Assembly (NCBI RefSeq): GCF_001654495.1
Contig: NZ_CP015849.1
Span: forward strand, 992,001-1,056,000
DNA length: 64,000 nucleotides
Source of the DNA: Streptomyces sp. SAT1
GTDB taxonomy: Bacteria > Actinomycetota > Actinomycetes > Streptomycetales > Streptomycetaceae
Direction of reading: 5' to 3'
Shown here: one piece after another, positions 1 to 64,000 of the stretch
Position numbering within the stretch: the first letter of the stretch is position 1
Layout: every line of letters begins with the position of its first letter
The notes under the pieces: generated by a model
What the model was told of the DNA's origin: nothing
The model's input: the letters and a program-made list of their open reading frames with translations, nothing else
Database searches by the model: none
Made by a program: the position numbers and the translations under genes

Positions 1-2
1 GG

Positions 3-1145
3 CTGCGCTTCGAGTCCTTCTCCGGCTGCTGCGGGGTGTACGCGCGCCTGGACGTCCTGCGCTCCGGTCTCGACGGCGGCGACGTCGGGCACGGCACGAC
101 CAATGTCGACGTCAACAACCCGCTGCGCGAGGCGCTGTCCCGGATCGGTGCGGACGATCCGCTGCATCTGCGGGTCGGCCCGGAGGAGCTGGCCGTGACC
201 ACGCTGGACGGGCCGGTGGTGGAGAAGAAGGTCCCGCTGCCCGACCGGTGGCTGCGGGGCTTCGCCGAGGCCCAGGTCATAGCGTCCGCCTTCGATCTGC
301 GGGCCGAGCTGACCGCGGCCGAGGCGGTGCGCTTCCTGCGGTCGCTGCCGCGCGGCAGCCGCGGCGGCGGCCCGCGCTGGGTGGTGCCCGCGGGGCGCAC
401 GCTGCGGCCCACGACACGGCCGGTGCCCGGCGCGGTGTGCCTGCCGGGGCCGGAGCGGCTGGCCTCGCTCCAGCGGGTGCTGCGCCATGCGACGGCCCTG
501 CGCATCTACGGCCCGGCGGTGGGCGGCGACGCCGCGGCGGCCAGCGCCTGGGAGGCCGTCCTGCCCGGTATGCGGCTGACGCTGACGCTGTCCCCGGACG
601 CCTCGCGCGGCTTCTCCGGCGAGGGCGGTGTCCTGGAGGCGCTGGCCGGTGAGGAGGCCGCCGAGGACGCCGAGCTGATCTCGGTGCTGCTGGCCTGGGA
701 GCCCCGCGTCGACATCGCCGACCTGGCCGCCTCCTCCGGGCTGACCCCGGAGCGCGTGCGCGCCGCGCTGGTGCGGCTCGGCACCTCGGGCCGCGTCGGC
801 TACGACACCGCCGAGGCCGCGTACTTCCACCGGGAGCTGCCCTACGACGCCGGGCGCGCCGAGCGGCACAACCCGCGGCTGCGGGCCGCACGGGCACTGG
901 CCGACGCGGGCGCGGTGGCGCTGGACGGCGCCCTGGCGACGGTCACGGCCGAGGACGGGCACACCCACCGGGTGCGCGGCGAGGACGGGGCGCTCAGTTG
1001 CAGTTGCCTGTGGTGGGCGAAGTACCGGGGCGGACGCGGACCGTGCAAGCACGCGCTCGCGGTGAGCATGGTGCGGCGCGGCCGTACAGGTGGGACACAG
1101 AACGGGACGCGCGGCGGCGCGGCGGTCGACGGGGGTGCGCGATGA
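3..1145 (+). CDS. SWIM zinc finger protein, 5' end outside window
   Basis: The reading frame is open to the left edge (codons begin at base 3), so the N-terminus is missing; the GTG at 36 is internal. About 380 residues are visible. The diagnostic feature is a C-terminal SWIM zinc finger, C-x-C-x12-C-x-H (CSC...PCKH), roughly 35 residues before the stop, followed by a short basic and Gly-rich tail. Middle residues (about 210-260) look like a winged-helix segment (DIADLAASSGLTPERVRAAL). SWIM fingers bind zinc and are thought to mediate nucleic acid or protein contacts. The stop overlaps the next start as ATGA, so the two are translationally coupled. In actinobacteria such genes often sit with MoxR-type AAA and vWA genes; that would lie outside this window and is inference. 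Confidence 0.85.
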   Translation: MRFESFSGCCGVYARLDVLRSGLDGGDVGHGTTNVDVNNPLREALSRIGADDPLHLRVGPEELAVTTLDGPVVEKKVPLPDRWLRGFAEAQVIASAFDLRAELTAAEAVRFLRSLPRGSRGGGPRWVVPAGRTLRPTTRPVPGAVCLPGPERLASLQRVLRHATALRIYGPAVGGDAAAASAWEAVLPGMRLTLTLSPDASRGFSGEGGVLEALAGEEAAEDAELISVLLAWEPRVDIADLAASSGLTPERVRAALVRLGTSGRVGYDTAEAAYFHRELPYDAGRAERHNPRLRAARALADAGAVALDGALATVTAEDGHTHRVRGEDGALSCSCLWWAKYRGGRGPCKHALAVSMVRRGRTGGTQNGTRGGAAVDGGAR

Positions 1146-3805
1146 GCGGGCTGATGGACGCGGTACGGGCCGGACGGACGGCCGAGACGGTCGCCCTGCT
1201 CGACGGGATGACCGACGCCGAGCGACGGGCGGAGTTCCCCGCGCTGAAGGAGTTGCGCAAGGAGCTGCGGGCCGCGCGGTGGGGCGCGGAGTCCCGCCGC
1301 GCCTACCCCGCGCTGCACGCGGCGGGCGCGGCCTGTCAGACCGGGGCGGCGGGCGTGGCGACCTGGATCGCGGCCGCCGACATGCGCTGGCCGGGTGCCG
1401 CCCCCGCGGTCTTCCTCCATCTGCTGGGCGACCGGGATCCGGCCTGGCTGACCGACGTGGTGCACCGGCTCGCCCAGCGGCCCGCCTCCTCGGGGGTGCG
1501 GTTCGAGCTGATGGCCGGACTGGTGCGGCTGGCCGGCTGCCCGGTGCCGACGACCGACGCCTATGTGCGGGGCTGGGCGCAGCACATGGCCGGGCTGTGG
1601 CAGCGCGGTGGCCATCTGGCGGACCGGCTGCGCGGCGAGCCGCAGCTGAGGGAGCTGGTGCGGGCGCTCTTCGCTACGGAGGACATCGGCGGAGTGCTCG
1701 GCTGGGGCTCGGAGGAGGGCCCGCACAGCTGGCACGGCGCGCTGGCCCTGCTCACCGCGGACGGCAGGCTCGATCGCGCGGAGACGGTCGACGCCTGTGT
1801 GGCCCGGCTGCTGCGCGGCGGCTCCACCGGTGACCACCGGGCGTTCCTGCGGGTGCTGAAGGCGCTCGACCTGACCCGCGAGGAGGAGCGGGCACGGGTG
1901 GCCGACTGGGTGGCGATGGCCTCCGACGCGGCGTCCCCGGTGGCCGCCCACGCACAGGCGCTGCTCGGCGCCCTGGCCCTGGACGGTGAACTGCCCCACC
2001 GCGCGCTGGCGCAGTTGTCCGCCGCGGTCCTGTTCCGTCCGGAGCGCAAGCTGGTGCGGACGCAGCTGGTGCTGCTGGGCAAGGTGCTCGGCCGGGACGC
2101 CGGCGCCGCCGACGCGCTGCTGCCCACCGTCGCCGGGGCCTTCGGGCACGAGGACGCGGATGTGCAGGAGCGGACGCTCAAGCTCGTGGAGCGGCATCTG
2201 AAAAAGCTGCGGTCCACCGAGGCGCGGGCGTCCGTCGTGGCGGCGGCCGGGCAGCTCGGGCCCGCGCTGCGCGCCCGCGCGACCGGTTCCCTGGGCGCGG
2301 CGCCGCTGGACGCGTCCGCGCTGGTGCACGAGGAGATCCTGCCGCCGGTGCCGGGCCCGGCGCGGCTCGCCCCGGCCCCGTCCTCGCCCGCCGAGCTGGC
2401 CGAGGAGGTGGGGGCCGCCCTGGCGGCGGAGAGCGACAGCGCCACGTTCGAGCGGACCCTGGACGGGCTGGTGCGCCACGCGTTCAGCGATGCGGCGGCG
2501 CTGCGGGAGGCGCTGGAGCCGGTGGTCGCCCCCCGCTGGTGGGCGGAGACCGAGGAGCACGCCGCCGTGCGCGTCGAGAGCCGCTTCCACCGGCACTACC
2601 GGGGCCTGGTGGGCACGTCGGACGCCCTCGACCTGCTGCTGGTCGCCCTGCACGAGAAGGTGAGCGTCACCAGGCTCCACCGCGCCACGCAGGCAGAGGT
2701 GCCCAGGCACCTCTGCGGGCACGGCGCGCTGTCGCACGCCTTCGACAGCCGGGTGTGGGAAGTGGCGTACCGGATACGGACTCGGCCGCTGCCCTTCCTG
2801 CTCGCGACGCCCACCTGGAGCACGGGCCTGCTGGAGCCCGGCGAACTGGTGACGCGCCTGGAGGAGTACGGGCGGCTGGGGGCGCGGGTGGCGGCGGCCG
2901 ACTTCGCGCAGGCCCTGCTGCGGGTGCGGCGCGAGGACCGCGCGGCGGCCGAGACGGCGGCCCGGCGGGCGGCGTCCCTGGGCACGGCGGAGGGGGCCCG
3001 GCTCGCCCGCTGGCTGGCCGAGGAGCGCCCCGAGCTGCCGGTGGTCCGGCGGACCACGTCGGGTCCGGCGATCCTGACCGAGTTCGGTGAACTGCGCGAA
3101 CTCCAGCAGGACTTCCCGCCCGCCTTCCGGGCGCTGGGCAGGCCGGTGAGCGCGTCCCAGGAGGGGCGCGACTGCTACCACTGGTACGACTCGCTGAAGG
3201 CGCAGTGGCCGGCCGTGCTGCCCGAGCGGCGTGAGCTGGTGGCGGTGCGGATGCTGCGCGACCTGTCCCACCTCGCCCTGCACGACGTACGGGGCATGTC
3301 CCATGTGCTGCCGCTGCTGGCCGAGTCCGGCGGGGAGGCGGGCGAGACGACGCATCTCGCCGTGGCGTACGGGCTGGGGGCGCGGCATCCGGAGGACCGG
3401 CTCGCCGCCGTCGACGCGCTGCTGGTGCTGGCGGCGCGCGGGCAACTGGACGCGCCCCGGCTCGGTGCGGACCTGGGGCAGCTGATACGGCGCGGCGCCG
3501 TGAAGCCGCTCCGCCTCGTGGACTCGCTGCGGACGGCCGCCGCCACCGGAGCGCACACCACCGTGTGGAACCTGCTGGGGCACACCCTGCCCGTGCTGCT
3601 CGCCGATCTCGCCACCGACGGGCCGGCCGCGCCGGTGCGCGGGCTCGGGGAACTGCTGGCGGTCGCCGCCGAGTGCGCCGAACGGTCGGGGGCGCGCGGT
3701 GAGCTGCCCCACCTGGCCGGGGCGGCGGAGCGGCGCGGCTCGTCCCGGGTGGTCACGGAGGCCCGCCGGCTGCGCGGCGCGCTGACGGCGGGGCTGGCCG
3801 CCTGA
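1142..3805 (+). CDS. DUF6493-type large protein
   Basis: An 887-residue Ala/Leu/Arg-rich, almost entirely helical protein without signal peptide or membrane segment. The start ATG is inside the ATGA overlap with the SWIM gene. Long runs of amphipathic helices (for example around residues 80-330 and 640-880) suggest HEAT/ARM-like scaffolding. I recognise the opening (MSGLMDAVRAGRTAE) and the overall organisation as the DUF6493 family, which travels with SWIM proteins in streptomycetes; this is from memory. No catalytic motif is visible. Coupled translation argues for a stable complex with the SWIM protein. Function unknown. A small hairpin just after the stop may end the transcript. Confidence 0.75.
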   Translation: MSGLMDAVRAGRTAETVALLDGMTDAERRAEFPALKELRKELRAARWGAESRRAYPALHAAGAACQTGAAGVATWIAAADMRWPGAAPAVFLHLLGDRDPAWLTDVVHRLAQRPASSGVRFELMAGLVRLAGCPVPTTDAYVRGWAQHMAGLWQRGGHLADRLRGEPQLRELVRALFATEDIGGVLGWGSEEGPHSWHGALALLTADGRLDRAETVDACVARLLRGGSTGDHRAFLRVLKALDLTREEERARVADWVAMASDAASPVAAHAQALLGALALDGELPHRALAQLSAAVLFRPERKLVRTQLVLLGKVLGRDAGAADALLPTVAGAFGHEDADVQERTLKLVERHLKKLRSTEARASVVAAAGQLGPALRARATGSLGAAPLDASALVHEEILPPVPGPARLAPAPSSPAELAEEVGAALAAESDSATFERTLDGLVRHAFSDAAALREALEPVVAPRWWAETEEHAAVRVESRFHRHYRGLVGTSDALDLLLVALHEKVSVTRLHRATQAEVPRHLCGHGALSHAFDSRVWEVAYRIRTRPLPFLLATPTWSTGLLEPGELVTRLEEYGRLGARVAAADFAQALLRVRREDRAAAETAARRAASLGTAEGARLARWLAEERPELPVVRRTTSGPAILTEFGELRELQQDFPPAFRALGRPVSASQEGRDCYHWYDSLKAQWPAVLPERRELVAVRMLRDLSHLALHDVRGMSHVLPLLAESGGEAGETTHLAVAYGLGARHPEDRLAAVDALLVLAARGQLDAPRLGADLGQLIRRGAVKPLRLVDSLRTAAATGAHTTVWNLLGHTLPVLLADLATDGPAAPVRGLGELLAVAAECAERSGARGELPHLAGAAERRGSSRVVTEARRLRGALTAGLAA

Positions 3806-3814
3806 CGCGCCACG

Positions 3815-3830
3815 GCTCCCGTCCGGGAGC
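3815..3830 (+). terminator. short hairpin after DUF6493 gene
   Basis: GCTCCC-GTCC-GGGAGC, a perfect six-base stem ten bases after the stop at 3805. There is no T-tract. It could be a weak terminator or an mRNA 3' end stabiliser. Confidence 0.35.
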
Positions 3831-3978
3831 GGCACACCTCCCATCAGTCATCGACTGAAGGAAACCCACCGAAGAGCACCGACCGACACGAAAGGCGGTA
3901 TAACGCGCAGATCCGCGCTTTACCAGTAAGTCACAGAGCGTTCGTGATCACGCAACACGGCTCCTCCACAGTGACGGC

Positions 3979-5445
3979 ATGAGAAGAGAAATGTCTGATG
4001 TGACACGGATCACGCGGCACGGGCGTCCGGTGCACCACTGGCGTCGGGACATGGTCGAACTGGCGGCGCTGTTCACGGCCGTCGCGGTGGCCGACGCGGT
4101 GGCGAACCTGATCGGGCACGGCCCGGACGGGCCCGCCCTGCTGGTCGCCTCGGCGCTGGTGCTGCTCGCGACGGCGGGCTTCCACACCTGGTGGGCACGG
4201 CGCCACGGTCACGCGCCTCCCCCGCCGGAGGATACCGGCGCCCGGCCGCACGCCGCCGGGGGACGGCAGGCCGGGTCCGCGCCCGGGTCCACACCGGCGG
4301 CCGGGGACCGCGCCGCGGCGGCGAGCACGCTGTGGCGGATGCGGACGACGGTGCGGGACGAACCGGGGTCGCTGGCCGTGCTCTGCGCGGCCCTGGCCGA
4401 ACGGGGCGTCGACATCCTCAGCCTCCAGACGCATCCGCTCGCGGAGGGCACGGTGGACGAGTTCCTGCTGCGCGCCCCGGGCGGCACCGAGGCGTCGGAG
4501 CTGACCCGGTCGGCGCGGTCGGCCGGTGGCACGGACACCTGGATCGAGCGGGCCGACGCCCACGACCTGGTGGACGCGCCGACGCGGGTCCTCGGCCTGG
4601 CGGCCCGCACCGCGCTGGACACCGCGGAACTCCCGCTGGCGCTGCGCCAGTTGCTGGGCAGGTGCACCATCCGTTCGCTGCCGGGGCGCCCGGCGGGCGG
4701 CGCGGGCGCCGACGGGGAGGTGCCGGCCGAGGGCGTACTGGAGGACACGGTGCTGAGGCTGCGGGCGCCCGAGGGCGGGGTCATCACCGTGGAGCGGCCG
4801 TATCTGCCGTTCACGCCCACGGAGTTCGCGCGGGCCCGCGCGCTGGTGGAGCTGGACACGCGGCTCGGTCCGCGGGTGCCGCGCGGCCAGGACGTGCTGA
4901 CGCTGCCCGAGGGCGAGGCGATCACCGTGCGCCGTGCCGACACCGACGACCTCGCGGCGGCCCGGCGGATGCACGAGCGCTGCTCGGCGCGCACCCTCGG
5001 CCTGCGATACCACGGACCGGTGGGGGACGCCGACCGCTATCTGAACCACCTTCTCAGCCCGCGCTTCGGCCGGACCCTCGCCGCGCAGACCGCGTCCGGC
5101 CGGATCATCGGCCTCGGTCATCTGCTCTGGGACGGCGACGAGACTGAGGTGGCCCTGCTCGTCGAGGACGACTGGCAGCGGCGCGGTGTCGGCGCCGAAC
5201 TGCTGGGCCGGCTCGTGGCCCTGGCCGTCGAGGCGGGCTGCGCGAGCGTGTACGCCGTCACGCAGGCGGCGAACACCGGCATGATCAGCGCCATGCGGGG
5301 TCTCGGCCTGCCGCTGGACTACCAGATCGAGGAGGGCACCTTGGTGATCACGGCCCGGCTGGACACGGGAGCGGTCTCCGGCCGCCCGGCGGCGTACGAC
5401 AGCCGCCGCGAGGAGTACGACGGGCCGGGCCGCTCACGCGGCTGA
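3979..5445 (+). CDS. Membrane-ACT-GNAT protein, probable amino-acid-regulated acetyltransferase
   Basis: 488 residues. Two hydrophobic segments at about residues 25-47 and 52-72 precede a Pro/Gly/Ala-rich linker (75-115). An ACT domain follows from about residue 119 (TTVRDEPGSLAVLCAAL ... GVDILSLQT), a poorly conserved middle section, and a GNAT domain from about 310 to 455 whose acetyl-CoA loop reads QRRGVGAELLG near residue 400. ACT-GNAT fusions are an actinobacterial class; characterised members are protein lysine acetyltransferases controlled by amino acids binding the ACT domain. The N-terminal membrane pair is an addition that would tether the enzyme. ATGs at 3979 and 3991 and the GTG at 4000 are all possible starts; the first keeps the most sequence. 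It stands alone between two hairpins. Confidence 0.8.
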   Translation: MRREMSDVTRITRHGRPVHHWRRDMVELAALFTAVAVADAVANLIGHGPDGPALLVASALVLLATAGFHTWWARRHGHAPPPPEDTGARPHAAGGRQAGSAPGSTPAAGDRAAAASTLWRMRTTVRDEPGSLAVLCAALAERGVDILSLQTHPLAEGTVDEFLLRAPGGTEASELTRSARSAGGTDTWIERADAHDLVDAPTRVLGLAARTALDTAELPLALRQLLGRCTIRSLPGRPAGGAGADGEVPAEGVLEDTVLRLRAPEGGVITVERPYLPFTPTEFARARALVELDTRLGPRVPRGQDVLTLPEGEAITVRRADTDDLAAARRMHERCSARTLGLRYHGPVGDADRYLNHLLSPRFGRTLAAQTASGRIIGLGHLLWDGDETEVALLVEDDWQRRGVGAELLGRLVALAVEAGCASVYAVTQAANTGMISAMRGLGLPLDYQIEEGTLVITARLDTGAVSGRPAAYDSRREEYDGPGRSRG

Positions 5446-5540
5446 CCACGGACGGGCAGCACCGCTGACCACGGACGGGCAGCGCCGGTCCGCGGCCCGA
5501 CGCACACGCTCCCGGTCCGCGGCCCGGCGCACACGCTCCC
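5441..5540. repeat. Two different tandem duplications back to back
   Basis: A 20-base unit starting GCTGACCACGG occurs at 5441-5460 and again at 5464-5483 (perfect, 23-base period); the first copy contains the stop codon of the ACT-GNAT gene. Immediately after, a 27-base unit starting GGTCCGCGGCCC occurs at 5487-5513 and 5514-5540 with one A/G difference. The rest of 5541-5619 is Pro-codon-like C-rich DNA with no gene that I can see. Confidence 0.9.
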
Positions 5541-5619
5541 CCACGCGCCCCACCCGCGTGCCGCCGCTCCCACGGTCCACCACAGCCCACCGAGCACCAC
5601 CCGCTCCCGATCGGCGGCC

Positions 5620-5658
5620 GCCCTCTCCGAAGCCCCCAGCGGGACCCTCGGAGAGGGC
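5620..5658. terminator. Bidirectional terminator between convergent genes
   Basis: An 11-base perfect stem (GCCCTCTCCGA at 5620-5630 with its complement at 5648-5658) with a 17-base loop, placed between the convergent ACT-GNAT and PLP-lyase genes. Confidence 0.7.
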
Positions 5659-5678
5659 GCTCCTCCGGACGGAGGTGC

Positions 5679-6908
5679 TCAGTTCACCGCCGGATGCAGC
5701 CCTTGCGCCTCCCGGCGGTCCCGGTCCTGCGGCTGCCGGTCCCCCAGGGCCGCGTCCAGGTCGGCCCACAGGTCGTCGATGTCCTCCAGACCCACCGACA
5801 TCCGCAGCAGGCGGTCGCTGACCCCGGCGCCGCGCCGGTCCTCGGCGTCCACGATGCGATGGCTGATGGAGGCGGGGTGCTGGATCAGCGTGTCCACGCT
5901 GCCCAGACTCACGGCGGGCGTGATCAGCCGCACCCGGCCGATGACCTCGTGCGGGTCGCCGTGCACCTCGAAGGCGACCATCGCGCCGCCGATGCGCGGG
6001 TAGTGCACACGGGCGATCCGGGGGTCGGCCGCCAGCCGGGCGGCCAGTTCGGCGGCCGTGGCCGAGGCGGCGCGTACCCGCACGGGCAGCGTGGACAGGC
6101 CGCGCAGCAGCAGGTAGCCGGCGAGCGGGTGCAGGACACCGCCGGTGGCGAAGCGCACCTGGCGCAGGCGCCCGGCGAGTTCCTCGTCGCAGGCGACGAC
6201 ACCGGCCATCACATCGCCGTGCCCGCCCAGGTACTTGGTGGCGCTGTGCAGCACCAGCCGGGCGCCCTGCCCGGCCGGGCGCTGGAGCACGGGGGTGGCG
6301 AAGGTGTTGTCGGCGAGCAGCGGTACGGAGCCGCAGGCGTGGGCGACGGCCCGCAGGTCCACCTCGGCCAGCGTCGGGTTGGCCGGGGACTCCACCATCA
6401 CCAGGCCGGTGTCCGGGCGCAGCGCGTCGGCGATGCCCGCCGGGTCGGTCCAGGTCACCTCGGAGCCGAGGAGTCCGGCGGTCAGCAGATGGTCGCTGCA
6501 GCCGTACAGGGGGCGTACCGCCACGACGTGCCGCAGGCCCAGGGCGGACCGGGTGAGCAGGACCGCGCTGAGCGCGGCCATCCCGCTGGCGAAGGCGACC
6601 GCGGCCTCGGTGCCCTCCAGCCGGGCGAGGGCGGTCTCGAAGCGGGACACGGTCGGGTTGCCGAGGCGCCCGTAGACGGGCGGCCCCTCGAACTCGGCGC
6701 CGTCGGCGGCGAAGGCGTCGATGCGGGCGGCCTCGGCCCGGCTGTCGTAGGAGGGGTAGGTGGTGGACAGGTCGATCGGCGGGGCGTGCAGTCCCTGCCG
6801 GGCGAGGTCCTCGCGGCCGGCGTGCACGGCCTCGGTGGCCAGGGCGCGGGGTGCGGGAGGCGGGTCGTCGTACGCGGACGTGCGCGCGGAGTCCATGGGC
6901 GTGTCCAT
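5679..6908 (-). CDS. Cys/Met metabolism PLP-dependent trans-sulfuration enzyme
   Basis: 409 residues from an ATG at 6908; the reading frame continues upstream into the divergent regulator, but this ATG leaves a 59-base shared promoter gap. The fold-type I trans-sulfuration signature is clear: [10 protein letters not shown] near residue 79, [11 protein letters not shown] near 108, VESPANPTL near 172, ADNTFATP near 199, and the PLP lysine Lys225 in [12 protein letters not shown]. Members include cystathionine gamma-synthase, cystathionine beta- and gamma-lyase and methionine gamma-lyase; sequence alone does not settle which. The divergent Lrp/AsnC gene probably controls it in response to an amino acid. 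The C-terminal 20 residues (after DAALGD) are polar and look disordered. Confidence 0.88.
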
Positions 6909-6967
6909 GACGGAAGAGTGAACAGCGGCCGGGGTCGCCGGGCGAAAGGCCGTGTTACGTTCGGCAC

Positions 6968-7459
6968 ATGGCCGCCTCAGTCGTACTGGATCCGGTGGAT
7001 CTCCATCTGCTGCGACTGCTGCAGAACGACGCCCGGACCACCTACCGCGATCTCGCCGCGCGGATCGGGGTCGCTCCGTCGACCTGTCTCGACCGCGTGA
7101 CCCGGCTGCGCCGCTCGGGCGTGATCCTCGGCCACCAGCTGCGGCTGGACCCCGCCAAGCTGGGCCGTGGTCTCCAGGCACTGCTGTCGGTGCAGGTCAG
7201 GCCGCATCGCCGGGAGCTGGTGGGGCCGTTCGTCGACCGGATCAGAGCGCTGCCGGAGTCGCTGACGGTGTTCCATCTGACCGGGCCCGACGACTACCTG
7301 GTGCATGTGGCGGTGGCGGACATGGCGGATCTGCAGCGTCTGGTGCTGGACGAGTTCACGGCACGGCGCGAGGTGGCCCGGGTGGAGACCCGGTTGATCT
7401 TCCAGCAGTGGGACTGCGGGCCGCTGCTGCCGCCGGGCGAGCGGCCCGCGACGCTCTGA
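6968..7459 (+). CDS. Lrp/AsnC family transcriptional regulator
   Basis: 163 residues. An N-terminal winged helix (LDPVDLHLLRLLQND ... TYRDLAARIGVAPSTC, recognition helix about residues 38-52) is followed by the RAM effector domain (about 70-150; LTVFHLTGPDDYLVHVAV). Lrp/AsnC proteins form dimers and octamers and sense amino acids through the RAM domain. It is divergent from the trans-sulfuration enzyme with only 59 bases between starts, the usual arrangement for a local regulator and its target. I could not pick out a convincing operator in so short a gap. Confidence 0.92.
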   Translation: MAASVVLDPVDLHLLRLLQNDARTTYRDLAARIGVAPSTCLDRVTRLRRSGVILGHQLRLDPAKLGRGLQALLSVQVRPHRRELVGPFVDRIRALPESLTVFHLTGPDDYLVHVAVADMADLQRLVLDEFTARREVARVETRLIFQQWDCGPLLPPGERPATL

Positions 7460-7549
7460 GCGAAATCGGACCGGTAACCGGCGGTTCCGGGCCGCTCGCG
7501 CGGACAACCGGGCTGACGCGGACCACGTCCTCGTACGAGGATGGGCCGC

Positions 7550-9241
7550 ATGTCAGACACCAAGAGCCCGCTGCCCCGTCAGGTCGCCGACGCCTACGTC
7601 GACGAACTCATCGCCCTCGACCCGATCACCGGTACGTACCTCGGCGTGAAGGAGAGTTCGGGCAAGCTGCCCGACACCTCGCCCGCGGGTCAGGAGGCGG
7701 TCGCGGAGCTGGCGCGCACCACGCTGGCGCGGCTGGCCGAGGCGGAGCGCCGCCCCGGCGCGGACTCCGAGGCCGAGCGCCGGTGCGCGCGCCTGCTGCG
7801 CGAGCGGCTGACCGCGGAGATCGCGGTGCACGAGGCCGACGAGGGCCTGCGCGCGGTGAGCAACATCCACAGCCCGGTGCACTCGGTGCGCGAGGCGTTC
7901 ACCATCACCCCCACCGACACCGACGAGGACTGGGCGGCGGTCGCCGAGCGGCTGCGCGCGGTCCCGGCCGCGCTGGAGGGCTACCGCGAGTCCCTGGGCC
8001 TGGGTCTCGAACGCAAGCTGTACGCGGCGCCGCGGCCGACGCAGACCTTCATCGGCCAGCTCACCGAGTGGTCGGACACGGACGGCTCGGGCCGCGGCTG
8101 GTTCGAGGACTTCGCCGCCGCCGGCCCCGACTCCCTGCGCGGCGAACTGGACGAGGCCGCGCGGGCGGCCACCGCCTCCGTCGTCGCGCTGCGGGACTGG
8201 ATGCGGGACGTCTACGCGCCGGCCGTCGAGGGCACGCCGAACACGGTCGGCCGCGAACGCTACGCGCGTTTCTCCCGCTACTACAACGGCACGGACCTGA
8301 ATCTGGACGAGGCCTACGCGTACGGCTGGTCGGAGTTCCACCGGCTGCTCGGCGAGATGAAGAAGGAGGCCGAGAAGGTCCTGCCGGGCGCCGAGACCCC
8401 GTGGACGGCGCTCGCGCACCTGGACGAGCACGGCACGCACATCGAGGGCGTCGACGAGGTCCGCGACTGGCTCCAGGGCCTGATGGACGAGGCGATCGAG
8501 GCGCTCGACGGCACCCACTTCGAACTCGCCGAGCGGGTACGGCGGGTGGAGTCCCGCATCGCGCCGCCCGGCGGTGCCGCCGCCCCCTACTACACCGCTC
8601 CGTCCGCCGACTTCTCCCGGCCGGGCCGGACCTGGCTGCCCACCATGGGGCAGACCCGCTTCCCGGTCTACGACCTGGTCTCGACCTGGTACCACGAGGG
8701 TGTGCCGGGCCACCACCTCCAGCTCGCGCAGTGGGCGCACGTGGCGGACAGCCTCTCGCGCTACCAGGCGACCGTGGGCATCGTCAGCGCCAACGCCGAG
8801 GGCTGGGCGCTGTACGCGGAGCGCCTGATGGACGAACTCGGTTTTCTCACCGACCCGGAGCGGCGGCTCGGCTACCTGGACGCGCAGATGATGCGCGCCG
8901 TCCGCGTCATCATCGACATCGGCATGCACCTGGAGCTGGAGATCCCGGCGGACTCGCCGTTCCACCCGGGCGAGCGCTGGACGCCTGAGCTGGCCCTGGA
9001 GTTCTTCGGCGCGCACAGCAGCCGTCCGCGGGACTTCGTGGCGAGCGAGCTGATCCGCTATCTGTCGATGCCCGGCCAGGCCATCGGCTACAAGCTGGGC
9101 GAGCGTGCCTGGCTGCTGGGCCGGGAGAACGCCCGGAAGCGGCACGGCGACGCGTTCGACGCCAAGTCCTGGCACATGGCGGCGCTCTCGCAGGGCTCGC
9201 TGGGCCTGGACGACCTGCTGGACGAGCTGTCCCAGCTGTGA
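7550..9241 (+). CDS. DUF885 family protein, putative zinc-dependent peptidase
   Basis: 563 residues from the ATG at 7550 (another in-frame ATG lies at 7541). The family hallmark is the gluzincin-like helix TWYHEGVPGHHLQLAQ around residues 380-395, with HE-x-x-x-x-HH as likely metal ligands, followed by an acidic helix containing NAEGWALYAERLMDELG, which supplies the downstream glutamate. No signal peptide or membrane segment is visible, so it should be cytoplasmic. DUF885 proteins are annotated as hydrolases or peptidases, mostly without proven substrates. Single gene, ending at a very strong hairpin. Confidence 0.85.
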   Translation: MSDTKSPLPRQVADAYVDELIALDPITGTYLGVKESSGKLPDTSPAGQEAVAELARTTLARLAEAERRPGADSEAERRCARLLRERLTAEIAVHEADEGLRAVSNIHSPVHSVREAFTITPTDTDEDWAAVAERLRAVPAALEGYRESLGLGLERKLYAAPRPTQTFIGQLTEWSDTDGSGRGWFEDFAAAGPDSLRGELDEAARAATASVVALRDWMRDVYAPAVEGTPNTVGRERYARFSRYYNGTDLNLDEAYAYGWSEFHRLLGEMKKEAEKVLPGAETPWTALAHLDEHGTHIEGVDEVRDWLQGLMDEAIEALDGTHFELAERVRRVESRIAPPGGAAAPYYTAPSADFSRPGRTWLPTMGQTRFPVYDLVSTWYHEGVPGHHLQLAQWAHVADSLSRYQATVGIVSANAEGWALYAERLMDELGFLTDPERRLGYLDAQMMRAVRVIIDIGMHLELEIPADSPFHPGERWTPELALEFFGAHSSRPRDFVASELIRYLSMPGQAIGYKLGERAWLLGRENARKRHGDAFDAKSWHMAALSQGSLGLDDLLDELSQL

Positions 9242-9267
9242 CCCGTCCCTGAGGCGGAGAGAAGAAG

Positions 9268-9307
9268 GGGGTGGGGGCGGCCGGACTCCTCCGGCCGCCC
9301 CCACCCC
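9268..9307. terminator. Strong bidirectional terminator hairpin
   Basis: A perfect 17-base G/C stem (9268-9284 pairs with 9291-9307) with the six-base loop ACTCCT, between the convergent DUF885 and rhodanese genes. Confidence 0.85.
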
Positions 9308-9348
9308 CCCGGCCACGCTCCTGCTCCCCGCTGTGCCCGTGCCGCCGC

Positions 9349-9838
9349 TCAGCAGCCGCAGTCGTCCGCCGCCACCGGCGCGGTGAGCGGGTCGGGGTTC
9401 CGGCGCTCGTCGCCCTGCCAGGTCTCGTAGGCGAAGCCCTCGCGCACCCAGTACTCGAAGCCGCCGAGCATCTCCTTGACCGCGTAGCCGAGTTCGGCGA
9501 GGGCGAGGGCGGCGCGGGCCGCGCCGTTGCAGCCGGGGCCCCAGCAGTAGGTGACGACCGGGACGGCCGGGTCGAGCAGCGCCGGGGCCTGCTCGGGGAT
9601 CAGCGCCGTGGGCAGGTGGACCGCGCCGGGGACATGGCCCTGGTCCCAGGACTCGGTGGAGCGGGAGTCGACCACCACGAACCCCGGGTCGGCGCCGGCC
9701 GCGAGCGCGGCGGCGACGTCCGAGACGTCGGCGTGGAAGGCGAGGCTCGCCCGGAAGTGCGCGGCGGCCTCGGCGGGGGGGCGCCGGGGGCACCCGCGGG
9801 ACGGGATCCGGCGCCCCGTGGGCGGTGGTGACGGTCAT
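9349..9838 (-). pseudogene. Rhodanese-like protein interrupted by a homopolymer frameshift
   Basis: The rhodanese domain is obvious downstream of 9775: VVVDSRSTESWDQGHVPG, then the active-site loop TYCWGPGCNGAA, ending ADDCGC. Its frame continues upstream as protein-like sequence (EAAAHFRASLAFHADVSDV) but reaches a TGA with no start codon. The natural ATG at 9838 (MTVTTAHGAPDP) lies in another frame; the two join exactly if the run of seven G on the + strand at 9775-9781 is read as six. So either the gene is frameshifted, the base is a sequencing error, or a shortened protein starts at the GTG at 9678, which would lose the first part of the fold. Rhodaneses transfer sulfane sulfur through the loop cysteine. 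It is divergent from an Lrp-type regulator. Confidence 0.8.
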
Positions 9839-9961
9839 CGTCTGTTCCTTCCGCAGATCATTCCGACGACCGGAAATCTACGGCCGCGGACCGCTCGCCT
9901 GAAGTGGCGATCGCCGGTGCTCCCCTTGATCTGCCGGGGATCCACCTGCTATCCACCCTTC

Positions 9962-10408
9962 ATGACCGTGTTTTCCCCGGACGCCACCGACTGGCGCATC
10001 CTCGATGCCCTCCAGCGCGACGGACGGGCCAGTTTCGCCGAACTGGCCCGAGCCGTCTCCATGTCCCCGAGTGCCGTCACCGAGCGGGTGCGGCGGCTGG
10101 AGGAGGCGGGCGTCATCCAGGGCTACGCGGCCGTGGTCGACCCGGAACGCCTGGGCCTGCCGATCCTCGCCTTCGTCCGGCTGCGCTACCCCCACGGCAA
10201 CTACAAGCCCTTCCACGACCTGGTCGCCGCCACCCCCGAGATCCTGGAGGCGCACCATGTGACCGGCGACGACTGCTTCGTCATCAAGGTCACCGCCCGC
10301 TCCATGCGCCACCTGGAGGAGACCACCGGCCGCATCGGCGCCCTGGGCTCGGTGACGACGAGCGTCGTGTACTCCTCGCCGCTGCCGCGCCGCCCGCTGG
10401 GCCGCTGA
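9962..10408 (+). CDS. Lrp/AsnC family transcriptional regulator
   Basis: 148 residues with an N-terminal HTH (DWRILDALQRDGRASFAELA ... SPSAVTERVRRLEE) and a C-terminal RAM domain (ILEAHHVTGDDCFVIKV). It is about 35 percent like the other Lrp gene of the window by eye, so it is a separate paralogue. The divergent neighbour is the rhodanese-like gene, so a role in sulfur or cysteine balance is a reasonable inference. The 123-base gap to the rhodanese ATG holds the shared promoter region; no clear palindrome was seen. Confidence 0.9.
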   Translation: MTVFSPDATDWRILDALQRDGRASFAELARAVSMSPSAVTERVRRLEEAGVIQGYAAVVDPERLGLPILAFVRLRYPHGNYKPFHDLVAATPEILEAHHVTGDDCFVIKVTARSMRHLEETTGRIGALGSVTTSVVYSSPLPRRPLGR

Positions 10409-10423
10409 GCCGGGCAGGCTCAG
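10405..10423. terminator. Small hairpin spanning convergent stop codons
   Basis: CTGAGCC-GGGCA-GGCTCAG, a perfect seven-base stem containing the stop of the Lrp gene and reaching the stop of sbcC. Confidence 0.5.
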
Positions 10424-13413
10424 GCGAGGCCGGTCTGCCGCACGGACGACCCCGACCGCCCCTTGACGACCTCCAGTTGCGCGTGGACGCGGCGGCGCAG
10501 GTCCGCGACATGGCTGACGATGCCGACGCTGCGGTCACGTTCACGCAGGGAGTCGAGGACGTCGAGGACCTCGTCGAGGGTCTGGTCGTCCAGGCTGCCG
10601 AAGCCCTCGTCGATGAAGAGGGTGTCCAGCCGGACCCCGCCCGCCTCGTCGGTGACGACGTCGGCGAGGCCGAGGGCGAGGGCGAGGGACGCGAAGAACG
10701 TCTCGCCGCCGGACAGGGTGGCCGTGTCCCGCTCACGGCCGGTCCAGGCGTCCACGACGTGCAGCCCGAGGCCGCTGCGCCCGCGTCCGGCCCGGTCGTC
10801 GGAGTGGACCAGGGTGTAGCGGCCGGAGGACATGCGACCCAGCCGCGCGGTGGCGGCGGCGGCCACCTGCTCCAGGCGGGCGGCCAGGACGTAGGACTCC
10901 AGCCGCATCCGGCGTTCGTTGTCGGCGGAGGTGCCCGCCGTGAGCGCGGCGAGCCGGGCCACCCGGTCGTACTGCGTGCGCAGCGGTGCGAGCCGGCGTA
11001 CGCCGGTGGCCGCCCGTGCGGAGAGCCGGTCGAGTTCCGCGCAGCGGCGGGCCGCCGCGTCCCGCGCGGAGGCGGCCTCGCGCAGCCGCCGCCCGGCCGC
11101 CTCCGCGGCGGCCTGCGCCGCGGCGAGATCGGCGGGCGGCTGTCCGGCGGCGGCCACCGTGTCGGTCTCGGCGAGCACGGCGCGGACGGCCGCTTCCTCG
11201 GCGTGCCAGGCGTCCAAGCGGTGCTGGAGGTCGCGGTGGGCGGCGTCGTCGAGGAGGGCGTCGGACGCGGCGCGCGGGGTCTCGAAGCCGGCCCGGAAGG
11301 CGGCCTCGGCGAGCCGTCCGTCGGCGTCCTTGAGGCGTTCGGCGCTCTCCTCGGCGGCGCGCGCCGCGTCGGCGGCTTCGGCGAGGCGGGCGGCGTGCCG
11401 CTCCAGTTCGGCGGCGCGTGCGGCGACGCTGCCCGCGCCGCCCCGGGCCTCGGCGAGTTCCGCTTCGAGGGCGGCGCGTTCGCGGTCCAGGTTCTCCCTG
11501 CGGGTCTGCCGGGCGGCGGCGCGGACCTCGGCCTGCCGCAGCACGGCCAGACGGCGGCCGTGCTCCTCCTCGGCCGTGCGCAGCTCCACCTGCGCGGCGT
11601 GCAGCGCGGACGCCTCGCCCCGCGCACGCGTGAACAGCCGCTCCAGCTCGGCGGCCTCCCCGGTGAGCTGGGCGGCGGGCGCGTCGCCCGCCTCCGCGGT
11701 GGCGGCGGCCAGCGCCTCGCGTACGGCGGCGAGGCGGCGCTCGTCCCGCGCGCGCTGTTCCTCGGCGTCCTGGTGGTCGGTCTGGGCGCGCTCCTCGGCC
11801 GCCCGGTCGACGTGTCCGGCGACCTTGCGGGCGGGCGCGGGGTGCTCGGTGGCGCCGCAGACGGCGCAGGGCGCGCCGTCGGTGAGCCCGGCGGCCAGTT
11901 CGGCGGCGATGCCGTTCAGCCGCTGTTCCTTCAGGTCGAGCCAGCGGTTCCGGGCCCGTACGGCGTGCTCGGCGGAGTCCAGGGCGGACCGCTGCGCCTG
12001 TGCGGCCTCCCCGGTCAGCCGGTCGCGGGTGCGGGCGGCCTCCAGCCGGGTCCGCGCGGACTCCCGGCGCACGGCGAGCTGTTCGGCCCGGCCGGCCGCC
12101 TCCTGCGCGGCTTCGATACGGGCCCGGAGGGCGGCGCGGGCCGTGTCCCAGCCGGCGAGCCAGCCCTCGGCGTCGTGCAGCTGGTCCTCGTCGGCGCGGG
12201 CCTGGCGGTCCACCTCGGCGCGTTCGGCGGCGAGGTGGGTCAGGCGGCGCTCGGCGCGGCGGGCCGACTCCAGGCCGCCCAGTTCCTCGGCGGCGCGGCG
12301 CGCGGCGGCGGCGAGCCCAGCCGGACCGGCCTGGGCGCTGTCCTCGGGCAGCAGGGCACGCGCGCGTGCGTCGGCGGCGGTCGCCCGGCGGTGTTCGGCG
12401 TCGGCTGCCTCACGCAGCGCAAGGGCGGGCGCCACGGTCTCCGCCTTGCGTCCCCGCTCCATCCGCTCCTGCGCCGCGCGGTGGGCACCGGCCCGCTCGT
12501 CCAGCCGTTCGGCGCGCTGCCGCGCCTCGGCGAACCTGCGTTGCAGCCGGGCCCGTTCGCGTACGTCGTCCAGGGTGCGCACGGCGGCGGCGCGCGCGGT
12601 CTCGGCGGCCGTGAGCCGGCAGTGGGCGACGGTCAACTGCTCCCGGGCGGTGCTGCGGGCGACGGCCGCGGCGGTCAGGACGGCCTCGGCCAGGCCGGGG
12701 TCGCCGGGTGCCAGGGCGGGCAGTTCCATGGCGTCGCCGGCCGCCTGCTGCATGCGGTGCGCGTCCGCGAGCAGCGCGGCGTCGCCCTCGCGGACCTGGG
12801 CCTCGGTGGCGCGCCTGCGGTCGGCGAGGCGCCGTTCCACGTCGGCGAACCGCTGGGTGTCGAACAGGCGGCCGAGCAGCTTGCCGCGGGCCTCGGCGTC
12901 GGCGCGCAGGAACCGCGCGAACTCGCCCTGCGGCAGCAGCACGACCTGGCAGAACTGCTCGCGGCTCATGCCGAGCAGCTGGGTGATCTCCTCGCCGATC
13001 TCCTGGTGGGAGCGGCTGAGGTCCTTCCAGGCGCCCGCCGTCGCGTCGTACTCGCGCAGCCAGGTCTGCGCCTTGTCCACGGTGGTGCCGGTGCCGCGCT
13101 TCTTGGGGCGCTCCCAGGGCGGCAGGCGGGTGATCTCCAGGCGCCGCCCGGCGACGGTGACGTCCAGGGTGACCTGGGTGCGGGTGCCTGCGGCCGCGTG
13201 GTCGCTGCGCAGGGTGGCGCCCTGGGCGCTCTGCCGGGCTCCGGGCACGGATCCGTACAGCGCGTAGCAGACGGCGTCCAGGACGGAGGTCTTGCCGGCG
13301 CCGGTGGGGCCGTGCAGCAGGAACAGCCCGGCGGCGGACAGGGCGTCGAAGTCGACGCTCTGGGCGCCGCCGAAGGGGCCGAAGGCGGTGATGTCGAGCC
13401 GGTGCAGCCTCAT
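10420..13413 (-). CDS. sbcC: Nuclease SbcCD subunit C (Rad50-like ATPase)
   Basis: 997 residues from an ATG at 13413 (MRLHRLDITAFGPF). ABC-type ATPase halves lie at both ends: Walker A GPTGAGKTS near residue 39, signature LSGGETFFASL near 890, and Walker B LDTLFIDEGFGSLD near 930. Between them lies an Ala/Glu/Arg-rich coiled coil of about 700 residues broken near residue 515 by the zinc hook CAVC, followed by the usual GATEHPAPA. SbcC is the SMC-like motor of the SbcCD complex, which opens hairpins and trims blocked double-strand ends. The coiled coil explains the many long spurious frames here. It follows sbcD by 46 bases in the same operon. Confidence 0.96.
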   Translation of the reverse strand: MRLHRLDITAFGPFGGAQSVDFDALSAAGLFLLHGPTGAGKTSVLDAVCYALYGSVPGARQSAQGATLRSDHAAAGTRTQVTLDVTVAGRRLEITRLPPWERPKKRGTGTTVDKAQTWLREYDATAGAWKDLSRSHQEIGEEITQLLGMSREQFCQVVLLPQGEFARFLRADAEARGKLLGRLFDTQRFADVERRLADRRRATEAQVREGDAALLADAHRMQQAAGDAMELPALAPGDPGLAEAVLTAAAVARSTAREQLTVAHCRLTAAETARAAAVRTLDDVRERARLQRRFAEARQRAERLDERAGAHRAAQERMERGRKAETVAPALALREAADAEHRRATAADARARALLPEDSAQAGPAGLAAAARRAAEELGGLESARRAERRLTHLAAERAEVDRQARADEDQLHDAEGWLAGWDTARAALRARIEAAQEAAGRAEQLAVRRESARTRLEAARTRDRLTGEAAQAQRSALDSAEHAVRARNRWLDLKEQRLNGIAAELAAGLTDGAPCAVCGATEHPAPARKVAGHVDRAAEERAQTDHQDAEEQRARDERRLAAVREALAAATAEAGDAPAAQLTGEAAELERLFTRARGEASALHAAQVELRTAEEEHGRRLAVLRQAEVRAAARQTRRENLDRERAALEAELAEARGGAGSVAARAAELERHAARLAEAADAARAAEESAERLKDADGRLAEAAFRAGFETPRAASDALLDDAAHRDLQHRLDAWHAEEAAVRAVLAETDTVAAAGQPPADLAAAQAAAEAAGRRLREAASARDAAARRCAELDRLSARAATGVRRLAPLRTQYDRVARLAALTAGTSADNERRMRLESYVLAARLEQVAAAATARLGRMSSGRYTLVHSDDRAGRGRSGLGLHVVDAWTGRERDTATLSGGETFFASLALALGLADVVTDEAGGVRLDTLFIDEGFGSLDDQTLDEVLDVLDSLRERDRSVGIVSHVADLRRRVHAQLEVVKGRSGSSVRQTGLA

Positions 13414-13459
13414 CGGGCCCCCTCCGGTCCGCCGGGGCACCTCGGGGCGCGGCGGGGGC

Positions 13460-14629
13460 TCACCGTGCCGCCTCGCGTTCGCGTCCGGCGTCGTCGGCGC
13501 GCACCGCGTCGAACGCGTCGCGCAGCACCGCCTGTTCGTGCGCGTCGGGTCCCGCTCCGCGCACGTGGGCGACGAAGTCCCGCGCGATCTGCTCGTCGCT
13601 GCGGCCCGCGAGGCGGCGGGCGTAGGACACGTCCGGTTCGTCGGGGGCCCGCTCGGGGGCGAAGACCAGGCTGAGGGTGTGCGGGAAGCGCGCGGCGAGG
13701 CGGGCCATCGGGTCGGCCGGGCGGACGGTGTCGGTCAGGGTGGCCTCGACCCAGGAGTCCTCGTGGTGGGTGAGGCCCGGGTCGGCGAGCAGGTCCTCCA
13801 GCGGCCCCCGGATCCGGGCCAGCGGGCGGGGGACGGGGCAGTCGACGCGCTCGGCGGTGACCGTCCCGGCCGCGTCCAGGTCGACGAGCCACATGCTCTT
13901 GCGGTGCGCCGCCTCCGAGAAGGAGTACGGCAGCGGCGAGCCGGAGTAGCGCACCCGCTCGGTGATGGTCTGGCTGCCGTGCAGGTGCCCCAGGGCCGCG
14001 TAGTCGACGCCGTCGAAGACGCCCGCGGGGACGGCGGCGACGCCGCCCACGGTGATGTCCCGTTCGCTGTCGCTGGCCTCGCCGCCGGTGACGAAGGCGT
14101 GTGCGAGGACGACGGAGCGGGTGCCGGGCGCGCGGCCCGCGAGGTCGGCGCGCACCCGCTCCATGGCGGCGGCGAGGACGGCCTCGTGGCTCGGCCTCGC
14201 GACGCCGAACTCGTCCTTGACCAGGGCGGGTTCCAGATACGGCAGCCCGTAGAAGGCGATGTCGCCGTGGGCGTCCCGCAGCACCACGGGGGTGCCGCAG
14301 GCGGCGGGCTCGGTGCGCAGGTGGATGCCCGCGCGGCCGATCAGTCCGGCGCCCACACCGAGCCTGCGGGCGGAGTCGTGGTTGCCGCTGATCATCACGG
14401 TGGGCACGCCGAGGGCGGCGAGGCGGTGCAGGACGTCGTCGAACAGCTCGACGGCGGCCAGCGGCGGCACCGCGCGGTCGTAGATGTCTCCCGACACGAC
14501 CACCGCGTCGACCTCGCGCTCACGCACGGTCGCCACGAGGTGGCCGACGAAGGCGGCCTGCGCTTCGAGCATGTTCACGCGGTGGAACGCCCGGCCCAGG
14601 TGCCAGTCGGAAGTGTGCAGGAACCTCAT
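13460..14629 (-). CDS. sbcD: Nuclease SbcCD subunit D (Mre11-like nuclease)
   Basis: 389 residues. All calcineurin-type phosphoesterase motifs are present in order: TSDWHLGR (residues 6-13), VVSGDIYD (about 44-51), ISGNHDS (about 80-86), and two later metal-binding histidines in VLAHAF and ALGHLHG. It forms the manganese-dependent exo- and endonuclease of SbcCD and is first gene of the pair, 46 bases before sbcC. The C-terminal capping and SbcC-binding region (about residues 290-389) is present, so it is full length. Confidence 0.96.
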   Translation of the reverse strand: MRFLHTSDWHLGRAFHRVNMLEAQAAFVGHLVATVREREVDAVVVSGDIYDRAVPPLAAVELFDDVLHRLAALGVPTVMISGNHDSARRLGVGAGLIGRAGIHLRTEPAACGTPVVLRDAHGDIAFYGLPYLEPALVKDEFGVARPSHEAVLAAAMERVRADLAGRAPGTRSVVLAHAFVTGGEASDSERDITVGGVAAVPAGVFDGVDYAALGHLHGSQTITERVRYSGSPLPYSFSEAAHRKSMWLVDLDAAGTVTAERVDCPVPRPLARIRGPLEDLLADPGLTHHEDSWVEATLTDTVRPADPMARLAARFPHTLSLVFAPERAPDEPDVSYARRLAGRSDEQIARDFVAHVRGAGPDAHEQAVLRDAFDAVRADDAGREREAAR

Positions 14630-14749
14630 GATCCCCGAAGACTAGCCGCCGGGTCCGACAGCACGGGTGCTCATGCCCGTATCGGCCCGCCACGCCCGGC
14701 ACTGCTCGTCCCCCTTTGTCATCACATGCCCGTTGTGTCGCGTGAGCTT

Positions 14750-15376
14750 TCACGCGTCGCCGTAGGCCTCGCCGCCCAGTTCGAACCCGGCGGTCCCGGC
14801 CGTGGCGTCCGCCAGCCAGGACCGGAACGCTTCCACGTCGGCGTCCGGCAGGCCGATCTCGATGGTGACGGCCTCGCCGTAGCGCACGTCGCGCACCGCG
14901 CGCCCGGTGGCCCGCAGGTCGTTCTGCACCTTGCCGGCCCGCTGGTGGTCGACGGTGACCGTGGCCAGCCGGAAGCGGCGGCGCGTCACGGTGCCCAGGG
15001 TGTCCAGCGCCTCCCCCACCGCGCCGCCGTAGGCCCGGATGAGACCGCCCGCGCCGAGCTTCACGCCCCCGTAGTAGCGGGTGACCACGGCGACGACGTA
15101 CCGCATGTCCCGGCGCAGCAGCATCTGGAGCATGGGCACGCCCGCGGTGCCGCCCGGTTCGCCGTCGTCGCTGGCCCGCTGGGTGCCGGCGTCGGCCCCG
15201 ATCACATAGGCCCAGCAGTTGTGCGTGGCGTCGGCGTGCTCCCTGCGGACCGCGGCGACGAACTCCTGCGCCTCCCGCTCGTCGGCGGCCGGGGCGAGCG
15301 CGCACAGGAAGCGCGAGCGGTTGATCTCGGTCTCGTGGACGCCGGCTCGGGCGACTGTGCGGTACTCGTCCTGCAT
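14750..15376 (-). CDS. YigZ/IMPACT family protein
   Basis: 208 residues. The N-terminal UPF0029 domain is well conserved: SRFLCALAPA, THNCWAYVIG, SDDGEPGGTAGVPML and RYYGGVKLGAGGLIRAYG. The C-terminal ferredoxin-like domain (about 135-205) is also typical of bacterial YigZ. Eukaryotic IMPACT inhibits the Gcn2 kinase; the bacterial role is unresolved but linked to translation or nucleic acid binding. It sits alone, 58 bases from the SixA gene stop and in the same direction, so it may be the last gene of that transcript. The 120 bases downstream hold nothing that I recognise. Confidence 0.93.
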   Translation of the reverse strand: MQDEYRTVARAGVHETEINRSRFLCALAPAADEREAQEFVAAVRREHADATHNCWAYVIGADAGTQRASDDGEPGGTAGVPMLQMLLRRDMRYVVAVVTRYYGGVKLGAGGLIRAYGGAVGEALDTLGTVTRRRFRLATVTVDHQRAGKVQNDLRATGRAVRDVRYGEAVTIEIGLPDADVEAFRSWLADATAGTAGFELGGEAYGDA

Positions 15377-15434
15377 CCGGCCAGCCTATGCGGACGCCGC
15401 CCGCCCCCGGCCACGGGGCGGAGCGCTGCCGAGG

Positions 15435-15977
15435 CTAGGACCGCGGGCCGCGAGGCACCAGCAGGGCGGTCAGCAGGGCCGCTCCGGGGGTGAGCGCGGG
15501 CCAGCCCGCGCCGCGCCAGGACAGTACGGCGATCGCGGACGTCGGGAACTTCACCCGGAGCCGGTCGAGCGTGTCGTCGAGCCCGTCCCCGGCGAGGTCG
15601 CGGACCAGGTCCTCCAGGCCCGGGTTGTGCCCCACCAGGAGCAGCGTCTCGACGTGGGGCGGCACCTCGCGCACCACCTCCAGGAGGCGGGGCGCGTCCG
15701 CCGCGTAGAGCCTCGGTTCGTACCGCACGGGCGGCGGGGTGCCCCACTGGGCGGCGGCCAGCTCCCAGGTCCTGCGGGCGCGCAGGGCGGTGGAGCACAG
15801 GGCGAGGTCCGGCAGCGTGCCGGCCTCGGCGAGCGCGCGCCCGGCGGCCGGCGCGTCCCGGCGGCCCCGGACGGCGAGCGGGCGCTCGTGGTCGGCGACG
15901 CCCTCGGGCCGGGCCGACTTGGCGTGCCGCAGCACCACCAGACGGCGCAGCGGTCCGGCGGCCGGGCGGACGATCAC
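15435..15977 (-). CDS. SixA-type histidine phosphatase
   Basis: 180 residues. The catalytic RHG-type motif appears as VVLRHAKSARP near residue 14, the second arginine in CSTALRARRT near 60, and the second histidine in LLVGHNPGLED near 113. This is the SixA branch of the histidine phosphatase superfamily, whose E. coli founder dephosphorylates phosphohistidine on PTS or HPt proteins. The GTG start overlaps the stop of the upstream CysRS-like gene (GTGA), so the two are translationally coupled and possibly act together. The C-terminus ends in a short hydrophobic stretch (ALLTALLVP). Confidence 0.9.
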   Translation of the reverse strand: MIVRPAAGPLRRLVVLRHAKSARPEGVADHERPLAVRGRRDAPAAGRALAEAGTLPDLALCSTALRARRTWELAAAQWGTPPPVRYEPRLYAADAPRLLEVVREVPPHVETLLLVGHNPGLEDLVRDLAGDGLDDTLDRLRVKFPTSAIAVLSWRGAGWPALTPGAALLTALLVPRGPRS

Positions 15978-16744
15978 GCGCCGCGCCCCACGGCGAGGGC
16001 GAGGTCGAGGCCGAGCAGCCGGTCGGCGTAGGCGTACGTCTCGAAGCGGGCGCCGTCGGGCAGGTCGGGGCGGGACGCGGCCCGCTCCAGCACGCCGAGC
16101 GCCGCCGGGATGTCGAGGTCGTCCTCCCAGGCGGCGCGCAGCTCGGCGCGTACGTCGTCGGGGATCGGCCGCGAGGGCCGGCGGGCCCAGTCCGCGACGG
16201 CGCCGCGCCAGCGCGCGAGGGTCGCGCCGGCCTCGTCCAGCGTGTCCGCGTCCAGGCGTACGCGCCGGGTGCGGGGCTGGGCGAGGAGCGCCAGGCGCCA
16301 GGCGGCGGGGTCGCCGCCGGGGGCGGGTGTGACGGGGAGCGCCGCGTCCACGGGGGCGACGGCCAGCCGTACGCCGCCGGTCGCGCCGTCGTCGTCCTCG
16401 CGGGCCACATGCACCACCTGTGCCTCGCCGAGGGCGGCGCCCAGGCCCCTGCTGTCCTCGAAGGGGTGGATGCCGAGGGCCGCGGCGCCCGCCCGCAGCT
16501 CCGCCTGCTCCCGGTCACCGGTCAGCAGGGCCCACACCGGTGTCCCGCCCAGTTCCAGGGCGCGGACGAGCAGGTCGGCGACGAGGAGCACGCGCAGGCC
16601 GGTGGCGTCGAAGCCGGACGCGTGCGCCTCGATACGGGTCAGGCCGCGGCGGGCCGGGGCGGCGTCGACGGGCTCGCCGGTTCGGGCGTCGGTGATGCGC
16701 AGCACGGGCCGAGCGTAAGGGTCCGAGGGGCCGGGCGCAGGCAT
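15974..16744 (-). CDS. Degenerate cysteinyl-tRNA synthetase-like protein
   Basis: 256 residues from the ATG at 16744; a GTG at 16705 is a good alternative. The N-terminal part (residues about 14-75: LRITDARTGEPV ... GFDATGLRVLLVADLLVRALELGG) follows the opening of cysteinyl-tRNA synthetase or MshC, where PYDATHIGHA would be expected, but the HIGH motif is absent. The C-terminus (AWEDDLDIPAALGVL ... DRLLGLDLAL) matches the CysRS helical region. No KMSKS motif and no zinc cysteines are visible, and the protein is half the normal length of about 460. It therefore should not aminoacylate tRNA. Its stop overlaps the SixA start, suggesting a joint role. The family call is my inference from motif order. 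Confidence 0.6.
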   Translation of the reverse strand: MPAPGPSDPYARPVLRITDARTGEPVDAAPARRGLTRIEAHASGFDATGLRVLLVADLLVRALELGGTPVWALLTGDREQAELRAGAAALGIHPFEDSRGLGAALGEAQVVHVAREDDDGATGGVRLAVAPVDAALPVTPAPGGDPAAWRLALLAQPRTRRVRLDADTLDEAGATLARWRGAVADWARRPSRPIPDDVRAELRAAWEDDLDIPAALGVLERAASRPDLPDGARFETYAYADRLLGLDLALAVGRGA

Positions 16745-16871
16745 GTGGCCCACATTGCGGACGGTGTGGCGGAACCCGGCCGGGGAATCCGCGGCCCGGC
16801 CGCGGCGTTGCCGCGTCCGTGGCGCCCTCCCCGAGGCGGGAGCGGCCCTTTCCCGAGGTGTGAGGAGAACA

Positions 16872-17291
16872 GTGGTGTACGGCGATGCGGAGACGGTGCG
16901 CAGGATCCTGACCGGGCTCGGTGACACCTGGGCCGTCGTGGGCCTGTCGAACAACCGGGACCGGGCCGCGTACGGCGTCGCCGAGGTGCTGCGGCGGTTC
17001 GGCAAGCGGGTGGTCCCCGTCCACCCGGCGGCGGAGACCGTGCACGGCGAGCAGGGCTACGCCCGGCTGGCGGACATTCCCTTCGCCGTGGACGTCGTCG
17101 ATGTGTTCGTCAACAGCCGGCTGGCCGGACAGGTCGCCGACGAGGCGGTCGCCGAGGGCGCGCGGGCGGTGTGGTTCCAGCTCGGCGTCGTCGACGAGGC
17201 CGCGTACGCGCGCACCCGGGCCGCGGGTCTTGAGATGGTCATGGACCGCTGCCCGGCGATCGAGATCCCGCGCCTGGAGCAGGCGCGCTAG
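16872..17291 (+). CDS. CoA-binding (YccU-like) protein
   Basis: 139 residues starting at tandem GTGs (16872 or 16875) behind AGGAG at 16863-16867; spacing favours the second. The whole protein is a Rossmann CoA-binding domain: WAVVGLSNNRDRAAYGVAEVLRRFGKR, then DIPFAVDVVDVFVNS and AVWFQLGVVDEAAYAR with the late MDRCPAIE. These proteins resemble the nucleotide-binding half of succinyl-CoA synthetase alpha; their substrate is usually unknown. Divergent from the CysRS-like gene, with 127 bases between. Confidence 0.92.
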   Translation: MVYGDAETVRRILTGLGDTWAVVGLSNNRDRAAYGVAEVLRRFGKRVVPVHPAAETVHGEQGYARLADIPFAVDVVDVFVNSRLAGQVADEAVAEGARAVWFQLGVVDEAAYARTRAAGLEMVMDRCPAIEIPRLEQAR

Positions 17292-17309
17292 GACCGTGCG
17301 CGGATCGGC

Positions 17310-17329
17310 GCCGGGCCCCTGAGCCCGGC
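17310..17329. terminator. Hairpin between convergent genes
   Basis: GCCGGGC-CCCTGA-GCCCGGC, a perfect seven-base stem between the CoA-binding gene and the YbaK gene. Confidence 0.6.
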
Positions 17330-17354
17330 ACCGCCCCGTCTCCGGCTCCGCCGC

Positions 17355-17909
17355 TCAGACGCCCAGGCCGTCCAGGACCACGGCCCCCGGGATCTCCGTG
17401 AACGCCTTGCCCGGCACCAGGAGCTTGCCGCGCCGCCGGCCGCTGCCGACCAGGACGTACGGCAGGTCGACGACGGCCGAGTCGACCAGGACGGGCCAGT
17501 CCTCGGGCAGGCCGAGCGGGGTGATGCCGCCGTACTCCATGCCGGTCTCGCCGGTGGCGACGTCCATCGGCGCGAAGGACGCCTTGCGCGCGTCGAGCTG
17601 ACGGCGCACCACGCCGTTGACGTCGACGCGGGTGGTGGAGAGGACCACGCAGGCGGCCAGCCGCGAGGTGCCGCCGCGTTTGCCCGCGACCACCACGCAG
17701 TTCGCCGACTGTTCGAGCAGCTCGCGTCCGTAGTGCTCGACGAAGGCGGCGGTGTCGGCCCACTGCGGGTCGGTGTCGACGTGGACGATCTGGTCGGCGG
17801 GGACGCTGCCGCGCCAGTGGCGCACGGCGTCGGCGACGGGGCCGATCAGTTCGTCGAGGAAGTCGGGGGCGGGGACGGCGTGGTCGAAGTCTCCGATGGG
17901 TGCACGCAT
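17355..17909 (-). CDS. YbaK/EbsC family aminoacyl-tRNA deacylase
   Basis: 184 residues. The YbaK fold is shown by SANCVVVAGKRGGTSRLAACVV (residues about 68-90), the conserved lysine in LDARKASFAPMDVA (about 110), and GMEYGGITPLGLP (about 124-136). Free-standing YbaK-like proteins hydrolyse mischarged tRNAs, classically Cys-tRNA(Pro). Which tRNA this one edits cannot be read from sequence. It lies upstream of and convergent with the CoA-binding protein gene and 42 bases downstream of the XRE-cupin regulator, so it may be co-transcribed with the regulator. Confidence 0.92.
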   Translation of the reverse strand: MRAPIGDFDHAVPAPDFLDELIGPVADAVRHWRGSVPADQIVHVDTDPQWADTAAFVEHYGRELLEQSANCVVVAGKRGGTSRLAACVVLSTTRVDVNGVVRRQLDARKASFAPMDVATGETGMEYGGITPLGLPEDWPVLVDSAVVDLPYVLVGSGRRRGKLLVPGKAFTEIPGAVVLDGLGV

Positions 17910-17951
17910 GGCGGCACGCTAGCAAGGGCCCGGCACGGTCCGCCGGACGTC

Positions 17952-18527
17952 TCAGTGGGCGGGCGGCGGTACGGACACCACCATCACCAACTCCATGGGA
18001 ACGGCACCGGTGTTGGCGTACGCGTGCGGGGCGCCCGCCTCGAACGAGGCGCTCGCGCCCGCGGGCACCCGGTACTCCGTGCCGTCCACGGTGAGCGTCA
18101 GTTCGCCCGCCGTGACATGGACCATTTCGACGGTGCCGCCGGGATGCGGATCGGAGGCGCTGGACTCCCCCGGCGTCAGCCGCCACTCCCACATCTCCAG
18201 CGGGCCGGGCGCCTCGGCGCCGGCGAGCAGCCGGTTGTAGCTGCCCGCCTCGGTGTGCCAGAGACGGACCGCCTGGTCGGCGGGGACGATCCGGACCTTG
18301 GGGCCCCGCTCGTAGTCGAGCAGGGTGGTGATGCTGACCCCGATCGCGTCGGCGATCTTGACGACGGTGCCGAGGCTGGGGTTGGTGCGGGCCTGCTCGA
18401 TCTGGATGAGCATGCCGCGGCTGACGCCCGCGCGGGCGGCGAGGGCTTCCAGGGTGAAGCCGCGCTCGCCGCGCCAGCGTCTGACGTTGCGCGCCAGGGA
18501 CTGGGTCAGCAGTTCGAGGTCCGACAC
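17952..18527 (-). CDS. XRE-cupin transcriptional regulator
   Basis: 191 residues from a GTG at 18527 behind GGACGGAA. An N-terminal XRE helix-turn-helix (about residues 12-66: RGFTLEALAARAGVSRG ... NPSLGTVVKIADAIGV) is joined to a C-terminal cupin_2 domain (about 110-185: DPHPGGTVEMVHVTAGELTL ... FEAGAPHAYANTG). The cupin is expected to sense a small molecule. On its own strand the sequence just upstream carries CATATT and paired ATTC/GAAT arms that could be a -10 box and operator. The neighbour likely to share its transcript is the YbaK gene. Confidence 0.92.
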   Translation of the reverse strand: MSDLELLTQSLARNVRRWRGERGFTLEALAARAGVSRGMLIQIEQARTNPSLGTVVKIADAIGVSITTLLDYERGPKVRIVPADQAVRLWHTEAGSYNRLLAGAEAPGPLEMWEWRLTPGESSASDPHPGGTVEMVHVTAGELTLTVDGTEYRVPAGASASFEAGAPHAYANTGAVPMELVMVVSVPPPAH

Positions 18528-18712
18528 ATTCCGTCCAATATGATGAATGTCAGGGTTTACCGCACCGAACTACGGTGGAGTGCACCCGCTCGTCCGCCGA
18601 ACTGTACTGCGAGGCCACCGCGACAGCACTCCCCGGCCCGTCGGCCGTCCGGTCGGCCGCCCTCCGCCGTCGCGGCCGCTCCCCCTCCGATGCCCGGCCG
18701 GCGCTCCGCCGG

Positions 18713-19519
18713 TCAGCTCTCCGCGTCCAGCCCGGCGAGCGGACCGGCCGCGGTGTCCTCCGCCAGGGACGCCAGCGCCAGCAGCTGCTCCGGAGTGACG
18801 CCGTCCGGTATCGGCACGGGTGCCGGGGTCCGCAGCGGCGGCTGCCAGCCCCCGGCGGGCGTCCAGCGGCGTACGACCCGGGCGGGCGCTCCGGCCACGA
18901 CCGCGTGGTCGGGCACCTCGCCACGGACCACCGCCCCGGCCGCGACCACCACGTTCCGGCCGATCCGGGCGCCCGGCAGGACGACGGCGCCGGTGCCGAT
19001 CCAGCATCCCGGGCCGATCTCCACCGGCTCCATCCGCGGCCACTGCTTGCCGATGGGCTGGTGCGGGTCGTCGTAGGAGTGGTTCGTGGAGGTGACGTAG
19101 ACGTAGGGGCCGAAGTAGCAGTCGCTGCCGATGGTGACCGTGGTGTCGGCGATGACATGGCTGCCGCGGCCGAGGACGACGCCGTCGCCGATGCGCAGGA
19201 TCGGCTCCCGGCCCAGGTCGAGGTCGGGCATCAGGCCGGCCGTCAGCGTGACCTGTTCGCCGACGATGCAGTGGGCGCCGAGGTGGATCCAGGGCTCGCC
19301 GAAGACCGTGCCGAGCGGGAAGGCCAGTCTGGTACCTGTTCCCATCGCACCGAAGCGGAGCCGACCGGGGTGCTCCGCGGTGACGGAACCCGTGCGCTGC
19401 ACCCAGGCCCAGCCCGCGTGGACGGCGCGCTGCGCGATCCGGCGCGGCCGGAACGAAGACCGGGACGACCACGATGACCACGACGACCATGACGAGAACG
19501 TGTTCTTGCGCTGAGGCAC
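18713..19519 (-). CDS. Left-handed beta-helix acyltransferase
   Basis: About 268 residues from a GTG at 19519; an ATG at 19543 is possible. Hexapeptide repeats run through the middle (IHLGAHCIVGEQVTLTAG, VVLGRGSHVIADTTVTIG, CWIGTGAVVLPGARIGRNVVVAAGAVV), with the typical STNHSYDDPHQPIG loop that carries the catalytic histidine in galactoside/maltose-type acetyltransferases. An N-terminal linker contains three Ser-Ser-Trp units encoded by a 9-base tandem repeat. The acceptor is unknown. Downstream 185 bases toward the XRE gene are C-rich and show no gene. Confidence 0.85.
   Translation of the reverse strand: MPQRKNTFSSWSSWSSWSSRSSFRPRRIAQRAVHAGWAWVQRTGSVTAEHPGRLRFGAMGTGTRLAFPLGTVFGEPWIHLGAHCIVGEQVTLTAGLMPDLDLGREPILRIGDGVVLGRGSHVIADTTVTIGSDCYFGPYVYVTSTNHSYDDPHQPIGKQWPRMEPVEIGPGCWIGTGAVVLPGARIGRNVVVAAGAVVRGEVPDHAVVAGAPARVVRRWTPAGGWQPPLRTPAPVPIPDGVTPEQLLALASLAEDTAAGPLAGLDAES
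19469..19495 (-). repeat. 9-base tandem repeat encoding Ser-Ser-Trp units
   Basis: Three adjacent 9-base units (TCG TCR TGG on the coding strand) in the N-terminal linker of the acyltransferase, followed by a decayed fourth unit (TCG TCC CGG). In-frame length variation here would change the linker only. Confidence 0.85.
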
Positions 19520-19652
19520 CCGCTCACCGTACTCAGGCCCCATCGCCCGCACGCGGCCGGACACCTGTGATCTTCACCCCACCGGATGACGTACGGTGCC
19601 CGGGTACCCGGCCCCGAGGAGGCCGCGGACGGCAGCGGAAGGCGGGACGAGG

Positions 19653-20228
19653 ATGACGCGCGAGGCGCTGGTCATGGGCATCGGCGGCCGGGAGCCACAG
19701 GTGGACGCGGAGGCGTTCGTGGCGCCTTCGGCGTCGGTGATCGGTGAGGTGGTGCTCGGCGCGGGGGCGAGTGTCTGGTACGGCGCGGTGCTGCGCGGCG
19801 ACGTGGAGCGGATCGCGGTCGGCGCGGACAGCAATGTGCAGGACAACTGCACCCTGCACGCCGACCCCACCTTCCCGGTGAGCGTCGGCGCGCGCGTCTC
19901 CGTCGGGCACAACGCGGTGGTGCACGGTGCGACGGTCGAGGACGACTGCCTGATCGGGATGGGCGCGACGGTGCTGAACGGGGCGGTCATCGGCGCCGGG
20001 TCGCTGGTCGCCGCGCAGGCGCTGGTGCCGCAGGGCATGCGCGTGCCGCCGGGCTCGCTGGTCGCGGGCGTGCCCGCCAAGGTGAGGCGGGAGCTGACGG
20101 AGGAGGAGCGCCAGGGGATCACGCTCAACGGCACGATGTACGCGGAGCTGGCGAAGGCGCACCGCGACGCCCACACGCACCGCGACGCCCACGCACGGCG
20201 GGAACCGGCGGGCGGCGCCGAGGGCTAG
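19653..20228 (+). CDS. Gamma-carbonic anhydrase family protein
   Basis: 191 residues from the ATG at 19653. Left-handed beta-helix with the gamma-class ligands: WYGAVLRGDVERI, NVQDNCTLHADP, and VSVGHNAVVHGATVEDDCLIGMGATVLNG, including the three zinc-binding histidines (HAD, GHN, HGA). YrdA/PaaY-like members are metal-dependent and sometimes act as carbonic anhydrases or thioesterases. The C-terminus has a short duplication, HRDAHTHRDAHARR, outside the fold. It is divergent from the acyltransferase, another beta-helix protein. Confidence 0.92.
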   Translation: MTREALVMGIGGREPQVDAEAFVAPSASVIGEVVLGAGASVWYGAVLRGDVERIAVGADSNVQDNCTLHADPTFPVSVGARVSVGHNAVVHGATVEDDCLIGMGATVLNGAVIGAGSLVAAQALVPQGMRVPPGSLVAGVPAKVRRELTEEERQGITLNGTMYAELAKAHRDAHTHRDAHARREPAGGAEG

Positions 20229-20276
20229 AGCCCCGGGACCCCGGAGGCGGGGAGGGAGCGGAAGGGCGGGACGGTG

Positions 20277-20930
20277 CTACTCGCCCGCGGCGACCGGCTC
20301 CGCCGTCTCGCTCTCCTGGTGGGCGGTCTGCGCCTTCTTGGCCTTGCGCTTGACCACCAGGAAGGAGACGAGGCCGATGAGCACGGCCGCCACCAGGCCG
20401 AGCCAGGAGAACTTCTTCAGCCAGGACTCGGCGACGACACCGACGTAGTAGATGACGGCCGTCGTGCCGCCCGCCCAGCAGATGCCGCCGAGCACGTTGG
20501 CGATCAGGAACTTCCAGTACGGCATGTGCAGCACACCGGCGAGCGGGCCGGCGAAGATGCGCAGCAGGGCGACGAAGCGGCCGAAGAACACGGCCCACAT
20601 GCCCCACTTCTGGAAGGAGCGTTCGGCGGTGGCGACATGGCCCTCGCTGAAGTGCCTCGGGAACTTCCTCCCGAGCCAGGCGAGCAGCGGTCTGCCGCCC
20701 TTGCGGCCGATGGCGTAGCCGATGGAGTCGCCCACGACCGCGCCCGCGGTGGCGCACGCGCCGAGCACGATGGGGTTGATGCCCGAGTTCTGCGAGGACA
20801 GCAGCGCGGCGGAGACCAGGACGATCTCGCCGGGCAGCGGAATGCCCAGGCTCTCCAGGCCGATGACCAGCGCCACCACGGCGTAGACGGCGGCCGCAGG
20901 CACCGTGTCGAGCCAATCCTGGACGTGCAC
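20277..20930 (-). CDS. DedA family membrane protein
   Basis: 217 residues from the GTG at 20930, chosen because GGGGAGG lies eight bases before it; an upstream GTG at 20957 lacks a site. The VTT/SNARE-associated domain is clear: LESLGIPLPGEIVLVSAALL, GDSIGYAIGRKGGRPLL, FFGRFVALLRIFAGPLAG and FLIANVLGGICWAGG, with four to five hydrophobic segments and a Lys-rich C-terminal tail. DedA proteins are lipid scramblases or flippases; some recycle undecaprenyl phosphate (UptA). See the TVP38/UppP pair 5 kb downstream. Confidence 0.92.
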   Translation of the reverse strand: MHVQDWLDTVPAAAVYAVVALVIGLESLGIPLPGEIVLVSAALLSSQNSGINPIVLGACATAGAVVGDSIGYAIGRKGGRPLLAWLGRKFPRHFSEGHVATAERSFQKWGMWAVFFGRFVALLRIFAGPLAGVLHMPYWKFLIANVLGGICWAGGTTAVIYYVGVVAESWLKKFSWLGLVAAVLIGLVSFLVVKRKAKKAQTAHQESETAEPVAAGE

Positions 20931-21169
20931 CGCCGGATCCTCCCCGTTTCGTGTCACGCGCGTCTCGCGTCACGTGCGTTCCCGAGAGGCGCCCCCCGAA
21001 AGCGCGCCCCTCAAGAAGCGTACCGGGTCGGCCGGCGCTTCCGGCTTCCGCGCGCGAGCGCCCCGGCCGCCGGGCGTGACACCGGCCGCCAGGGCGGGCG
21101 TCCGCAGGCGGCGCCGCTCCGGCCGGCGACGGCGCTCTCGCCGCCTGGCGGCCGGGGCCGCGCCGACGG

Positions 21170-21622
21170 TCAGCTGTTGGGGCGGAGCGTCCAGACCACG
21201 GTCATCTCGGTGGTCACGGCGCCGTCCTCGCGCTGGATCTCGACGGCCACCGGGAACTCGGGGCGCTTGCCCTCGTCGAGTTCGGCGACGACCTCGGCGA
21301 TGGGGCGGCCGAGGGTCGCGGTGGCCTTCACCGGCCCGAGGGCGATCTTCTTGAAGGCGATCCGCGCGTCCACCGGCAGCGGCACCGCGCGGGAGAGCTG
21401 GTCGCCGAAGGCGGCGAGGACGATGGCGCCGCTGGCCGACTCGCCGAGGGTGAACATCGCCCCGGCGTGCGGCCCGCCGACGTGGTTGCGGTACTCCTCC
21501 TGGTCCGGCAGGGCGAGGACGGCCCGCTCCGGAGTGGTCTCCAGGTACTCGAGGTTCAGGGTGCGAACCATCGGCACCGTGGCGGCGAGCAGTTCGCCTA
21601 TGGACATCTGATCTGCGCTCAT
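21170..21622 (-). CDS. Hotdog-fold thioesterase-like protein (DUF4442/PaaI type)
   Basis: 150 residues from the ATG at 21622 (a GTG at 21640 is also in frame; no site is convincing). The hotdog helix motif is HVGGPHAGAMFTLGESASGA around residues 47-66, and the beta-sheet core follows. The N-terminus LLAATVPMVRTLNLEYLE fits DUF4442. Such proteins hydrolyse acyl-CoA or aryl-CoA thioesters. Single gene, no obvious partner. Confidence 0.82.
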   Translation of the reverse strand: MSADQMSIGELLAATVPMVRTLNLEYLETTPERAVLALPDQEEYRNHVGGPHAGAMFTLGESASGAIVLAAFGDQLSRAVPLPVDARIAFKKIALGPVKATATLGRPIAEVVAELDEGKRPEFPVAVEIQREDGAVTTEMTVVWTLRPNS

Positions 21623-21751
21623 GGCCAGAAGGTTACTCACGAGTAGCGCACTCTGACCAGAGCGGGAGCCGCCCCGCCGTCCGCTTTCTGGTACGTCCCT
21701 GACAAGGGCCGGTGACCGAATCGTGTCCCCGGCGCCCTAGGGTTACTGCCC

Positions 21752-22807
21752 ATGTGGCCAGGACAGCAGCCGCCCGGGGGCGAGCAGAACCCGCAGGACC
21801 CGCAGAGCAACCCGTACCAGCAGCCGGGGTACCAGCAGCCGAATCCGTATCAGCAGCCGGGCTATCAGCAGCCCAACCCCTATGCGCAGCAGCCGCCGCC
21901 TCCTGCGCAGCAGCCGCAGTGGGGCGCTCCGATGCCGCCGCAGCCGCCGGTCGGCGGTGGCAGCGGGAGCGGCGGCGGTGGCGGGAACCGGACGAAGGTC
22001 GTCGCCATCGTCGCGGCGGCGGCCGTCGTGGTGGCCGCCGGTGTGACCGGGTTCCTGGTCCTCGGGGGCAAGAAGGACGACAAGGCGGACGGCGGGTCCA
22101 CCGACCAGAAGGCGAGCCCCTCGGTCTCCGCCCCGGCCTCCTCCGCCACGCAGAACGATCCCACCGTCGACCCGACGGAGGACAACCCCCGGGGCAACGA
22201 GACGGAGAAGCCGCAGGTCGCGGGCTGGAAGGTGGTCGTCAACCCGAAGTGGGGCGTCGCCTTCGACGTGCCCGCCGACTGGGAGGTCAAGGCCCCCGGT
22301 GTCGGCGTCGGGTTCGAGGACCACAAGACCGGCAAGCTGCTCGCGGTCATGTCCGGAGTCGCCCAGGACAAGTCCAAGTGGTGCACGTCCGACGACGACA
22401 AGGACGGGCGCACCGAGGACACGTCCCTGGCCACGGCGGGCGTCAAGGGCGCCGACGGCGCGAAGAACACCGACGAGGTCGCCGTGAACACGGTGCCCTG
22501 GTGGGTCTACGGCGGCTTCACCCAGCCCGACAAGAAGAGCCTCACGTTCGACAAGAAGGCCAAGCCCTTCAAGACCACCTCGGGCATCCAGGGCAGCATC
22601 GCCTGGGCGCAGTCGACGAAGACGCCGATGAAGGGCAAGTGCGCGACCGACGGGAAGGCGCTCACCTTCGGCTTCAAGAACTCCAACGGCGACTTCGTGT
22701 CCTGGAACTTCTACGGGGTCAAGGGCGTCAAGGACGAGGTGCCCGAGGCGACCGTCATGAAGGTCCTCGCCACGGTCCGCCTGCACGGAACACCCACCGG
22801 CGGCTGA
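21752..22807 (+). CDS. Membrane-anchored protein with Pro/Gln/Tyr-rich N-terminus
   Basis: 351 residues. Residues 1-65 are disordered and repetitive (two copies of an 11-residue QQPGYQQPNPY unit, then PPPPAQQPQW). A Gly-rich linker leads to one transmembrane helix at about 82-105 (VVAIVAAAAVVVAAGVTGFLVLGG), then a Ser/Thr/Asp-rich stalk and an extracellular domain from about 150 (VAGWKVVVNPKWGVAFDVPADWEV) to the end, with two cysteines (in KWCTSDDD and GKCATDGK) that could pair. Topology is N-in, C-out. This architecture is common in streptomycete cell-surface proteins; no function is known. Confidence 0.85.
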   Translation: MWPGQQPPGGEQNPQDPQSNPYQQPGYQQPNPYQQPGYQQPNPYAQQPPPPAQQPQWGAPMPPQPPVGGGSGSGGGGGNRTKVVAIVAAAAVVVAAGVTGFLVLGGKKDDKADGGSTDQKASPSVSAPASSATQNDPTVDPTEDNPRGNETEKPQVAGWKVVVNPKWGVAFDVPADWEVKAPGVGVGFEDHKTGKLLAVMSGVAQDKSKWCTSDDDKDGRTEDTSLATAGVKGADGAKNTDEVAVNTVPWWVYGGFTQPDKKSLTFDKKAKPFKTTSGIQGSIAWAQSTKTPMKGKCATDGKALTFGFKNSNGDFVSWNFYGVKGVKDEVPEATVMKVLATVRLHGTPTGG

Positions 22808-22874
22808 GAACCCGCCGGGACCGCCACGGCCACCAGGGCCGCCGCCGCCAGGACCGCCGCGGCCGCCGGGCCCG

Positions 22875-23720
22875 TCAGCCGATGCCGAAGGCCCCGCCCG
22901 GGGGCTCGGGGGACGCCACGGCGTCCTCGTCGCGCACCGGGCGGGCGGCGCCCGCGAACTTCCGCAGCGCGGCGCCGTGTTCGACCCGGGCGGGGAAGGT
23001 GTCCGAGGCGGTGCGCCGGGCCAGGGCGGCCGTGTCGAGCGGGCGGTGCGCGGCGGCGAGCACCGCGTTGCCGAAGCGGCGGCCCCGCAGCACCGCGGGC
23101 TCGGCGATCAGCACCGTCTCCTCGAACACCTCGGCGAGCGTGGCGAGCTGGGAGCGCAGGAACGCGAACGGCGCGGCGTCGGCGAGGTTGACGACGTGGA
23201 CGCCGCCCGGCCGCAGCACCCGCTCCGCCGCCCGCGCGCAGCCGAGAGAGGTGAGGTGCGCCGGGACCCGGGAGCCGCCGAAGACGTCCGCGACCAGCAC
23301 GTCCGCCGAGTCCGCCGGGGCACTCTCCAGCCAGGCGCGGGCGTCGGCCGCGTGCAGCGTGATGCCCGATCCCGCGGGCAGCGGAAGGCATTCCGCGACC
23401 AGTTCCAGCAGCCCCCGGTCGGCCTCGACGACGTCCTGGCGCGAGCCCGGCCGGGTCGCCGCCACGTAGCGGGGCAGCGTGAACGCGCCGCCGCCCAGAT
23501 GCAGCACGTCCAGCGGCCGGCCCTCCTCGGCCACCGTGTCCAGTACGTGCCCGATCCTGCGCGTGTACTCGAACTCCAGGTGAGCGGGCGCGTCCAGGTC
23601 GACGTACGACTGCGGCGCCCCGTCCACCGTCAGCAGCCACGCGCGCTCGCGGTCGACGTCGGGCATCAGCTTGGCGGTCCCGTGGTCGACGGCACGGCTC
23701 ACGGGGATGGGCTCGGTCAC
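22875..23720 (-). CDS. Spermidine synthase-like methyltransferase-fold protein
   Basis: 281 residues from a GTG at 23720. A Rossmann methyltransferase core is visible: VLHLGGGAFTLPRYVA (motif I, about residue 72), VVEADRGLLEL (motif II), DARAWLE and VLVADVFGGSRVPAHLTS (about 120-150). The pattern resembles spermidine synthase-like proteins that lack the aminopropyltransferase half; no convincing putrescine-site motif is seen, so polyamine synthesis is not established. Ends with a disordered Pro/Gly tail. The 173 bases upstream carry a direct repeat. Confidence 0.85.
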   Translation of the reverse strand: MTEPIPVSRAVDHGTAKLMPDVDRERAWLLTVDGAPQSYVDLDAPAHLEFEYTRRIGHVLDTVAEEGRPLDVLHLGGGAFTLPRYVAATRPGSRQDVVEADRGLLELVAECLPLPAGSGITLHAADARAWLESAPADSADVLVADVFGGSRVPAHLTSLGCARAAERVLRPGGVHVVNLADAAPFAFLRSQLATLAEVFEETVLIAEPAVLRGRRFGNAVLAAAHRPLDTAALARRTASDTFPARVEHGAALRKFAGAARPVRDEDAVASPEPPGGAFGIG

Positions 23721-23725
23721 TCCCC

Positions 23726-23771
23726 CATTGTGCCGGGCCAGGCAACCCCTCATTGTGCCGGGACAGGCAAC
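23726..23771. repeat. Imperfect 21-base direct repeat
   Basis: CATTGTGCCGGG followed by CCAGGCAAC at 23726-23746 is repeated at 23751-23771 with one mismatch (C to A), a 25-base period. It lies directly upstream of the start of the spermidine-synthase-like gene. It might be a regulator site or a simple duplication. The rest of 23772-23893 is featureless G/C. Confidence 0.85.
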
Positions 23772-23893
23772 GGGCCTGGCACCGGGCCGGGACGGCAGGC
23801 GCCGCGGAGGGCGGCAGCGGCAGTCGGCGGGAGCGGGGGCGGCCCGCTAACGCCGACCCCGCTGCCGCCCCGCTCACCGGACCGCGCGCGGCC

Positions 23894-25063
23894 TCACTCC
23901 ACGGAGGTCACCGTCCCGGCCCCCACGGTCCGGCCGCCCTCCCGGACGGCGAAGCCGAGACCCGGCTCCAGGGGCACCTCGCGCCCCAGTTCCACGGTCA
24001 TGGTGACCGTGTCCCCGGGCCGCGCGAGCGCCGCCCCGCCGAGGTCGACGTCACCGACCACGTCCGCGGTGCGGATGTAGAACTGCGGCCGGTAGCCGGT
24101 GGCCACCGGTGTCGTCCGGCCGCCCTCACGGCCCGACAGCACGTACACCCGCGCGGTGAACCGCCGCCGCGGCGTCACGCTGCCGGGGGCGGCCACGACG
24201 TGCCCGCGGCGGACCGCGTCGCGCGGGACACCGCGCAGCAGCAGCGCCACGTTGTCCCCGGCCTGCGCCTCCCGCATGGGCTTGCCGAAGGTCTCCAGGC
24301 CGGTGACCACCGTCTCGGTCGCGGCGCCCAGCACCTCGACCCGGTCGCCGACCCGGACCGTGCCGCGCTCGACGGCGCCGGTCACGACGGTCCCGCGGCC
24401 GGTGATGGTGAGCACGTTCTCCACCGGCAGCAGGAACGGCGCGTCCAGGTACCGCTCGGGCATCGGCACATAGGTGTCGACGGCGTCGAGCAGCGCCTCG
24501 ACCGACGCCGTCCAACGGGGGTCGCCCTCCAGCGCCTTGAGTCCGGAGACCCGGACGACCGGTACCGCGTCACCGGCGTAGCCCTGGCGGGTGAGCAGGT
24601 CGCGGACCTCCAGCTCGACCAGGTCGGTCAGCTCGTCGTCGCCCGCGTCGGCCTTGTTGAGGGCGACGACGATGTGGTCGACGCCCACCTGCCGGGCGAG
24701 CAGCACGTGTTCGGCGGTCTGCGGCATGATCCCGTCGAGCGCGGAGACGACGAGGATCGCCCCGTCGAGCTGCGCGGCCCCGGTGACCATGTTCTTGACG
24801 TAGTCGGCGTGGCCGGGCATGTCGACGTGCGCGTAGTGCCGGGTGTCGGTCTCGTACTCGACGTGCGCGATGTTGATGGTGATGCCGCGGGCGGCCTCCT
24901 CGGGCGCCCGGTCGATGCGGTCGAAGGGCACGAACGTGCCGCCGCCACGCTCGGCCAGGACCTTGGTGATGGCGGCCGTCAACGTGGTCTTGCCGTGGTC
25001 GACATGGCCCATCGTGCCGATGTTCAGATGCGGTTTGGTGCGGACGTACGCCGTCTTGGACAT
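23894..25063 (-). CDS. tuf3: Elongation factor Tu paralogue, EF-Tu3
   Basis: 389 residues, slightly shorter than the usual 397. G motifs: G1 GHVDHGKT, switch [15 protein letters not shown]3 DMPGHADY (usually DCPGHADY), G4 NKAD, G5 SGLKALEG (usually SALKALEG). Domains 2 and 3 are complete ([44 protein letters not shown]). The many changes relative to canonical EF-Tu, and its isolation from str and S10 operons, identify the divergent third EF-Tu of streptomycetes. In S. coelicolor tuf3 is known to respond to the stringent response. The residue before FAVREGG is Gly where most EF-Tus have Arg; this region lines the elfamycin site, so altered antibiotic response is possible. GAGG lies about ten bases before the ATG. 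Confidence 0.93.
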
Positions 25064-25114
25064 GGGTGTACCTCGAAGCCGGTGAGAAGTGTGACGGGAC
25101 CCCGGGAGAGCGCC

Positions 25115-25157
25115 GACCCTCCCCCTGCGGGGTCCGCCGGACGATCCGGGGAGGGTC
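25115..25157 (-). promoter_or_regulatory. Structured element in tuf3 leader or promoter
   Basis: GACCCTCCCC at 25115-25124 pairs perfectly with GGGGAGGGTC at 25148-25157 (10 bases), enclosing a 23-base loop that itself can fold (GTCC-GCC-GGAC). It starts about 50 bases upstream of the tuf3 ATG. It could be an attenuator, an mRNA-stabilising leader or an operator. Confidence 0.55.
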
Positions 25158-25210
25158 AGCTTCGGGCGCCGTCGACTGCGGCCGTGAGGATCCGGACGGC
25201 AGCCTTCGGA

Positions 25211-25230
25211 GCATCCGCGACCGCGGATGC
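25211..25230. promoter_or_regulatory. Perfect 9-base inverted repeat upstream of tuf3
   Basis: GCATCCGCG-AC-CGCGGATGC. The two-base loop makes it a better protein-binding palindrome than an RNA hairpin. About 150 bases upstream of the tuf3 start and 175 upstream of the divergent TVP38 start. Confidence 0.5.
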
Positions 25231-25405
25231 TGCGAGGAGGAAGGCGTGCCGGAACATGCTCCGATCATCGCCGGACGACCGGCGCGCGTCGAATGGTTTT
25301 CGGCCCCGCGGCGGCACCCGGGCGCCCGTACGCGGACCGGCGTCTGTGACGTGGGTGAGACGAACCGTACGGCGATCAGACACACCCGTCGGTTAATGTC
25401 ACCAG

Positions 25406-26185
25406 ATGCTCGATGCCACCAACCGCTCTGGGGGCACCGCCACGGCCTCTCCCCGGGCCACCGCCGCGGAGCCGGGCGCCGCCGTGCTCACGGCCGCGCC
25501 GGTCTCCCTCACCGTGTCCGCCCGCTGCGCGCGCGTGCTGCTGTCGCCGTGGTCGCGGCTGTCCCTGCTGCTGGCGCTGCTCGCGGCGGCCGGGACCTGC
25601 GTCCTGCTCTTCCAGCCGCAGAGACTGCTGGCGCACGGCTGGCCGCCGCAGCTCGGCGGGTTCGCGGCCGTGCTGCTGTTCGCGGCGGCGTACGGCGTGT
25701 GCACGGTGGCGTTCGTGCCGCGCCCGCTGCTGAACCTCGCCGCGGGCGCGCTGTTCGGCTCGGGCGCGGGGCTGGCGGCGGCGCTCGCCGGTACGGTCCT
25801 GGGCGCCGGGATCGCCTTCGGGCTCGGCCGGGTGCTCGGGCAGGACGCGCTGCGGCCGCTGCTGCGCGGCCGGTTGCTGCGGGCGGCGGACGGGCAGCTG
25901 AGCCGGCACGGGTTCCGTTCGATGCTGGCCGCCCGGCTGTTCCCCGGGGTGCCGTTCTGGGCCGCCAACTACTGCGCCGCCGTCTCCCGCATGGGCTGGC
26001 CCGCGTTCCTGCTGGCCACGGCGGTCGGCTCGGTCCCGAACACCGCCGCCTACGCGGTCGCGGGCGCCCGCGCCGCCACCCCCACCTCCCCGGCCTTCCT
26101 CGTCGCGATGGCCTGCATCGCCGTACCGGCCCTGGCGGGCGCGGTGGTGGCCTGGCGCAAGCGGCATCATCTGCGCGCGCGTTGA
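25406..26185 (+). CDS. TVP38/TMEM64 (VTT domain) membrane protein
   Basis: 259 residues. After a disordered Ala/Thr-rich N-terminus (1-40) come about six hydrophobic segments. The VTT signature is FVPRPLLNLAAGALFGSGAGLAAALAGTVLGAGIAFGLGR and, further on, RLFPGVPFWAANYCAAVSRM. It belongs to the same superfamily as DedA. The next gene on the same strand, 188 bases on, is uppP, which dephosphorylates undecaprenyl pyrophosphate; VTT proteins can be lipid scramblases, so a role in carrier-lipid turnover is a reasonable inference. A U-tract terminator lies between the two, so they are probably separate transcripts. Confidence 0.9.
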   Translation: MLDATNRSGGTATASPRATAAEPGAAVLTAAPVSLTVSARCARVLLSPWSRLSLLLALLAAAGTCVLLFQPQRLLAHGWPPQLGGFAAVLLFAAAYGVCTVAFVPRPLLNLAAGALFGSGAGLAAALAGTVLGAGIAFGLGRVLGQDALRPLLRGRLLRAADGQLSRHGFRSMLAARLFPGVPFWAANYCAAVSRMGWPAFLLATAVGSVPNTAAYAVAGARAATPTSPAFLVAMACIAVPALAGAVVAWRKRHHLRAR

Positions 26186-26241
26186 GACCGGGAGCGGGGC
26201 GCCGAGCCGAACAGGTGCACACCTCTTCGTAAACGACCGGT

Positions 26242-26260
26242 AAAGCCCCGGTGGGTTTTT
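26242..26260 (+). terminator. Intrinsic terminator with T-tract
   Basis: AAAGCCC-CGGT-GGGTTTT followed by a further T: a seven-base stem with one G-T wobble and a five-T run. T-tract terminators are unusual in such GC-rich DNA. It ends the TVP38 transcript. Confidence 0.7.
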
Positions 26261-26373
26261 CGTCATGTCGGACCGCTACGCTGCCCCTCGGCACCCCAGG
26301 CCCTGCCCGCGGCACACGGCGGCCCGGTGCGCCCGTCGCCCCTGCCCGCTCGGCACTTGGACTCCGTACCCCC

Positions 26374-27249
26374 ATGTCTTGGTTCGCATCGCTCGTCCTC
26401 GGACTCGTCCAGGGGCTGACCGAGTTCCTTCCCGTCTCCTCCAGCGCGCATCTGCGGCTGACGGCGGCTTTCTCGGGCTGGGACGACCCCGGCGCCGCCT
26501 TCACGGCGATCACCCAGATCGGCACGGAGGCGGCCGTGCTGATCTACTTCCGCAAGGACATCGGGCGCATCGTCGCCGCCTGGTCCCGCTCGCTCTTCGA
26601 CCGGTCGATGCGCGCGGACCCCGACGCCCGCATGGGCTGGCTGGTCATCGTCGGCTCCGTCCCGATCGGGGTGCTCGGCCTGACGCTCAAGGACCAGATC
26701 GAGGGGCCGTTCCGCGATCTGCGGATCACGGCGACGATGCTCGTCGTGGTCGGTGTGGTCATCGGCATCGCCGACCGGACGGCGGCGCGCGACGAGAAGG
26801 GCGGCCGGCACCGGGCGCCCCAGCAGCGCAAGTCCCTGCGGGACCTCGGCGTCAAGGACGGCCTGATCTACGGCTGTTGCCAGGCGATGGCGCTGATCCC
26901 GGGCGTCTCCCGCTCCGGCGCCACCATCAGCGGCGGCCTCTTCATGGGCTACCGGCGCGAGGCGGCGGCCCGTTACTCCTTCCTGCTGGCCATTCCGGCC
27001 GTACTGGCCTCGGGCGTCTTCGAGTTGAAGGACGCGATGGAGACCGGCCAGGTGGTCTGGGGACCGACGCTGTTCGCGACGGTGATCGCGTTCGTGTCGG
27101 GGTACGCGGTCATCGCCTGGTTCATGAAATACATCTCGACGAAGAGTTTCATGCCGTTCGTCTGGTACCGGGTGGTGCTGGGTCTGGTCATCATCGGCCT
27201 GGTCACGGCCGGTGTGCTCAGCCCGCACGCGGCCGAGTCGGCGGAGTGA
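26374..27249 (+). CDS. uppP: Undecaprenyl-diphosphatase
   Basis: 291 residues from the ATG at 26374. Both BacA/UppP motifs are present: LGLVQGLTEFLPVSSSAHLR at residues 9-28, with the catalytic Glu, and LIPGVSRSGATISGGLFMG near 175-193, the phosphate-binding loop. Eight or so hydrophobic segments. It converts undecaprenyl pyrophosphate to the monophosphate at the outer face of the membrane for cell-wall synthesis; overexpression gives bacitracin tolerance. Streptomycetes usually have a second copy. Downstream is a small ORF. Confidence 0.95.
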   Translation: MSWFASLVLGLVQGLTEFLPVSSSAHLRLTAAFSGWDDPGAAFTAITQIGTEAAVLIYFRKDIGRIVAAWSRSLFDRSMRADPDARMGWLVIVGSVPIGVLGLTLKDQIEGPFRDLRITATMLVVVGVVIGIADRTAARDEKGGRHRAPQQRKSLRDLGVKDGLIYGCCQAMALIPGVSRSGATISGGLFMGYRREAAARYSFLLAIPAVLASGVFELKDAMETGQVVWGPTLFATVIAFVSGYAVIAWFMKYISTKSFMPFVWYRVVLGLVIIGLVTAGVLSPHAAESAE

Positions 27250-27351
27250 ACGACCCGCGGACGCGGCCGACGTCGCACAGGTGACCGACTCCCTACGGTT
27301 CCTGTAGCCGTCCGGTAGCGCTGTGTCAGTGCTTGCCCCTAGGCTTGGGGC

Positions 27352-27531
27352 ATGTCCCCCGATTCCATGGCCCTTGGTTCCGTGCGGTCCGCCGCCGAGC
27401 TGAACGAGCAGATCCGGGCGCTCTGGCTGCGTGCGGGCGGGTCCCTGTCGGCCCAGGAGCGCGCGGAGTACGAACTGCTGGTGGTCGAGTGGGCCGCCGC
27501 CATCCGGGGCCGGGTGATCAAAGCGGCCTGA
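27352..27531 (+). CDS. Small conserved-looking protein, 59 residues
   Basis: Starts at the ATG at 27352 and ends at the TGA at 27529-27531. It has strong third-position G/C bias and a compact helical sequence: SAAELNEQIRALWLRAG, then LSAQERAEYELLVVEWAAAIR, ending VIKAA. The composition (balanced charges, two predicted amphipathic helices, two Trp) looks like a real small protein rather than a chance frame. I recall similar small unknown proteins in streptomycetes but cannot name a family. It is followed by 84 bases and then the convergent SDR stop. Confidence 0.7.
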   Translation: MSPDSMALGSVRSAAELNEQIRALWLRAGGSLSAQERAEYELLVVEWAAAIRGRVIKAA

Positions 27532-27615
27532 CCGGCCCGGCTGCCCGCCGCGCGCACCGGCCGTGCCGCCTCCCGACCGCCGGCAGACCCCCGCACCGCG
27601 CACGCCACCGCCGGT

Positions 27616-28356
27616 TCAGCGCCCGCCGGACACCCGCAGCACCGCTCCCGACGCGTAGGAGGCGTCCGGTGACATCAGCCACGCGACGGCGGCGGCGATC
27701 TCCTCGGCCCGCCCCGGGCGGCGCAGCGGGATCGCGCCGGAGGCACGGCGGACCCGGTCCGGATCGCCCATCGCCGCGTGCATCTCGGTGTCGATCATGC
27801 CCGGCGCGACCGCGTTGACACGGATGCCGTCCGGGCCGAGTTCCTTGGCCAGCCCCAGGGTCAGCGCGTCGACGGCGGCCTTCGTCGCCGCGTAGTGCAC
27901 ATACTCGCCGGGGCTGCCGAGCGTGGCGGCGGCGGACGACACGTTCACGATCACACCGCTTCCGCGCGGGGTCATCAGCTGGGCCGCGCGGCGCGAGCAC
28001 AGCAGCGTGCCCGTGAGGTTGACGTCCACGACCCGGCGCAGGTCGGCCGGGTCCGCGTCGGCGAGGCGGCCCAGCGGCCCGGTCACACCGGCGTTGTTCA
28101 CCAGCCCCGTCACCGGCCCGAGCCGCTCCTCCGCCACGGCGAACAGCCGCTCGACATCGGCCTCCACCGAGGTGTCCACCCGCACGGCGACGCTGCGCGC
28201 CCCGGCCTCCAGCACCTCGTCGGCGACGGCCTCGGCGGCGCCGGTGTCGCGGACGTAGCCGATCACCACGTCATGGCCGTCGCCGGCCAGCCGCCGGCAG
28301 ACCGCGGCGCCGATGCCCCGGCTGCCCCCGGTGACGACCGTCACGAGTCGCTTCAT
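27616..28356 (-). CDS. SDR family oxidoreductase
   Basis: 246 residues from the ATG at 28356 with GGAGG five bases upstream. Classical short-chain dehydrogenase: cofactor loop VTGGSRGIGAA (residues 8-18), LVNNAGV (about 84-90), catalytic Ser in NVSSAAATLG, YxxxK as YVHYAATKAA (about 153-162), and NAVAPGMIDTEM. The arginine after the glycine motif region favours NADP. The closest familiar pattern is FabG/glucose dehydrogenase-like; the substrate is unknown. Five bases of coding do not overlap neighbours; DUF4291 ends 90 bases upstream. Confidence 0.92.
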   Translation of the reverse strand: MKRLVTVVTGGSRGIGAAVCRRLAGDGHDVVIGYVRDTGAAEAVADEVLEAGARSVAVRVDTSVEADVERLFAVAEERLGPVTGLVNNAGVTGPLGRLADADPADLRRVVDVNLTGTLLCSRRAAQLMTPRGSGVIVNVSSAAATLGSPGEYVHYAATKAAVDALTLGLAKELGPDGIRVNAVAPGMIDTEMHAAMGDPDRVRRASGAIPLRRPGRAEEIAAAVAWLMSPDASYASGAVLRVSGGR

Positions 28357-28446
28357 GCCGACCTCCGGTTCCGTTCCCGCCTGCTCGCGCCGTCCGCGGG
28401 CCGGGGCCCCGGCACCCGCGCCGGACACCGCCCGCATGTGATCAGC

Positions 28447-29058
28447 CTAGGCCCGCACATGCGCGAGCACCTCGTCGTCCAGCGGGTACGGCCGCTCCTC
28501 GGGCAGCAGCGCCCGCGCCCGCTCCGGCTCACCCGACCGGACCAACGCGTGGATCTTGGCCGCGAGCGGGGTGACGTCCTCGATCCCGGCGATCCACTCG
28601 TCCGCGTACCGGACCGCGGCCTCACCGGCGAGCCCGAGCTGCAGGGAGCGGTACGGCAGCGGAGCGAGCCCCAGGTCCCGCTCCGGGTCCCACTGCACCC
28701 GCGCGGGCGCCTGTCTCAGCCGCGCCTGCCAGGAGGCACGGTCACCGTGCAGGGCCGGTACATGGTGCGAGAGGCAGGCGTGCCGCAGCGCCCACTCGAA
28801 CCCGCCGCGGTCGATCTCGACGGCCAGGACGGTCTCCTGGCCCTCCTTGGTCCCCCAGCCGCAGCGGTACATCATCCAGAGGAACGACGGCTTGATCCAG
28901 GTCATCCGGTCCCGCTTCCAGGTGGACGGGAAACGGCCGTCGCGGGCGGCCGGGCCGCCGATCTGCGGGCGGTAGGCCTGGTAGACGGTGATTGTGGACG
29001 CGGTGTGGCGGGCGCGGACACCGAAGCGGGGCATCGGCTCGGGAGACTGATCGTTCAC
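28447..29058 (-). CDS. DUF4291 family protein
   Basis: 203 residues from a GTG at 29058. The family sequence is highly characteristic: ITVYQAYRPQIGGPAA, TWKRDRMTWIKPSFLWMMYRCGWGTKEGQE, WALRHACLSH and VQWDPERDLGL, all in order. DUF4291 is a widely distributed bacterial and fungal domain of unknown biochemical role. It has no membrane segments and is probably cytoplasmic. It precedes the SDR gene on the same strand by 90 bases and may share its transcript. Confidence 0.93.
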   Translation of the reverse strand: MNDQSPEPMPRFGVRARHTASTITVYQAYRPQIGGPAARDGRFPSTWKRDRMTWIKPSFLWMMYRCGWGTKEGQETVLAVEIDRGGFEWALRHACLSHHVPALHGDRASWQARLRQAPARVQWDPERDLGLAPLPYRSLQLGLAGEAAVRYADEWIAGIEDVTPLAAKIHALVRSGEPERARALLPEERPYPLDDEVLAHVRA

Positions 29059-29267
29059 GCGCCCAGCATCGGCGGCCGTGCCCGGCGGGGCCAGCGAATA
29101 TCCGGGGCGCCCGCCCGTCGCGGACGTCCGCCTCGTCCCCCGTGTCCCACGGTGTCCGGTGCGTCCTCCCGGCCGGTGGCCTGGGCGTCGGGCGGCGGGA
29201 CGCGCACACTGGATCCACCCGTGGATCACCGGGTGACCGGGGCCGTCGACGGGTAGGAGGGCGCCCT

Positions 29268-30848
29268 ATGGAGAGATTCGGACGCTGGCTCGACTCGCCC
29301 TGGCGGCGCGGGGTGCTCGCGGTGCTCGCGGGGGCGCTGCCGATGCTCGCCTTCCCGGCGCCCGCGCTGTGGTGGCTCGCCTACGGCGCGCTCGTGCCGT
29401 GGATCCTGCTGGTGCGGTCCGCGCCGACCGCGCGGCGGGCCGCCTGCGACGGCTGGTGCGGCGGGCTGGGCTACATGCTGGCCGTGCACCACTGGCTGCT
29501 GCCCAGCCTGCATGTGTTCACCGTGGTGCTCGCGGCGCTGCTGGGTGTGCTGTGGGTGCCCTGGGGGTGGCTGGTGCGGCGGTTCCTGGCCGGGCGGCCC
29601 TCCGCCGGGCGGGCGGCGGCGGCGCTCGTGGTGCTGCCCTCGGGCTGGCTGGCCGCGGAACTCGTGCGGTCCTGGCAGGGGCTCGGCGGGCCCTGGGGGA
29701 TGCTGGGCGCCAGCCAGTGGCAGGTGGCGCCCGCGCTGCGCCTGGCGTCGGTGGGCGGGGTGTGGCTGCTCAGCTTCCTGGTGGTGGCCGTCAATGCGGC
29801 CCTCGCCCTGCTCGTGGCGGCGCGCGGGGTGCGGGTGCCCGCGGTGGCCGGGCTCGCCGTGACCGCCGCGGTGACCTCCGCGGCATGGGTGTGGGCGCCG
29901 CGTCCCGCCGTCGACGGCCAGGTCCGCGTCGCGGTGGTGCAGCCGGGTGTGGTCGACGGCGCCGAGAGCGGCCAGCGGCGTTTCGACCGGGAGGAGCAGC
30001 TGACCCGCGGTCTCGCGGGGCGAGGTGTGGACCTGGTCGTGTGGGGCGAGAGCAGCGTCGGCTTCGACCTGGCCGACCGGCCCGACCTGGCCCGGCGGAT
30101 CGCGGCCCTCTCCCGGGAGGTCGGCGCGGACGTCCTGGTCAATGTGGACGCCCGGCGCTCCGACCGGCCCGGGATCTACAAGAGTTCCGTGCTCGTCGGA
30201 CCGCAGGGCCCGACCGGTGAGCGGTACGACAAGATGCGGCTGGTCCCGTTCGGCGAGTACATCCCGGCCCGCTCACTGCTCGGCTGGGCGACCTCCGTGG
30301 GCAAGGCCGCGGGCGAGAACCGCAGGCGGGGCACCGAGCAGGTGGTCATGGACGTCGGGCACGGGCTGCGGATCGGCCCGCTGATCTGCTTCGAGACCGC
30401 GTTCCCGGACATGAGCCGCCATCTGGCGCGGGACGGCGCCGGGGTGCTGCTCGCCCAGTCGTCGACGTCGACCTTCCAGCACAGCTGGGCGCCCGAGCAG
30501 CACGCCTCGCTCGGCGCGCTGCGGGCCGCCGAGACCGGACGGCCCATGGTGCACGCCACCCTGACCGGCGTGTCCGCCGTCTACGGTCCGGACGGGCGGC
30601 GGATCGGCCCCTGGCTGGGCACCGGCGACAGCACCGCCCGGGTGTACGAGGTACCGGTCGCGCACGGCGTCACCCCGTACGTCCGCCTCGGCGACTGGCC
30701 GGTGCACGCGGCGCTGCTGGTGCTGGCCGCGGTGGGGGCGCACGAGGGCGTGCGGAAGGTGCTCAGGCGGCGGCGCCGGGGCGCTCCAGCACCGTCCGCA
30801 CCACGCGCTCGCACAGGTCGTGGGTCTCCAGCGCGTCCCGGGCGCTGA
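29268..30848 (+). CDS. lnt: Apolipoprotein N-acyltransferase
   Basis: 526 residues from the ATG at 29268 with TAGGAGG at 29254-29260. Six or so N-terminal membrane segments (residues 15-215) precede the nitrilase-like domain (about 222-480). The catalytic triad is readable: Glu in LVVWGESSVG, Lys in YDKMRLVPFGEYIP, Cys in GPLICFETAFPD. It transfers a fatty acyl chain to the amino group of the lipidated cysteine. Streptomycetes carry two such genes, and this position recalls lnt2 of S. coelicolor. The last 29 codons overlap the convergent oxidoreductase gene, giving an Arg/Pro-rich tail; this 3' overlap is antisense for both mRNAs. Confidence 0.93.
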   Translation: MERFGRWLDSPWRRGVLAVLAGALPMLAFPAPALWWLAYGALVPWILLVRSAPTARRAACDGWCGGLGYMLAVHHWLLPSLHVFTVVLAALLGVLWVPWGWLVRRFLAGRPSAGRAAAALVVLPSGWLAAELVRSWQGLGGPWGMLGASQWQVAPALRLASVGGVWLLSFLVVAVNAALALLVAARGVRVPAVAGLAVTAAVTSAAWVWAPRPAVDGQVRVAVVQPGVVDGAESGQRRFDREEQLTRGLAGRGVDLVVWGESSVGFDLADRPDLARRIAALSREVGADVLVNVDARRSDRPGIYKSSVLVGPQGPTGERYDKMRLVPFGEYIPARSLLGWATSVGKAAGENRRRGTEQVVMDVGHGLRIGPLICFETAFPDMSRHLARDGAGVLLAQSSTSTFQHSWAPEQHASLGALRAAETGRPMVHATLTGVSAVYGPDGRRIGPWLGTGDSTARVYEVPVAHGVTPYVRLGDWPVHAALLVLAAVGAHEGVRKVLRRRRRGAPAPSAPRARTGRGSPARPGR

Positions 30849-31677
30849 GCACCCGCCCCTCGCGCACGGCGTCGAGGAAGGTCAGCACGGCCTGCTCGAT
30901 GCCGCGCTGGCGGGCGACGGGCACCCAGTCGCCGCGCCGCCGCAGGGTCGGCTGCCCCTTGTGGTCGACGGTCTCGGAGAGGTTGACCACCTGCCGCTTG
31001 GTGTCCTGCCCGGAGACCTCCAGGATCTCCTCGGCGGAGCCGCTGAGCCGGTTCATCACGCCGAGCGCGGTGAAGCCGTCCCCGGCCAGTTGCAGCACCA
31101 CGTGCTCCAGCAGCCCGTCCCGCATCCGGCCGCGCACGGTGACGTCGTCGACCGGTCCCGGCACCAGGAACCGCAGGGTGTCCACGACATGGATGAAGTC
31201 GTCGAGGACCATCGTGCGGGGCTCCTCGGGCAGCCCGACCCGGTTCTTCTGGAGCAGGATCAGCTCGCGCGGGTGCTCGGCGCACTGCGCGTACCCGGGC
31301 GCGTACCGCCGGTTGAAGCCGACCATGAGTCCGGCGCCGCGCTCCTCGGCGAGCGCCACCAGGCGGGCGGAGTCGGCGAGTTCGTAGGCGAGCGGCTTGT
31401 CGACGTACGTGGGGACGCCGGCCTCCAGGAGCCGGGTGACGATCTCGGGGTGGACGGCGGTGGGCGCGTGCACGAAGGCCGCGTCGAGATCCTGCGCGAG
31501 CAGGGAGTCGAGGTCGGCGTGGCGGCGCTCGGCGGGCAGGTGGAGGATGTCGCCGACCCGCTGGAGGGTGGCGGGCGTCCGGGTCTGGATGTGCAGGTCG
31601 ACGCCGGGCTGCGCGCCGAGGACCGGCAGGTACGCCTTCTGCGCGATGTCGCCCAGTCCGATGCAGCCGACCTTCAC
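30763..31677 (-). CDS. Gfo/Idh/MocA family oxidoreductase
   Basis: 304 residues from a GTG at 31677, with AAGGAG eight bases upstream. The N-terminal Rossmann fold starts VKVGCIGLGDIAQKAYLPVL, with the family's EKP-type motif here as YVDKPLAYELAD (about residues 91-102), and the C-terminal sheet domain follows. The family uses NAD(P) on sugars, inositols or related substrates. The Asp replaces the usual Glu before KP, a tolerated variant. Its 3' end overlaps lnt on the other strand. Confidence 0.9.
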   Translation of the reverse strand: MKVGCIGLGDIAQKAYLPVLGAQPGVDLHIQTRTPATLQRVGDILHLPAERRHADLDSLLAQDLDAAFVHAPTAVHPEIVTRLLEAGVPTYVDKPLAYELADSARLVALAEERGAGLMVGFNRRYAPGYAQCAEHPRELILLQKNRVGLPEEPRTMVLDDFIHVVDTLRFLVPGPVDDVTVRGRMRDGLLEHVVLQLAGDGFTALGVMNRLSGSAEEILEVSGQDTKRQVVNLSETVDHKGQPTLRRRGDWVPVARQRGIEQAVLTFLDAVREGRVLSARDALETHDLCERVVRTVLERPGAAA

Positions 31678-31744
31678 GTGCGCTCCTTCGTCGTCGCTCG
31701 ACCGGCCGTCGCGGACGCCGCCGTCCGGCGCCGTCCGTTCGCGT

Positions 31745-32977
31745 TCAGCCGTGCTCGTTGCCTCGGGCGGCGGGTGTCCGGCCCGCCCGCACCGCAGCAT
31801 ACGGCGGCTGCGGAGGGCGCCAGTCGGCGACGCCGTCGAAACCGCGCAGCAGCGCTCCCGGCACGGTCCTGGAGACGGCGGTGACCAGCGCGTCGCGTAC
31901 GGCGGCACCGGCGCGGCTGCCCGTCATGTTCACGCGGGCGACCCGGACGGCCCGGCGGGTGAGGGCGGTCGCCCGGGGCAGCCGGGCTGCGGTGTAGGCG
32001 GCCAGGTCATCGACGTGGTGGGCGAGGACGACGGCGTCCTCGACGGCCAGGTTGCCGCCCTGGCCGAGGGTGGGCGGCATGGCGTGCGCGGCGTCGCCGA
32101 GCAGAGCGGTCCGGCCGCGGTGGTAGGCGGGCGGCGGCGGTGCGAGGTGGTGGACGTCGTGGCGGAGCACGTCCTCGGGGCGGGCGGCGGCGAGGACGGC
32201 GGGGACCGGGTGGTGCCAGTGGCCGAAGCGGCGCAGGAGTTCGGCGCGTTCGTCGTCGGCGCGCTGCCCGGCGGGCGTCCGCGCCGCGGCGTACGCGTAC
32301 ACGCGGCCGTCCTTGAGCGGGTGGGTGCCCCACAGGCAGCCGCGGCCCCAGGTCTCGTGGGAGGGGAACGCGGCGCCCGGTACCGGGATCATGACGCGCC
32401 AGGTCGTGAACCCGGAGTAGACGGGCCCGGGGTGGTCCGGGAACAGGGTCCGGCGGGACGTGGAGTGGATGCCGTCGGCGGCGACCACCAGGTCGGCCTC
32501 CAGTTCGCCGTCGGGGGTGGTCACCCGGGCCGGCCTGTGCGCGTCCCCGGGGTCGGCGAGGCGGGCGTGCACGGACGTGCGGACGGTGCCGGGAGGCAGC
32601 AGCGAGGCCAGCACACCGACCAGCGTGGCCCGGGGCAGCAGCACGATGGGGCCGCCGAAGCGTGCGGCCGCCGCGGCGGCGTCGGTGCGGGCCAGCCAGT
32701 GGCCGCCGGGTGTGCGCAGCCCGCCGTCGCCCTGCCAGGCGGCCAGATCGCGGATCCGGTCGCCGACGCCGAGGACGTCCAGGGCGCGCAGGGCGTTCGG
32801 GGAGAGGGAGATGGCCGCGCCGACCGGTTCCAGGGAAGGGGCGCGCTCCAGCACGGTGACCCGGCGGCCGGACAGGTGCAGGGCCGCGGCGGCGGCCAGC
32901 CCTCCGATGCCCCCGCCGATGACGACGACGGCCGGGGACGGGCCCGCGGACGGGTTCGGGGCTTGGGGCTGGGACAT
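31745..32977 (-). CDS. FAD-dependent monooxygenase
   Basis: 410 residues from the ATG at 32977, behind GGGAGG. Group A flavoprotein hydroxylase: dinucleotide loop VVVIGGGIGGLAAAAAL (residues 17-33), the DG motif in LVVAADGIHSTSR (about 160-172), and the GD motif in TALLGDAAHAMPPTLGQGGNLAVEDAVVL (about 290-318). Related enzymes hydroxylate aromatic rings or act on antibiotics such as tetracycline and rifampicin. It is divergent from a TetR gene, and three matching palindromes lie in the shared promoter region, so it is very likely inducible by a ligand of that regulator. Confidence 0.93.
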   Translation of the reverse strand: MSQPQAPNPSAGPSPAVVVIGGGIGGLAAAAALHLSGRRVTVLERAPSLEPVGAAISLSPNALRALDVLGVGDRIRDLAAWQGDGGLRTPGGHWLARTDAAAAAARFGGPIVLLPRATLVGVLASLLPPGTVRTSVHARLADPGDAHRPARVTTPDGELEADLVVAADGIHSTSRRTLFPDHPGPVYSGFTTWRVMIPVPGAAFPSHETWGRGCLWGTHPLKDGRVYAYAAARTPAGQRADDERAELLRRFGHWHHPVPAVLAAARPEDVLRHDVHHLAPPPPAYHRGRTALLGDAAHAMPPTLGQGGNLAVEDAVVLAHHVDDLAAYTAARLPRATALTRRAVRVARVNMTGSRAGAAVRDALVTAVSRTVPGALLRGFDGVADWRPPQPPYAAVRAGRTPAARGNEHG

Positions 32978-32999
32978 GGCTGCCTCCCGCACAGTCGAG

Positions 33000-33070
33000 A
33001 CTACACCTGTAGTGACGCTTGGACACCCCGACCGTACTACGGATGTAGTGAGGTGCACTACGGGCGTAGT
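33000..33070. promoter_or_regulatory. Three operators, ACTAC-N4-GTAGT
   Basis: Perfect inverted repeats ACTAC-N4-GTAGT occur at 33000-33013 (spacer ACCT), 33036-33049 (GGAT) and 33057-33070 (GGGC), and nowhere else that I noticed in the window. Start-to-start spacings are 36 and 21 bases. They lie between the monooxygenase start (32977) and the TetR start (33091), as expected for TetR sites repressing both genes. Confidence 0.85.
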
Positions 33071-33090
33071 CCGCCGGTAGGTTGATCTCC

Positions 33091-33792
33091 ATGCCCGCTC
33101 CCGACGCACCCGCCCCGCGCGCCGACAGCCCTGACAGCCCTGTCAGCCCCGATGACCCCGGCACCCCGGACAGCGCCGGCCCCGCCGCCTCCGCCACCCG
33201 CGCCGACCGCGTGGCCGACGCCGCCCTCGCGCTGCTCGCCGAGCGCGGGATGCGCGGGCTGACGCACCGGGCTGTCGACGAGGCGGCCGGGCTTCCGCAG
33301 GGCTCGACGTCGAACATCGCGCGCACCCGGCAGGCGCTGCTGGAACTGGCCGTACGGAGGCTGGCCGACCGGGAGGCCCGGGTGCTGGCGCTGCACGAGA
33401 TGCCGGATCCGCGGACCGGCGGCCTGGACTCGCTGGTGGACGGCCTGGCGCTCGCCACCCATCGCGCGCTCACCGGCAACCGCCGGCTGACGCTCGCCCG
33501 CTACGAGCTGGCCCTGGAGGCGACCCGCCGCCCGGAGCTGCGCGCCCCCTTCGACGCCGCGGGCGCCCGCTTCCGCGAGCAGCTCACCGCACTGGTCACG
33601 GCGATGGGCTCCACGGACCCTGAGCGGCATGTGCTGTCCCTCGTCGCCTGGGCGGACGGGCTGATGTTCTCGTGCGTGGCCGGGACCTTCCACGCGCGGC
33701 GCCCGCGACTCGACGACGTACGGGCCGGCCTGCGGGAACTGCTGGGCGGCATGCTCGGGGGCGGGGGAAAAACTCCTGGTGCGAGGGTCTGA
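33091..33792 (+). CDS. TetR family transcriptional regulator
   Basis: 233 residues from the ATG at 33091; a TTG at 33082 is also in frame. Residues 1-38 are a disordered Pro/Asp/Ser-rich extension. The HTH is at about 40-85 ([37 protein letters not shown]) and the ligand-binding helices follow, ending near [14 protein letters not shown]. It faces the FAD monooxygenase, and the closest palindrome ends 21 bases before its start, so autorepression is likely. The DinB gene begins 20 bases after it and may be co-transcribed. Confidence 0.92.
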
Positions 33793-33811
33793 CCTGCGCG
33801 AGGATCAACGT

Positions 33812-34327
33812 ATGACGACGACCGAACGCCGCGAGCCCGCCCAGAACGCCGACGAGCGCACCATGCTGGACGGCTGGCTGGACTACCACCGGCAGACACT
33901 CGCGTGGAAGTGCGAGGGCCTGACCGACGAGCAGTTGCGCACCGCGTCCGCGGAGCCTTCCGGGCTGACCCTGCTGGGGCTGGTGCGGCACATGGCGGAG
34001 GTGGAGCGCGGCTGGTTCCGCCGGGTGATGGCGGGCGAGGACGCGCCGCCGATCTACTACGACGACCAGGACCTGGACGGCGACTTCCGCGTCACCGCTG
34101 CCGACACCTGGGCCGAGGCCCAGGCCGCCTGGCAGGCGGAGATCGACGCCGCGCGCCGCATCGCCGCCGGACTGAGCCTCGACGACCTCTCCGAGGGCCG
34201 CCACAGGTCGAGCGCCGACCCGTTCAACCTGCGCTGGATCTACACGCACATGATCGAGGAGTACGCCCGCCACAACGGCCACGCCGACCTGATCCGCGAG
34301 CGCATCGACGGCGCGACCGGAGACTGA
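33812..34327 (+). CDS. DinB family protein (DUF664 type)
   Basis: 171 residues from the ATG at 33812, with GAGGA six to eight bases before. The four-helix DinB fold is supported by three spaced histidines that would bind a metal: [12 protein letters not shown] (about residue 57), and [21 protein letters not shown] (about 143-163). The mycothiol- and bacillithiol-dependent DinB enzymes of actinobacteria share this arrangement, so a thiol-transferase-like role is possible, though not shown. It follows the TetR gene closely and might belong to the same detoxification unit. Confidence 0.9.
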
Positions 34328-34549
34328 GCACGGCGCCGGGCAAAGGGCGCCGGGGCGAAGGAGGCAACGGGGCGACGACAGGGTCGTACGGCGTGGCGGT
34401 CGCGGGGTCCGGCCACGGCCGTCGCCCGGTACGGCCCGCACCGCAGCGTCACCCGCGCGCCCGGCGGCCACTCCCCGAGGGGCGGGACATCACCCGTGCG
34501 GGGCATCCTGCGGCCGTCCGCAGGTCATGCGGGCCGCCGGGGCAGCAGA

Positions 34550-35089
34550 GTGGCGCGGGTGCATCGAACGACGACCGCCGCAACGCTCCTGATCACCCTG
34601 GCCGTCTCGGCCCTCACCGGCTGCGTCACGGTCCAGCGGCCACCTTCCGGTGTCCCGGCGACGGCCTCCGCCGCCGGTCCGGCCCCGCGCCCGGAGGGCG
34701 GTACCGGCCCGCGCGCCGTGCAGGCACCCGCCCGGGAGGCCCTGGAACGCGCCGGTTCCTCCGACGGCCCCACGGCACCGGACGCCCGCCCGCGCACGCA
34801 CACCCCGGCGGCGCCGCCCGCGACACCCGCCGCGACCGGGTCCGCGGCGCGGGACCAGCACCCGGCGCCGCGTTCCACGGCCCCCGGCGGTCCCGGCGCC
34901 CCCGGCTACAAGCCCGGCCACGAGACCGCGCCACGGCCGCCGCATCCGCCCGCGCCACGGCACACGACACCCGCCGCCCGGCACGCCGTACCGGCGAACC
35001 CGGGCATCTGCGCCCTCGGCAAGGAGTACGGCCACTGGCGTCCGGGCAGTCCGGAGGCGAAGATCTGCGGCCAGACCTACGGGCGTTGA
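34550..35089 (+). CDS. Putative lipoprotein with Pro/Ala-rich stalk
   Basis: About 179 residues from a GTG at 34550 (GTG at 34559 and a GTG at 34496 are alternatives). A signal sequence (TTAATLLITLAVSALTGC) ends in the lipobox LTGC. After the cysteine comes a 120-residue Pro/Ala/Thr/Gly-rich, probably disordered stalk and a conserved-looking C-terminal module of about 28 residues: NPGICALGKEYGHW ... EAKICGQTYGR, with two cysteines that may form a disulfide. Membrane-anchored outside the cell. The 168 bases upstream hold GC-rich repeats of no clear meaning. Confidence 0.75.
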   Translation: MARVHRTTTAATLLITLAVSALTGCVTVQRPPSGVPATASAAGPAPRPEGGTGPRAVQAPAREALERAGSSDGPTAPDARPRTHTPAAPPATPAATGSAARDQHPAPRSTAPGGPGAPGYKPGHETAPRPPHPPAPRHTTPAARHAVPANPGICALGKEYGHWRPGSPEAKICGQTYGR

Positions 35090-35179
35090 GCGGCCCAGGC
35101 CCGGTCACGCATCCCGCCTCCGTGTCCTTCCTGCCCGCCCCGCCCCGCCCGCGCAGCCGCGGCGCCCGGCCGTCCGCCG

Positions 35180-35707
35180 CTACGACCGCTGGCGGGGCGG
35201 TCCGCCCGGGTCCTCACCCGGTCCGGCCGGGCCGCCCTCGCCCAACCGCAGCTCCAGGTGGTGGATGGCCGCGCGGACGCCGTCGCCGTAGCTGTCCTCG
35301 GCGAGGGAGGCGGCGGTGCCGCGGGCGCGGCGCAGATGGCTGCGGGCGGCCTCGCTGCGGCCGAGCTTCACATAGTCGGCGGCCAGGTTCAGGTGCAGGC
35401 ACGGATACAGGGCCCGGACCGCTGGCGCGCCCTCGTGCCCCGGGCGCCGCTCGCCCGTGAGTTCCTCGGCGGCGGACAGCGCCCTGAGGTCCCAGGCCAG
35501 TTCGTCCGAGGGGTCGTCCTGGGTGTCGGCCAGGTAGTGCGCCAGGGTGCAGCGGTGCAGCGGGTCGCCGTCCTCGCCCAGCTCGTGCCAGAGCGCGAGG
35601 AAGCGCACGCGGGCCTCCTCGCGGTCACCGGCGTGGTGCAGGATGACGCTCTGACCGATCCGCGTCAGCACGGCGTCGCCCGCCGTCTGCTCCTGCCGCT
35701 CCGTCAC
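35180..35707 (-). CDS. TPR-like helical protein, function unknown
   Basis: 175 residues from a GTG at 35707 with GGGGAGG six bases before, a strong ribosome site that decides the start. All-helical repeats with tetratricopeptide spacing (HHAGDREEARVRFLALWHELGED, LAADYVKLGRSEAARSHLRRARG) suggest a small TPR protein. No catalytic motif. It stands alone between the lipoprotein gene (convergent) and ung. Confidence 0.75.
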   Translation of the reverse strand: MTERQEQTAGDAVLTRIGQSVILHHAGDREEARVRFLALWHELGEDGDPLHRCTLAHYLADTQDDPSDELAWDLRALSAAEELTGERRPGHEGAPAVRALYPCLHLNLAADYVKLGRSEAARSHLRRARGTAASLAEDSYGDGVRAAIHHLELRLGEGGPAGPGEDPGGPPRQRS

Positions 35708-35898
35708 GGCGCCTCCCCTGCCAGCCTTGTGCCCGACCCGACTCCCCCGACGCTAACCGCACCCACCGGCAATCCGGCTCAGGCAGCCCCGGACGGGACA
35801 CGACACAGGACGCACGGCGCCGTGACGACGGGCCGGCCGGCAGGTGGCGCGCCCCTGACCGCCGCGCCACCCGGTCCCCCGGCTCCCGGCCTTCCGGC

Positions 35899-36582
35899 TC
35901 AGCCCAGGTTCGGGATCTGCCAGTCGATCGGCTGGTGTCCCTGCGCCGCGACGGCCTCGTTGATCTGGGTGAACGGACGGGAGCCGAAGAACTTCTTCGC
36001 GGACAGCGGCGAGGGGTGCGCCCCCTTGACCACCACGTGCCGGGTCTCGTCGATCAGGGGCAGCTTCTTCTGCGCGTAGTTGCCCCAGAGCACGAAGACG
36101 GCCGGGTCGGGACGGTCGGCCACCGCGCGGATCACCGCGTCGGTGAACTTCTCCCAGCCGCGCCCCTTGTGGGAGTTGGCCTCGCCGGAGCGGACCGTGA
36201 GCACCGCGTTCAGCAGCAGCACGCCCTGCCGGGCCCACGGCATCAGATAGCCGTTGTCCGGGATCTCGGTGCCCAGCTCCTCGCGCATCTCCTTGTAGAT
36301 GTTCCGCAGCGACGGCGGGACCTTGACGCCGGGGCGCACCGAGAAGCACAGGCCGTGGCCCTGCCCCTCGCCGTGGTACGGGTCCTGGCCGAGGACGAGG
36401 ACCTTCACCTGGTCGTAGGGCGTGGCGTCCAGCGCGGCGAAGACCTCCTCGCGCGGCGGATACACGGGACCCTTCGCCCGCTCCTCCTCGACGAACTCGG
36501 TCAGCTCCTTGAAGTAGGGCTGCTGCAGCTCGTCACCCAGAACCCCGCGCCAGGACTCGGGCAGCATGGCGATGTCGGTCAC
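35899..36582 (-). CDS. ung: Uracil-DNA glycosylase
   Basis: 227 residues from a GTG at 36582, chosen because GAGGA lies seven bases upstream and the frame before it is not conserved-looking. Family-1 motifs: VLVLGQDPYHGEGQGHGL (catalytic Asp in GQDPYH), VLLLNAVLTVR, FVLWGNYAQKK and GAHPSPLSAKKFFG (HPSPLS). It removes uracil from DNA in base excision repair. The 191 bases downstream to the TPR gene show no feature. Confidence 0.97.
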   Translation of the reverse strand: MTDIAMLPESWRGVLGDELQQPYFKELTEFVEEERAKGPVYPPREEVFAALDATPYDQVKVLVLGQDPYHGEGQGHGLCFSVRPGVKVPPSLRNIYKEMREELGTEIPDNGYLMPWARQGVLLLNAVLTVRSGEANSHKGRGWEKFTDAVIRAVADRPDPAVFVLWGNYAQKKLPLIDETRHVVVKGAHPSPLSAKKFFGSRPFTQINEAVAAQGHQPIDWQIPNLG

Positions 36583-36703
36583 GTCAACGTCCTCACGATC
36601 TATGGTCACTTCCTGCCCACAGAACCTACAGGCGCCCACTGACAACGCCGCACGGAGAGCCCGCCGGAGACCGACGCGGGACACCACCGGCACACCGGCC
36701 GCG

Positions 36704-36769
36704 TGCCTGTGCACCGGTGGCCTGTGTACCGGTGGTGCCTGTGTGTACCCGGTGGTGCCGGTGTGGGTG
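36704..36769. repeat. Degenerate CCTGTGxACCGGTGG repeats
   Basis: Units TGCCTGTGCACCGGTGG, CCTGTGTACCGGTGG, TGCCTGTGTGTACCCGGTGG and TGCCGGTGTGGGTG follow one another between ung and the SDR gene. The region lies downstream of the SDR stop side and upstream of ung. It looks like slippage-made intergenic sequence. Confidence 0.7.
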
Positions 36770-36781
36770 TCCCCGGCCGGA

Positions 36782-37549
36782 TCAGCCCACGCCCGCGTTG
36801 AGGAAGAGGCCGCCGTCGACGACGAGCGTCTGGCCGGTGACCCAGTCGGACTGCTCGGAGGTGAGGAACGCCGCCGCGCCGCCGATGTCGGTGGGCACGC
36901 CGAGCCGGCCGAGCGGGTACGCCGCGGCGGCCTCGTCCTCGCGGCCCTCGAACAGGGCCTGCGCGAACCGTGTCTTCACCACGCCCGGCGCGATGGCGTT
37001 GACCCGCACCTTCGGCGCGAACTCGTGCGCGAGCTGCTGGGTGAGGTTGATCATCGCGGCCTTGCTGATGCCGTACGCGCCGATGAACGGCGAGGGCGCG
37101 AGACCGGCGATCGAGGAGATGTTGACGATGGCGCCGCCGTTGTCCTTCTGCCAGGCGTGCCAGGTGCGCTGGGCGAAGCCGAGCGCGGAGATCACGTTGG
37201 TCTCGAAGACCTTGCGCGCCACGTTCAGGTCGAGGTCGGCGATCGGGCCGAAGACCGGGTTGGTGCCGGCGTTGTTGACCAGGTGGTCGACCCGTCCGAA
37301 CACCTCCATCACCCGGTCGACGGCCACCGCCTGGTGGGCCTCGTCGTGGGCCTTGCCCGCGACGCCGATGACCCGGTCGGAACCGAGCCGTTCGACGGCC
37401 TCCTTGAGCGCGTCCTCGTTGCGGCCGGTGATGCAGACCCGGTCGCCCCGGGCCACCAGTGCCTCGGCGACGCCGTAGCCGATGCCGCGGCTGGCGCCGG
37501 TGACGAGGGCGACCTTGCCCGACAGCGGGGGCAGTTCCTCGGAAGTCAT
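36782..37549 (-). CDS. SDR oxidoreductase, FabG-like (second of pair)
   Basis: 255 residues from the ATG at 37549. VTGASRGIGYGVAEAL, LVNNAGTNPVFGPI, NISSIAGLAPSP, YGISKAAMINLTQQL and NAIAPGVVKTRF give a complete short-chain dehydrogenase. It follows the other FabG-like gene by 13 bases, so they are one operon. It is only moderately similar to its neighbour, so the pair is not a recent duplication. A 3-oxoacyl-ACP reductase role is the family default; other 3-oxoacyl thioesters or steroid-type ketones are possible. Confidence 0.92.
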   Translation of the reverse strand: MTSEELPPLSGKVALVTGASRGIGYGVAEALVARGDRVCITGRNEDALKEAVERLGSDRVIGVAGKAHDEAHQAVAVDRVMEVFGRVDHLVNNAGTNPVFGPIADLDLNVARKVFETNVISALGFAQRTWHAWQKDNGGAIVNISSIAGLAPSPFIGAYGISKAAMINLTQQLAHEFAPKVRVNAIAPGVVKTRFAQALFEGREDEAAAAYPLGRLGVPTDIGGAAAFLTSEQSDWVTGQTLVVDGGLFLNAGVG

Positions 37550-37562
37550 GTGCGTGTGTCCC

Positions 37563-38324
37563 TCAGTTGAGCGGTCCGCCGGCGACATACAGGACCTGGC
37601 CGGAGACGAAACCTGCGGCGTCGCCCGTGAAGAAGGCGATGGCGTTGGCGATGTCCTCCGGCTCGCCGACGCGCTGCACCGGGATCTGGGTGGCGGCGGC
37701 GGCCTTGAAGTCCTCGAAGCCCATGCCGACGCGCTCGGCGGTGGCCTTGGTCATCTCGGTGGCGATGAAGCCGGGGGCCACCGAGTTGGCGGTGATGCCG
37801 AACTTGCCCAGCTCCTTGGCCAGGGTCTTGGTGAAGCCCTGGAGGCCCGCCTTGGCGGCCGCGTAGTTGGCCTGGCCGCGGTTGCCGAGCGCGGAGGACG
37901 AGGAGAGGTTGACGATCCGGCCGAAGCCCGCGTCCACCATGTGCTTCTGGACCGCGCGGGCCATCAGGAAGGAGCCGCGCAGATGCACGCTCAGGACGGT
38001 GTCCCAGTCGGAGGCGCTCATCTTGAACAGCAGGTTGTCCCGGAGCACGCCCGCGTTGTTGACGAGGATCGTCGGCGCGCCGAGCTCCTCGACGACGCGC
38101 GCGACCGCCGCCTCGACCTGCGCCTCGTCGGAGACGTCGGCGCCGATCGCGACGGCCCGGCCGCCGGCCGCGGTGATCGTCTCCACGGTGCCCTTGCAGG
38201 CGGCCTCGTCGAGGTCGATCACGGCGACGGCGCGGCCCTCGGCGGCCAGCCGTACGGCGGTGGCGGCACCGATGCCGCGTGCGGCTCCGGTGACGACGGC
38301 GACCCGCTGGTCAGTGGTGGACAT
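37563..38324 (-). CDS. fabG: SDR oxidoreductase, FabG-like (first of pair)
   Basis: 253 residues from the ATG at 38324. Motifs VTGAARGIGAATAVRL (residues 11-26), LVNNAGVLRDNLLFKM (the RDNLL of true FabG), NLSSSSALGNRGQANYAAAKAGL with the catalytic Ser and Tyr-x3-Lys, and NSVAPGFIATEMT. The features are closer to bona fide 3-oxoacyl-ACP reductase than those of its partner. An operator-like repeat sits 70 bases upstream of the start. Confidence 0.92.
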   Translation of the reverse strand: MSTTDQRVAVVTGAARGIGAATAVRLAAEGRAVAVIDLDEAACKGTVETITAAGGRAVAIGADVSDEAQVEAAVARVVEELGAPTILVNNAGVLRDNLLFKMSASDWDTVLSVHLRGSFLMARAVQKHMVDAGFGRIVNLSSSSALGNRGQANYAAAKAGLQGFTKTLAKELGKFGITANSVAPGFIATEMTKATAERVGMGFEDFKAAAATQIPVQRVGEPEDIANAIAFFTGDAAGFVSGQVLYVAGGPLN

Positions 38325-38393
38325 TGCTGCTTCTCCTCGCCCTTGAGAGAACCTGCCCGGACCGGGCCCGGAGCCCGGCCGGTGAATCCGGTC

Positions 38394-38410
38394 AGCGGTG
38401 AGCGACCGCT
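38394..38410. promoter_or_regulatory. Operator-like inverted repeat upstream of fabG pair
   Basis: AGCGGT-GAGCG-ACCGCT, perfect six-base arms, extended on the minus strand as TAAGCGGTCGCTCACCGCT. Placed 70 bases before the fabG start, where a TetR-type regulator of lipid genes would bind. No regulator gene is adjacent. Confidence 0.6.
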
Positions 38411-38484
38411 TAGTACCTCTGGTGGACGTGACGCTAGAAGCCCTGGCACCCGGTGTCAACGGCACGCCCGCCACGTGTGATCCA

Positions 38485-38931
38485 TTACCTCACCAGGAGG
38501 TCGAGCAACCGTTGCGCCTCCGCGGCCGGGTCGAGGGTGAGTCCGGTGTGCACGGGACCCGGCTGGACGATCGTGGAACGCGGCGCGACCAGCCAGCGGA
38601 AGCGCCGGCCGGCGTCGTCCCCGGCCGCCTGCCCGGCCGCCGCACCGCCCGCGCACACGCCCTCGACGGCGGCGAGCGCGGCCCGCACGCCCGCCACGTC
38701 GGCGTCCGGGTCGAGCGCCCGCAGCCGCGCCTCGTCGAGATGGGTGCGGGCGCCGACGTACGCCTTGGCCCGGCAGTAGACGAGCACTCCGGCGTTGAGG
38801 CACTCGCCGCGCTCGATCCGCGGGACGATCCGCAGCAGGGCGTACTCGAAGACGTCCCGGTCACTCGTCCGGCTGCCGATGATGTGGCGCTCGCCCGCCT
38901 GTCGGCCGCCGAGAATGTGGTGGTCGCTCAC
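38485..38931 (-). CDS. DUF3037 family protein
   Basis: 148 residues. The GTG start at 38931 overlaps the stop of the HipA-like gene (GTGA), so translation is coupled. Conserved DUF3037 features: FEYALLRIVPRIERGECLNAGVLVYCR (residues about 28-54), LRALDPDADV and FRWLVAPRSTIVQPGPVHTGL. The N-terminal 20 residues are variable. The stop is TAA, rare in this genome. DUF3037 has no proven activity but is often next to a HipA-like kinase, so the two likely work as one unit. Confidence 0.9.
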   Translation of the reverse strand: MSDHHILGGRQAGERHIIGSRTSDRDVFEYALLRIVPRIERGECLNAGVLVYCRAKAYVGARTHLDEARLRALDPDADVAGVRAALAAVEGVCAGGAAAGQAAGDDAGRRFRWLVAPRSTIVQPGPVHTGLTLDPAAEAQRLLDLLVR

Positions 38932-39755
38932 TTGGTCCCCCCGTTGTCTTCGGAATCCTGGACGCCCTGGCTGCCCCGGGTTCCCTGGACACCCTGACCG
39001 CCCTGGATTCCCTGGATGCGTTCGTGGATCACCGCGGCCCGCGCGAGCAGCGGCCGGGCGTAGGCGCGGCGCAGTTCGCCGGGGGTGGCGAAGCCGGGCT
39101 CGTCCGTCAGCCAGGCGTCCGGGATCTCGGCGGTCACCTCGGCGAGCAGGTCCTCGGTGATTCGCGGTGCCAGATCCGCGGCGGCGGCCGCGACATCCGG
39201 GGCGAAGCGCGCGAGGGCGTGGTCGGAGGCGTCGTACGGACGGGCCGCGGACGCCTCGGCGCCCGGCCAGTTGTGCTGCCAGATCATGGTGGCGCCGTGG
39301 TCGATCAGCCACAGCGCGCCGCGCCATCTGAGCAGGTTCGGGTTGCGCCAGGAGCGGTCCACGTTGTTCACCAGCGCGTCGAACCAGACGATCCGCCCGG
39401 CCTCCGCGGCGTCCACCGGGAAGGCCAGCGGGTCGAAGCCGAGGGCACCGGAGAGGAAGTCCATCCCGAGGTTGCCCCCGCCGCTGGAGCGCAGCAGCTC
39501 CTGGACCCGCTCGTCGGGTTCGCCGAGACCGAGCACCGGATCCAGGCCGACGACCGCGAGGGACGGCACACGGAACCCCAGCCTCCGGGCCAGTTCACCG
39601 CAGACGACCTCGGCGACGAGCGTCTTGCGGCCCTGACCGGCGCCGCTGAACTTCAGGACGTACGTGCCGAGGTCGTCGGCCTCGACGAGCCCCGGCAGCG
39701 AACCGCCCTCACGGAGCGGTGTGATGAACCGGGTCGCGTTGACTTCCTTGAGCAT
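38928..39755 (-). CDS. HipA-like kinase-fold protein with collagen-like tail
   Basis: 275 residues. The HipA C-terminal kinase fold is supported by the catalytic loop IVWFDALVNNVDRSWRNPNLL (Asp, Asn and Arg as in HipA) near residues 122-142 and the metal-binding LIDHGATM near 150. The nucleotide lysine is probably in TYVLKFSGAGQGRKTL. It lacks the usual N-terminal HipA half and there is no HipB-type HTH gene nearby, so it is not a standard HipBA module. The last 30 residues have Gly at every third position (IQG, IQG, GQG, VQG, TRG, SQG), encoded by 9-base repeats. Coupled to DUF3037. Confidence 0.85.
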   Translation of the reverse strand: MLKEVNATRFITPLREGGSLPGLVEADDLGTYVLKFSGAGQGRKTLVAEVVCGELARRLGFRVPSLAVVGLDPVLGLGEPDERVQELLRSSGGGNLGMDFLSGALGFDPLAFPVDAAEAGRIVWFDALVNNVDRSWRNPNLLRWRGALWLIDHGATMIWQHNWPGAEASAARPYDASDHALARFAPDVAAAAADLAPRITEDLLAEVTAEIPDAWLTDEPGFATPGELRRAYARPLLARAAVIHERIQGIQGGQGVQGTRGSQGVQDSEDNGGTK

Positions 39756-39952
39756 CGCCCCAGGCTACTGGGGGCACGCATTCCTCCGGCCGCCCTGTGG
39801 ACAACGCGCGCGGACACCGGCGCGGCCGGGCGGGCGGACCGGTGGATGACGCCCGTCAACAGGAGCATGTGGGCCAACAGGAGCATGTGGGCGCCCCGGC
39901 GCCGCCGGGCGGGCGGACCGGTGTCCGCGCACCGGCCGGGCGGCCCGGCCCT

Positions 39953-40855
39953 TCAGCCGAGCTGGTCGCCCGCGGCGCGCAGGGCCTCCACCGCCGCCCG
40001 GATCGAGGGACGGCGGTCGGCGTCGGCCCGCCACACGGCGTAGACGTGCCGCCGCACCGCCTGCCGCACCGGAACGGCCCGCACCCCGGCCGGCAGCGGC
40101 CCCCGCCCCAGGCGCGGCGCCACGCACACCCCGAGGCCGGCCGCGACCAGCGCGAGCTGGGTGGCGTGCTCCTGGGCGCGGTGCGCCACACGGGGTTCCA
40201 CCCCCTTGGAGCGCAGGGTGTCGAGCAGCCACTCGTGGCAGAACTCGTCGTCGCCCCAGCTGATCCAGTCGTCGGCGGCGAAGTCCTCCAGCCCGGCGTC
40301 GGCGCGGTCCGCGTGCGGATGCGCGGCGGGCAGCGCCACATCCACGGGGTCGTCGAGGAGCGGCGCCCGGACGAGCCCCTCGGGGACGGGCAGCGGCTTG
40401 TTGTACCAGTCGAGGACCACGGCGAGGTCGGCGTCACCGCGCAGCACGGCCCGTACGGCGGGGGCGGGTTCCACCTCGGCGGTGGTGACACCGAGTGCCG
40501 GGTGCCGGGCGCGCAGATGGCACAGCGCCGCCGGGAACAGGCCGCGCGCACCCGTGGGGAACGCGGCCAGCCGCAGTTCGCCGACCACCTGCCCGCGCTG
40601 GGCCTCCAGATCGGACTGGGCCAGCTCCACCTGGGAGAGGATGCGCGCCGCGTGTTCGGCGAGCAGCCGCCCGGCGTCGGTGAGGCGTACGCCCCGGCCG
40701 TTCCTGGCCAGGAGCCGCTGGCCCACCTCGCGTTCCAGCTTCGCCAGCTGCTGCGAGACGGCCGAGGTCGTCACGTGCAGTCCGTCGGCCGCGCCGCTGA
40801 CCGAGCCGTGCCGGGCGAGGGCGTCGAGGGTCCGCAGGCGCTCCAAGTTCAACAT
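39953..40855 (-). CDS. LysR family transcriptional regulator
   Basis: 300 residues from an ATG at 40855 (MLNLERLRTLDALARHGSV). Winged helix at residues 1-60 with the recognition helix in TTSAVSQQLAKLEREVG; a periplasmic-binding-like effector domain follows (about 90-295). It is divergent from an EamA transporter, and the 73-base gap contains phased CTACGAG repeats. By family behaviour it should activate the transporter when its ligand is present and repress itself. Confidence 0.93.
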   Translation of the reverse strand: MLNLERLRTLDALARHGSVSGAADGLHVTTSAVSQQLAKLEREVGQRLLARNGRGVRLTDAGRLLAEHAARILSQVELAQSDLEAQRGQVVGELRLAAFPTGARGLFPAALCHLRARHPALGVTTAEVEPAPAVRAVLRGDADLAVVLDWYNKPLPVPEGLVRAPLLDDPVDVALPAAHPHADRADAGLEDFAADDWISWGDDEFCHEWLLDTLRSKGVEPRVAHRAQEHATQLALVAAGLGVCVAPRLGRGPLPAGVRAVPVRQAVRRHVYAVWRADADRRPSIRAAVEALRAAGDQLG

Positions 40856-40865
40856 GTAAGCGATA

Positions 40866-40927
40866 CTACGAGGTACAGCGCGCGAATTCTCGATTGTGCT
40901 ACGAGGTTGAGCGCGGCACGCTACGAG
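40866..40927. promoter_or_regulatory. Helically phased CTACGAG repeats between lysR and eamA genes
   Basis: CTACGAGGT at 40866-40874 and 40899-40907 (33-base period), each followed by two variable bases and AGCGCG, plus CTACGAG at 40921-40927 (22 bases on). All spacings are multiples of 11, putting the sites on one face of the helix, as LysR tetramers prefer. Confidence 0.75.
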
Positions 40928-40928
40928 C

Positions 40929-42044
40929 ATGACCACCGCGACCGCCGGCGCCTTGCCGTCCCCGCCGTCCCCTTCCCCGAGGGCCCGCCGCCCCGCGCAC
41001 TGGCGGGTCCGGTTCGCCTTCCTGGCGCTGGTCTGGGGCTTCAGCTTCCTGTTCATGAAGGTGGGCACGCGCAGCTTCGCGCCGTTCCAGGTGACGCTGG
41101 GGCGGCTGGTGTTCGGCACGGCGGTGCTGGCCGTGGCGATGGCGGTGAAGCGGGAGCGGCTGCCGCGCGGTGCGCGCACCTGGGGCCACCTGGCGGTCGC
41201 CGGGTTCTTCCTCAACGCGCTGCCGTTCTCGCTCTTCGCCTACTCGGAGCTGACCATCCCGTCCACGCTGGCGGGCATCTGCAACGCCACCTCGCCGCTG
41301 TGGGGCATGGTGCTCTCGCTGGTCGCCCTCTCCGAGGACCGCCCGACCCGGGTGCGGGTGGCGGGGCTGGGGCTCGGCTTCCTCGGGGTGCTCACGGTGC
41401 TCGGCGCCTGGCAGGGCTTCCACGGCCTGGACGCGGGCGGCACGGCGATGGCGCTGCTGGCCTCGCTGAGCTACCCGGTCGGCTGGATCTACGTCCGTCG
41501 CACGCTGGCCGGCGCCCCGGAGTCGCACCTGTCCCTGACCGGCGGGCAGTTGCTGCTGGCCACGGTGCAACTGGCCGTCGTCACGCCCCTGTTCACGGAC
41601 ATACCGGCCCAGGTGGATGTGCTGCCGCTGCTGGCGGTCGCCGCGCTGGGCGCGCTCGGCACCGGGTTCGCCATGCTCGTGCAGTACGGACTGGTCGCCG
41701 AGGTGGGACCCACCACGGCCCAGATGGTGACCTATTTCGTACCGATCATCGCGGCCACCGCCGGGGTCGCCGTCCTCGGCGAGGATCTGACCTGGTCGAC
41801 TCCGGTCGGCGCGGTGATCGTCCTGGCGGGCGCGGCCCTGACCCAGGCCAGGCCGCGCGGCAGGACGGAGCGGTCCGCACCCGAGGTCACGGCCGCGTCC
41901 ACGGCGACGCCCGCCGCGACGGCCACGGCCACGGCCACCGAAGGCCGGCGGTCCGAGGCGCCGTCCAAGCCGTCCGAGCCGTCCGGTCTGCCCGAGCCGT
42001 CCGAGCAGCCTTCCTGCCCCGTACCGGCGCCCGCTCAGACGTAG
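40929..42044 (+). CDS. EamA/DMT-type transporter
   Basis: 371 residues. Ten hydrophobic segments in two EamA repeats (about residues 35-165 and 180-305: FAFLALVWGFSFLFMKVG, ... VTYFVPIIAATAGVAVLGEDLTW). The final 65 residues are a hydrophilic Ala/Thr/Ser/Pro-rich tail with TATATATATE-like and PSEPS repeats, longer than usual. Drug/metabolite exporters of this class move amino acids, purines or drugs out of the cell. Divergent from the LysR gene; its stop overlaps the MocR stop by ten bases. Confidence 0.92.
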   Translation: MTTATAGALPSPPSPSPRARRPAHWRVRFAFLALVWGFSFLFMKVGTRSFAPFQVTLGRLVFGTAVLAVAMAVKRERLPRGARTWGHLAVAGFFLNALPFSLFAYSELTIPSTLAGICNATSPLWGMVLSLVALSEDRPTRVRVAGLGLGFLGVLTVLGAWQGFHGLDAGGTAMALLASLSYPVGWIYVRRTLAGAPESHLSLTGGQLLLATVQLAVVTPLFTDIPAQVDVLPLLAVAALGALGTGFAMLVQYGLVAEVGPTTAQMVTYFVPIIAATAGVAVLGEDLTWSTPVGAVIVLAGAALTQARPRGRTERSAPEVTAASTATPAATATATATEGRRSEAPSKPSEPSGLPEPSEQPSCPVPAPAQT

Positions 42045-43366
42045 CTGCGCGCCGCAGCCGGCTCCAGCGCCGCCGCCACCGCGTCCGCCAGCCGCTCCGT
42101 CTCGTCCCCGCGCAGCGTCGAGACGGTGATGCGGATGCCGGGAGGCTCGCTGAGCCGGTAGCGTGCGCCGGGGGCGACGGCCCAGCCCGCGTGCAGCAGC
42201 CGGGCGACGGCACCGGTCTCGTCCGGCACCGGCACCCACACGTTCATCCCGCTGCGCCCGCGCGCGGCCACCCCGCGCTCCGCCAGCGCGCCGATCAGCC
42301 GCTCGCGCCGCTCGTCGTACCGGGCCGCCACGGCGCCGCTTTCCGGCGCGCCGTCCGTCAGCAGCCGCAGCACGGCCCGCTGCACCAGCAGGCTCACCCA
42401 GCCGGGCCCGAGCCGCTGCCGTCCGCACACCCGGTCGACGGTCACCTCGTCACCGGTGAGCACGGCCAGGCGCAGATCGGGACCGTACGCCTTGGCGACC
42501 GAGCGGACGAAGGCCCAGTGCCGGGTGGTCCCGGCGAGCGGGTGCAGCGGGACGTCGACGATGCCGTGGCCGTGGTCGTCCTCGATCAGCAGGGTCTCCG
42601 GGTGTTCGGCCAGGACGGCACGCAGGGCACGCGCGCGCGTGGCGCTCAGCGCGGCGCCGGTCGGGTTCTGCGCCCGGTCGGTGACGATCAGGGCGCGCGC
42701 ACCGCCCGCCAGCGCTCGCCGCACGGCCTCGGGGCGCGGCCCCTCGTCGTCCACGCGGACCGGCACGGTCCGCAGCCCGAGCGCCGGCACCAGGTCGAGC
42801 GTGCGGCCCCAGCCCGGGTCCTCCACGGCGACGGTGTCCCCCTGCTTGAGATGGGCGGTGAGGACCCGTTCGACGCCGTCCAGCGAGCCGGTCACCACCG
42901 CGAGGGGCCCGTCCGGCACGCCCGCGGCGTCCAGTGCGGCACGGGCGGCGCGCGCCAGGCCCGGGTCCACGGCCAGGTCGCCGTAGAGCACGGGCGCGCG
43001 GTCGGCCTCGGCCGCCGCGGCGGCGAAGGCCGGTGCCAGCGGCGGCAGCAGGGCCGGGTCCGGATTGCCCGCGGACACGTCCCGCACGCCCTCGGGCACA
43101 TCCAGGCGGATGCGGTCGCGTCCGGTGGTGGCGGGCGCGGGCCGCACCCGGCTGCCGCGGCGCCCGGCCGTCTCGATGACCCCGCGCTCGCGCAGCACGC
43201 GGTACGCGGCGGCCACGGTGTTCGGATTGACGCCGAGCTGTGTCGCCAACTCCCGCATGGGAGGCAGCAGTTGCCCCGGCTCCAGCTCTCCCGAGCCCAC
43301 CGCCCGCTCGACGCTCGACGCGATGTCCGCTGCGCGACGGCCCTCGATCCGATATTCTCCTAGCAC
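42035..43366 (-). CDS. MocR-type regulator (GntR HTH plus aminotransferase fold)
   Basis: 443 residues from a GTG at 43366. The N-terminal GntR winged helix (about residues 10-75: LPPMRELATQLGVNPNTVAAAYRVLRERGVIET) is linked to a fold-type I aminotransferase domain (about 95-440) with the PLP lysine in FVRSVAKAYGPDLRLAVL (about residue 270) and the conserved Asp-Pro-x-Trp-x-Arg as EDPGWGRT. MocR proteins sense PLP or amino acid adducts. The divergent neighbour is a pyridoxamine-phosphate-oxidase-like protein with a palindrome between, so a vitamin B6 connection is a sound inference. Confidence 0.93.
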   Translation of the reverse strand: MLGEYRIEGRRAADIASSVERAVGSGELEPGQLLPPMRELATQLGVNPNTVAAAYRVLRERGVIETAGRRGSRVRPAPATTGRDRIRLDVPEGVRDVSAGNPDPALLPPLAPAFAAAAAEADRAPVLYGDLAVDPGLARAARAALDAAGVPDGPLAVVTGSLDGVERVLTAHLKQGDTVAVEDPGWGRTLDLVPALGLRTVPVRVDDEGPRPEAVRRALAGGARALIVTDRAQNPTGAALSATRARALRAVLAEHPETLLIEDDHGHGIVDVPLHPLAGTTRHWAFVRSVAKAYGPDLRLAVLTGDEVTVDRVCGRQRLGPGWVSLLVQRAVLRLLTDGAPESGAVAARYDERRERLIGALAERGVAARGRSGMNVWVPVPDETGAVARLLHAGWAVAPGARYRLSEPPGIRITVSTLRGDETERLADAVAAALEPAAARSYV

Positions 43367-43390
43367 AAAGCCAATTATGCACTAGTGCAA
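43359..43390. promoter_or_regulatory. Probable MocR operator
   Basis: A perfect 12-base palindrome TGCACTAGTGCA at 43378-43389 and, 22 bases to its left, CTAGCACAA at 43360-43368, which resembles CTAGTGCAA at 43382-43390. MocR regulators commonly bind two spaced half-repeats. The element covers both start regions. Confidence 0.7.
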
Positions 43391-43401
43391 TGGAGACCGC
43401 A

Positions 43402-44085
43402 ATGCAGGGGACCTCGCAGCCGACACCGCCGGCCGACACCTACCCCCGGACCGACCGCACCGTCCCCACCCGGTCCGCGCAGAAGGCCGCGTACGACAAG
43501 GAACTGGTGCACGCGATACTGGACGAGGGATACGTCTGCCACCTGGGCTTCGTCCGTGACGGGGCGCCCGTGGTGCTGCCGACGCTCTACGGCCGGGTCG
43601 GCGAGCGGCTGTACGTGCACGGTTCGACCGGTTCACGCCCGCTGCGCATGGCCGGCCAGGCCGACCCGGGCCTCGTGGTCTGTCTGACGGTCACCCATGT
43701 CGACGGCCTGGTGCTGGCCCGCTCCGCCTTCCACCACTCGGTCAACTACCGCAGTGTCGTGGTGCACGGCACCGCCCACCAGGTGACCGACCCCGAGGAG
43801 AAGCGGACGGCCCTGGACGCGCTGGTGGACCACGTGGTGCCCGGCCGGGCGGCCGACTCCCGCCCCGGCAACACGAAGGAACTCGCCGCCACCGCCGTGC
43901 TCCGCCTGGACCTCGCGGAGGTCTCCGCCAAGCTGCGCACCGGCGGTGTGAACGAGGAGCCCGAGGACCTCGGCCTCCCGTACTGGGCCGGGGTGGTCCC
44001 GGTCCGTACGGTGTACGGCACGCCGCTCGCCGAGCCGGACCTCGCCGCCGGTGTCGAGGTCCCCGGCTACCTCTCGGAGCTGTGA
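43402..44085 (+). CDS. Pyridoxamine 5'-phosphate oxidase-like flavin-binding protein
   Basis: 227 residues from the ATG at 43402, six bases after GGAG; an ATG at 43390 is also in frame. The FMN-binding split barrel is seen in HAILDEGYVCHLGFVRDGAPVVLPTLYGRVGERLYVHGSTGS and LVLARSAFHHSVNYRSVVVHGTA. This is the nitroimidazole-resistance/PNPOx-like branch; it is not the classical PdxH. The substrate may be a flavin, F420 or a B6 vitamer. Divergent from the MocR gene. Confidence 0.9.
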   Translation: MQGTSQPTPPADTYPRTDRTVPTRSAQKAAYDKELVHAILDEGYVCHLGFVRDGAPVVLPTLYGRVGERLYVHGSTGSRPLRMAGQADPGLVVCLTVTHVDGLVLARSAFHHSVNYRSVVVHGTAHQVTDPEEKRTALDALVDHVVPGRAADSRPGNTKELAATAVLRLDLAEVSAKLRTGGVNEEPEDLGLPYWAGVVPVRTVYGTPLAEPDLAAGVEVPGYLSEL

Positions 44086-44122
44086 CGGCGGCGCGACGAG
44101 CGCCGTAAGGGAACTCCGGGAG

Positions 44123-44157
44123 GGCCCCGCCCGGGACGGCGGATCCCGGGCGGGGCC
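44123..44157. terminator. Strong bidirectional terminator
   Basis: A perfect 14-base stem (44123-44136 with 44144-44157) and seven-base loop, between the convergent PNPOx-like gene and the broken EamA gene. Confidence 0.85.
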
Positions 44158-44171
44158 TCCCCCACCTCCCG

Positions 44172-45122
44172 TCACACCAGGGCGGGTTCCTCCTCGGCGG
44201 TCCGTGCCGCGCGGGTCTCCGCGACGGCGAGGCCGCCGACCGAGCCGAGCATCAGCGCGGTGCCGACGAGGGTCGCCGCCGTCAGCCGCTCCCCGAGCAG
44301 GACGACCGCCAGCACGGCCGCGCTGACCGGCTCCAGGAGCATGATCACGGACACGGTGGCCGAGCGGACGACCGCCGCGCCCGCGAAGTACAGGGCGTAG
44401 GCGAGTGCGGTGGGCACCGTGCCGATGTAGGCCAGCAGCCACAGCAGCCGGACCGGTTCGACGGTGTGCGGCACCAGCCCCTCGGCCGCGGCGAGCGGCA
44501 GCACGCACAGCGTGGCCACCGCGAACGCCCCCACGGTCGTGGCGGAGTGGTCGGCGCCGCCGTCCCGGCCCTAGCGGCGGGTCAGCAGCGTCATCCCGCT
44601 GTACCCGGCCGCGGAGGCGAGGGCGAGCAGGACACCCCACGGCCGTACGGTGGCGCCACCGCTGCCCAGTACCAGCACGGTGAGCCCGGCCAGCGCCCCG
44701 GCGACAGCGGCGGCGCCGGACCGGCCGAGCCGTTCGCCCAGCGTGAGCCGGGCGCCGAGCGCGATGAGCACCGGCCCGGCGCCGAGGGTGACGACGGTCG
44801 CCACCGCGAGGCCGGTCGCGGAGACGGCGGCGAAGTAGGCGGTCTGGAAGACGGCGAGCCCGAACCCGGTGGCACCGGCCCGCAGCAGGACGGCACGGCG
44901 GCCGACGGGCGCCGCGGGCCGCACGCGCGGGCGCAGCAGGCGGACGGCGAGCAGCAGCACGACGCCCACGGCGCAGCGCCAGAAGGACAGGGCGGCCGGT
45001 CCCATGTCACTGGCGCGGTAGACCAGGGAGGCGGCGGCACCGGCGGTGCCCCAGGCGGCACCGGCGACGATCAGACAGAGGAGGCCACGCCCGAGGGACA
45101 GGCCGGAGGAAGCATGCGACAC
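44172..45122 (-). pseudogene. EamA transporter with internal in-frame TAG
   Basis: 951 bases, 317 codons from a GTG at 45122 (GGAGAGAA upstream), giving about 316 residues if read through. The amber codon at 44571-44573 follows [11 protein letters not shown]; translation resumes in the same frame as [22 protein letters not shown] and runs to AEEEPALV. Both halves have EamA hydrophobic segments, so a single base change (most simply TGG to TAG) split an intact gene. The second part has only a GTG at 44534 without a ribosome site. Sequencing error is the other explanation. Confidence 0.85.
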
Positions 45123-45299
45123 GAGTTCTCTCCGCAGAGGTGCAGAAGTTCGGGAAGGAGGACCCCGGTTCGGCGGGGTCGTCGGACTTCTTCTGCGGGC
45201 AGCACCGTCCGGCCCGGCATGGCGCCGGGCCGGCCGAAGGGCCCGCCTCAGGCGGCGGGCGGCGAGACGGTGCGCGCGGGCGTGTGCATGGTCCGCAGC
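45123..45299 (-). promoter_or_regulatory. Leader region with two hairpins between EamA genes
   Basis: On the minus strand, a 12-codon frame (ATG at about 45290: [12 protein letters not shown]) is followed by a perfect 10-base hairpin (45209-45218 with 45224-45233) and then a long stem: GCAGAAG/CTTCTGC outer arms (45142-45148, 45190-45196) around the inner GACCCCG/CGGGGTC hairpin at 45161-45180. The region precedes the broken EamA gene. It may be a terminator for the first EamA gene and leader of the second. Confidence 0.55.
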
Positions 45300-46316
45300 C
45301 TAGCGCCTGTCCTGGATCGTGGTGCCGCGCGCCGACAACTCCCGCTCCGCGGCACCGTCCGCGGCCGGCGCCGCCGCGCTCCCGGCGGGCGCCGAGGACT
45401 GCGCGATGAACGCGCCCAGCAGGACCACGGCGCCGCCCGCCACCTGCGGCGCGGACAGGTGTTCGCCGAGCAGCACCCAGGCCAGCACGGTCGCGATGAC
45501 CGCCTCCAGGCACGCCACCACACCCGCGACCTGCGGGGAGAGCCGGCGCACCGAGAGCACGCCGGTGACGTACGCGAGGACCGTGGCGACCAGCACGATC
45601 CAGACCAGCAGGACGACGGCCGGGACCTGGGTCCCGTTCATCCGGGCGGAGTGCGCGAGGACCGACCAGTCCATGCCCCAGGGCCGCGCCACGGCGGTCA
45701 GCACGACGGCGCCGACGAGCAGCCCGTACGCGATGACGCCGAGCGGGTCGGGTGCCTGGTCGCCCGCGTCGCCGCCCTGGTCGGAGAGGACGAAGTAGCC
45801 GACCTGGCAGCAGGCCGCGCCGAGGGCGAGCAGCAGGCCGAGCGGGTCGAAGCCCAGCCCGGACCACACCTCGACGACACAGGCGAGTCCGCCCGCCGCG
45901 AGGACCACGCCGAGCGCGGCGGCCCGGGTGACCGGCCGCCGCTGCACGAAGCGGACCCAGCCGAGGACCAGGGCCGGTGCCAGGTACTCGATGAGCAGCG
46001 CCACACCGACGGGGATACGGGAGAGCGCGGCGAAGTAGCAGGCCTGGACGCCTGCCACGGCGAGCAGTCCGAACCCGGAGAGCAGGGCGGGGCGCCGGCG
46101 CAGCAGCGCGCGGTGGCGGACGGCGAGCGGCACCATGACCAGGGCCGCGCCGGTGACGCGCAGCCAGACGACGTGCAGCGGGTCGAGGCCCGCCTCGATC
46201 AGCGGTTTGGCCGCGACCCCCGAGCCGCCGAAGGCGACCGCGGAGACGAGCGCGAGACCGAGCCCGACACCTCTGCCGGACTGCCGCTGACTGATCCCAG
46301 ACGTAACCACCGGCAC
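45300..46316 (-). CDS. EamA/DMT-type transporter
   Basis: 338 residues. Ten hydrophobic segments in two EamA repeats (VSAVAFGGSGVAAKPLIEAG ... GLACVVEVW; then LGAACCQVGYFVLSD ... AVIATVLAWVLLGEHLSAPQ). This is a RhtA-like amino-acid or drug exporter. The C-terminus is an Ala/Pro-rich hydrophilic tail. It lies immediately upstream of the broken EamA gene on the same strand, but the two are not close duplicates. The downstream tandem repeat array is in its promoter region. Confidence 0.92.
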   Translation of the reverse strand: MPVVTSGISQRQSGRGVGLGLALVSAVAFGGSGVAAKPLIEAGLDPLHVVWLRVTGAALVMVPLAVRHRALLRRRPALLSGFGLLAVAGVQACYFAALSRIPVGVALLIEYLAPALVLGWVRFVQRRPVTRAAALGVVLAAGGLACVVEVWSGLGFDPLGLLLALGAACCQVGYFVLSDQGGDAGDQAPDPLGVIAYGLLVGAVVLTAVARPWGMDWSVLAHSARMNGTQVPAVVLLVWIVLVATVLAYVTGVLSVRRLSPQVAGVVACLEAVIATVLAWVLLGEHLSAPQVAGGAVVLLGAFIAQSSAPAGSAAAPAADGAAERELSARGTTIQDRR

Positions 46317-46407
46317 ATGATGACAGGCGGCGACATGAGCGTCACTCCTGTTGGCACCTGTCTCACCGGCTGGACGGCACGCACGTCTCGCGGGACGGGA
46401 GGGCGGC

Positions 46408-46511
46408 GCGGGACGGCGGCATGGGCCGGTGCGGGACGGCGGCGCGGGCCGGTGCGGGACGGCGGCGCGGGCCGGTGCGGGACGGCGGCGCGGGCCGGTG
46501 CGGGACGGCGG
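46408..46511. repeat. 23-base tandem repeat array
   Basis: Four units of 23 bases beginning GCGGGACGGCGG (46408, 46431, 46454, 46477) and a partial fifth at 46500-46511. The first differs from the rest at one base (AT for CG); the next three are identical. The array lies between the EamA start (46316) and the end of the Clp-N gene (46517). Confidence 0.92.
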
Positions 46512-46516
46512 ACGGG

Positions 46517-47107
46517 TCAGCCGTCCCCGGCGTACTCCTCGGCGGGGCCCCGGTCCCCGTCCGCGCCCCCTCCCCCGCCCGCTTCCGGGATACCGGCGGC
46601 CAGTTCACGGGCGTCGATCCCCGCGCGGGCGAGCACCTCGACGGCCCGCGATCCGGGCACCTCGACGATTCCGGCGAGGAGGTCGACGCCGCGGGCCGGG
46701 TCGTCACCGCGGCGGGCGGCGCGCGCACGGGCGTGCTCCAGGGCGGCCGACGCCACCGGCGACCAGCCGTCGGCCTCGGCGGCGGCCGCCTCGGTCACCA
46801 CGGGCAGGGCGCCCGAGTCCTCCACGCCGCTCTGCCAGCGCAGGCCGTAGCCGATGCTGCGCTGGACGAGGTAGCCGAGCAGCCGGACGATCCGCGGGCC
46901 GCCGCCGCACACCTCGCGCACCTCGGGGTCCGCCTCAAGGAGCGAGTGCAGCAGGTGGGCGGTGTCGATCTGCCGGTCCGCGTCCCGCAGGGCCCGCCGA
47001 CGGGCACCGGCGACCACCGCCGACAGTTCGGCACTGAGCCCGGCGTCGTCGACCGGGGGGCTGCCGTCCTGCTCACGGACCGGCTGCCGGGGGATACGGG
47101 CTTGCAC
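46517..47107 (-). CDS. Stand-alone Clp N-terminal domain protein
   Basis: 196 residues from a GTG at 47107; an ATG at 47143 and another at 47233 are also in frame. Two repeats of the Clp-N fold are visible: LSAVVAGARRRALRDADRQIDTAHLLHSLLEADPEVR and SPVASAALEHARARAARRGDDPARGVDLLAGIVEVPG. There is no ATPase module, so it is not a ClpA/ClpC chaperone; proteins of this kind may act as adaptors or decoys for the ClpC protease. Acidic Gly-rich C-terminus. Upstream PadR gene in the same direction, 250 bases away. Confidence 0.85.
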   Translation of the reverse strand: MQARIPRQPVREQDGSPPVDDAGLSAELSAVVAGARRRALRDADRQIDTAHLLHSLLEADPEVREVCGGGPRIVRLLGYLVQRSIGYGLRWQSGVEDSGALPVVTEAAAAEADGWSPVASAALEHARARAARRGDDPARGVDLLAGIVEVPGSRAVEVLARAGIDARELAAGIPEAGGGGGADGDRGPAEEYAGDG

Positions 47108-47360
47108 ATCCCCCAGCCCATCAGTCCCGCGGGCCCCGGGCATCCCCGGCGGGAAGCATTTCCGCGTCCCACGCAGAGTGGACACGGCGGGCCGGAATCT
47201 CCTCCTTACGGATGAGATCAGGTCAATTCGCACAGCAGCCGCCGGGACGCCTCACAGACGGCACCGAGCTGCTCCGCGATCCGCTCCGTGACCGGCGAAG
47301 GCGCTCCGTGGAGCGGTTCGCCCCACGGAGCGCCGGATGCCGGATACCGGACGCCGCCCG

Positions 47361-47981
47361 TCAGTCCTCGTCGGCGAGGATCAGGTACAGCTTCTTGCGG
47401 GCCTCGTTGATGACCGCGAGCGCCTTGTCGCGCTGTTCCTTGCTGCCGGTCTTCCAGACCTGCCCGAAGGCCTCCATCAGTCCGGCGCCGGCCTGGCGGA
47501 TCTCGCCGAGAGCCTCCCAGTCGATCCCGCGCGTGGCCTCCTGCCAGGGTGCCTCCGGCGTCTCCTCGGCGGCCGCGCGACCCTCCTCGGTGAGGGAGAA
47601 CAGCTTCTTGCCGCCCTCGGACTCACTGGCGATCAGGCCCTCGTCCTCCAGCAGCTGGAGGGTGGGGTAGACCGAGCCGGGGCTCGGCTTCCACGCGCCG
47701 CCGCTGCGTTCGGCGATCTCCTGGATCATCTCGTAGCCGTGCATGGACCGCTCCTTGAGCAGGGCCAGGATCGATGCCCGTACGTCACCGCGCCGCGCCC
47801 TCCCCCTCGGTCCGCCACGCCCTCGGCCGCCCCAGGGGCCGGGTCCGAAGCCCGGACCGAAGCCCGGTCCGCCCGGCCCGAAGGGGCCGAATGCCGCCCG
47901 ACGCCCGTCGAAGTCCTCGCGGCCGCGCCAGGGGCCGTCGTGCCGGTGTCCACGCTCGAATCCATGGGTACGCATCGCCAC
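47361..47981 (-). CDS. PadR family transcriptional regulator
   Basis: 206 residues from an ATG at 47981 (ATG at 47975 also possible). A Gly/Pro/Phe-rich, disordered N-terminus (1-60; GPGFGPGFGPGPWGGRGRGG) precedes the PadR winged helix (about 65-140: ASILALLKERSMHGYEMIQEIAERSGGAWKPSPGSVYPTLQLLEDEGLI) and a C-terminal dimerisation helix ending ARKKLYLILADED. Such Gly-rich PadRs often regulate ABC or multidrug transporters; no transporter is next to it here. An operator-like palindrome lies upstream. Confidence 0.93.
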   Translation of the reverse strand: MAMRTHGFERGHRHDGPWRGREDFDGRRAAFGPFGPGGPGFGPGFGPGPWGGRGRGGPRGRARRGDVRASILALLKERSMHGYEMIQEIAERSGGAWKPSPGSVYPTLQLLEDEGLIASESEGGKKLFSLTEEGRAAAEETPEAPWQEATRGIDWEALGEIRQAGAGLMEAFGQVWKTGSKEQRDKALAVINEARKKLYLILADED

Positions 47982-47994
47982 TACTCCATTCCAT

Positions 47995-48028
47995 CGTTGA
48001 TCTGTCGCGATGCCTCAACGATATATCG
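47995..48028. promoter_or_regulatory. Probable PadR operator
   Basis: CGTTGA at 47995-48000 and TCAACG at 48015-48020 form six-base arms 14 bases apart; overlapping the right arm is the palindrome CGATATATCG at 48019-48028. AT-rich palindromes next to the start are typical of autoregulated PadR genes. Confidence 0.6.
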
Positions 48029-48164
48029 GAACAGCTCGCCTGACAACCGTCCGACGACAGCCTCGCCCGGCTGCCTGCCGACGGGCCGCCGGTCCGGGCC
48101 GCTCTCAGGCACGGCGACCGGCCCCCATAAAGGCATTGCGGCCCAGGTCCGGCGTCGGATAGAC

Positions 48165-48279
48165 ATGGCGGCCGAACCCCTGCCGACGCGGCAGGAGTCA
48201 TGACAGCGAGAGGAGGGATAAGCCGATGATTCCCAAGATCACTGCGCTTGTGTCCTCCCGGGGCGCGCACCGCGTCTGA
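48165..48279 (+). other. Chain of three overlapping micro-ORFs
   Basis: ATG at 48165 encodes MAAEPLPTRQES and stops at 48201-48203, overlapping the next ATG at 48200 (MTARGGISR), which stops at 48227-48229 and overlaps an ATG at 48226 (MIPKITALVSSRGAHRV, stop 48277-48279). GAGAGGAGGG at 48207-48216 is a strong ribosome site for the third. The GNAT gene begins 44 bases later. The peptides may be a translated leader. The rest of 47982-48322 is promoter and operator sequence. Confidence 0.45.
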
Positions 48280-48322
48280 CCCCCGGAGCGGCCGGGCGCC
48301 TTCACCGGAGCGTGCCTACACC

Positions 48323-49273
48323 GTGGAACAGAACGACCTGACCCTGCGTCCCCTCCGTGGACGCGAAGAACTCGACCTCTTCACCCGACTCCCCTACGGC
48401 CTCAACGCCGAGCTGGCGGACGACCTCGCCACAGGCCGCCGGCGGCCTGAATGGATGTGGGTCGCCCTGCGCGGTGACCGCCTGGTGGCCAGGGCCGCCT
48501 GGTGGAGCCGGCCGGGCGGCGGCGCACCTCTCGTCCTGGACGTCCTCGACATCGACGACGACGTACCGGAACCGGGTGCCGACCGCCTCGACATCGGGGA
48601 ACGCCTGCTGCGCACCGCGCTGGCGGCGACCCTGCCCGACGGGGCACAGCCCCCTGACTACAGCCGCTTCGTCCCGCCGGACTGGCGCGAGGACGCCCTG
48701 CCCAGACGGATCGTCGAGGACCGCATGGCCGTCCTGGAGCGGGCCGGTGCCCGGCTCTTCGTCGAACGGCTGCGCCTGGAGTGGCGTCCGGAGACACCGG
48801 TCCCCGGTCCCGGCGGGCGCCTCGCGTTCCGGCCGCCGCACGACAGCGGAGAACTCGTGTCCCTGATGACGTCGGCGATGGACGGCACGCTCGACGCGCA
48901 CGGCCGCGCCGATTTGACCCGGCTGTCCCCCCGGGAGGCGGCCCTCAAGCACTACGAGGAGGAACTGGCCCTCTACACCAGTCCGCGGGACTGGTGGCGG
49001 GTAGCCACCCTGCCCCGGGGAGAACCGGTGGGATTCGTCCTGCCGGCCCACAACGGCTACAACCCGATCATCGCCTACGTCGCGGTCCTTCCCGCGCACC
49101 GCGGCAACGGCTACATCGACGACCTCCTCGCCGAGGGCACCCGCGTCCTCGCCGAGCAGGACGTCCCGCGCATCCGCGCTTCCACGGACCTCGACAACGT
49201 ACCGATGGCGAACGCGTTCCGACGCGCCGGATACGTCAACTTCGAGCGCGAGATCAACATGACCTGGGGCTGA
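48323..49273 (+). CDS. GNAT family N-acetyltransferase
   Basis: 316 residues from a GTG at 48323. The C-terminal half contains the acetyl-CoA loop in IIAYVAVLPAHRGNGYIDDLLAEGTRVLAE (about residues 254-283), then DVPRIRASTDLDNVPMANAFRRAGYV; the N-terminal half is a second, degenerate GNAT fold. Double-GNAT proteins of this size acetylate small molecules or act in antibiotic modification; the substrate is unknown. It follows the micro-ORF chain and ends at a very strong hairpin. Confidence 0.9.
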   Translation: MEQNDLTLRPLRGREELDLFTRLPYGLNAELADDLATGRRRPEWMWVALRGDRLVARAAWWSRPGGGAPLVLDVLDIDDDVPEPGADRLDIGERLLRTALAATLPDGAQPPDYSRFVPPDWREDALPRRIVEDRMAVLERAGARLFVERLRLEWRPETPVPGPGGRLAFRPPHDSGELVSLMTSAMDGTLDAHGRADLTRLSPREAALKHYEEELALYTSPRDWWRVATLPRGEPVGFVLPAHNGYNPIIAYVAVLPAHRGNGYIDDLLAEGTRVLAEQDVPRIRASTDLDNVPMANAFRRAGYVNFEREINMTWG

Positions 49274-49279
49274 ACCGGG

Positions 49280-49328
49280 CCGGCCGGGCGCCGGGCGCGG
49301 ACCGCGTGCGCGCCCGGCGCCCGGCCGG
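49280..49328. terminator. Very strong terminator hairpin
   Basis: A perfect 20-base stem (49280-49299 with 49309-49328) and nine-base loop, right after the GNAT stop. It is followed by three and a half copies of CTCCGGG (49329-49354). Confidence 0.85.
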
Positions 49329-49354
49329 CTCCGGGCTCCGGGCTCCGGGCTCCG
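49329..49354. repeat. 7-base tandem repeat CTCCGGG
   Basis: CTCCGGG three times and a partial fourth copy, directly after the GNAT terminator stem and about 64 bases before the PhzF start. Confidence 0.85.
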
Positions 49355-49417
49355 ACCAGGCCGCCGGACCCGGATTGGCCTTGGCCCGGGTCCCGCCGGG
49401 CCCTCTACCGTCGGCGC

Positions 49418-50227
49418 ATGCGGATTCGTATCGTCGACGCCTTCACCGACCGTCCCTTCGCGGGTAACCCCGCCGGGGTCCTGCTCCTCGACGCCTTTCC
49501 CGAGGACCAGTGGCTCCAGCGGATCGCCCTGGAGGTCAACCACGCCGAGACGGCTTTCGCCCACCCGCTGCCCGCGGGCGGCGGGGCCGACTGGGCGCTG
49601 CGCTGGTTCACCCCGGCCACCGAGGTCGCGATGTGCGGGCACGCCACGCTCGCCACCGCGCACGTCCTGCACACCACCGGTGCGCACACGGGGCCCGTGC
49701 GCTTCGCCACCCGCAGCGGCGTACTCGCCGCAGCCCCCGGCGACGGCGGCGCGATCACCCTGGACCTGCCGACCGCCCCGCTCACCGCGGTCGCTGTCCC
49801 GGACGGGGTCGCCGAAGCCCTCGGCGCCACGCCCCGCACCGCCTTCGACACCGGTCCCGACGTCGGTGACCTGGTGCTGGAGCTGGCCGACGAGAAGACC
49901 GTCCGGGGCCTCGACCCCGATCTCAGGGCGCTGGCCGCGCACTCGGCGCGTGGCGTCATCGCCACCGCGCGGGCCGAGGACCCCGCCCGCGGCTACGACT
50001 TCGTCTCGCGGTGCTTCTTCCCCAACATCGGCATCGACGAGGACCCGGTGACCGGCAGCGCCCACACCGCCCTCGCCCCCTACTGGTCCGAGCGCCTGGG
50101 CCGCCCCGTCCTCACCGGGCTCCAGGCCTCACCGCGCTCCGGCCTGGTCCGCACCGAGCTGCGCGGCGGACGCACCATGCTCACCGGGCACGCCGTGACG
50201 GTCATCGAGGGCGAACTGCGCGTCTGA
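49418..50227 (+). CDS. PhzF family isomerase-like protein
   Basis: 269 residues from the ATG at 49418. DAFTDRPFAGNPAGVLLLD (residues 7-25) and NHAETAF (about 41-47), whose Glu is the general acid-base of PhzF, are present, with a second half-repeat containing FFPNIGIDEDPVTGSAHTALAPYW. Members resemble diaminopimelate epimerase and act in phenazine synthesis or, more often, on unknown substrates; no phenazine cluster is visible. Convergent with the CPBP gene, 44 bases apart. Confidence 0.93.
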   Translation: MRIRIVDAFTDRPFAGNPAGVLLLDAFPEDQWLQRIALEVNHAETAFAHPLPAGGGADWALRWFTPATEVAMCGHATLATAHVLHTTGAHTGPVRFATRSGVLAAAPGDGGAITLDLPTAPLTAVAVPDGVAEALGATPRTAFDTGPDVGDLVLELADEKTVRGLDPDLRALAAHSARGVIATARAEDPARGYDFVSRCFFPNIGIDEDPVTGSAHTALAPYWSERLGRPVLTGLQASPRSGLVRTELRGGRTMLTGHAVTVIEGELRV

Positions 50228-50271
50228 GGCCGCGTACAGAGACGTGCCTCCGGAGCGCGGGCCCGGCCGGG

Positions 50272-51072
50272 TCAGGCCGTCGGCAGCCAGTCCACCTTCC
50301 CCGCGAGCAGGGCGTAGCCGACGAACGCGCCGATGTCCAGCAGCGAGTGGGCCACCACCAGCGGTCCGACCCGGCCCCACCGCCGGTACAGCCAGACGAA
50401 CACCACGCCCATGGCCATGTTGCCGAGGAAGCCGCCGATGCCCTGATAGAGGTGGTACGAGCCGCGCAGGACGGCGCTGCCCGCGAGCGCGGCTCCCGGG
50501 GTCCAGCCCAGCCGCCCCAGCCTGCGCAGCAGATAGCCGACGACGATCACCTCTTCGAGGACCGCGTTCTGCACCGCGGACAGCACCAGCACCGGGTACT
50601 TCCACCACACGGAGGGCAACGCCTCGGGCACCACGGTGAGGTTGAAGCCGAGGCCGCGGGCGGCGAGGTAGAAGGCGATGCCGGTGCTGCCGATGACCGC
50701 CGCGACGGCGGCCCCGCGGCCCAGGTCGGGCCAGGGGCGGATGCGGTCGAACCCGAGGGTGCGCAGGCTCTGCCCCTCGCGCAGCAGCAGATGCGCGACG
50801 AGCGCGACGGGCACCAGGGCGCTCGCGATCCCGAACAGCTGCCAGGCCAGGTCGAGCCAGGGGCGGCCCGGGGCGGCCGAGGCGTTGAGCGTGGCCGCCT
50901 GGTCCTTGAGGCCGCCGGGTTTCGTGACCGAGCCGACAAAGCTGATCAGGGCGGAGACCCCGCTCGCCCCGAGCGAGAGCGCCAGGACGAGCAGCGTCTC
51001 GTCCCGGAGCGCACGCCGTGACAGCCGTTCGTCCGCATAGAGATCGGTCCCCGGTCCCGCCTCCGCCTGCAC
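50272..51072 (-). CDS. CPBP family intramembrane metalloprotease
   Basis: 266 residues from a GTG at 51072, behind GGGAGG. Eight hydrophobic segments; the CAAX-protease and bacteriocin-processing motifs are AVLEEVIVVGYLLRRLGRL (Glu-Glu-x3-x-Gly/Arg), SYHLYQGIGGFLGNMAMG (HxxxG) and VVAHSLLDIGA (HxxxD). Such proteins cleave or process membrane substrates, and in some bacteria protect against self-made bacteriocins. Standing alone. Confidence 0.9.
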   Translation of the reverse strand: MQAEAGPGTDLYADERLSRRALRDETLLVLALSLGASGVSALISFVGSVTKPGGLKDQAATLNASAAPGRPWLDLAWQLFGIASALVPVALVAHLLLREGQSLRTLGFDRIRPWPDLGRGAAVAAVIGSTGIAFYLAARGLGFNLTVVPEALPSVWWKYPVLVLSAVQNAVLEEVIVVGYLLRRLGRLGWTPGAALAGSAVLRGSYHLYQGIGGFLGNMAMGVVFVWLYRRWGRVGPLVVAHSLLDIGAFVGYALLAGKVDWLPTA

Positions 51073-51238
51073 CCGCGCCTCCCGTTCACGTCCTGAGAGG
51101 TCACAGCTTGCCCGATCCGCTCCCTCCCGGCACGGCCGCCCCCCGCCGGGTGCCCGCCCGGCGCGGCGCCCCCGGCCGGGGCACACCCTCCGGCCGAGGG
51201 CGCCCGACGGCCCCGCGGAAACGATCCTCCCCGGGGGT

Positions 51239-52759
51239 TCAGCCCAGGGGCACCGGCTCCGGAAGGCCCACCGGCCAGGTGTGCACCGGCTCGCCCAGCC
51301 GCATCAGCTCGCAGTAGCGCCGGGTCGTGGCCGCCAGCGCCGCCTCCCGGTCCAGGCCCTGCTCCTCGCGGGCCCGGTGGTAGGTGTCGGCCTGCCAGCG
51401 GGCGCCGTTGGTCCGGCGCCGGCAGCGCTCCTCGATCACACCGAGGTAGCGGTCCCGGTCCGCCGGCTCCACGCCCCAGGAGTCCAGCCCGGCCGCGGCG
51501 AGCGGCAGCAACTCGTCGCGTACGAGGGTGACGGCGTCGGTCTCGGCCGTACCCGAGGCACGGCCCCGCCGCGGCCAGGTGAACCGGGCGTCGATGCCGT
51601 GCCGGCAGGCCGCGTCGAAGTTGGCCGCCGCCGCCTCGAAGGGCAGCCGGGTCCACACCGGCCGCGGCTCCTCCGCGAGGGCCCGCACCAGCCCGTAGTA
51701 GAAGACGGCGTTGGCGACCACGTCCGTGACGGTCGGCCCGGCGGGCAGGACGCGGTTCTCCACGCGCAGGTGCGGCACCCCGTCCGCGACGTCGTAGACG
51801 GGGCGGTTCCAGCGGTAGACGGTGCCGTTGTGCAGGACCAGCTCGGCGAGTTTCGGCACGCCGCCGGCGTCGAGCACGTCGAGCGGGTCCTCCTCGTCGC
51901 AGATCGGCAGCAGCGCCGGGTAGTAGCGCAGGTTCTCCTCGAACAGGTCGTACGCCGAGGTGACCCAGCGCTCGCCGAACCAGGTGCGCGGGCGGACCCC
52001 CTGCGCCTGGAGCTCGGGCGGGCGGGTGTCGGTGGACTGCTGGAACAGGGGCGGGCGCGACTCGCGCCACAGCTCGCGCCCGAACAGGAACGGGGAGTTG
52101 GCGCCGACGGCGATCTGCGCGGCGCTGGCCGCCTGCGCGGCGTTCCACACGTCCGCGAACCGCCCGGGGGTGACCTGGAGGTGGAGCTGCACGGAGGTGC
52201 AGGCGGCCTCCGGGACGATGGACTTCGAGGTGCAGACGAGATGTTCCACCCCGTCGATGTCCAGGGAGAAGTCCTCGCCGCGGGCGGCGACGATCTGGTC
52301 GTTGAGCAGGGCGTAGCGGTCGACGTCGGAGAGGTTCGAGGAGACCAGGTCGTCCCGGTCGAGGGTCGGCAGAATACCGATCATCGCGATCGAGGCGTCC
52401 ACCTCCCCGGCTTTCCGGTCGGCATATGCCAACGATGTCGTCAGTTCCTCCGCGAGACGGTCGAATACCCGGCCGCCCAGCCGGTGCGGGGCGATGTTGA
52501 CTTCGAGGTTGAACATCGCGAGTTCCGTCTGGAAGTCCCGGCTCGCGATGCGCTCCAGTACTTGCGCATTCAGCATTTTCGGCATCCCGTCGGAGCCGAC
52601 GAGATTCAATTCGATCTCCAGCCCCATGAGGTTCTTGGGGCGGTCGAACCGCTTCTCCTCCAGCAACCGCTCCAGCCCCTTCAGGCATCGCCTGAGCTTG
52701 TCGCGGTAGCGGTTGCGATCGGACAGGTCGAACTGGCCTGCCACGACCTTCTCCCCCAT
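51239..52759 (-). CDS. GCS2-family glutamate-cysteine ligase-like protein
   Basis: 506 residues from the ATG at 52759, behind a weak site. The glutamate-cysteine ligase fold is supported by LMGLEIELNLVGSDG (metal-binding Glu pair, residues about 44-58), ELAMFNLEVNIAPH, TSVQLHLQVTP and RPPLFQQSTDTRPP, in the GCS2/YbdK order. Streptomycetes make mycothiol rather than glutathione, so the true product may be another gamma-glutamyl compound. It is not the shorter EgtA of ergothioneine synthesis by length. Single gene with a 550-base upstream region. Confidence 0.8.
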   Translation of the reverse strand: MGEKVVAGQFDLSDRNRYRDKLRRCLKGLERLLEEKRFDRPKNLMGLEIELNLVGSDGMPKMLNAQVLERIASRDFQTELAMFNLEVNIAPHRLGGRVFDRLAEELTTSLAYADRKAGEVDASIAMIGILPTLDRDDLVSSNLSDVDRYALLNDQIVAARGEDFSLDIDGVEHLVCTSKSIVPEAACTSVQLHLQVTPGRFADVWNAAQAASAAQIAVGANSPFLFGRELWRESRPPLFQQSTDTRPPELQAQGVRPRTWFGERWVTSAYDLFEENLRYYPALLPICDEEDPLDVLDAGGVPKLAELVLHNGTVYRWNRPVYDVADGVPHLRVENRVLPAGPTVTDVVANAVFYYGLVRALAEEPRPVWTRLPFEAAAANFDAACRHGIDARFTWPRRGRASGTAETDAVTLVRDELLPLAAAGLDSWGVEPADRDRYLGVIEERCRRRTNGARWQADTYHRAREEQGLDREAALAATTRRYCELMRLGEPVHTWPVGLPEPVPLG

Positions 52760-53315
52760 CGCAGCGTCCTTCCTCGCTCGGGCGGGCCCGATGCTCCGGC
52801 CGCCTGGGTCCTGGTCAGGTGGGATGATGCCCCGCCAACGCGATCGATAACGTCCCGTCGCGGCCCGGCACCGACTACGCTTGTCTCCTGTGTCCACAGG
52901 CACATTCACGCGGCATGAAGCACCCGGTTGTATCGGGTGCCCCTGAGAAGTCGTGAAAAACGCCGACGACAACGAGCCGTCCACCGAATCGGCATCACCC
53001 GAGGTCATCGCGGCGCGGTCCGCCGAGAACCGGGATGTTTCCCGCATATCACCGGCCGAATGAACCCTTGTCGCCCCTGCCGGAAACAGGTAGACGAAAC
53101 AACACCAGAACATGTGTCGTATAAACTCGGCACCACGGCAGAAGGTCGGCGTCCATGACCCTGGACCCGTCGTCAGGGTCAAGCGGCAGGCCGCGCTCCG
53201 TCACCCCGTTCACCGGAAACCCCGGCTGCGCCACCCTGCCCCGAGAGCTGACAGCGCCGTCCGCCCCCGCCCCGCCCTCGCGCCACCGTGCCTGTCGAAT
53301 GAGAGGCGACCCACC
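52760..53315. other. Long intergenic region, promoter of divergent genes
   Basis: 556 bases without a supportable gene. The left part (to about 52920) is the upstream region of the GCS2 gene; the right contains a locally AT-rich stretch, AGAACATGTGTCG-TATAAAC (53108-53126), where TATAAA at 53120-53125 could be a -10 box for the gene starting at 53316. Frames crossing it lack codon bias. Confidence 0.55.
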
Positions 53316-53900
53316 ATGCCGCTGCACGTCCCCCCGGCCCCCGCGCCCGCACTCCGTTCCGTCCTCACCGCCCTCGGTTCCCCCACCGCGGTCCGCGAGG
53401 CACGGATCCCCGCCCTCCATGCAGCGCAGGCCCCCGCGACCCCGGAACTCCCGCTGCCCGTGCACGTCCTCGACCGGATCACTCCGGCGGGAGTCTCCGC
53501 GACCCGGCTGGCCGGGTGGCGCTTCCTGGTCCGCTGCGGCGATCACGCGGTGGCCGCGGCGGAGACCCGGCTGACCCCGGACGGCTGGACCTTCTCGCAC
53601 TTCTTCGAGGGCCCCTACGTCGCCTCGACCGAGCGCGCCCTGCGCCAGGCGGAGACCCTGCCGCAGCCCTACCAGCCGCGCCTGCTGTCGATGCCCAGCC
53701 TGTACATGCTCACGCTGTGGCTGCACGGCGACCTGTCCGAGGACGGCGCCGCCGGCCACCCGGCCGCCACCGATCTCCTCATCCCGCTGACGCCCGCCCC
53801 GCCCGGCGTCCCGGCCCATGTGCCGCACCGGGTGGCCGACCTGCTGCCGGTCCTCGCCCACCGGGTGACTCCGGTACGGCTCCTGGGCTCCCCCGCCTGA
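53316..53900 (+). CDS. Protein of unknown function, 194 residues
   Basis: Starts at the ATG at 53316 behind GAGAGGCGA. No known family is recognised. A mixed alpha/beta protein: WRFLVRCGDHAVAAAETRLTPDGWTFSHFFEGPYVASTERALRQAETL in the middle, and a Pro-rich loop TPAPPGVPAHVP near 155. There is no membrane segment or signal peptide. Codon bias is typical of the genome, so it is a real gene. It may be specific to streptomycetes. Confidence 0.75.
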   Translation: MPLHVPPAPAPALRSVLTALGSPTAVREARIPALHAAQAPATPELPLPVHVLDRITPAGVSATRLAGWRFLVRCGDHAVAAAETRLTPDGWTFSHFFEGPYVASTERALRQAETLPQPYQPRLLSMPSLYMLTLWLHGDLSEDGAAGHPAATDLLIPLTPAPPGVPAHVPHRVADLLPVLAHRVTPVRLLGSPA

Positions 53901-54232
53901 GGGCCGCCGCTCGTCGTCGTAGGACCGCCGCGGGGCCCGCGCAGGACCCCGCAAAGGTCCGCCGTTCCCCCCTGACCCGACCGGACTAGCCCCATCCGGC
54001 CCCCTCGAACCATCCGAAGGGACCCCGCGGTGGAGGTGAACCGCTCGCGCGGGTGACGCGTCTTGAATCTGTGAGAGACGGTGCCGCGAAATTCCTGCGG
54101 AATCACGTCCGCGGGGCAACACTGGTTTCAGTCCGACTCATCAAACGGGGGGCGGCCATGGCCGATGCCGACAGCCGCAGGACACAGACGACAGCCATCC
54201 CGGACCACACGACACAGCGAGAGATCCCGCCC
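53901..54232. other. Intergenic region upstream of DUF5999
   Basis: 332 bases. The centre contains ATTCC-TGC-GGAAT (54091-54103) and TTGAAT at 54063-54068, which may be promoter or operator elements for the small gene that follows. A frame with strong upstream GGGGGG (ATG at 54158) could extend the DUF5999 protein by 25 residues. Confidence 0.5.
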
Positions 54233-54439
54233 ATGTGCCAGCACCAGACACCGTGTCCGTCAGCCGACTCCGCCGACCGGGAGTCCGCCCGTCTCGTGGC
54301 GCACCACCCGGAGCAGGGCTGGAGCCTGCTGTGCAACGGCGTGCTCCTCTTCGAGGACACCGGTGAGCTGCTGCCGGACGGGCAGATCATCGCCCCGCAC
54401 CGCCCGCTGGGCACCGACCGGGTGATGACCGCGGCCTGA
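54233..54439 (+). CDS. DUF5999 family small protein
   Basis: 68 residues from the ATG at 54233 (MCQHQTPCPSADSAD). The sequence REAA-like ESARLVAHHPEQGWSLLCNGVLLFEDTGELLPDGQ is the DUF5999 signature, common in streptomycetes. Three cysteines and several histidines near the N-terminus (CQHQTPC) could bind a metal. An alternative start at 54158 has a stronger ribosome site and would give 93 residues. Function unknown. Confidence 0.9.
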   Translation: MCQHQTPCPSADSADRESARLVAHHPEQGWSLLCNGVLLFEDTGELLPDGQIIAPHRPLGTDRVMTAA

Positions 54440-54514
54440 GCACGACGGGCGGCTCCGTCACACGGACCGCCCGCCCACCACGGGGCCGGGACGCACACGC
54501 CCGTGCGGCCCGGC

Positions 54515-55110
54515 TCTCGCGCGCCTCACCACGGGCGGGCTGTGCTCGAACCAGTCGAACGCCGCACCGGACCGATGCGTGCCGTCACGCTCGCCGTCCC
54601 CCGCAGACTCCCGGTCGTAGTGGTGCGCCTCGTCCAGGCACACGGACAGTCCGGCCCGGCCCGAGCCCATGTCGAGCCGGGCCACCATAGGGCGCTCCGG
54701 GCGCCGCTCCCGGCGGCCGACGAAGGCGTCGCCGGGCCGGTCGAGGCTGTCGCCGGTCGCGGTCAGCGTCAGCCACCCCGGGCGGCGACCGAGCGACCAG
54801 GAGTCGTCCGGTCTGCCGCGCGGGGGGAGCCACCGCGGTGCGAGCGCGGGCCCGTCGAAGTCGTCGCGGGCCGGTTCGGGCGGCAGCGGGTGCCAGGCGG
54901 CGAGGGCCGGGCGCCGCTCGCGGACCGGGTCGGCCCGCGGACGGCCGTCCACCCACTCGACGGGCACCAGGAAGGTCCCCCGGCCCAGCACATGGAACTC
55001 GGGAACTCGGGGAAGTACCCGCGCGGACGCGTCCCCGGCAGCACCATCCACCAGGTCCCGTCCGCCGCCCGCACCAGGTCGCCGTGGCCGGTGCACCGGA
55101 CGGACAGGTC
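54515..55110 (-). pseudogene. Decayed GH43 glycosidase (beta-xylosidase type)
   Basis: The remnant reads in order, switching frames: VRCTGHGDLVRAADGTWWMVLPGTRPRGYFPEF (frame A, ending about 55003), then FHVLGRGTFLVPVEWVDG, DDFDGPALAPRW, GWLTLTATGDSLDRPGDAFVGRRE and SVCLDEAHHYD (frame B), then GTASVTARIGPVRR in a third frame. These are the end of the five-blade propeller and the C-terminal beta-sandwich of family 43. The first shift is caused by a perfect 8-base tandem duplication, GAACTCGG, at 54995-55010. The N-terminal propeller is missing. No intact start exists. Confidence 0.85.
54995..55010. repeat. 8-base tandem duplication inside GH43 remnant
   Basis: GAACTCGG twice without a gap. Removal of one copy restores the reading frame from GYFPEF to HVLGRGTF. 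Confidence 0.9.
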
Positions 55111-55396
55111 CGTACCCCTTCCCTCGGACTTCCCCCAAAGATGCCGGACATTTCGCCATGGCCGGCGAATCTTGCGAAGCAACCCGCGCCGCAGGGGCGG
55201 CCCGCGGACGCGAACAAGCGACCGGCGGCGATACGCGGCGCCTGCGTGCGCGGGGCCGCGGACGGCGCACGCGGGCGGCGCACCCGGGGACCCGCCCCGA
55301 CCGGTCCGCCTGCGCGGCGTCAAGAACGGCCGACCGCACGTCAGGGCCGCGTCAAGGGGTGCGGTCCGGCGCGCGCGGGGTCCTAGCGTGGAGGTC

Positions 55397-55954
55397 ATGG
55401 GGTACGGCTACGAGACTCGGCGGGGCGTCGGCGCACCCGCGCGGCGGTCCGCGCCACCGGCGAGCGACCGCCACTGGGCCCGGGAACTGCACACCGCGCT
55501 CCGGTGCGCTGCGACGCTGCTCTGCCTGCTGCTGCTGATCGACGCGGGCACGGGCGCGCTGACCTGGTGGCGCGGGCTGCTCTGGCTCACGCTCGCGCTG
55601 CTGCTCCTCGGCGTGCTCTGTCCGCCCCGGGTGAGCGCGGGTGAGGGCTGGCTCTGCTGCCGGACGCCGCTGCGCCGCCGCCGGGTGCGCACCGACTCGC
55701 TGGTGTCGGTGCGGGTCGTGGACGGTGTCTCCCGGCGACTGGTCCTGCGGGACGCCCTCGGCGGCCGCGTCGAGATCGATCCGCGGATCCTGGTGGACAA
55801 CCCCGGCCTCTGGTACCACCTGGCGGAGGACGCGCGGACATCGGCGGCGCGCGGCCTGCTGCGCTGTGGGACGGATGCGCTGCGTGACCTTGAGGAGCGG
55901 GTGGACCGCGAGACGACACGCACCGTATTCCGGATCTCGGGCCTCGAACCCTGA
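55397..55954 (+). CDS. Two-helix membrane protein, function unknown
   Basis: 185 residues from the ATG at 55397, close behind GGAGG. Two hydrophobic segments at about 35-52 and 57-75 (LRCAATLLCLLLLIDAGTG; LLWLTLALLLLGVLC) precede a cytoplasmic domain: RVRTDSLVSVRVVDGVSRRLVLRDALGGRVEIDPRILVDNPGLWYHL. This resembles small streptomycete membrane proteins with a PH-like beta domain. No function is known. The 287 bases before it, beside the GH43 remnant, hold nothing else. Confidence 0.8.
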   Translation: MGYGYETRRGVGAPARRSAPPASDRHWARELHTALRCAATLLCLLLLIDAGTGALTWWRGLLWLTLALLLLGVLCPPRVSAGEGWLCCRTPLRRRRVRTDSLVSVRVVDGVSRRLVLRDALGGRVEIDPRILVDNPGLWYHLAEDARTSAARGLLRCGTDALRDLEERVDRETTRTVFRISGLEP

Positions 55955-56157
55955 CCAGGACGCCCCGCCGACCCTCATCCGGAGGCATCCCCGCAGGTGG
56001 GACGGGGCTGGTCTTAACGGAAGATTGACGCCCGCCCGGCCCATCACGCATGGGCCCGCACATCACTCTCCGCATACGCTGGTGCCCCGTCCGCAGGCCG
56101 GCCGGACTCACACGCCGAGCCGTCGTCCGGCTCGGCCGCACCTTTGGAGCAGGGCCG

Positions 56158-58107
56158 ATGGCCACCACCGAGCACCCTCCCAGCCGGCTCCGCGCCTGGA
56201 TGCTGAAGGGCCTGTCCGACATGGGCAAGGGCGTGCAGCAGGGCCCGCACGCCGCGCCCGAGCCCCCGCACAAGGGGCAGCGCTGGTGGCGGGTCATGTG
56301 CCTGACCGGGGTCGACTACTTCTCCACCCTCGGCTACCAGCCGGGCATCGCGGCACTGGCCGCCGGGCTGCTCTCGCCGGTCGCCACGCTCGTCCTGGTG
56401 CTCGTCACCCTCGCGGGCGCCCTGCCGGTGTACCGCAGGGTCGCCGAGGAGAGCCCGCACGGCCAGGGTTCCATCGCGATGCTGGAGCGCCTGCTGTCGT
56501 TCTGGCAGGGCAAGCTGTTCGTGCTGACCCTGCTCGGGTTCGCCGCCACCGACTTCCTCATCACCATCACCCTGTCGGCCGCCGACGCCTCGACGCACCT
56601 GGTGGAGAACCCCCATCTGACGAACGTGCTGCACAGCCACCAGATGCTGATCACGCTGATCCTGCTGGCGCTGCTCGGCGCGGTGTTCCTCAAGGGCTTC
56701 CTGGAGGCGATCGGGGTCGCGGTGGTCCTGGTCGGCGTCTATCTGGCGCTGAACGTCGTGGTGGTCGTCTCCGGCATCTGGCACGTCGTCACCGCCGGGC
56801 ACCTGGTCACCGACTGGACGGGCGCCCTGACCGCCCAGCACGGCAGCGTCTTCGCCATGGTCGGCGTGGCCCTGCTGGTCTTCCCCAAGCTCGCGCTGGG
56901 CCTGTCCGGCTTCGAGACGGGTGTCGCCGTGATGCCGCATGTGCGCGGTGACGCCGGTGACACCGAGGAGCGGCCGACCGGCCGGATCCGGGACACCAGG
57001 AAGCTGCTCACCACGGCCGCCCTGATCATGAGCTGCTTCCTCATCGCCACCAGCTTCATCACCACGCTGCTGATCCCCGCGGCGGAGTTCAAGCCCGGCG
57101 GCGCGGCCAACGGGCGTGCGCTGGCCTACCTGGCGCACCACTACCTCGGGAACGCCTTCGGCACGGTCTACGACGTCTCGACCATCGCCATCCTGTGGTT
57201 CGCGGGTGCCTCCGCGATGGCCGGGCTGCTGAACCTGATGCCGCGCTACCTCCCCCGCTACGGCATGGCCCCGCACTGGGCCGGCGCGGTACGCCCGATG
57301 GTCCTCGTGTTCACACTGATCGCCTTCCTGGTCACCTGGATCTTCGACGCGAACGTCGACAAGCAGGGCGGCGCGTACGCGACCGGTGTGCTGGTGCTGA
57401 TCAGCTCGGCGGCCATCGCGGTGACCATCGCCGCGCACAAGGCCGGCCAGCGCGGCTGGACGGTCGGATTCGCGGTGATCTCGGCCGTGTTCCTGTACAC
57501 GACCGTGGTCAACGTCATCGAGCGTCCGGACGGCGTGAAGATCGGTGCCTGCTTCATCGCCGGGATCATCCTCGTCTCGCTGCTGTCGCGGCTGGCCCGT
57601 GCCTTCGAGCTGCGGGTGACCAGTGTGACGCTGGACCCGATGGCGGAACGTTTCGTCAGGGACATCGCCAGCCGCAAGATCCGGATCATCGCCAACGAGC
57701 CCGACCGGCGCGACAAGGCCGAGTACCGCGACAAGATCGAGCAGATCCGCTCCGACAACGACATCCCCGACACGGATGACTTCGTCTTCGCGGAGGTCAC
57801 GGTCACCGACCCGTCCGAGTTCGAGTCGGGCCTGACGGTGCGCGGCGAGGTCCTGCACGGCCGCTACCGCGTCCTGGCCCTGGAGTCGGCCTCCGTCCCC
57901 AACGCCCTGGCCGCGCTGCTCCTGCGCATCCGCGACATGACGGACCGCACCCCGCACATCTACTTCGAGTGGACCGAGGGCAACCCCTTCCACAACTTCC
58001 TGCGCTTCTTCCTCTTCGGGCAGGGCGAGGTCGCCCCGGTCACCCGCGAGGTGCTGCGCGAGGCCGAACCGGACCCGGCCCGGCGCCCCCGCGTCCACAC
58101 CGGATGA
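56158..58107 (+). CDS. APC-superfamily amino acid permease
   Basis: 649 residues from the ATG at 56158, with GGAGC ahead. Twelve hydrophobic segments (about residues 45-490), beginning [20 protein letters not shown] and including [29 protein letters not shown] and [19 protein letters not shown]. The C-terminal 150 residues are soluble ([37 protein letters not shown]), a domain also seen in APC-like transporters of actinobacteria. It probably imports amino acids or polyamines; potassium transport of the KUP type is less likely. Single gene. Confidence 0.85.
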
Positions 58108-58174
58108 GCACACCCCGGCACTCGCCGCCGCCCCTGCGTCCGCCGCGCCGGTCCGGGGCCCTATCGTGACCGGC

Positions 58175-58567
58175 ATGCAGTCCTACACCATCGGCCAGGC
58201 CGCCCGCCTGCTCGGCGTCAGCCCGGACACCGCCCGCCGCTGGGCGGACGCGGGCCGGGTGGCCACCCACCGCGACGAGGGCGGGCGGCGGCTCATCGAC
58301 GGGCGGGACCTCGCCGCCTTCTCGGTCGAACTGGCCAAGTCCGGCGGCGAGGAGGACCCCTCCTACACCTCGGTCCGCAACGCCTTCCCCGGCATCGTCA
58401 CCGCCATCAAGCTCGGCGACGTCGCCGCGCAGGTCGAGATCCAGGCCGGCCCGCACCGCCTGGTCTCGCTGCTGACCCGGGAGGCCGTGGAGGAACTCGG
58501 CCTGGAGGTCGGCATGGAGGCCACCGCCCGGGTGAAGTCGACGAACGTGCACATCGACCGGACGTGA
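58175..58567 (+). CDS. HTH-TOBE regulator, putative molybdate sensor
   Basis: 130 residues. An N-terminal MerR-like helix-turn-helix (YTIGQAARLLGVSPDTARRWADAGRVATHRDEGGRR, residues 3-38) is joined to a TOBE/Mop domain (about 64-130: RNAFPGIVTAIKLGDVAAQVEIQAGPHRLVSLLTREAVEELGLEVG ... VKSTNVHI). Mop domains bind molybdate or tungstate. With modABC and a molybdopterin-fold protein next door, it is the likely molybdate-responsive regulator of this locus, acting in place of ModE. Confidence 0.9.
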   Translation: MQSYTIGQAARLLGVSPDTARRWADAGRVATHRDEGGRRLIDGRDLAAFSVELAKSGGEEDPSYTSVRNAFPGIVTAIKLGDVAAQVEIQAGPHRLVSLLTREAVEELGLEVGMEATARVKSTNVHIDRT

Positions 58568-58599
58568 CCGCCGGGCGGGGCCGGTCCTCCGGCCGCCGC

Positions 58600-59055
58600 T
58601 CAGGCCGCCACGGCGCCCGCGCCGTATCCGCCGTCCACCCGGATCGCCCTGATGCCGCTGACGTAGCGCGCCCCGCAGCGGTCCTGCGGAAGCACCAACT
58701 GCGGTCCGTCGCCGTCCAGCGGTACGTCGTCCAGGGCCACCGCGAGCAGCACCGGCGCCGCCCCGAAGTCCGGGTCGATCTCCGCCCAGGACAGCAGCGT
58801 ACGGTGCCCGTCCGCGCCCGCGACGTCGATCAGGAACCGCAGCCGGTCCTTGCGCCGGGCCGGGTCGAAACCGGGCCCGGCGTCCGCCAGCACGTCGTAC
58901 AGCCGGGGCCCGGCGAAGCGGTGACGCCGCACCCCGCTGGTCGCGCAGTCGAAGCTGACCCGGGCCCGGTGCTGGGGCCAGCCCAGCAGGTCCGGCACGG
59001 TCAGACGCACCGGTCGGGTGAGGTCACCGGTCAGGACGAGTTCGGCGAGCGGCAC
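58600..59055 (-). CDS. Molybdopterin-dependent oxidoreductase-fold protein
   Basis: 151 residues from a GTG at 59055 with CGGAGGTGG eight bases upstream; the frame is open farther upstream but without a start. It matches the sulfite-oxidase type molybdopterin domain in miniature: LTVPDLLGWPQHRARVSFDCATSGVRRHRFAGPRLYDVLADAG, VAGADGHRTLLSWAEIDPDF, and LVLPQDRCGARYVSGIRAIRV. The cysteine in FDCATSG is the candidate molybdenum ligand. It is shorter than typical enzymes (about 300), so it may be a truncated or small accessory form. Divergent from modA. Confidence 0.8.
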   Translation of the reverse strand: MPLAELVLTGDLTRPVRLTVPDLLGWPQHRARVSFDCATSGVRRHRFAGPRLYDVLADAGPGFDPARRKDRLRFLIDVAGADGHRTLLSWAEIDPDFGAAPVLLAVALDDVPLDGDGPQLVLPQDRCGARYVSGIRAIRVDGGYGAGAVAA

Positions 59056-59260
59056 GGCCACCACCTCCGGCAGGTCCGTACCCGCGGGGCGACACCGTAC
59101 AAACGCACATGCGACCCTGAGATACGGAAGCACCGGCTCATGCGAAGCAACAGGAGACTTATGCCTCGCACTTGCGGCAGTATCATCGCGGCACGGCCCC
59201 GCACGGCCGTGCCAGGGCGCGACACCTTTCTTTTTCGTGCACGACCAGAGGAGTAGACCC
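59056..59260. promoter_or_regulatory. modA/molybdoenzyme divergent promoter region
   Basis: 205 bases with several repeats: CATGCGA at 59107-59113 and again at about 59140; an imperfect TATGCC ... GGCAGTA pair at 59160-59184; and a perfect 12-base palindrome GCACGGCCGTGC at 59201-59212. Likely sites for the HTH-TOBE regulator. Confidence 0.5.
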
Positions 59261-59263
59261 GTG

Positions 59264-60091
59264 ATGACCCGTTCCGTGCGCCGGACCCGGACCCTGCAGG
59301 TGGCCGGTGCGGGAGCCGTGGCCCTGCTGGCCCTCAGCGCCTGCTCCTCCTCCGACTCGTCCTCGTCCTCCGACGCGCCCTCCGGCGGCTCCTCGGCCTC
59401 CTCAGCGCCGAAGCTGTCCGGCACCGTGACGGTCTTCGCCGCCGCGTCCCTGAAGGAGAGCTTCACGACGCTCGGCAAGGAGTTCGAGCAGCAGCACCCC
59501 GGCACCAAGGTGGCCTTCAACTTCGGCGGCAGCGACACCCTGGCCGCGAGCATCACCAGCGGCGCCCCGGCCGACGTGTTCGCCGCCGCGAGCGCCAAGA
59601 CGATGAAGATCGTGACGGACAAGAAGGACGAGGGCGCCGCGCCCGTCACCTTCGTCCGCAACCAGCTGGAGATCGCCACCCTGCCCGGCAACCCGGACAA
59701 GATCGCCTCCCTGAAGGACCTCACCAAGTCCGGTCTGAAGGTGGTCCTGTGCGACAAGACGGTGCCGTGCGGCGCCGCCGCCCAGAAGGCGCTCACCGCC
59801 AGCGACCTCAAGCTCACCCCGGTCTCCTACGAGCAGGACGTCAAGAGCGCCCTGACCAAGGTGGAACTGAAGGAGGCCGACGCGGCCGTCGTCTACAAGA
59901 CCGATGTGCACGCGGCCGGTGACAAGGTGGAGGGCGTGGAGTTCCCCGAGTCGGCCAAGGCCGTCAACGACTACCCGATCGCCCCGCTGAAGAACGCCCC
60001 CAACGCCGCCGGCGCCAAGGCGTTCATCGAGCTGGTCACCTCGGCCGAGGGCCAGAAGGTGCTGTCCCAGGCCGGCTTCCTCAAGCCGTGA
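59264..60091 (+). CDS. modA: Molybdate-binding lipoprotein ModA
   Basis: 275 residues from the ATG at 59264 (GTG at 59261 also possible) behind GAGGAG. The signal sequence LQVAGAGAVALLALSAC ends in a lipobox with Cys27, then a Ser/Asp linker. The binding domain begins GTVTVFAAASLKESFTTLGKEF, with the substrate-loop features TVAFNFGGSDTLAASITSGAPADVFAAASA and GKVVLCDKTVPCGAAAQKAL. It delivers molybdate or tungstate to ModBC outside the membrane. The stop overlaps modB (GTGA). Confidence 0.95.
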   Translation: MTRSVRRTRTLQVAGAGAVALLALSACSSSDSSSSSDAPSGGSSASSAPKLSGTVTVFAAASLKESFTTLGKEFEQQHPGTKVAFNFGGSDTLAASITSGAPADVFAAASAKTMKIVTDKKDEGAAPVTFVRNQLEIATLPGNPDKIASLKDLTKSGLKVVLCDKTVPCGAAAQKALTASDLKLTPVSYEQDVKSALTKVELKEADAAVVYKTDVHAAGDKVEGVEFPESAKAVNDYPIAPLKNAPNAAGAKAFIELVTSAEGQKVLSQAGFLKP

Positions 60092-60933
60092 CCGTGACCG
60101 ACAAGGCCGGCGCCGTGACCCGCGGAGGCGGGGCACGGCGTCGGCGTGCCGTCCGGGGCGTGCCGCTGCCGCTGCTGCTGCCCGCCCTGGTGGGCCTAGC
60201 CTTCCTGCTGCTGCCGCTGCTCGCCCTGCTGATCCGCGCGCCCTGGCGCAGCCTGCCGGACCAGCTGACCAGCACCGAGGTCTGGCAGGCGCTCCAGCTC
60301 TCGCTGGTCAGCGCCACCGCAGCGACCGCCGTGAGTCTGGTGCTGGGCGTGCCGCTGGCCTGGCTGCTGGCCCGCACCGACTTCCCCGGCCGCGGCCTCG
60401 TCCGGGCCCTGGTGACCCTGCCGCTGGTGCTGCCGCCGGTGGTGGGCGGTGTGGCGCTGCTGCTGGCGCTCGGGCGCAACGGCGTGGTCGGGCAGTGGCT
60501 CGACTCCTGGTTCGGGATCACGCTGCCCTTCACCACGGCCGGTGTGGTGGTCGCGGAGGCGTTCGTCGCCATGCCGTTCCTCGTCATCAGCGTCGAGGGC
60601 ACGCTGCGCGCCGCCGACCCGCGCTACGAGGAGGCGGCCACCACGCTCGGCGCGTCCCGCTTCACCGCGTTCCGCCGGGTCACCCTGCCGCTGATCGCGC
60701 CCGGCATCGCGGCGGGCGCGGTGCTGGCGTGGGCGCGGGCGCTCGGCGAGTTCGGCGCCACGATCACCTTCGCCGGGAACTTCCCGGGCCGTACGCAGAC
60801 CATGCCGCTGGCCGTCTACCTGGCGCTCCAGGACGACCCGGCCGCCGCCATCGCGCTGAGCCTGGTGCTGCTGGCCGTGTCGATCGCGGTCCTCGCGGGT
60901 CTGCGGGACCGTTGGATGACGGCGTCCTCATGA
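60088..60933 (+). CDS. modB: Molybdate ABC transporter permease ModB
   Basis: 281 residues from a GTG at 60088, overlapping the modA stop. Six membrane segments with the EAA-type loop ADPRYEEAATTLGASRFTAFRRVTLPLIAPGI near residue 185 and the ALGEFGATITFAGN signature of molybdate and sulfate permeases near 218. Forms the translocation channel with ModC. Ends with TGA overlapping the next ATG. Confidence 0.96.
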   Translation: MTVTDKAGAVTRGGGARRRRAVRGVPLPLLLPALVGLAFLLLPLLALLIRAPWRSLPDQLTSTEVWQALQLSLVSATAATAVSLVLGVPLAWLLARTDFPGRGLVRALVTLPLVLPPVVGGVALLLALGRNGVVGQWLDSWFGITLPFTTAGVVVAEAFVAMPFLVISVEGTLRAADPRYEEAATTLGASRFTAFRRVTLPLIAPGIAAGAVLAWARALGEFGATITFAGNFPGRTQTMPLAVYLALQDDPAAAIALSLVLLAVSIAVLAGLRDRWMTASS

Positions 60934-61019
60934 ACCGAGCCGCGCCGCGCCTCCCGCTCCCTTCCCGCTCGCCCTCCCCTCCCCCGGACGGCCCCGCATC
61001 CTGGACGATCGCCTCATGA
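60930..61019 (+). other. 29-codon bridging ORF between modB and modC
   Basis: An ATG overlapping the modB stop (ATGA at 60930) opens a 29-codon Pro/Ser/Arg-rich frame whose TGA overlaps the modC ATG at 61016. It may carry ribosomes across the 82-base gap for translational coupling. As this frame is open over a long shadow region, chance cannot be excluded. Confidence 0.4.
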
Positions 61020-62107
61020 CCGACATCGACGAGACCGCGCACCGGGTCCGCGCAGGCGACGGGCCCGACACCGGACTCGACGCCCACCTCGTCGTCGACC
61101 GGGGCGGCTTCCGGCTCGACGTGCCCCTGACCGCCGCGCCCGGCGAGGTCGTGGCGCTGCTCGGCCCGAACGGCGCCGGGAAGACCACCGCCCTGCGCGC
61201 CCTGGCCGGACTGGTCCCGCTGACCGGCGGGCGGCTGCGGCTGGACGGCGCCGAGCTGGAGCGCACACCGCCGGAGAAGCGCCCGGTCGGGGTCGTCTTC
61301 CAGGACTATCTGCTCTTCCCGCACCTGTCCGCCCTGGACAACGTGGCCTTCGGCCCGCGCTGCCAGGGCGCGACCAGGGCCGAGGCCCGCGCACAGGCCG
61401 CCGAGTGGCTGGCGCGCATGGGCCTGGCCGATCACGCCGGGGCCAAACCGCGCCGGCTCTCCGGGGGCCAGGCCCAGCGGGTGGCCGTGGCCCGCGCGCT
61501 GGCCACCCGGCCGCGGCTGCTGCTCCTGGACGAGCCGCTCGCCGCGCTGGACGCCCGCACCCGGCTGGAGGTGCGCGCCCAGCTCCGCCGGCACCTCGCC
61601 GAGTTCGAGGCGGTGGCCGTGCTGGTCACGCACGACCCGCTGGACGCGATGGTGCTGGCCGACCGGCTCGTGGTCGTCGAGCACGGCCGGGTGGTGCAGG
61701 AGGGCACCCCCCCGGAGATCGCCCGCCGGCCGCGCACCGACTACATCGCGCAGCTCGTCGGTCTGAACCTGTACCGCGGGCGCGCCGGGGGGCACCTGGT
61801 GCGGCTGGAGTCCGGCACCGCTCTCACCACCACCGAGAAGCTCACCGGACCGGCCTTCGTCGCCTTCCCGCCGGGCGCGGTCACCCTCCACCGGGAGCGC
61901 CCCGCCGACACCAGCGCGCGCAATCTGTGGCGCTGCGAGGTCGCCGGTCTGGAGACGCACGGCGACCGGATCCGCGCCGACCTCACCGGCGAACTCGCCC
62001 TCGCCGCCGATCTGACGACGGTCGCCGCCGCCGAGCTCGGGCTGGAGCCGGGCGCCGGGGTCTGGGCGGCCGTCAAGGCGGCCCAGACCCACGCCTACCC
62101 GGCCTGA
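61016..62107 (+). CDS. modC: Molybdate ABC transporter ATP-binding protein ModC
   Basis: 363 residues. Walker A GPNGAGKTT near residue 48, Q-loop VFQDYLLFPHL, signature LSGGQAQRVAVARAL near 145, Walker B RLLLLDEPLAALDART. The C-terminal 75 residues form a TOBE/Mop-type domain (NLWRCEVAGLETHGDRIRADLTGELALAADL). It powers the ModAB transporter. The last gene of the operon, ended by a strong hairpin. Confidence 0.96.
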   Translation: MTDIDETAHRVRAGDGPDTGLDAHLVVDRGGFRLDVPLTAAPGEVVALLGPNGAGKTTALRALAGLVPLTGGRLRLDGAELERTPPEKRPVGVVFQDYLLFPHLSALDNVAFGPRCQGATRAEARAQAAEWLARMGLADHAGAKPRRLSGGQAQRVAVARALATRPRLLLLDEPLAALDARTRLEVRAQLRRHLAEFEAVAVLVTHDPLDAMVLADRLVVVEHGRVVQEGTPPEIARRPRTDYIAQLVGLNLYRGRAGGHLVRLESGTALTTTEKLTGPAFVAFPPGAVTLHRERPADTSARNLWRCEVAGLETHGDRIRADLTGELALAADLTTVAAAELGLEPGAGVWAAVKAAQTHAYPA

Positions 62108-62130
62108 CCCGGGCGGGCCCGCGCACACGG

Positions 62131-62174
62131 GAGGGGCCCCGCACCGGCCGCTGCGGGCCGGGGCGGGGCCCCTC
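62131..62174. terminator. Strong bidirectional terminator between modC and gcvP
   Basis: GAGGGGCCCCGC at 62131-62142 pairs with GCGGGGCCCCTC at 62163-62174, and inner arms CGGCC/GGCCG add pairs. Both convergent genes end within 25 bases of it. Confidence 0.85.
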
Positions 62175-62191
62175 GTGGACGTACCGTCCGC

Positions 62192-64000
62192 TCAGTCCTC
62201 GTACGCGTCCAGCGGCGGGCAGGAGCAGACCAGGTTGCGGTCGCCGAACGCCTGGTCGATCCGGCGCACCGGCGGCCAGTACTTGTCGGCCGTGGAGACA
62301 CCGGCCGGGAAGACGGCCTCCTCGCGGCTGTAGGCGTGCTCCCACTCGCCGCCGAGCGCGGCGGCGGTGTGCGGGGCGTTGCACAGCGGGTTGTCGTCGG
62401 CGGGCCAGGCGCCCGAGCCGACCTTGTCGATCTCGGCCCGGATCGCGATCATCGTGTCGCAGAACCGGTCCAGCTCGGCCAGGTCCTCGGACTCGGTCGG
62501 CTCGATCATCAGCGTCCCGGCCACCGGGAACGACATCGTCGGCGCGTGGAAGCCGTAGTCGATCAGCCGCTTGGCGACGTCGTCCACGCTGACACCGGTC
62601 GCCTTGGTCAGCGGACGCAGGTCGATGATGCACTCGTGGGCGACCAGACCGCCGGGGCCGGTGTAGAGCACCGGGAAGTGCGGCTCCAGGCGCTTGGCGA
62701 TGTAGTTGGCGGACAGCACGGCCACCTGCGTGGCGCGCTTGAGGCCCTCGCCGCCCATCAGCCGGACGTACGCCCAGGAGATGGGCAGGATGCCCGCCGA
62801 GCCCCAGGGCGCGGCGGAGACCGGTCCCACGCCCGTCTCCGGGCCCGCGGCGGGCTGGAGCGGGTGGTTGGGCAGGTACGGCGCGAGGTGCGCGCGTACG
62901 GCGACCGGGCCGACGCCGGGACCGCCGCCGCCGTGCGGGATGCAGAACGTCTTGTGCAGGTTCAGGTGCGAGACGTCGCCGCCGAAGTGGCCCGGCTTGG
63001 CGAGGCCGACCAGGGCGTTGAGGTTGGCGCCGTCGACGTAGACCTGGCCGCCGGCCTCGTGGACCTGGGCGCAGATGTCCGCGACGTGCTCCTCGAACAC
63101 ACCGTGCGTGGACGGGTAGGTGATCATCAGCACGGCGAGCTGCTCGCGGTGCTGCTCGATCTTGGCGCGCAGGTCGTCGACGTCGACCTCGCCGTCCTCG
63201 GCGGTCTTCACCACGACGACCTTCATCCCGGCCATCACCGCGCTGGCGGCGTTGGTGCCGTGCGCGGAGGACGGGATGAGGCAGACGGTGCGCTGCTCGT
63301 CGCCGTTGGCGCGGTGGTAGCCGCGCACGGCGAGCAGACCGGCCAGCTCGCCCTGCGATCCGGCGTTCGGCTGGAGGGAGACCTTGTCGTAGCCGGTGAC
63401 CTCGGCGAGCCGGTCCTCCAGCTCGCGGATGAGGGTGAGGTAGCCCTGCGCCTGCTCGGCGGGGACGAAGGGGTGCAGCTGGCCGAACTCGGGCCAGGTG
63501 ACCGGCTCCATCTCGGTGGTCGCGTTGAGCTTCATGGTGCAGGAGCCCAGCGGGATCATGCCCCGGTCCAGCGCGTAGTCGCGGTCGGCGAGCTTGCGCA
63601 GGTAGCGCAGCATCGCCGTCTCGGAGCGGTGCTGGCTGAAGACGGGGTGGGTGAGGTAGGCGTCGGTGCGCAGCAGGTCCTGGGACAGGACCTGGCCGGC
63701 GGCGGCGTCCAGCGCGTCGATGTCGCCGGTGGCGCCGAAGGCCGACCACACGGTCCGCAGCTGGGCGCGCGTCGTGGTCTCGTCGCAGGCGATCGAGACG
63801 TGGTCGGCGTCGACGAGGCGGAGGTTCACGCCGCCCTCGCGCGCGGCGGCGACGATCTCGGCGGCGCGGCCCTCTGCGCGGACCGTCAGCGTGTCGAAGT
63901 ACGCCCCGTGGACGACGGTGGCGCCGCCCGCCTTCAGGCCCTCGGCGAGGACGGCGGCGTAGCGGTGGGTGCGCAGCGCTATGTCCTTCAGGCCCTCGGG
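62192..64000 (-). CDS. gcvP: Glycine cleavage system P protein, 5' end outside window
   Basis: 602 residues from the C-terminal half and part of the N-terminal half are visible; the frame is open to the right edge, so about 350 N-terminal residues lie outside. The C-terminal PLP domain has [47 protein letters not shown] and the lysine in [18 protein letters not shown]. The ending CPPLDAYED is typical. It decarboxylates glycine and passes the aminomethyl group to the H protein. gcvT and gcvH are not in the window. Confidence 0.96.

Follow-up and report, generated by a model that had tools for sequence, protein, structure and literature searches.

Tandem ACTAC-N4-GTAGT palindromes as predicted operators of a divergent TetR–monooxygenase pair in Streptomyces, with a candidate one-residue operator code

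Introduction

The described system closest in layout to the locus studied here is the SCO7222 (TetR)/SCO7223 (monooxygenase) pair of S. coelicolor, where three perfect palindromes were footprinted and repression was shown (Ahn et al. 2012, PMC3511530). In the same work, Streptomyces TetR proteins encoded less than 200 bp from a divergent gene repressed that gene in five out of five tested cases. The Tn10-type TetR/tetA system also has palindromic operators, two in number, between the divergent promoters of its repressor and pump genes. At the protein level, the solved structures most similar to the TetR described here, in both sequence and fold, are those of EbrR (3hta, 3hth, 3htj), which include proflavin- and ethidium-bound forms, and SCO1917 (3iuv). 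The urate hydroxylase HpxO (3rp6) and the tropone 2-monooxygenase TrlE (8rqh) share the fold of its divergent neighbour (~30% identity, TM about 0.8).

We analysed a locus within a 64-kb window, that is, the whole stretch of DNA under study, to which the coordinates below refer unless stated otherwise. Like SCO7222/SCO7223, it comprises a divergent TetR–monooxygenase pair with a gap of less than 200 bp and three perfect palindromes of varying centre. Repression of the enzyme promoter was shown for the S. coelicolor pair and is predicted for the window pair. Their operators differ (TGGAACGNCGTTCCA versus ACTACRNNYGTAGT), and the likeness is one of layout. In common with Tn10-type TetR/tetA, palindromic operators between divergent promoters would control a repressor together with an enzyme or pump gene, but there the target is a pump instead of a monooxygenase, the operator is unrelated and the TetR similarity is marginal (E 0.04). 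The likeness to EbrR and SCO1917, which are about 30% identical to the window TetR, concerns the protein. Unlike HpxO, the window monooxygenase falls short of the HpxO equivalog cut-off (173 versus 500 bits). A search of the literature outside subscription journals, operator sequences included, returned no match to this operator or regulator. The switch itself is well supported and ordinary for Streptomyces, and would work like SCO7222/SCO7223 with another operator; what it adds is a searchable operator code and a paralogous pair in one genome.

Results

Genes and proteins at the locus

The four genes considered here are the following:

30763..31677, minus strand: Gfo/Idh/MocA oxidoreductase, downstream of the monooxygenase gene, a conserved neighbour
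31745..32977, minus strand: group A FAD monooxygenase, 410 aa, PF01494; nearest solved relatives HpxO and TrlE
33091..33792, plus strand: TetR-family repressor, 233 aa, PF17940 C-terminal domain; recognition helix G71-STSNIARTR-80 with key residue N75
33812..34327, plus strand: mycothiol-S-transferase-type DinB protein, PF04978, 19 nt past the tetR stop

The TetR protein carries the PF17940 C-terminal domain at 95 bits (cut-off 27.4), and its PF00440 score (20.4 bits) lies just below the cut-off of 24. Its structural model has a pLDDT of 87, and the top PDB matches all belong to the TetR family. The divergent enzyme is a group A FAD monooxygenase by its PF01494 domain (94 bits, cut-off 22) and its PHBH-type fold (model pLDDT 90; closeness to HpxO as above). 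No substrate could be assigned by enzyme family, since the protein passed no curated model: besides the HpxO equivalog (NF033623), it stayed below the cut-offs for 3-hydroxybenzoate 6-monooxygenase (NF006021; 139 versus 459 bits), rifampin monooxygenase (NF033145; 44 versus 800) and tetracycline destructase (NF033476; 46 versus 550).

The mycothiol-S-transferase-type gene (184 bits to PF04978, cut-off 27) is probably co-transcribed with tetR. It lies downstream of the TetR gene in 75 out of 80 close relatives and is absent from another family of the same order, which marks it as accessory. It is uncertain whether the Gfo/Idh/MocA oxidoreductase gene is part of the monooxygenase unit.

Three perfect palindromes in the intergenic gap

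The gap between the monooxygenase ATG (32977, minus strand) and the TetR ATG (33091, plus strand) measures 113 bp, within the 200 bp taken to define a divergent target, and holds all three palindromes, which are conserved with the regulator. Together with the promoter elements proposed below, they are arranged as follows:

33000..33013, no strand: predicted operator 1, ACTACACCTGTAGT, within the 5' leader of the monooxygenase gene, roughly +11 to +25 relative to its predicted start
33031..33036, minus strand: predicted monooxygenase -10, TACGGT
33036..33049, no strand: predicted operator 2, ACTACGGATGTAGT, with the initial T of the monooxygenase -10 at its edge
33057..33070, no strand: predicted operator 3, ACTACGGGCGTAGT; the tetR -10 begins 7 nt further downstream
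33078..33083, plus strand: predicted tetR -10, TAGGTT, 7 nt before the ATG

The initial annotation had described three identical-arm palindromes with spacings of 36 and 21 bases between divergent genes, and exact coordinates and shuffling confirm this. Perfect ACTAC-N4-GTAGT occurs three times in the window (starts 33000, 33036 and 33057; start-to-start spacings 36 and 21), while 100 dinucleotide shuffles of the window contained none (mean 0.00, maximum 0). Allowing up to two mismatches gave six sites in the window against 4.3 expected, no excess over chance; hence, the perfect sites are not embedded in a wider set of degenerate copies, and additional degenerate sites in the window were rejected as not going beyond chance. 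The motif had also been put forward as searchable genome-wide. In a scan of the 7,472,530-bp genome, the only exact sites were these three, and a reversed control pattern had no match.

The palindromes accompany this TetR across genomes

Of 80 loci retrieved from other genomes through the TetR protein, two or more perfect sites are present in 75, and one or more in 77. The five without two sites are accounted for individually: the gap is occupied by a run of N in one (L014), the monooxygenase start region, and the gap with it, is missing from two (L042 and L050), and the monooxygenase has been lost from the remaining two (L055 and L062), which keep the TetR with one TetR-proximal site. The consensus ACTACRNNYGTAGT fits 221 out of 223 sites. 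In a different family of the order, this TetR has diverged to 45–54% identity, yet two or three perfect sites are kept.

The association holds when the search starts from the DNA. All 30 loci fetched by the tandem pattern alone, the window's own locus being one of them, encode a divergent TetR and monooxygenase. Tandem ACTAC sites were found in 183 out of 393 Streptomyces genomes by DNA pattern search. Such a blind motif search recovers a TetR–monooxygenase module in roughly half the species of the genus. In a comparison of 61 genomes, tandem sites were present in 30 out of 32 genomes with a TetR ortholog (E below 1e-40) versus none of the 29 without (Fisher 2e-15). The two ortholog-bearing genomes without tandem sites are one that lacks the monooxygenase (G001) and one with a damaged TetR (G028). 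This conservation and co-occurrence strongly support the proposal that the palindromes are operators controlling the TetR/monooxygenase pair and form a motif that can be searched for genome-wide. They are almost certainly operators of the adjoining TetR, whose binding to them is predicted from sequence.

In G028, the decayed TetR copy (L136, G028:C787) has no intact helix-turn-helix, no monooxygenase match and no operator, and the whole module has apparently been lost there. Four loci of actinobacterial family f19 (L193, L195, L197 and L241) have the same TetR/monooxygenase pair with three ACTAC palindromes, indicating that triple operators recur outside Streptomyces. Single isolated sites elsewhere (L118–L120 and L122–L126) adjoin no TetR or monooxygenase gene. 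Because their neighbours are unrelated and the reversed control pattern matches about once per genome, they look like chance occurrences, and a wider regulon built on them was rejected.

Promoter geometry and the third site

A consensus promoter scan found no canonical sigma-70 promoter; the assignment of -10 elements, therefore, rests on conservation. A conserved TANNNT on the monooxygenase strand, at the place equivalent to the window's TACGGT, takes its first T from the TetR-proximal site in 99 out of 101 loci with two sites. On the tetR side, a TANNNT located 6–8 nt before the start codon lies exactly 8 nt past the end of the last site in 91 out of 110 loci. We infer from this conservation that the two elements are the -10s of the monooxygenase and tetR genes. 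Transcription in the window is predicted to start near 33024 (minus strand) and 33090 (plus strand), and the tetR transcript is predicted to be leaderless.

In most species there are two sites, of which one sits between the two -10 elements and the other within the monooxygenase leader. The back-to-back promoters of the window are more widely separated, and each is accompanied by an operator of its own, site 2 lying at the monooxygenase -10 (33036–33031) and site 3 seven nt ahead of the tetR -10 (33078–33083). The count of three reflects a doubling of the shared operator, with the copies spaced 21 bp. The alignment shows operator 3 intact in S. justiciae and in S. spiralis, which has four sites, but degenerate at the corresponding position in other near relatives, pointing to a lineage-specific elaboration. 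Judging from these sequences, the third site is an additional copy specific to the lineage; it may have been gained once and then lost in some relatives.

The array had also been described as a cooperative switch, which these comparisons do not support. Site spacings among relatives cover 16–42 bp (peaks at 33, 34, 28 and 29) and in many cases do not match the helical phase. As they do not fall on one helical phase, helical-phase cooperativity was rejected as a general design. Sites 2 and 3 of the window are 21 bp apart, corresponding to two turns, a spacing that would suit cooperativity.

Proposed mechanism and alternative explanations

The TetR encoded at 33091–33792 very probably binds each palindrome and represses both promoters, and is presumably released by a ligand. 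A TetR dimer would bind each ACTACRNNYGTAGT palindrome and repress the back-to-back promoters, one driving the monooxygenase gene, with the sugar-dehydrogenase-like gene possibly downstream, and the other driving tetR itself and the mycothiol-S-transferase-type gene. Site 2 abuts the predicted monooxygenase -10, site 3 would cover the -35 and spacer of the tetR promoter, and site 1 is located in the monooxygenase leader. Release would presumably follow when a small molecule, probably an aromatic one, binds the C-terminal domain of the repressor. The monooxygenase might then hydroxylate this ligand, with the thiol transferase perhaps conjugating the product. We offer this hydroxylate-then-conjugate detoxification unit as a guess. 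The response to a drug or metabolite postulated in the initial annotation is plausible by analogy with other members of the family.

Two alternatives concern the regulator. The palindromes might be bound by another protein, such as a BlaI/CopY-type winged-helix repressor, whose operator TACANNTGTA is contained in site 1: the CopY consensus (PMC7253601) fits ACTACANNTGTAGT sites, site 1 included. However, sites 2 and 3 (TACGGATGTA and TACGGGCGTA) do not match it, none of the four loci fetched for the BlaI/CopY (PF03965) genes of this genome contains TACANNTGTA or CTACN4GTAG, and the presence of sites follows the adjoining TetR, just as their outer base follows its recognition helix (see below). 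This binder was rejected as highly improbable. It is also improbable, if slightly less so, that the TetR only regulates itself or acts as an activator, the monooxygenase not being its repressed target. Ahn et al. (PMC3511530) found TetR proteins whose binding leaves the divergent gene unregulated, at gaps above 200 bp only, but the gap here is 113 bp. Moreover, the geometry of 99 out of 101 two-site loci, with one site abutting the monooxygenase-strand TANNNT and a second in the monooxygenase leader, is that of a repressor, and loci without a monooxygenase retain only the TetR-proximal site.

The biological role leaves more room. The pair could be a catabolic switch for a specific aromatic compound (phenol, nicotinate or urate-like) instead of a detoxification or drug-response module, as the monooxygenase most resembles, among solved proteins, HpxO (urate), TrlE (tropone), NicC and 3-hydroxybenzoate 6-hydroxylase. 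We regard this as a tentative option, somewhat on the doubtful side: the enzyme reaches no curated model at cut-off (173 out of 500 bits for HpxO, 139 out of 459 for 3-hydroxybenzoate 6-monooxygenase), no ring-cleavage gene was seen beside the pair, a thiol-transferase-type gene is adjacent, and the nearest solved ligand-bearing relatives of the TetR are those of the multidrug-binding EbrR.

Paralogous modules and a candidate operator code

TetR relatives at 40–49% identity carry TCTACRNNYGTAGA, and most of them are also divergent from a monooxygenase. One such module, a second divergent TetR/FAD-monooxygenase pair with TCTACRNNYGTAGA operators, is present in the same genome (L135, C1 about 5,071,930–5,073,830); the recognition helix of this paralogous TetR, at ~5.072 Mb, reads GTTSAYYRTR. 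Tandem TCTAC sites were found in 23 out of 101 Streptomyces genomes, whereas tandem GCTAC and CCTAC gave no pair in 101 genomes each, and operators with an outer G or C were rejected.

The comparison of operators with recognition helices covered 194 loci of several actinobacterial families, which together offer a large natural data set for reading the two side by side. Where the helix residue after GSTS (N75 in the window) is Asn, the outer base is A in 589 out of 592 half-sites. Where it is Tyr, Ala or Phe, the outer base is T in 77 out of 86, 103 out of 108 and 2 out of 2 half-sites, respectively (182 out of 196 when pooled). One position further out, Tyr goes with C (74 out of 82) and Ala with T (84 out of 104). 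When the TetR columns were scanned without guidance, residue 75 was the best predictor of the outer base, with a balanced accuracy of 0.997, against 0.962 for the next column.

A tree built with the helix masked implies about four operator changes, with two concordant independent pairs on supported branches and four on all branches; all are concordant, and with so few independent switches the covariation cannot reach significance on the tree. The cleanest switch is found in L206, L208 and L211, where GSTSYHARTR with mostly TCTAC half-sites is nested in a GSTSNHARTR/ACTAC clade. Exceptions to the code are L258, which combines Tyr with ACTAC, and L213 and L250, which have mixed outer bases.

These patterns make it reasonably probable that actinobacterial TetR–monooxygenase paralogues are insulated by such a code, Asn reading an outer A:T pair (ACTAC) and Tyr, Ala or Phe an outer T:A pair (TCTAC), with Tyr and Ala further separated by C versus T at the next base out. 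A one-residue swap would then re-wire a module to the operators of its paralogue, which amounts to a one-residue, one-base-pair prediction for TetR specificity. Since the species of the window has one module per operator type, this insulation is testable in a single strain.

The tandem TCTAC pattern retrieved 23 loci with a sole exception (L167, G012:C1:7043893), in which the sites lie beside a GntR-like gene and no TetR or monooxygenase was found. The same genome, G012, contains a monooxygenase gene with two TCTAC sites and no adjacent TetR (L171) and, 0.83 Mb away, a Tyr-type TetR with no adjacent sites (L143); perhaps these are the parts of a split module regulated in trans.

Follow-up and report, generated by a model that had tools for sequence, protein, structure and literature searches.

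The window analysed here, a stretch of 64,000 nucleotides from Streptomyces sp. SAT1, carries on its minus strand, at about 54531-55118, what its sequence marks almost certainly as a pseudogene, the remains of a vertically inherited GH43 beta-xylosidase/arabinofuranosidase-like gene that decayed in place. An original prediction had placed a decayed GH43 C-terminal part at 54515-55110, between two small genes. The relic and its setting hold, the small genes being a DUF5999 gene (54233-54439, plus strand) and a gene without Pfam family that starts at about 55398 (plus strand); the limits shift to about 54531-55118 for the coding remains, with a promoter and operator remnant reaching about 55218. 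The features of the locus and its neighbours are the following.

51239-52762, minus strand: EGT gene (GCS2-like, glutamate-cysteine-ligase-like; PF04107, 2.6e-05), used for the species tree
54233-54439, plus strand: DUF5999 gene (PF19462, Pfam 3.5e-35), 68 aa, marking synteny on the relic's 3' side
54531-55118, minus strand: GH43 coding relic (GH43 and GH43_C2), equivalent to orthologue codons about 219-401 and about 492-499, supported by Pfam, alignment to NRRL S-340 and nhmmer
54531-54560, minus strand: surviving near-C-terminal codons (FDWFEH) and decayed gene end, the relic fading at about 54531
54561-54565, minus strand: scar of a 271-base deletion, GCGGC, single here and present as two copies 271 bases apart in S-340
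54600-54608, minus strand: a pair of 1-base deletions (about 54608/54607 and 54601/54600), spaced 7 bases apart in the S-340 alignment
54994-55009, minus strand: 8-base tandem duplication found by repeat search, two perfect copies of GGAACTCG on the plus strand, shifting the frame
55115-55130, minus strand: approximate site at which the 5' deletion has brought the leader next to about codon 219, with start codon and most of the propeller lost
55145-55155, minus strand: putative operator remnant CGAAATGTCCG, which differs from CGAAACTTTCG at three positions and aligns with the operator-like element of the relatives
55160-55218, minus strand: putative degenerate promoter region, TTGTTC ... GCAAGATTCG, recognised by its alignment to orthologue promoters
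55398-55954, plus strand: small gene without Pfam family, marking synteny on the relic's 5' side
56158-58107, plus strand: conserved neighbour and syntenic marker, which we take to be an APC-type permease gene; neither Pfam nor NCBIfam gives its frame a match up to E=0.1

A 483-codon open frame (54503-55954, plus strand) crosses the relic in antisense and continues into the small gene that starts near 55398, and an automatic gene caller could over-extend that gene accordingly.

Identity of the relic and its intact orthologue

Matches to the two domains of the parent gene lie in different frames. The GH43_C2 family (PF17851) is matched above its curated cut-off in the ORF at 54458-55339 on the minus strand (E=2.4e-10, profile positions 1-93 of 203), and a stretch of PF04616 (profile positions 234-268) is matched below threshold (E=0.017) in another frame, the minus-strand ORF at 54769-55398. 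A nucleotide profile built from intact orthologues matched the relic by nhmmer with E=5.6e-109 over model positions 656-1208. For the remnant search proposed with the original prediction, DNA comparison took the place of tBLASTn, and tblastn was run in the reverse sense, with the orthologue against the loci. The DNA search covered 295 genomes of the genus including the window's own, 265 of which matched at E<=0.001, many over short lengths; the top non-self match was Streptomyces sp. NRRL S-340 (83% identity, E=3.5e-158), and matches of about 500 bases occurred in many further genomes.

The intact orthologue expected at the same position in related species does exist. NRRL S-340 encodes a 511-residue protein with a complete PF04616 domain (residues 4-276, E=2.9e-87) followed by GH43_C2, and intact copies occupy the same chromosomal position in S. 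anandii, S. spiralis and others. In the synteny table, drawn up for 20 stretches, the common gene order is EGT, small gene, DUF5999, GH43, small gene, APC-type permease. By sequence, the nearest solved relatives of the S-340 protein are GH43 beta-xylosidases and arabinofuranosidases, including the beta-xylosidase of PDB 5z5d (matching residues 4-388, E=5.8e-113), BoGH43B of PDB 5joz (residues 2-498, E=3e-105) and BoGH43A of PDB 5jow, and the enzyme probably acted on xylo- or arabino-oligosaccharides. Compared with such GH43 plus GH43_C2 enzymes, the window copy has lost the greater part of the catalytic propeller and about half of its C2 domain, and it is not contained in a single frame. Only a tail fragment of the five-bladed propeller (PF04616) is left, in agreement with the predicted absence of the N-terminal propeller, and the relic first resembles the orthologue's coding sequence at about codon 219. 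The orthologue motifs FHPDPS, GIDPD and RDPEAPHLY, presumably the sites of the catalytic Asp, Asp and Glu, start at residues 12, 120 and 166, and all three fall within the deleted part. The window genome, a single 7.47-Mb contig with an estimated completeness of 100% in which the window occupies positions 992001-1056000, holds one GH43_C2 (PF17851) match by profile search, the relic itself, and no intact duplicate; its sole PF04616 match elsewhere (C1:299515-300366) has no GH43_C2 match.

Lesions, relaxed constraint and placement

Alignment to S-340 resolves the relic into the frame series 1-0-(2 for about 7 bases)-1-0; of the three frames originally claimed, two thus alternate, and the third is used solely for the 7 bases or so between the 1-base deletions. 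The disabling lesions, taken in order of position, start with the 5' deletion, which has removed the leader together with the first 218 or so codons, about 0.65 kb of coding DNA; the relic resumes near 55118. The 8-base tandem duplication had been foreseen as a cause of frameshift and is indeed one, its unit GGAACTCG being single-copy in the S-340 orthologue. A later indel had also been called; a frame-shifting indel does lie there, in the form of two 1-base deletions, after the second of which frame 1 resumes GTASVTARIGPVR, and the 271-base deletion, which had gone unmentioned, completes the set. The GCGGC repeats flanking the latter plausibly explain its formation. Microhomology as a deletion mechanism found no support over 31 junctions, where the mean shared length was 0.74 base against 0.91 by chance and two shared at least 4 bases; these are the junctions, among 47 deletions of at least 15 bases, whose flanks passed a match test, and the comparison is blunt, as several of the 47 are possibly alignment artefacts and the chance model leaves divergence aside. 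Stop codons are uninformative on the death of the relic, because its GC-rich DNA leaves a 293-codon frame open.

Substitutions are in excess along the relic. In a relative-rate comparison with S. spiralis, S. anandii and S. brasiliensis as outgroups, the window had accumulated 59 changes and S-340 26 over 559 sites (p=0.00045), and over six settings of outgroup and region the excess gave p values from 0.00045 to 0.045. Among the flanking controls, with L086, L113 and L033 as outgroups, EGT was even (60 against 56 changes of 1490, p=0.78), and the APC-type gene (88 against 67 of 1920, p=0.11) and DUF5999 (7 against 2 of 204, p=0.18) leaned higher in the window without reaching significance. The relic is changed at 10 of 70 residues that are invariant among 20 intact copies; when each intact copy was left out in turn, it was changed at 0 to 4 of 70-74 such residues. 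Changes at codon positions 1/2/3 numbered 13/18/28 in the window and 7/6/13 in S-340. We rejected this pattern as a proof of neutrality. Positions 1 and 2 together took 31 of 59 changes in the window and 13 of 26 in S-340; with third positions faster as well, the pattern does not by itself separate a dead from a live gene. As a rough sum with wide error, in which the window's third-position rate is treated as neutral, about 40% of the branch since S-340 would have passed without constraint.

The lesions that are small could, taken alone, be assembly errors (the 8-base duplication and the two 1-base deletions), and corrected reads would then restore an intact gene. We give almost no credence to such a sequencing or assembly artefact: read errors masking one full-length frame do not account for deletions of about 0.65 kb and 271 bases, the flanks in the one-contig assembly are collinear with those of relatives, and both the substitution excess and the changed invariant residues are spread along the relic. 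It is likewise very improbable that the remnant is a new short functional protein, for instance a sugar-binding module, made from the 293-codon frame at 54458-55339 with its truncated GH43_C2. That frame is open and its match to GH43_C2 exceeds the Pfam cut-off, but 93 of 203 profile positions are all that is left, its ends are out of frame with the orthologue or cannot be aligned to it, the start region is deleted, substitution is accelerated, and 10 of 70 invariant residues are changed; moreover, long open frames are common on both strands here, with 213 of at least 120 codons in the 64-kb window.

Decay of the inherited gene also agrees with the trees. Window and S-340 are sisters on the EGT tree (support 100/99) and are paired on a GH43 tree of 30 rows (support 100/97), and because both trees give the same pair the relic is not a foreign fragment. 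The end branches on the GH43 tree measure 0.23 for the window and 0.073 for S-340, against 0.062 and 0.058 on the EGT tree. The gene broke after the window and S-340 had separated, on the branch leading to the window alone; the dating by phylogeny that had been envisaged therefore succeeds as a placement on that branch and yields no absolute date.

The relatives' operator-like element, CGAAACTTTCG, occurs exactly in 11 of 27 upstream regions, the window's among the 27 examined, and with at most 2 mismatches in 23 of the 27; the other four are the window, L036, L038 and L128, the last with only about 30 upstream bases. At three mismatches, the window itself lacks a CGAAACTTTCG-type operator at its promoter such as would mark a BxlR regulon member. 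The accessible part of PMC4743123 gives the CGAAACTTTCG palindrome as the BxlR binding site and ties it to xylan genes, and that of PMC12772271 describes a similar motif. The motif thus suggests that the GH43 locus may have been controlled by BxlR. Like the BxlR-controlled xylan and xylobiose genes of Streptomyces, as far as the accessible text describes them, most of the GH43 copies examined are preceded by a BxlR-type candidate operator, and the full GH43 cluster shares with them a solute-binding protein, ABC permease parts and a GH10 xylanase; in the bxl cluster, by contrast, the beta-xylosidase BxlA is given as GH3 in the accessible part of PMC12772271, whereas the present locus has GH43. 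In S-340 (L032, 9280-9458) the operator-like element that aligns with the window's promoter is separated from the start codon by roughly 110 bases more than its counterparts elsewhere among the relatives, as though the leader had gained an insertion.

The same slot across the genus

We surveyed the slot at 100 loci, comprising 20 stretches from genomes hit in the DNA search and the best 80 of 584 EGT relatives (79 Streptomyces and one Kitasatospora aureofaciens). Loci with EGT or DUF5999 missing in the stretch were dropped (L043, L082, L083, L089, L093, L099, L114, L121 and L157), as were duplicates (L032, L034, L037, L040, L044 and L051), which left 86 rows with the window. At one dropped locus, L082 (S. 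triticisoli), a GH43 C-terminal match lies at the contig end (11-193). By nhmmer profile and frame test, the GH43 gene was intact in 20 of the 86 syntenic rows, decayed in 16, untraceable in 23, meaning no GH43 trace within a complete interval, and unresolved in 27; as the 20 stretches had been chosen for their GH43 matches, these proportions are not those of the genus. Open-frame coverage was abandoned as sole criterion of intactness, GC-rich frames staying open through frameshifts: L151 had been scored intact by frame coverage, yet tblastn splits its GH43 into two frames. Hand re-scoring moved L151 to decayed and L132, cut by the stretch end, to unresolved, and kept L128 and L142, with the gene near the stretch end, as intact. 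The decayed rows are then the window, L033, L035, L047, L048, L049, L094, L109, L110, L116, L130, L137, L151, L154, L158 and L160, among which L094, L109, L110 and L160 were scored from short matches, the best reaching 64, 99, 60 and 35 bits, and L049 is doubtful, its propeller being nearly whole and chiefly the C2 part deleted.

Two of these rows merit separate mention. In L047 (G159:C1, about 1576065-1577025) a segment of about 86-97 bases is inverted between two kept segments, with deletions in addition, which we read as an in-place inversion during decay. L049 (G177:C63) and L132 (NRRL S-981) are near-identical by EGT and differ at GH43: L049 has lost most of C2 from an otherwise open 363-codon frame, L132 keeps C2 as far as its stretch shows, and in L049 the deletion could be very young, or the shortened enzyme could still be at work.

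On the EGT tree the decayed label requires 13 changes, all 13 forced by well-supported branches, when unresolved and traceless rows are taken as not decayed and this one-gene tree is accepted; the scatter is barely below that of shuffled labels (mean 14.8, with 47 of 500 shuffles as low). Intact against decayed alone takes 11 changes, and intact against decayed or traceless 14. Four well-supported sister pairs join a broken to an intact copy (window and S-340, S. cellostaticus and G033, GESEQ-35 and G022, G159 and YS415). GH43 appears to have disappeared on several separate occasions within the genus. The scattered states might instead be a patchwork of transfers in which recombination at the locus moved broken and intact copies about. 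Streptomyces do recombine, intact, decayed and absent states are interleaved on the EGT tree (33 changes for four labels), that tree was built on one gene, and the deeper parts of the GH43 tree are weakly supported. We nonetheless consider a patchwork unlikely, given that lesions differ between decayed copies and that in the window's clade the GH43 and EGT trees agree, with S-340 and the window together, S. spiralis next, and S. anandii and G279 in the same clade.

Separate losses would have struck a gene that has company: in many relatives the slot holds a xylan cluster of GH43, sugar ABC importer and GH10. Genes for a solute-binding protein and an ABC permease come after GH43 in L126 and L042, and the GH10 xylanase of L126 was identified by Pfam. 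With the importer scored as kept when the solute-binding protein and both permease queries were covered at 0.9 or more, it is kept in 8 of 20 intact, 11 of 16 decayed and 13 of 23 traceless rows; GH43 is thus decayed or gone in 24 of the 32 scorable rows that keep the importer, and in 22 of those 24 the GH10 coverage is at least 0.75, in a few cases over two frames. S-340 and S. anandii have GH43 without importer or GH10 matches, and S. spiralis has a GH10 match. In L151 and L125 the cluster GH10 is partly broken or truncated (0.36 coverage in two frames and 0.14 coverage, respectively), and there the xylanase decays too.

As to why the gene may have become expendable, a profile search of the window genome found no GH10 or GH11 match. 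Lost use of xylan is at best a partial explanation and was set aside as a full one: of 16 genomes checked, chosen for holding hits and not at random, three have neither GH10 nor GH11, and two of these, G106 and G172, keep an intact GH43, so that GH43 loss is not predicted by missing xylanases. Redundancy is a plain explanation in G159, G049, G177 and G262, big genomes with decayed copies and 17-21 GH43 matches each, fragments included; it is less so in the window's genome, with its one other GH43.

Proposed history and significance

The window's ancestor may have carried the whole xylan-utilisation cluster, of which the relic would be the last member remaining at this site. After the split from the NRRL S-340 lineage the enzyme would have become dispensable and selection would have lapsed, loss of use probably coming first. 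Ordinary mutation would then have brought the 5' deletion of about 0.65 kb, the 8-base duplication, the two 1-base deletions, the 271-base deletion and many substitutions, and the relic presumably makes no product. Orthology, position, lesions, faster substitution, changed conserved residues and an intact sister copy are all directly observed.

Taken by itself, the relic is an ordinary pseudogene, if an unusually clear one; the many-stage series is mildly interesting. In papers on pseudogenes, gene decay and loss, and on the operator and its regulator, judged by titles and the beginnings of abstracts, we found nothing that describes this locus, and of 12 pseudogene papers judged by the same measure, 8 were on symbionts or pathogens. 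The pseudogenes of Salmonella, in the accessible part of PMC2916853, are likewise broken genes removed by deletion; the present case differs in that a single orthologous gene can be followed through many decay stages within one genus.

A stronger reading, which we put forward only tentatively and regard as rather doubtful, is that Streptomyces have shed GH43 repeatedly and independently while keeping the importer and usually GH10. If true, this would point to a recurring selective shift instead of chance loss, candidates being the import of xylo-oligosaccharides whole instead of split, or replacement by redundant GH43 paralogues, and the locus would amount to a natural experiment, run in replicate, on the way a bacterial operon dies and the order in which its parts go. 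In the 86 rows of one genus, one gene between the same flanking markers is found in states that range from whole through freshly broken and heavily eroded to gone, and the decay series would permit the measurement of deletion spectra and rates of decay in soil bacteria, as well as of the order in which operons are lost.
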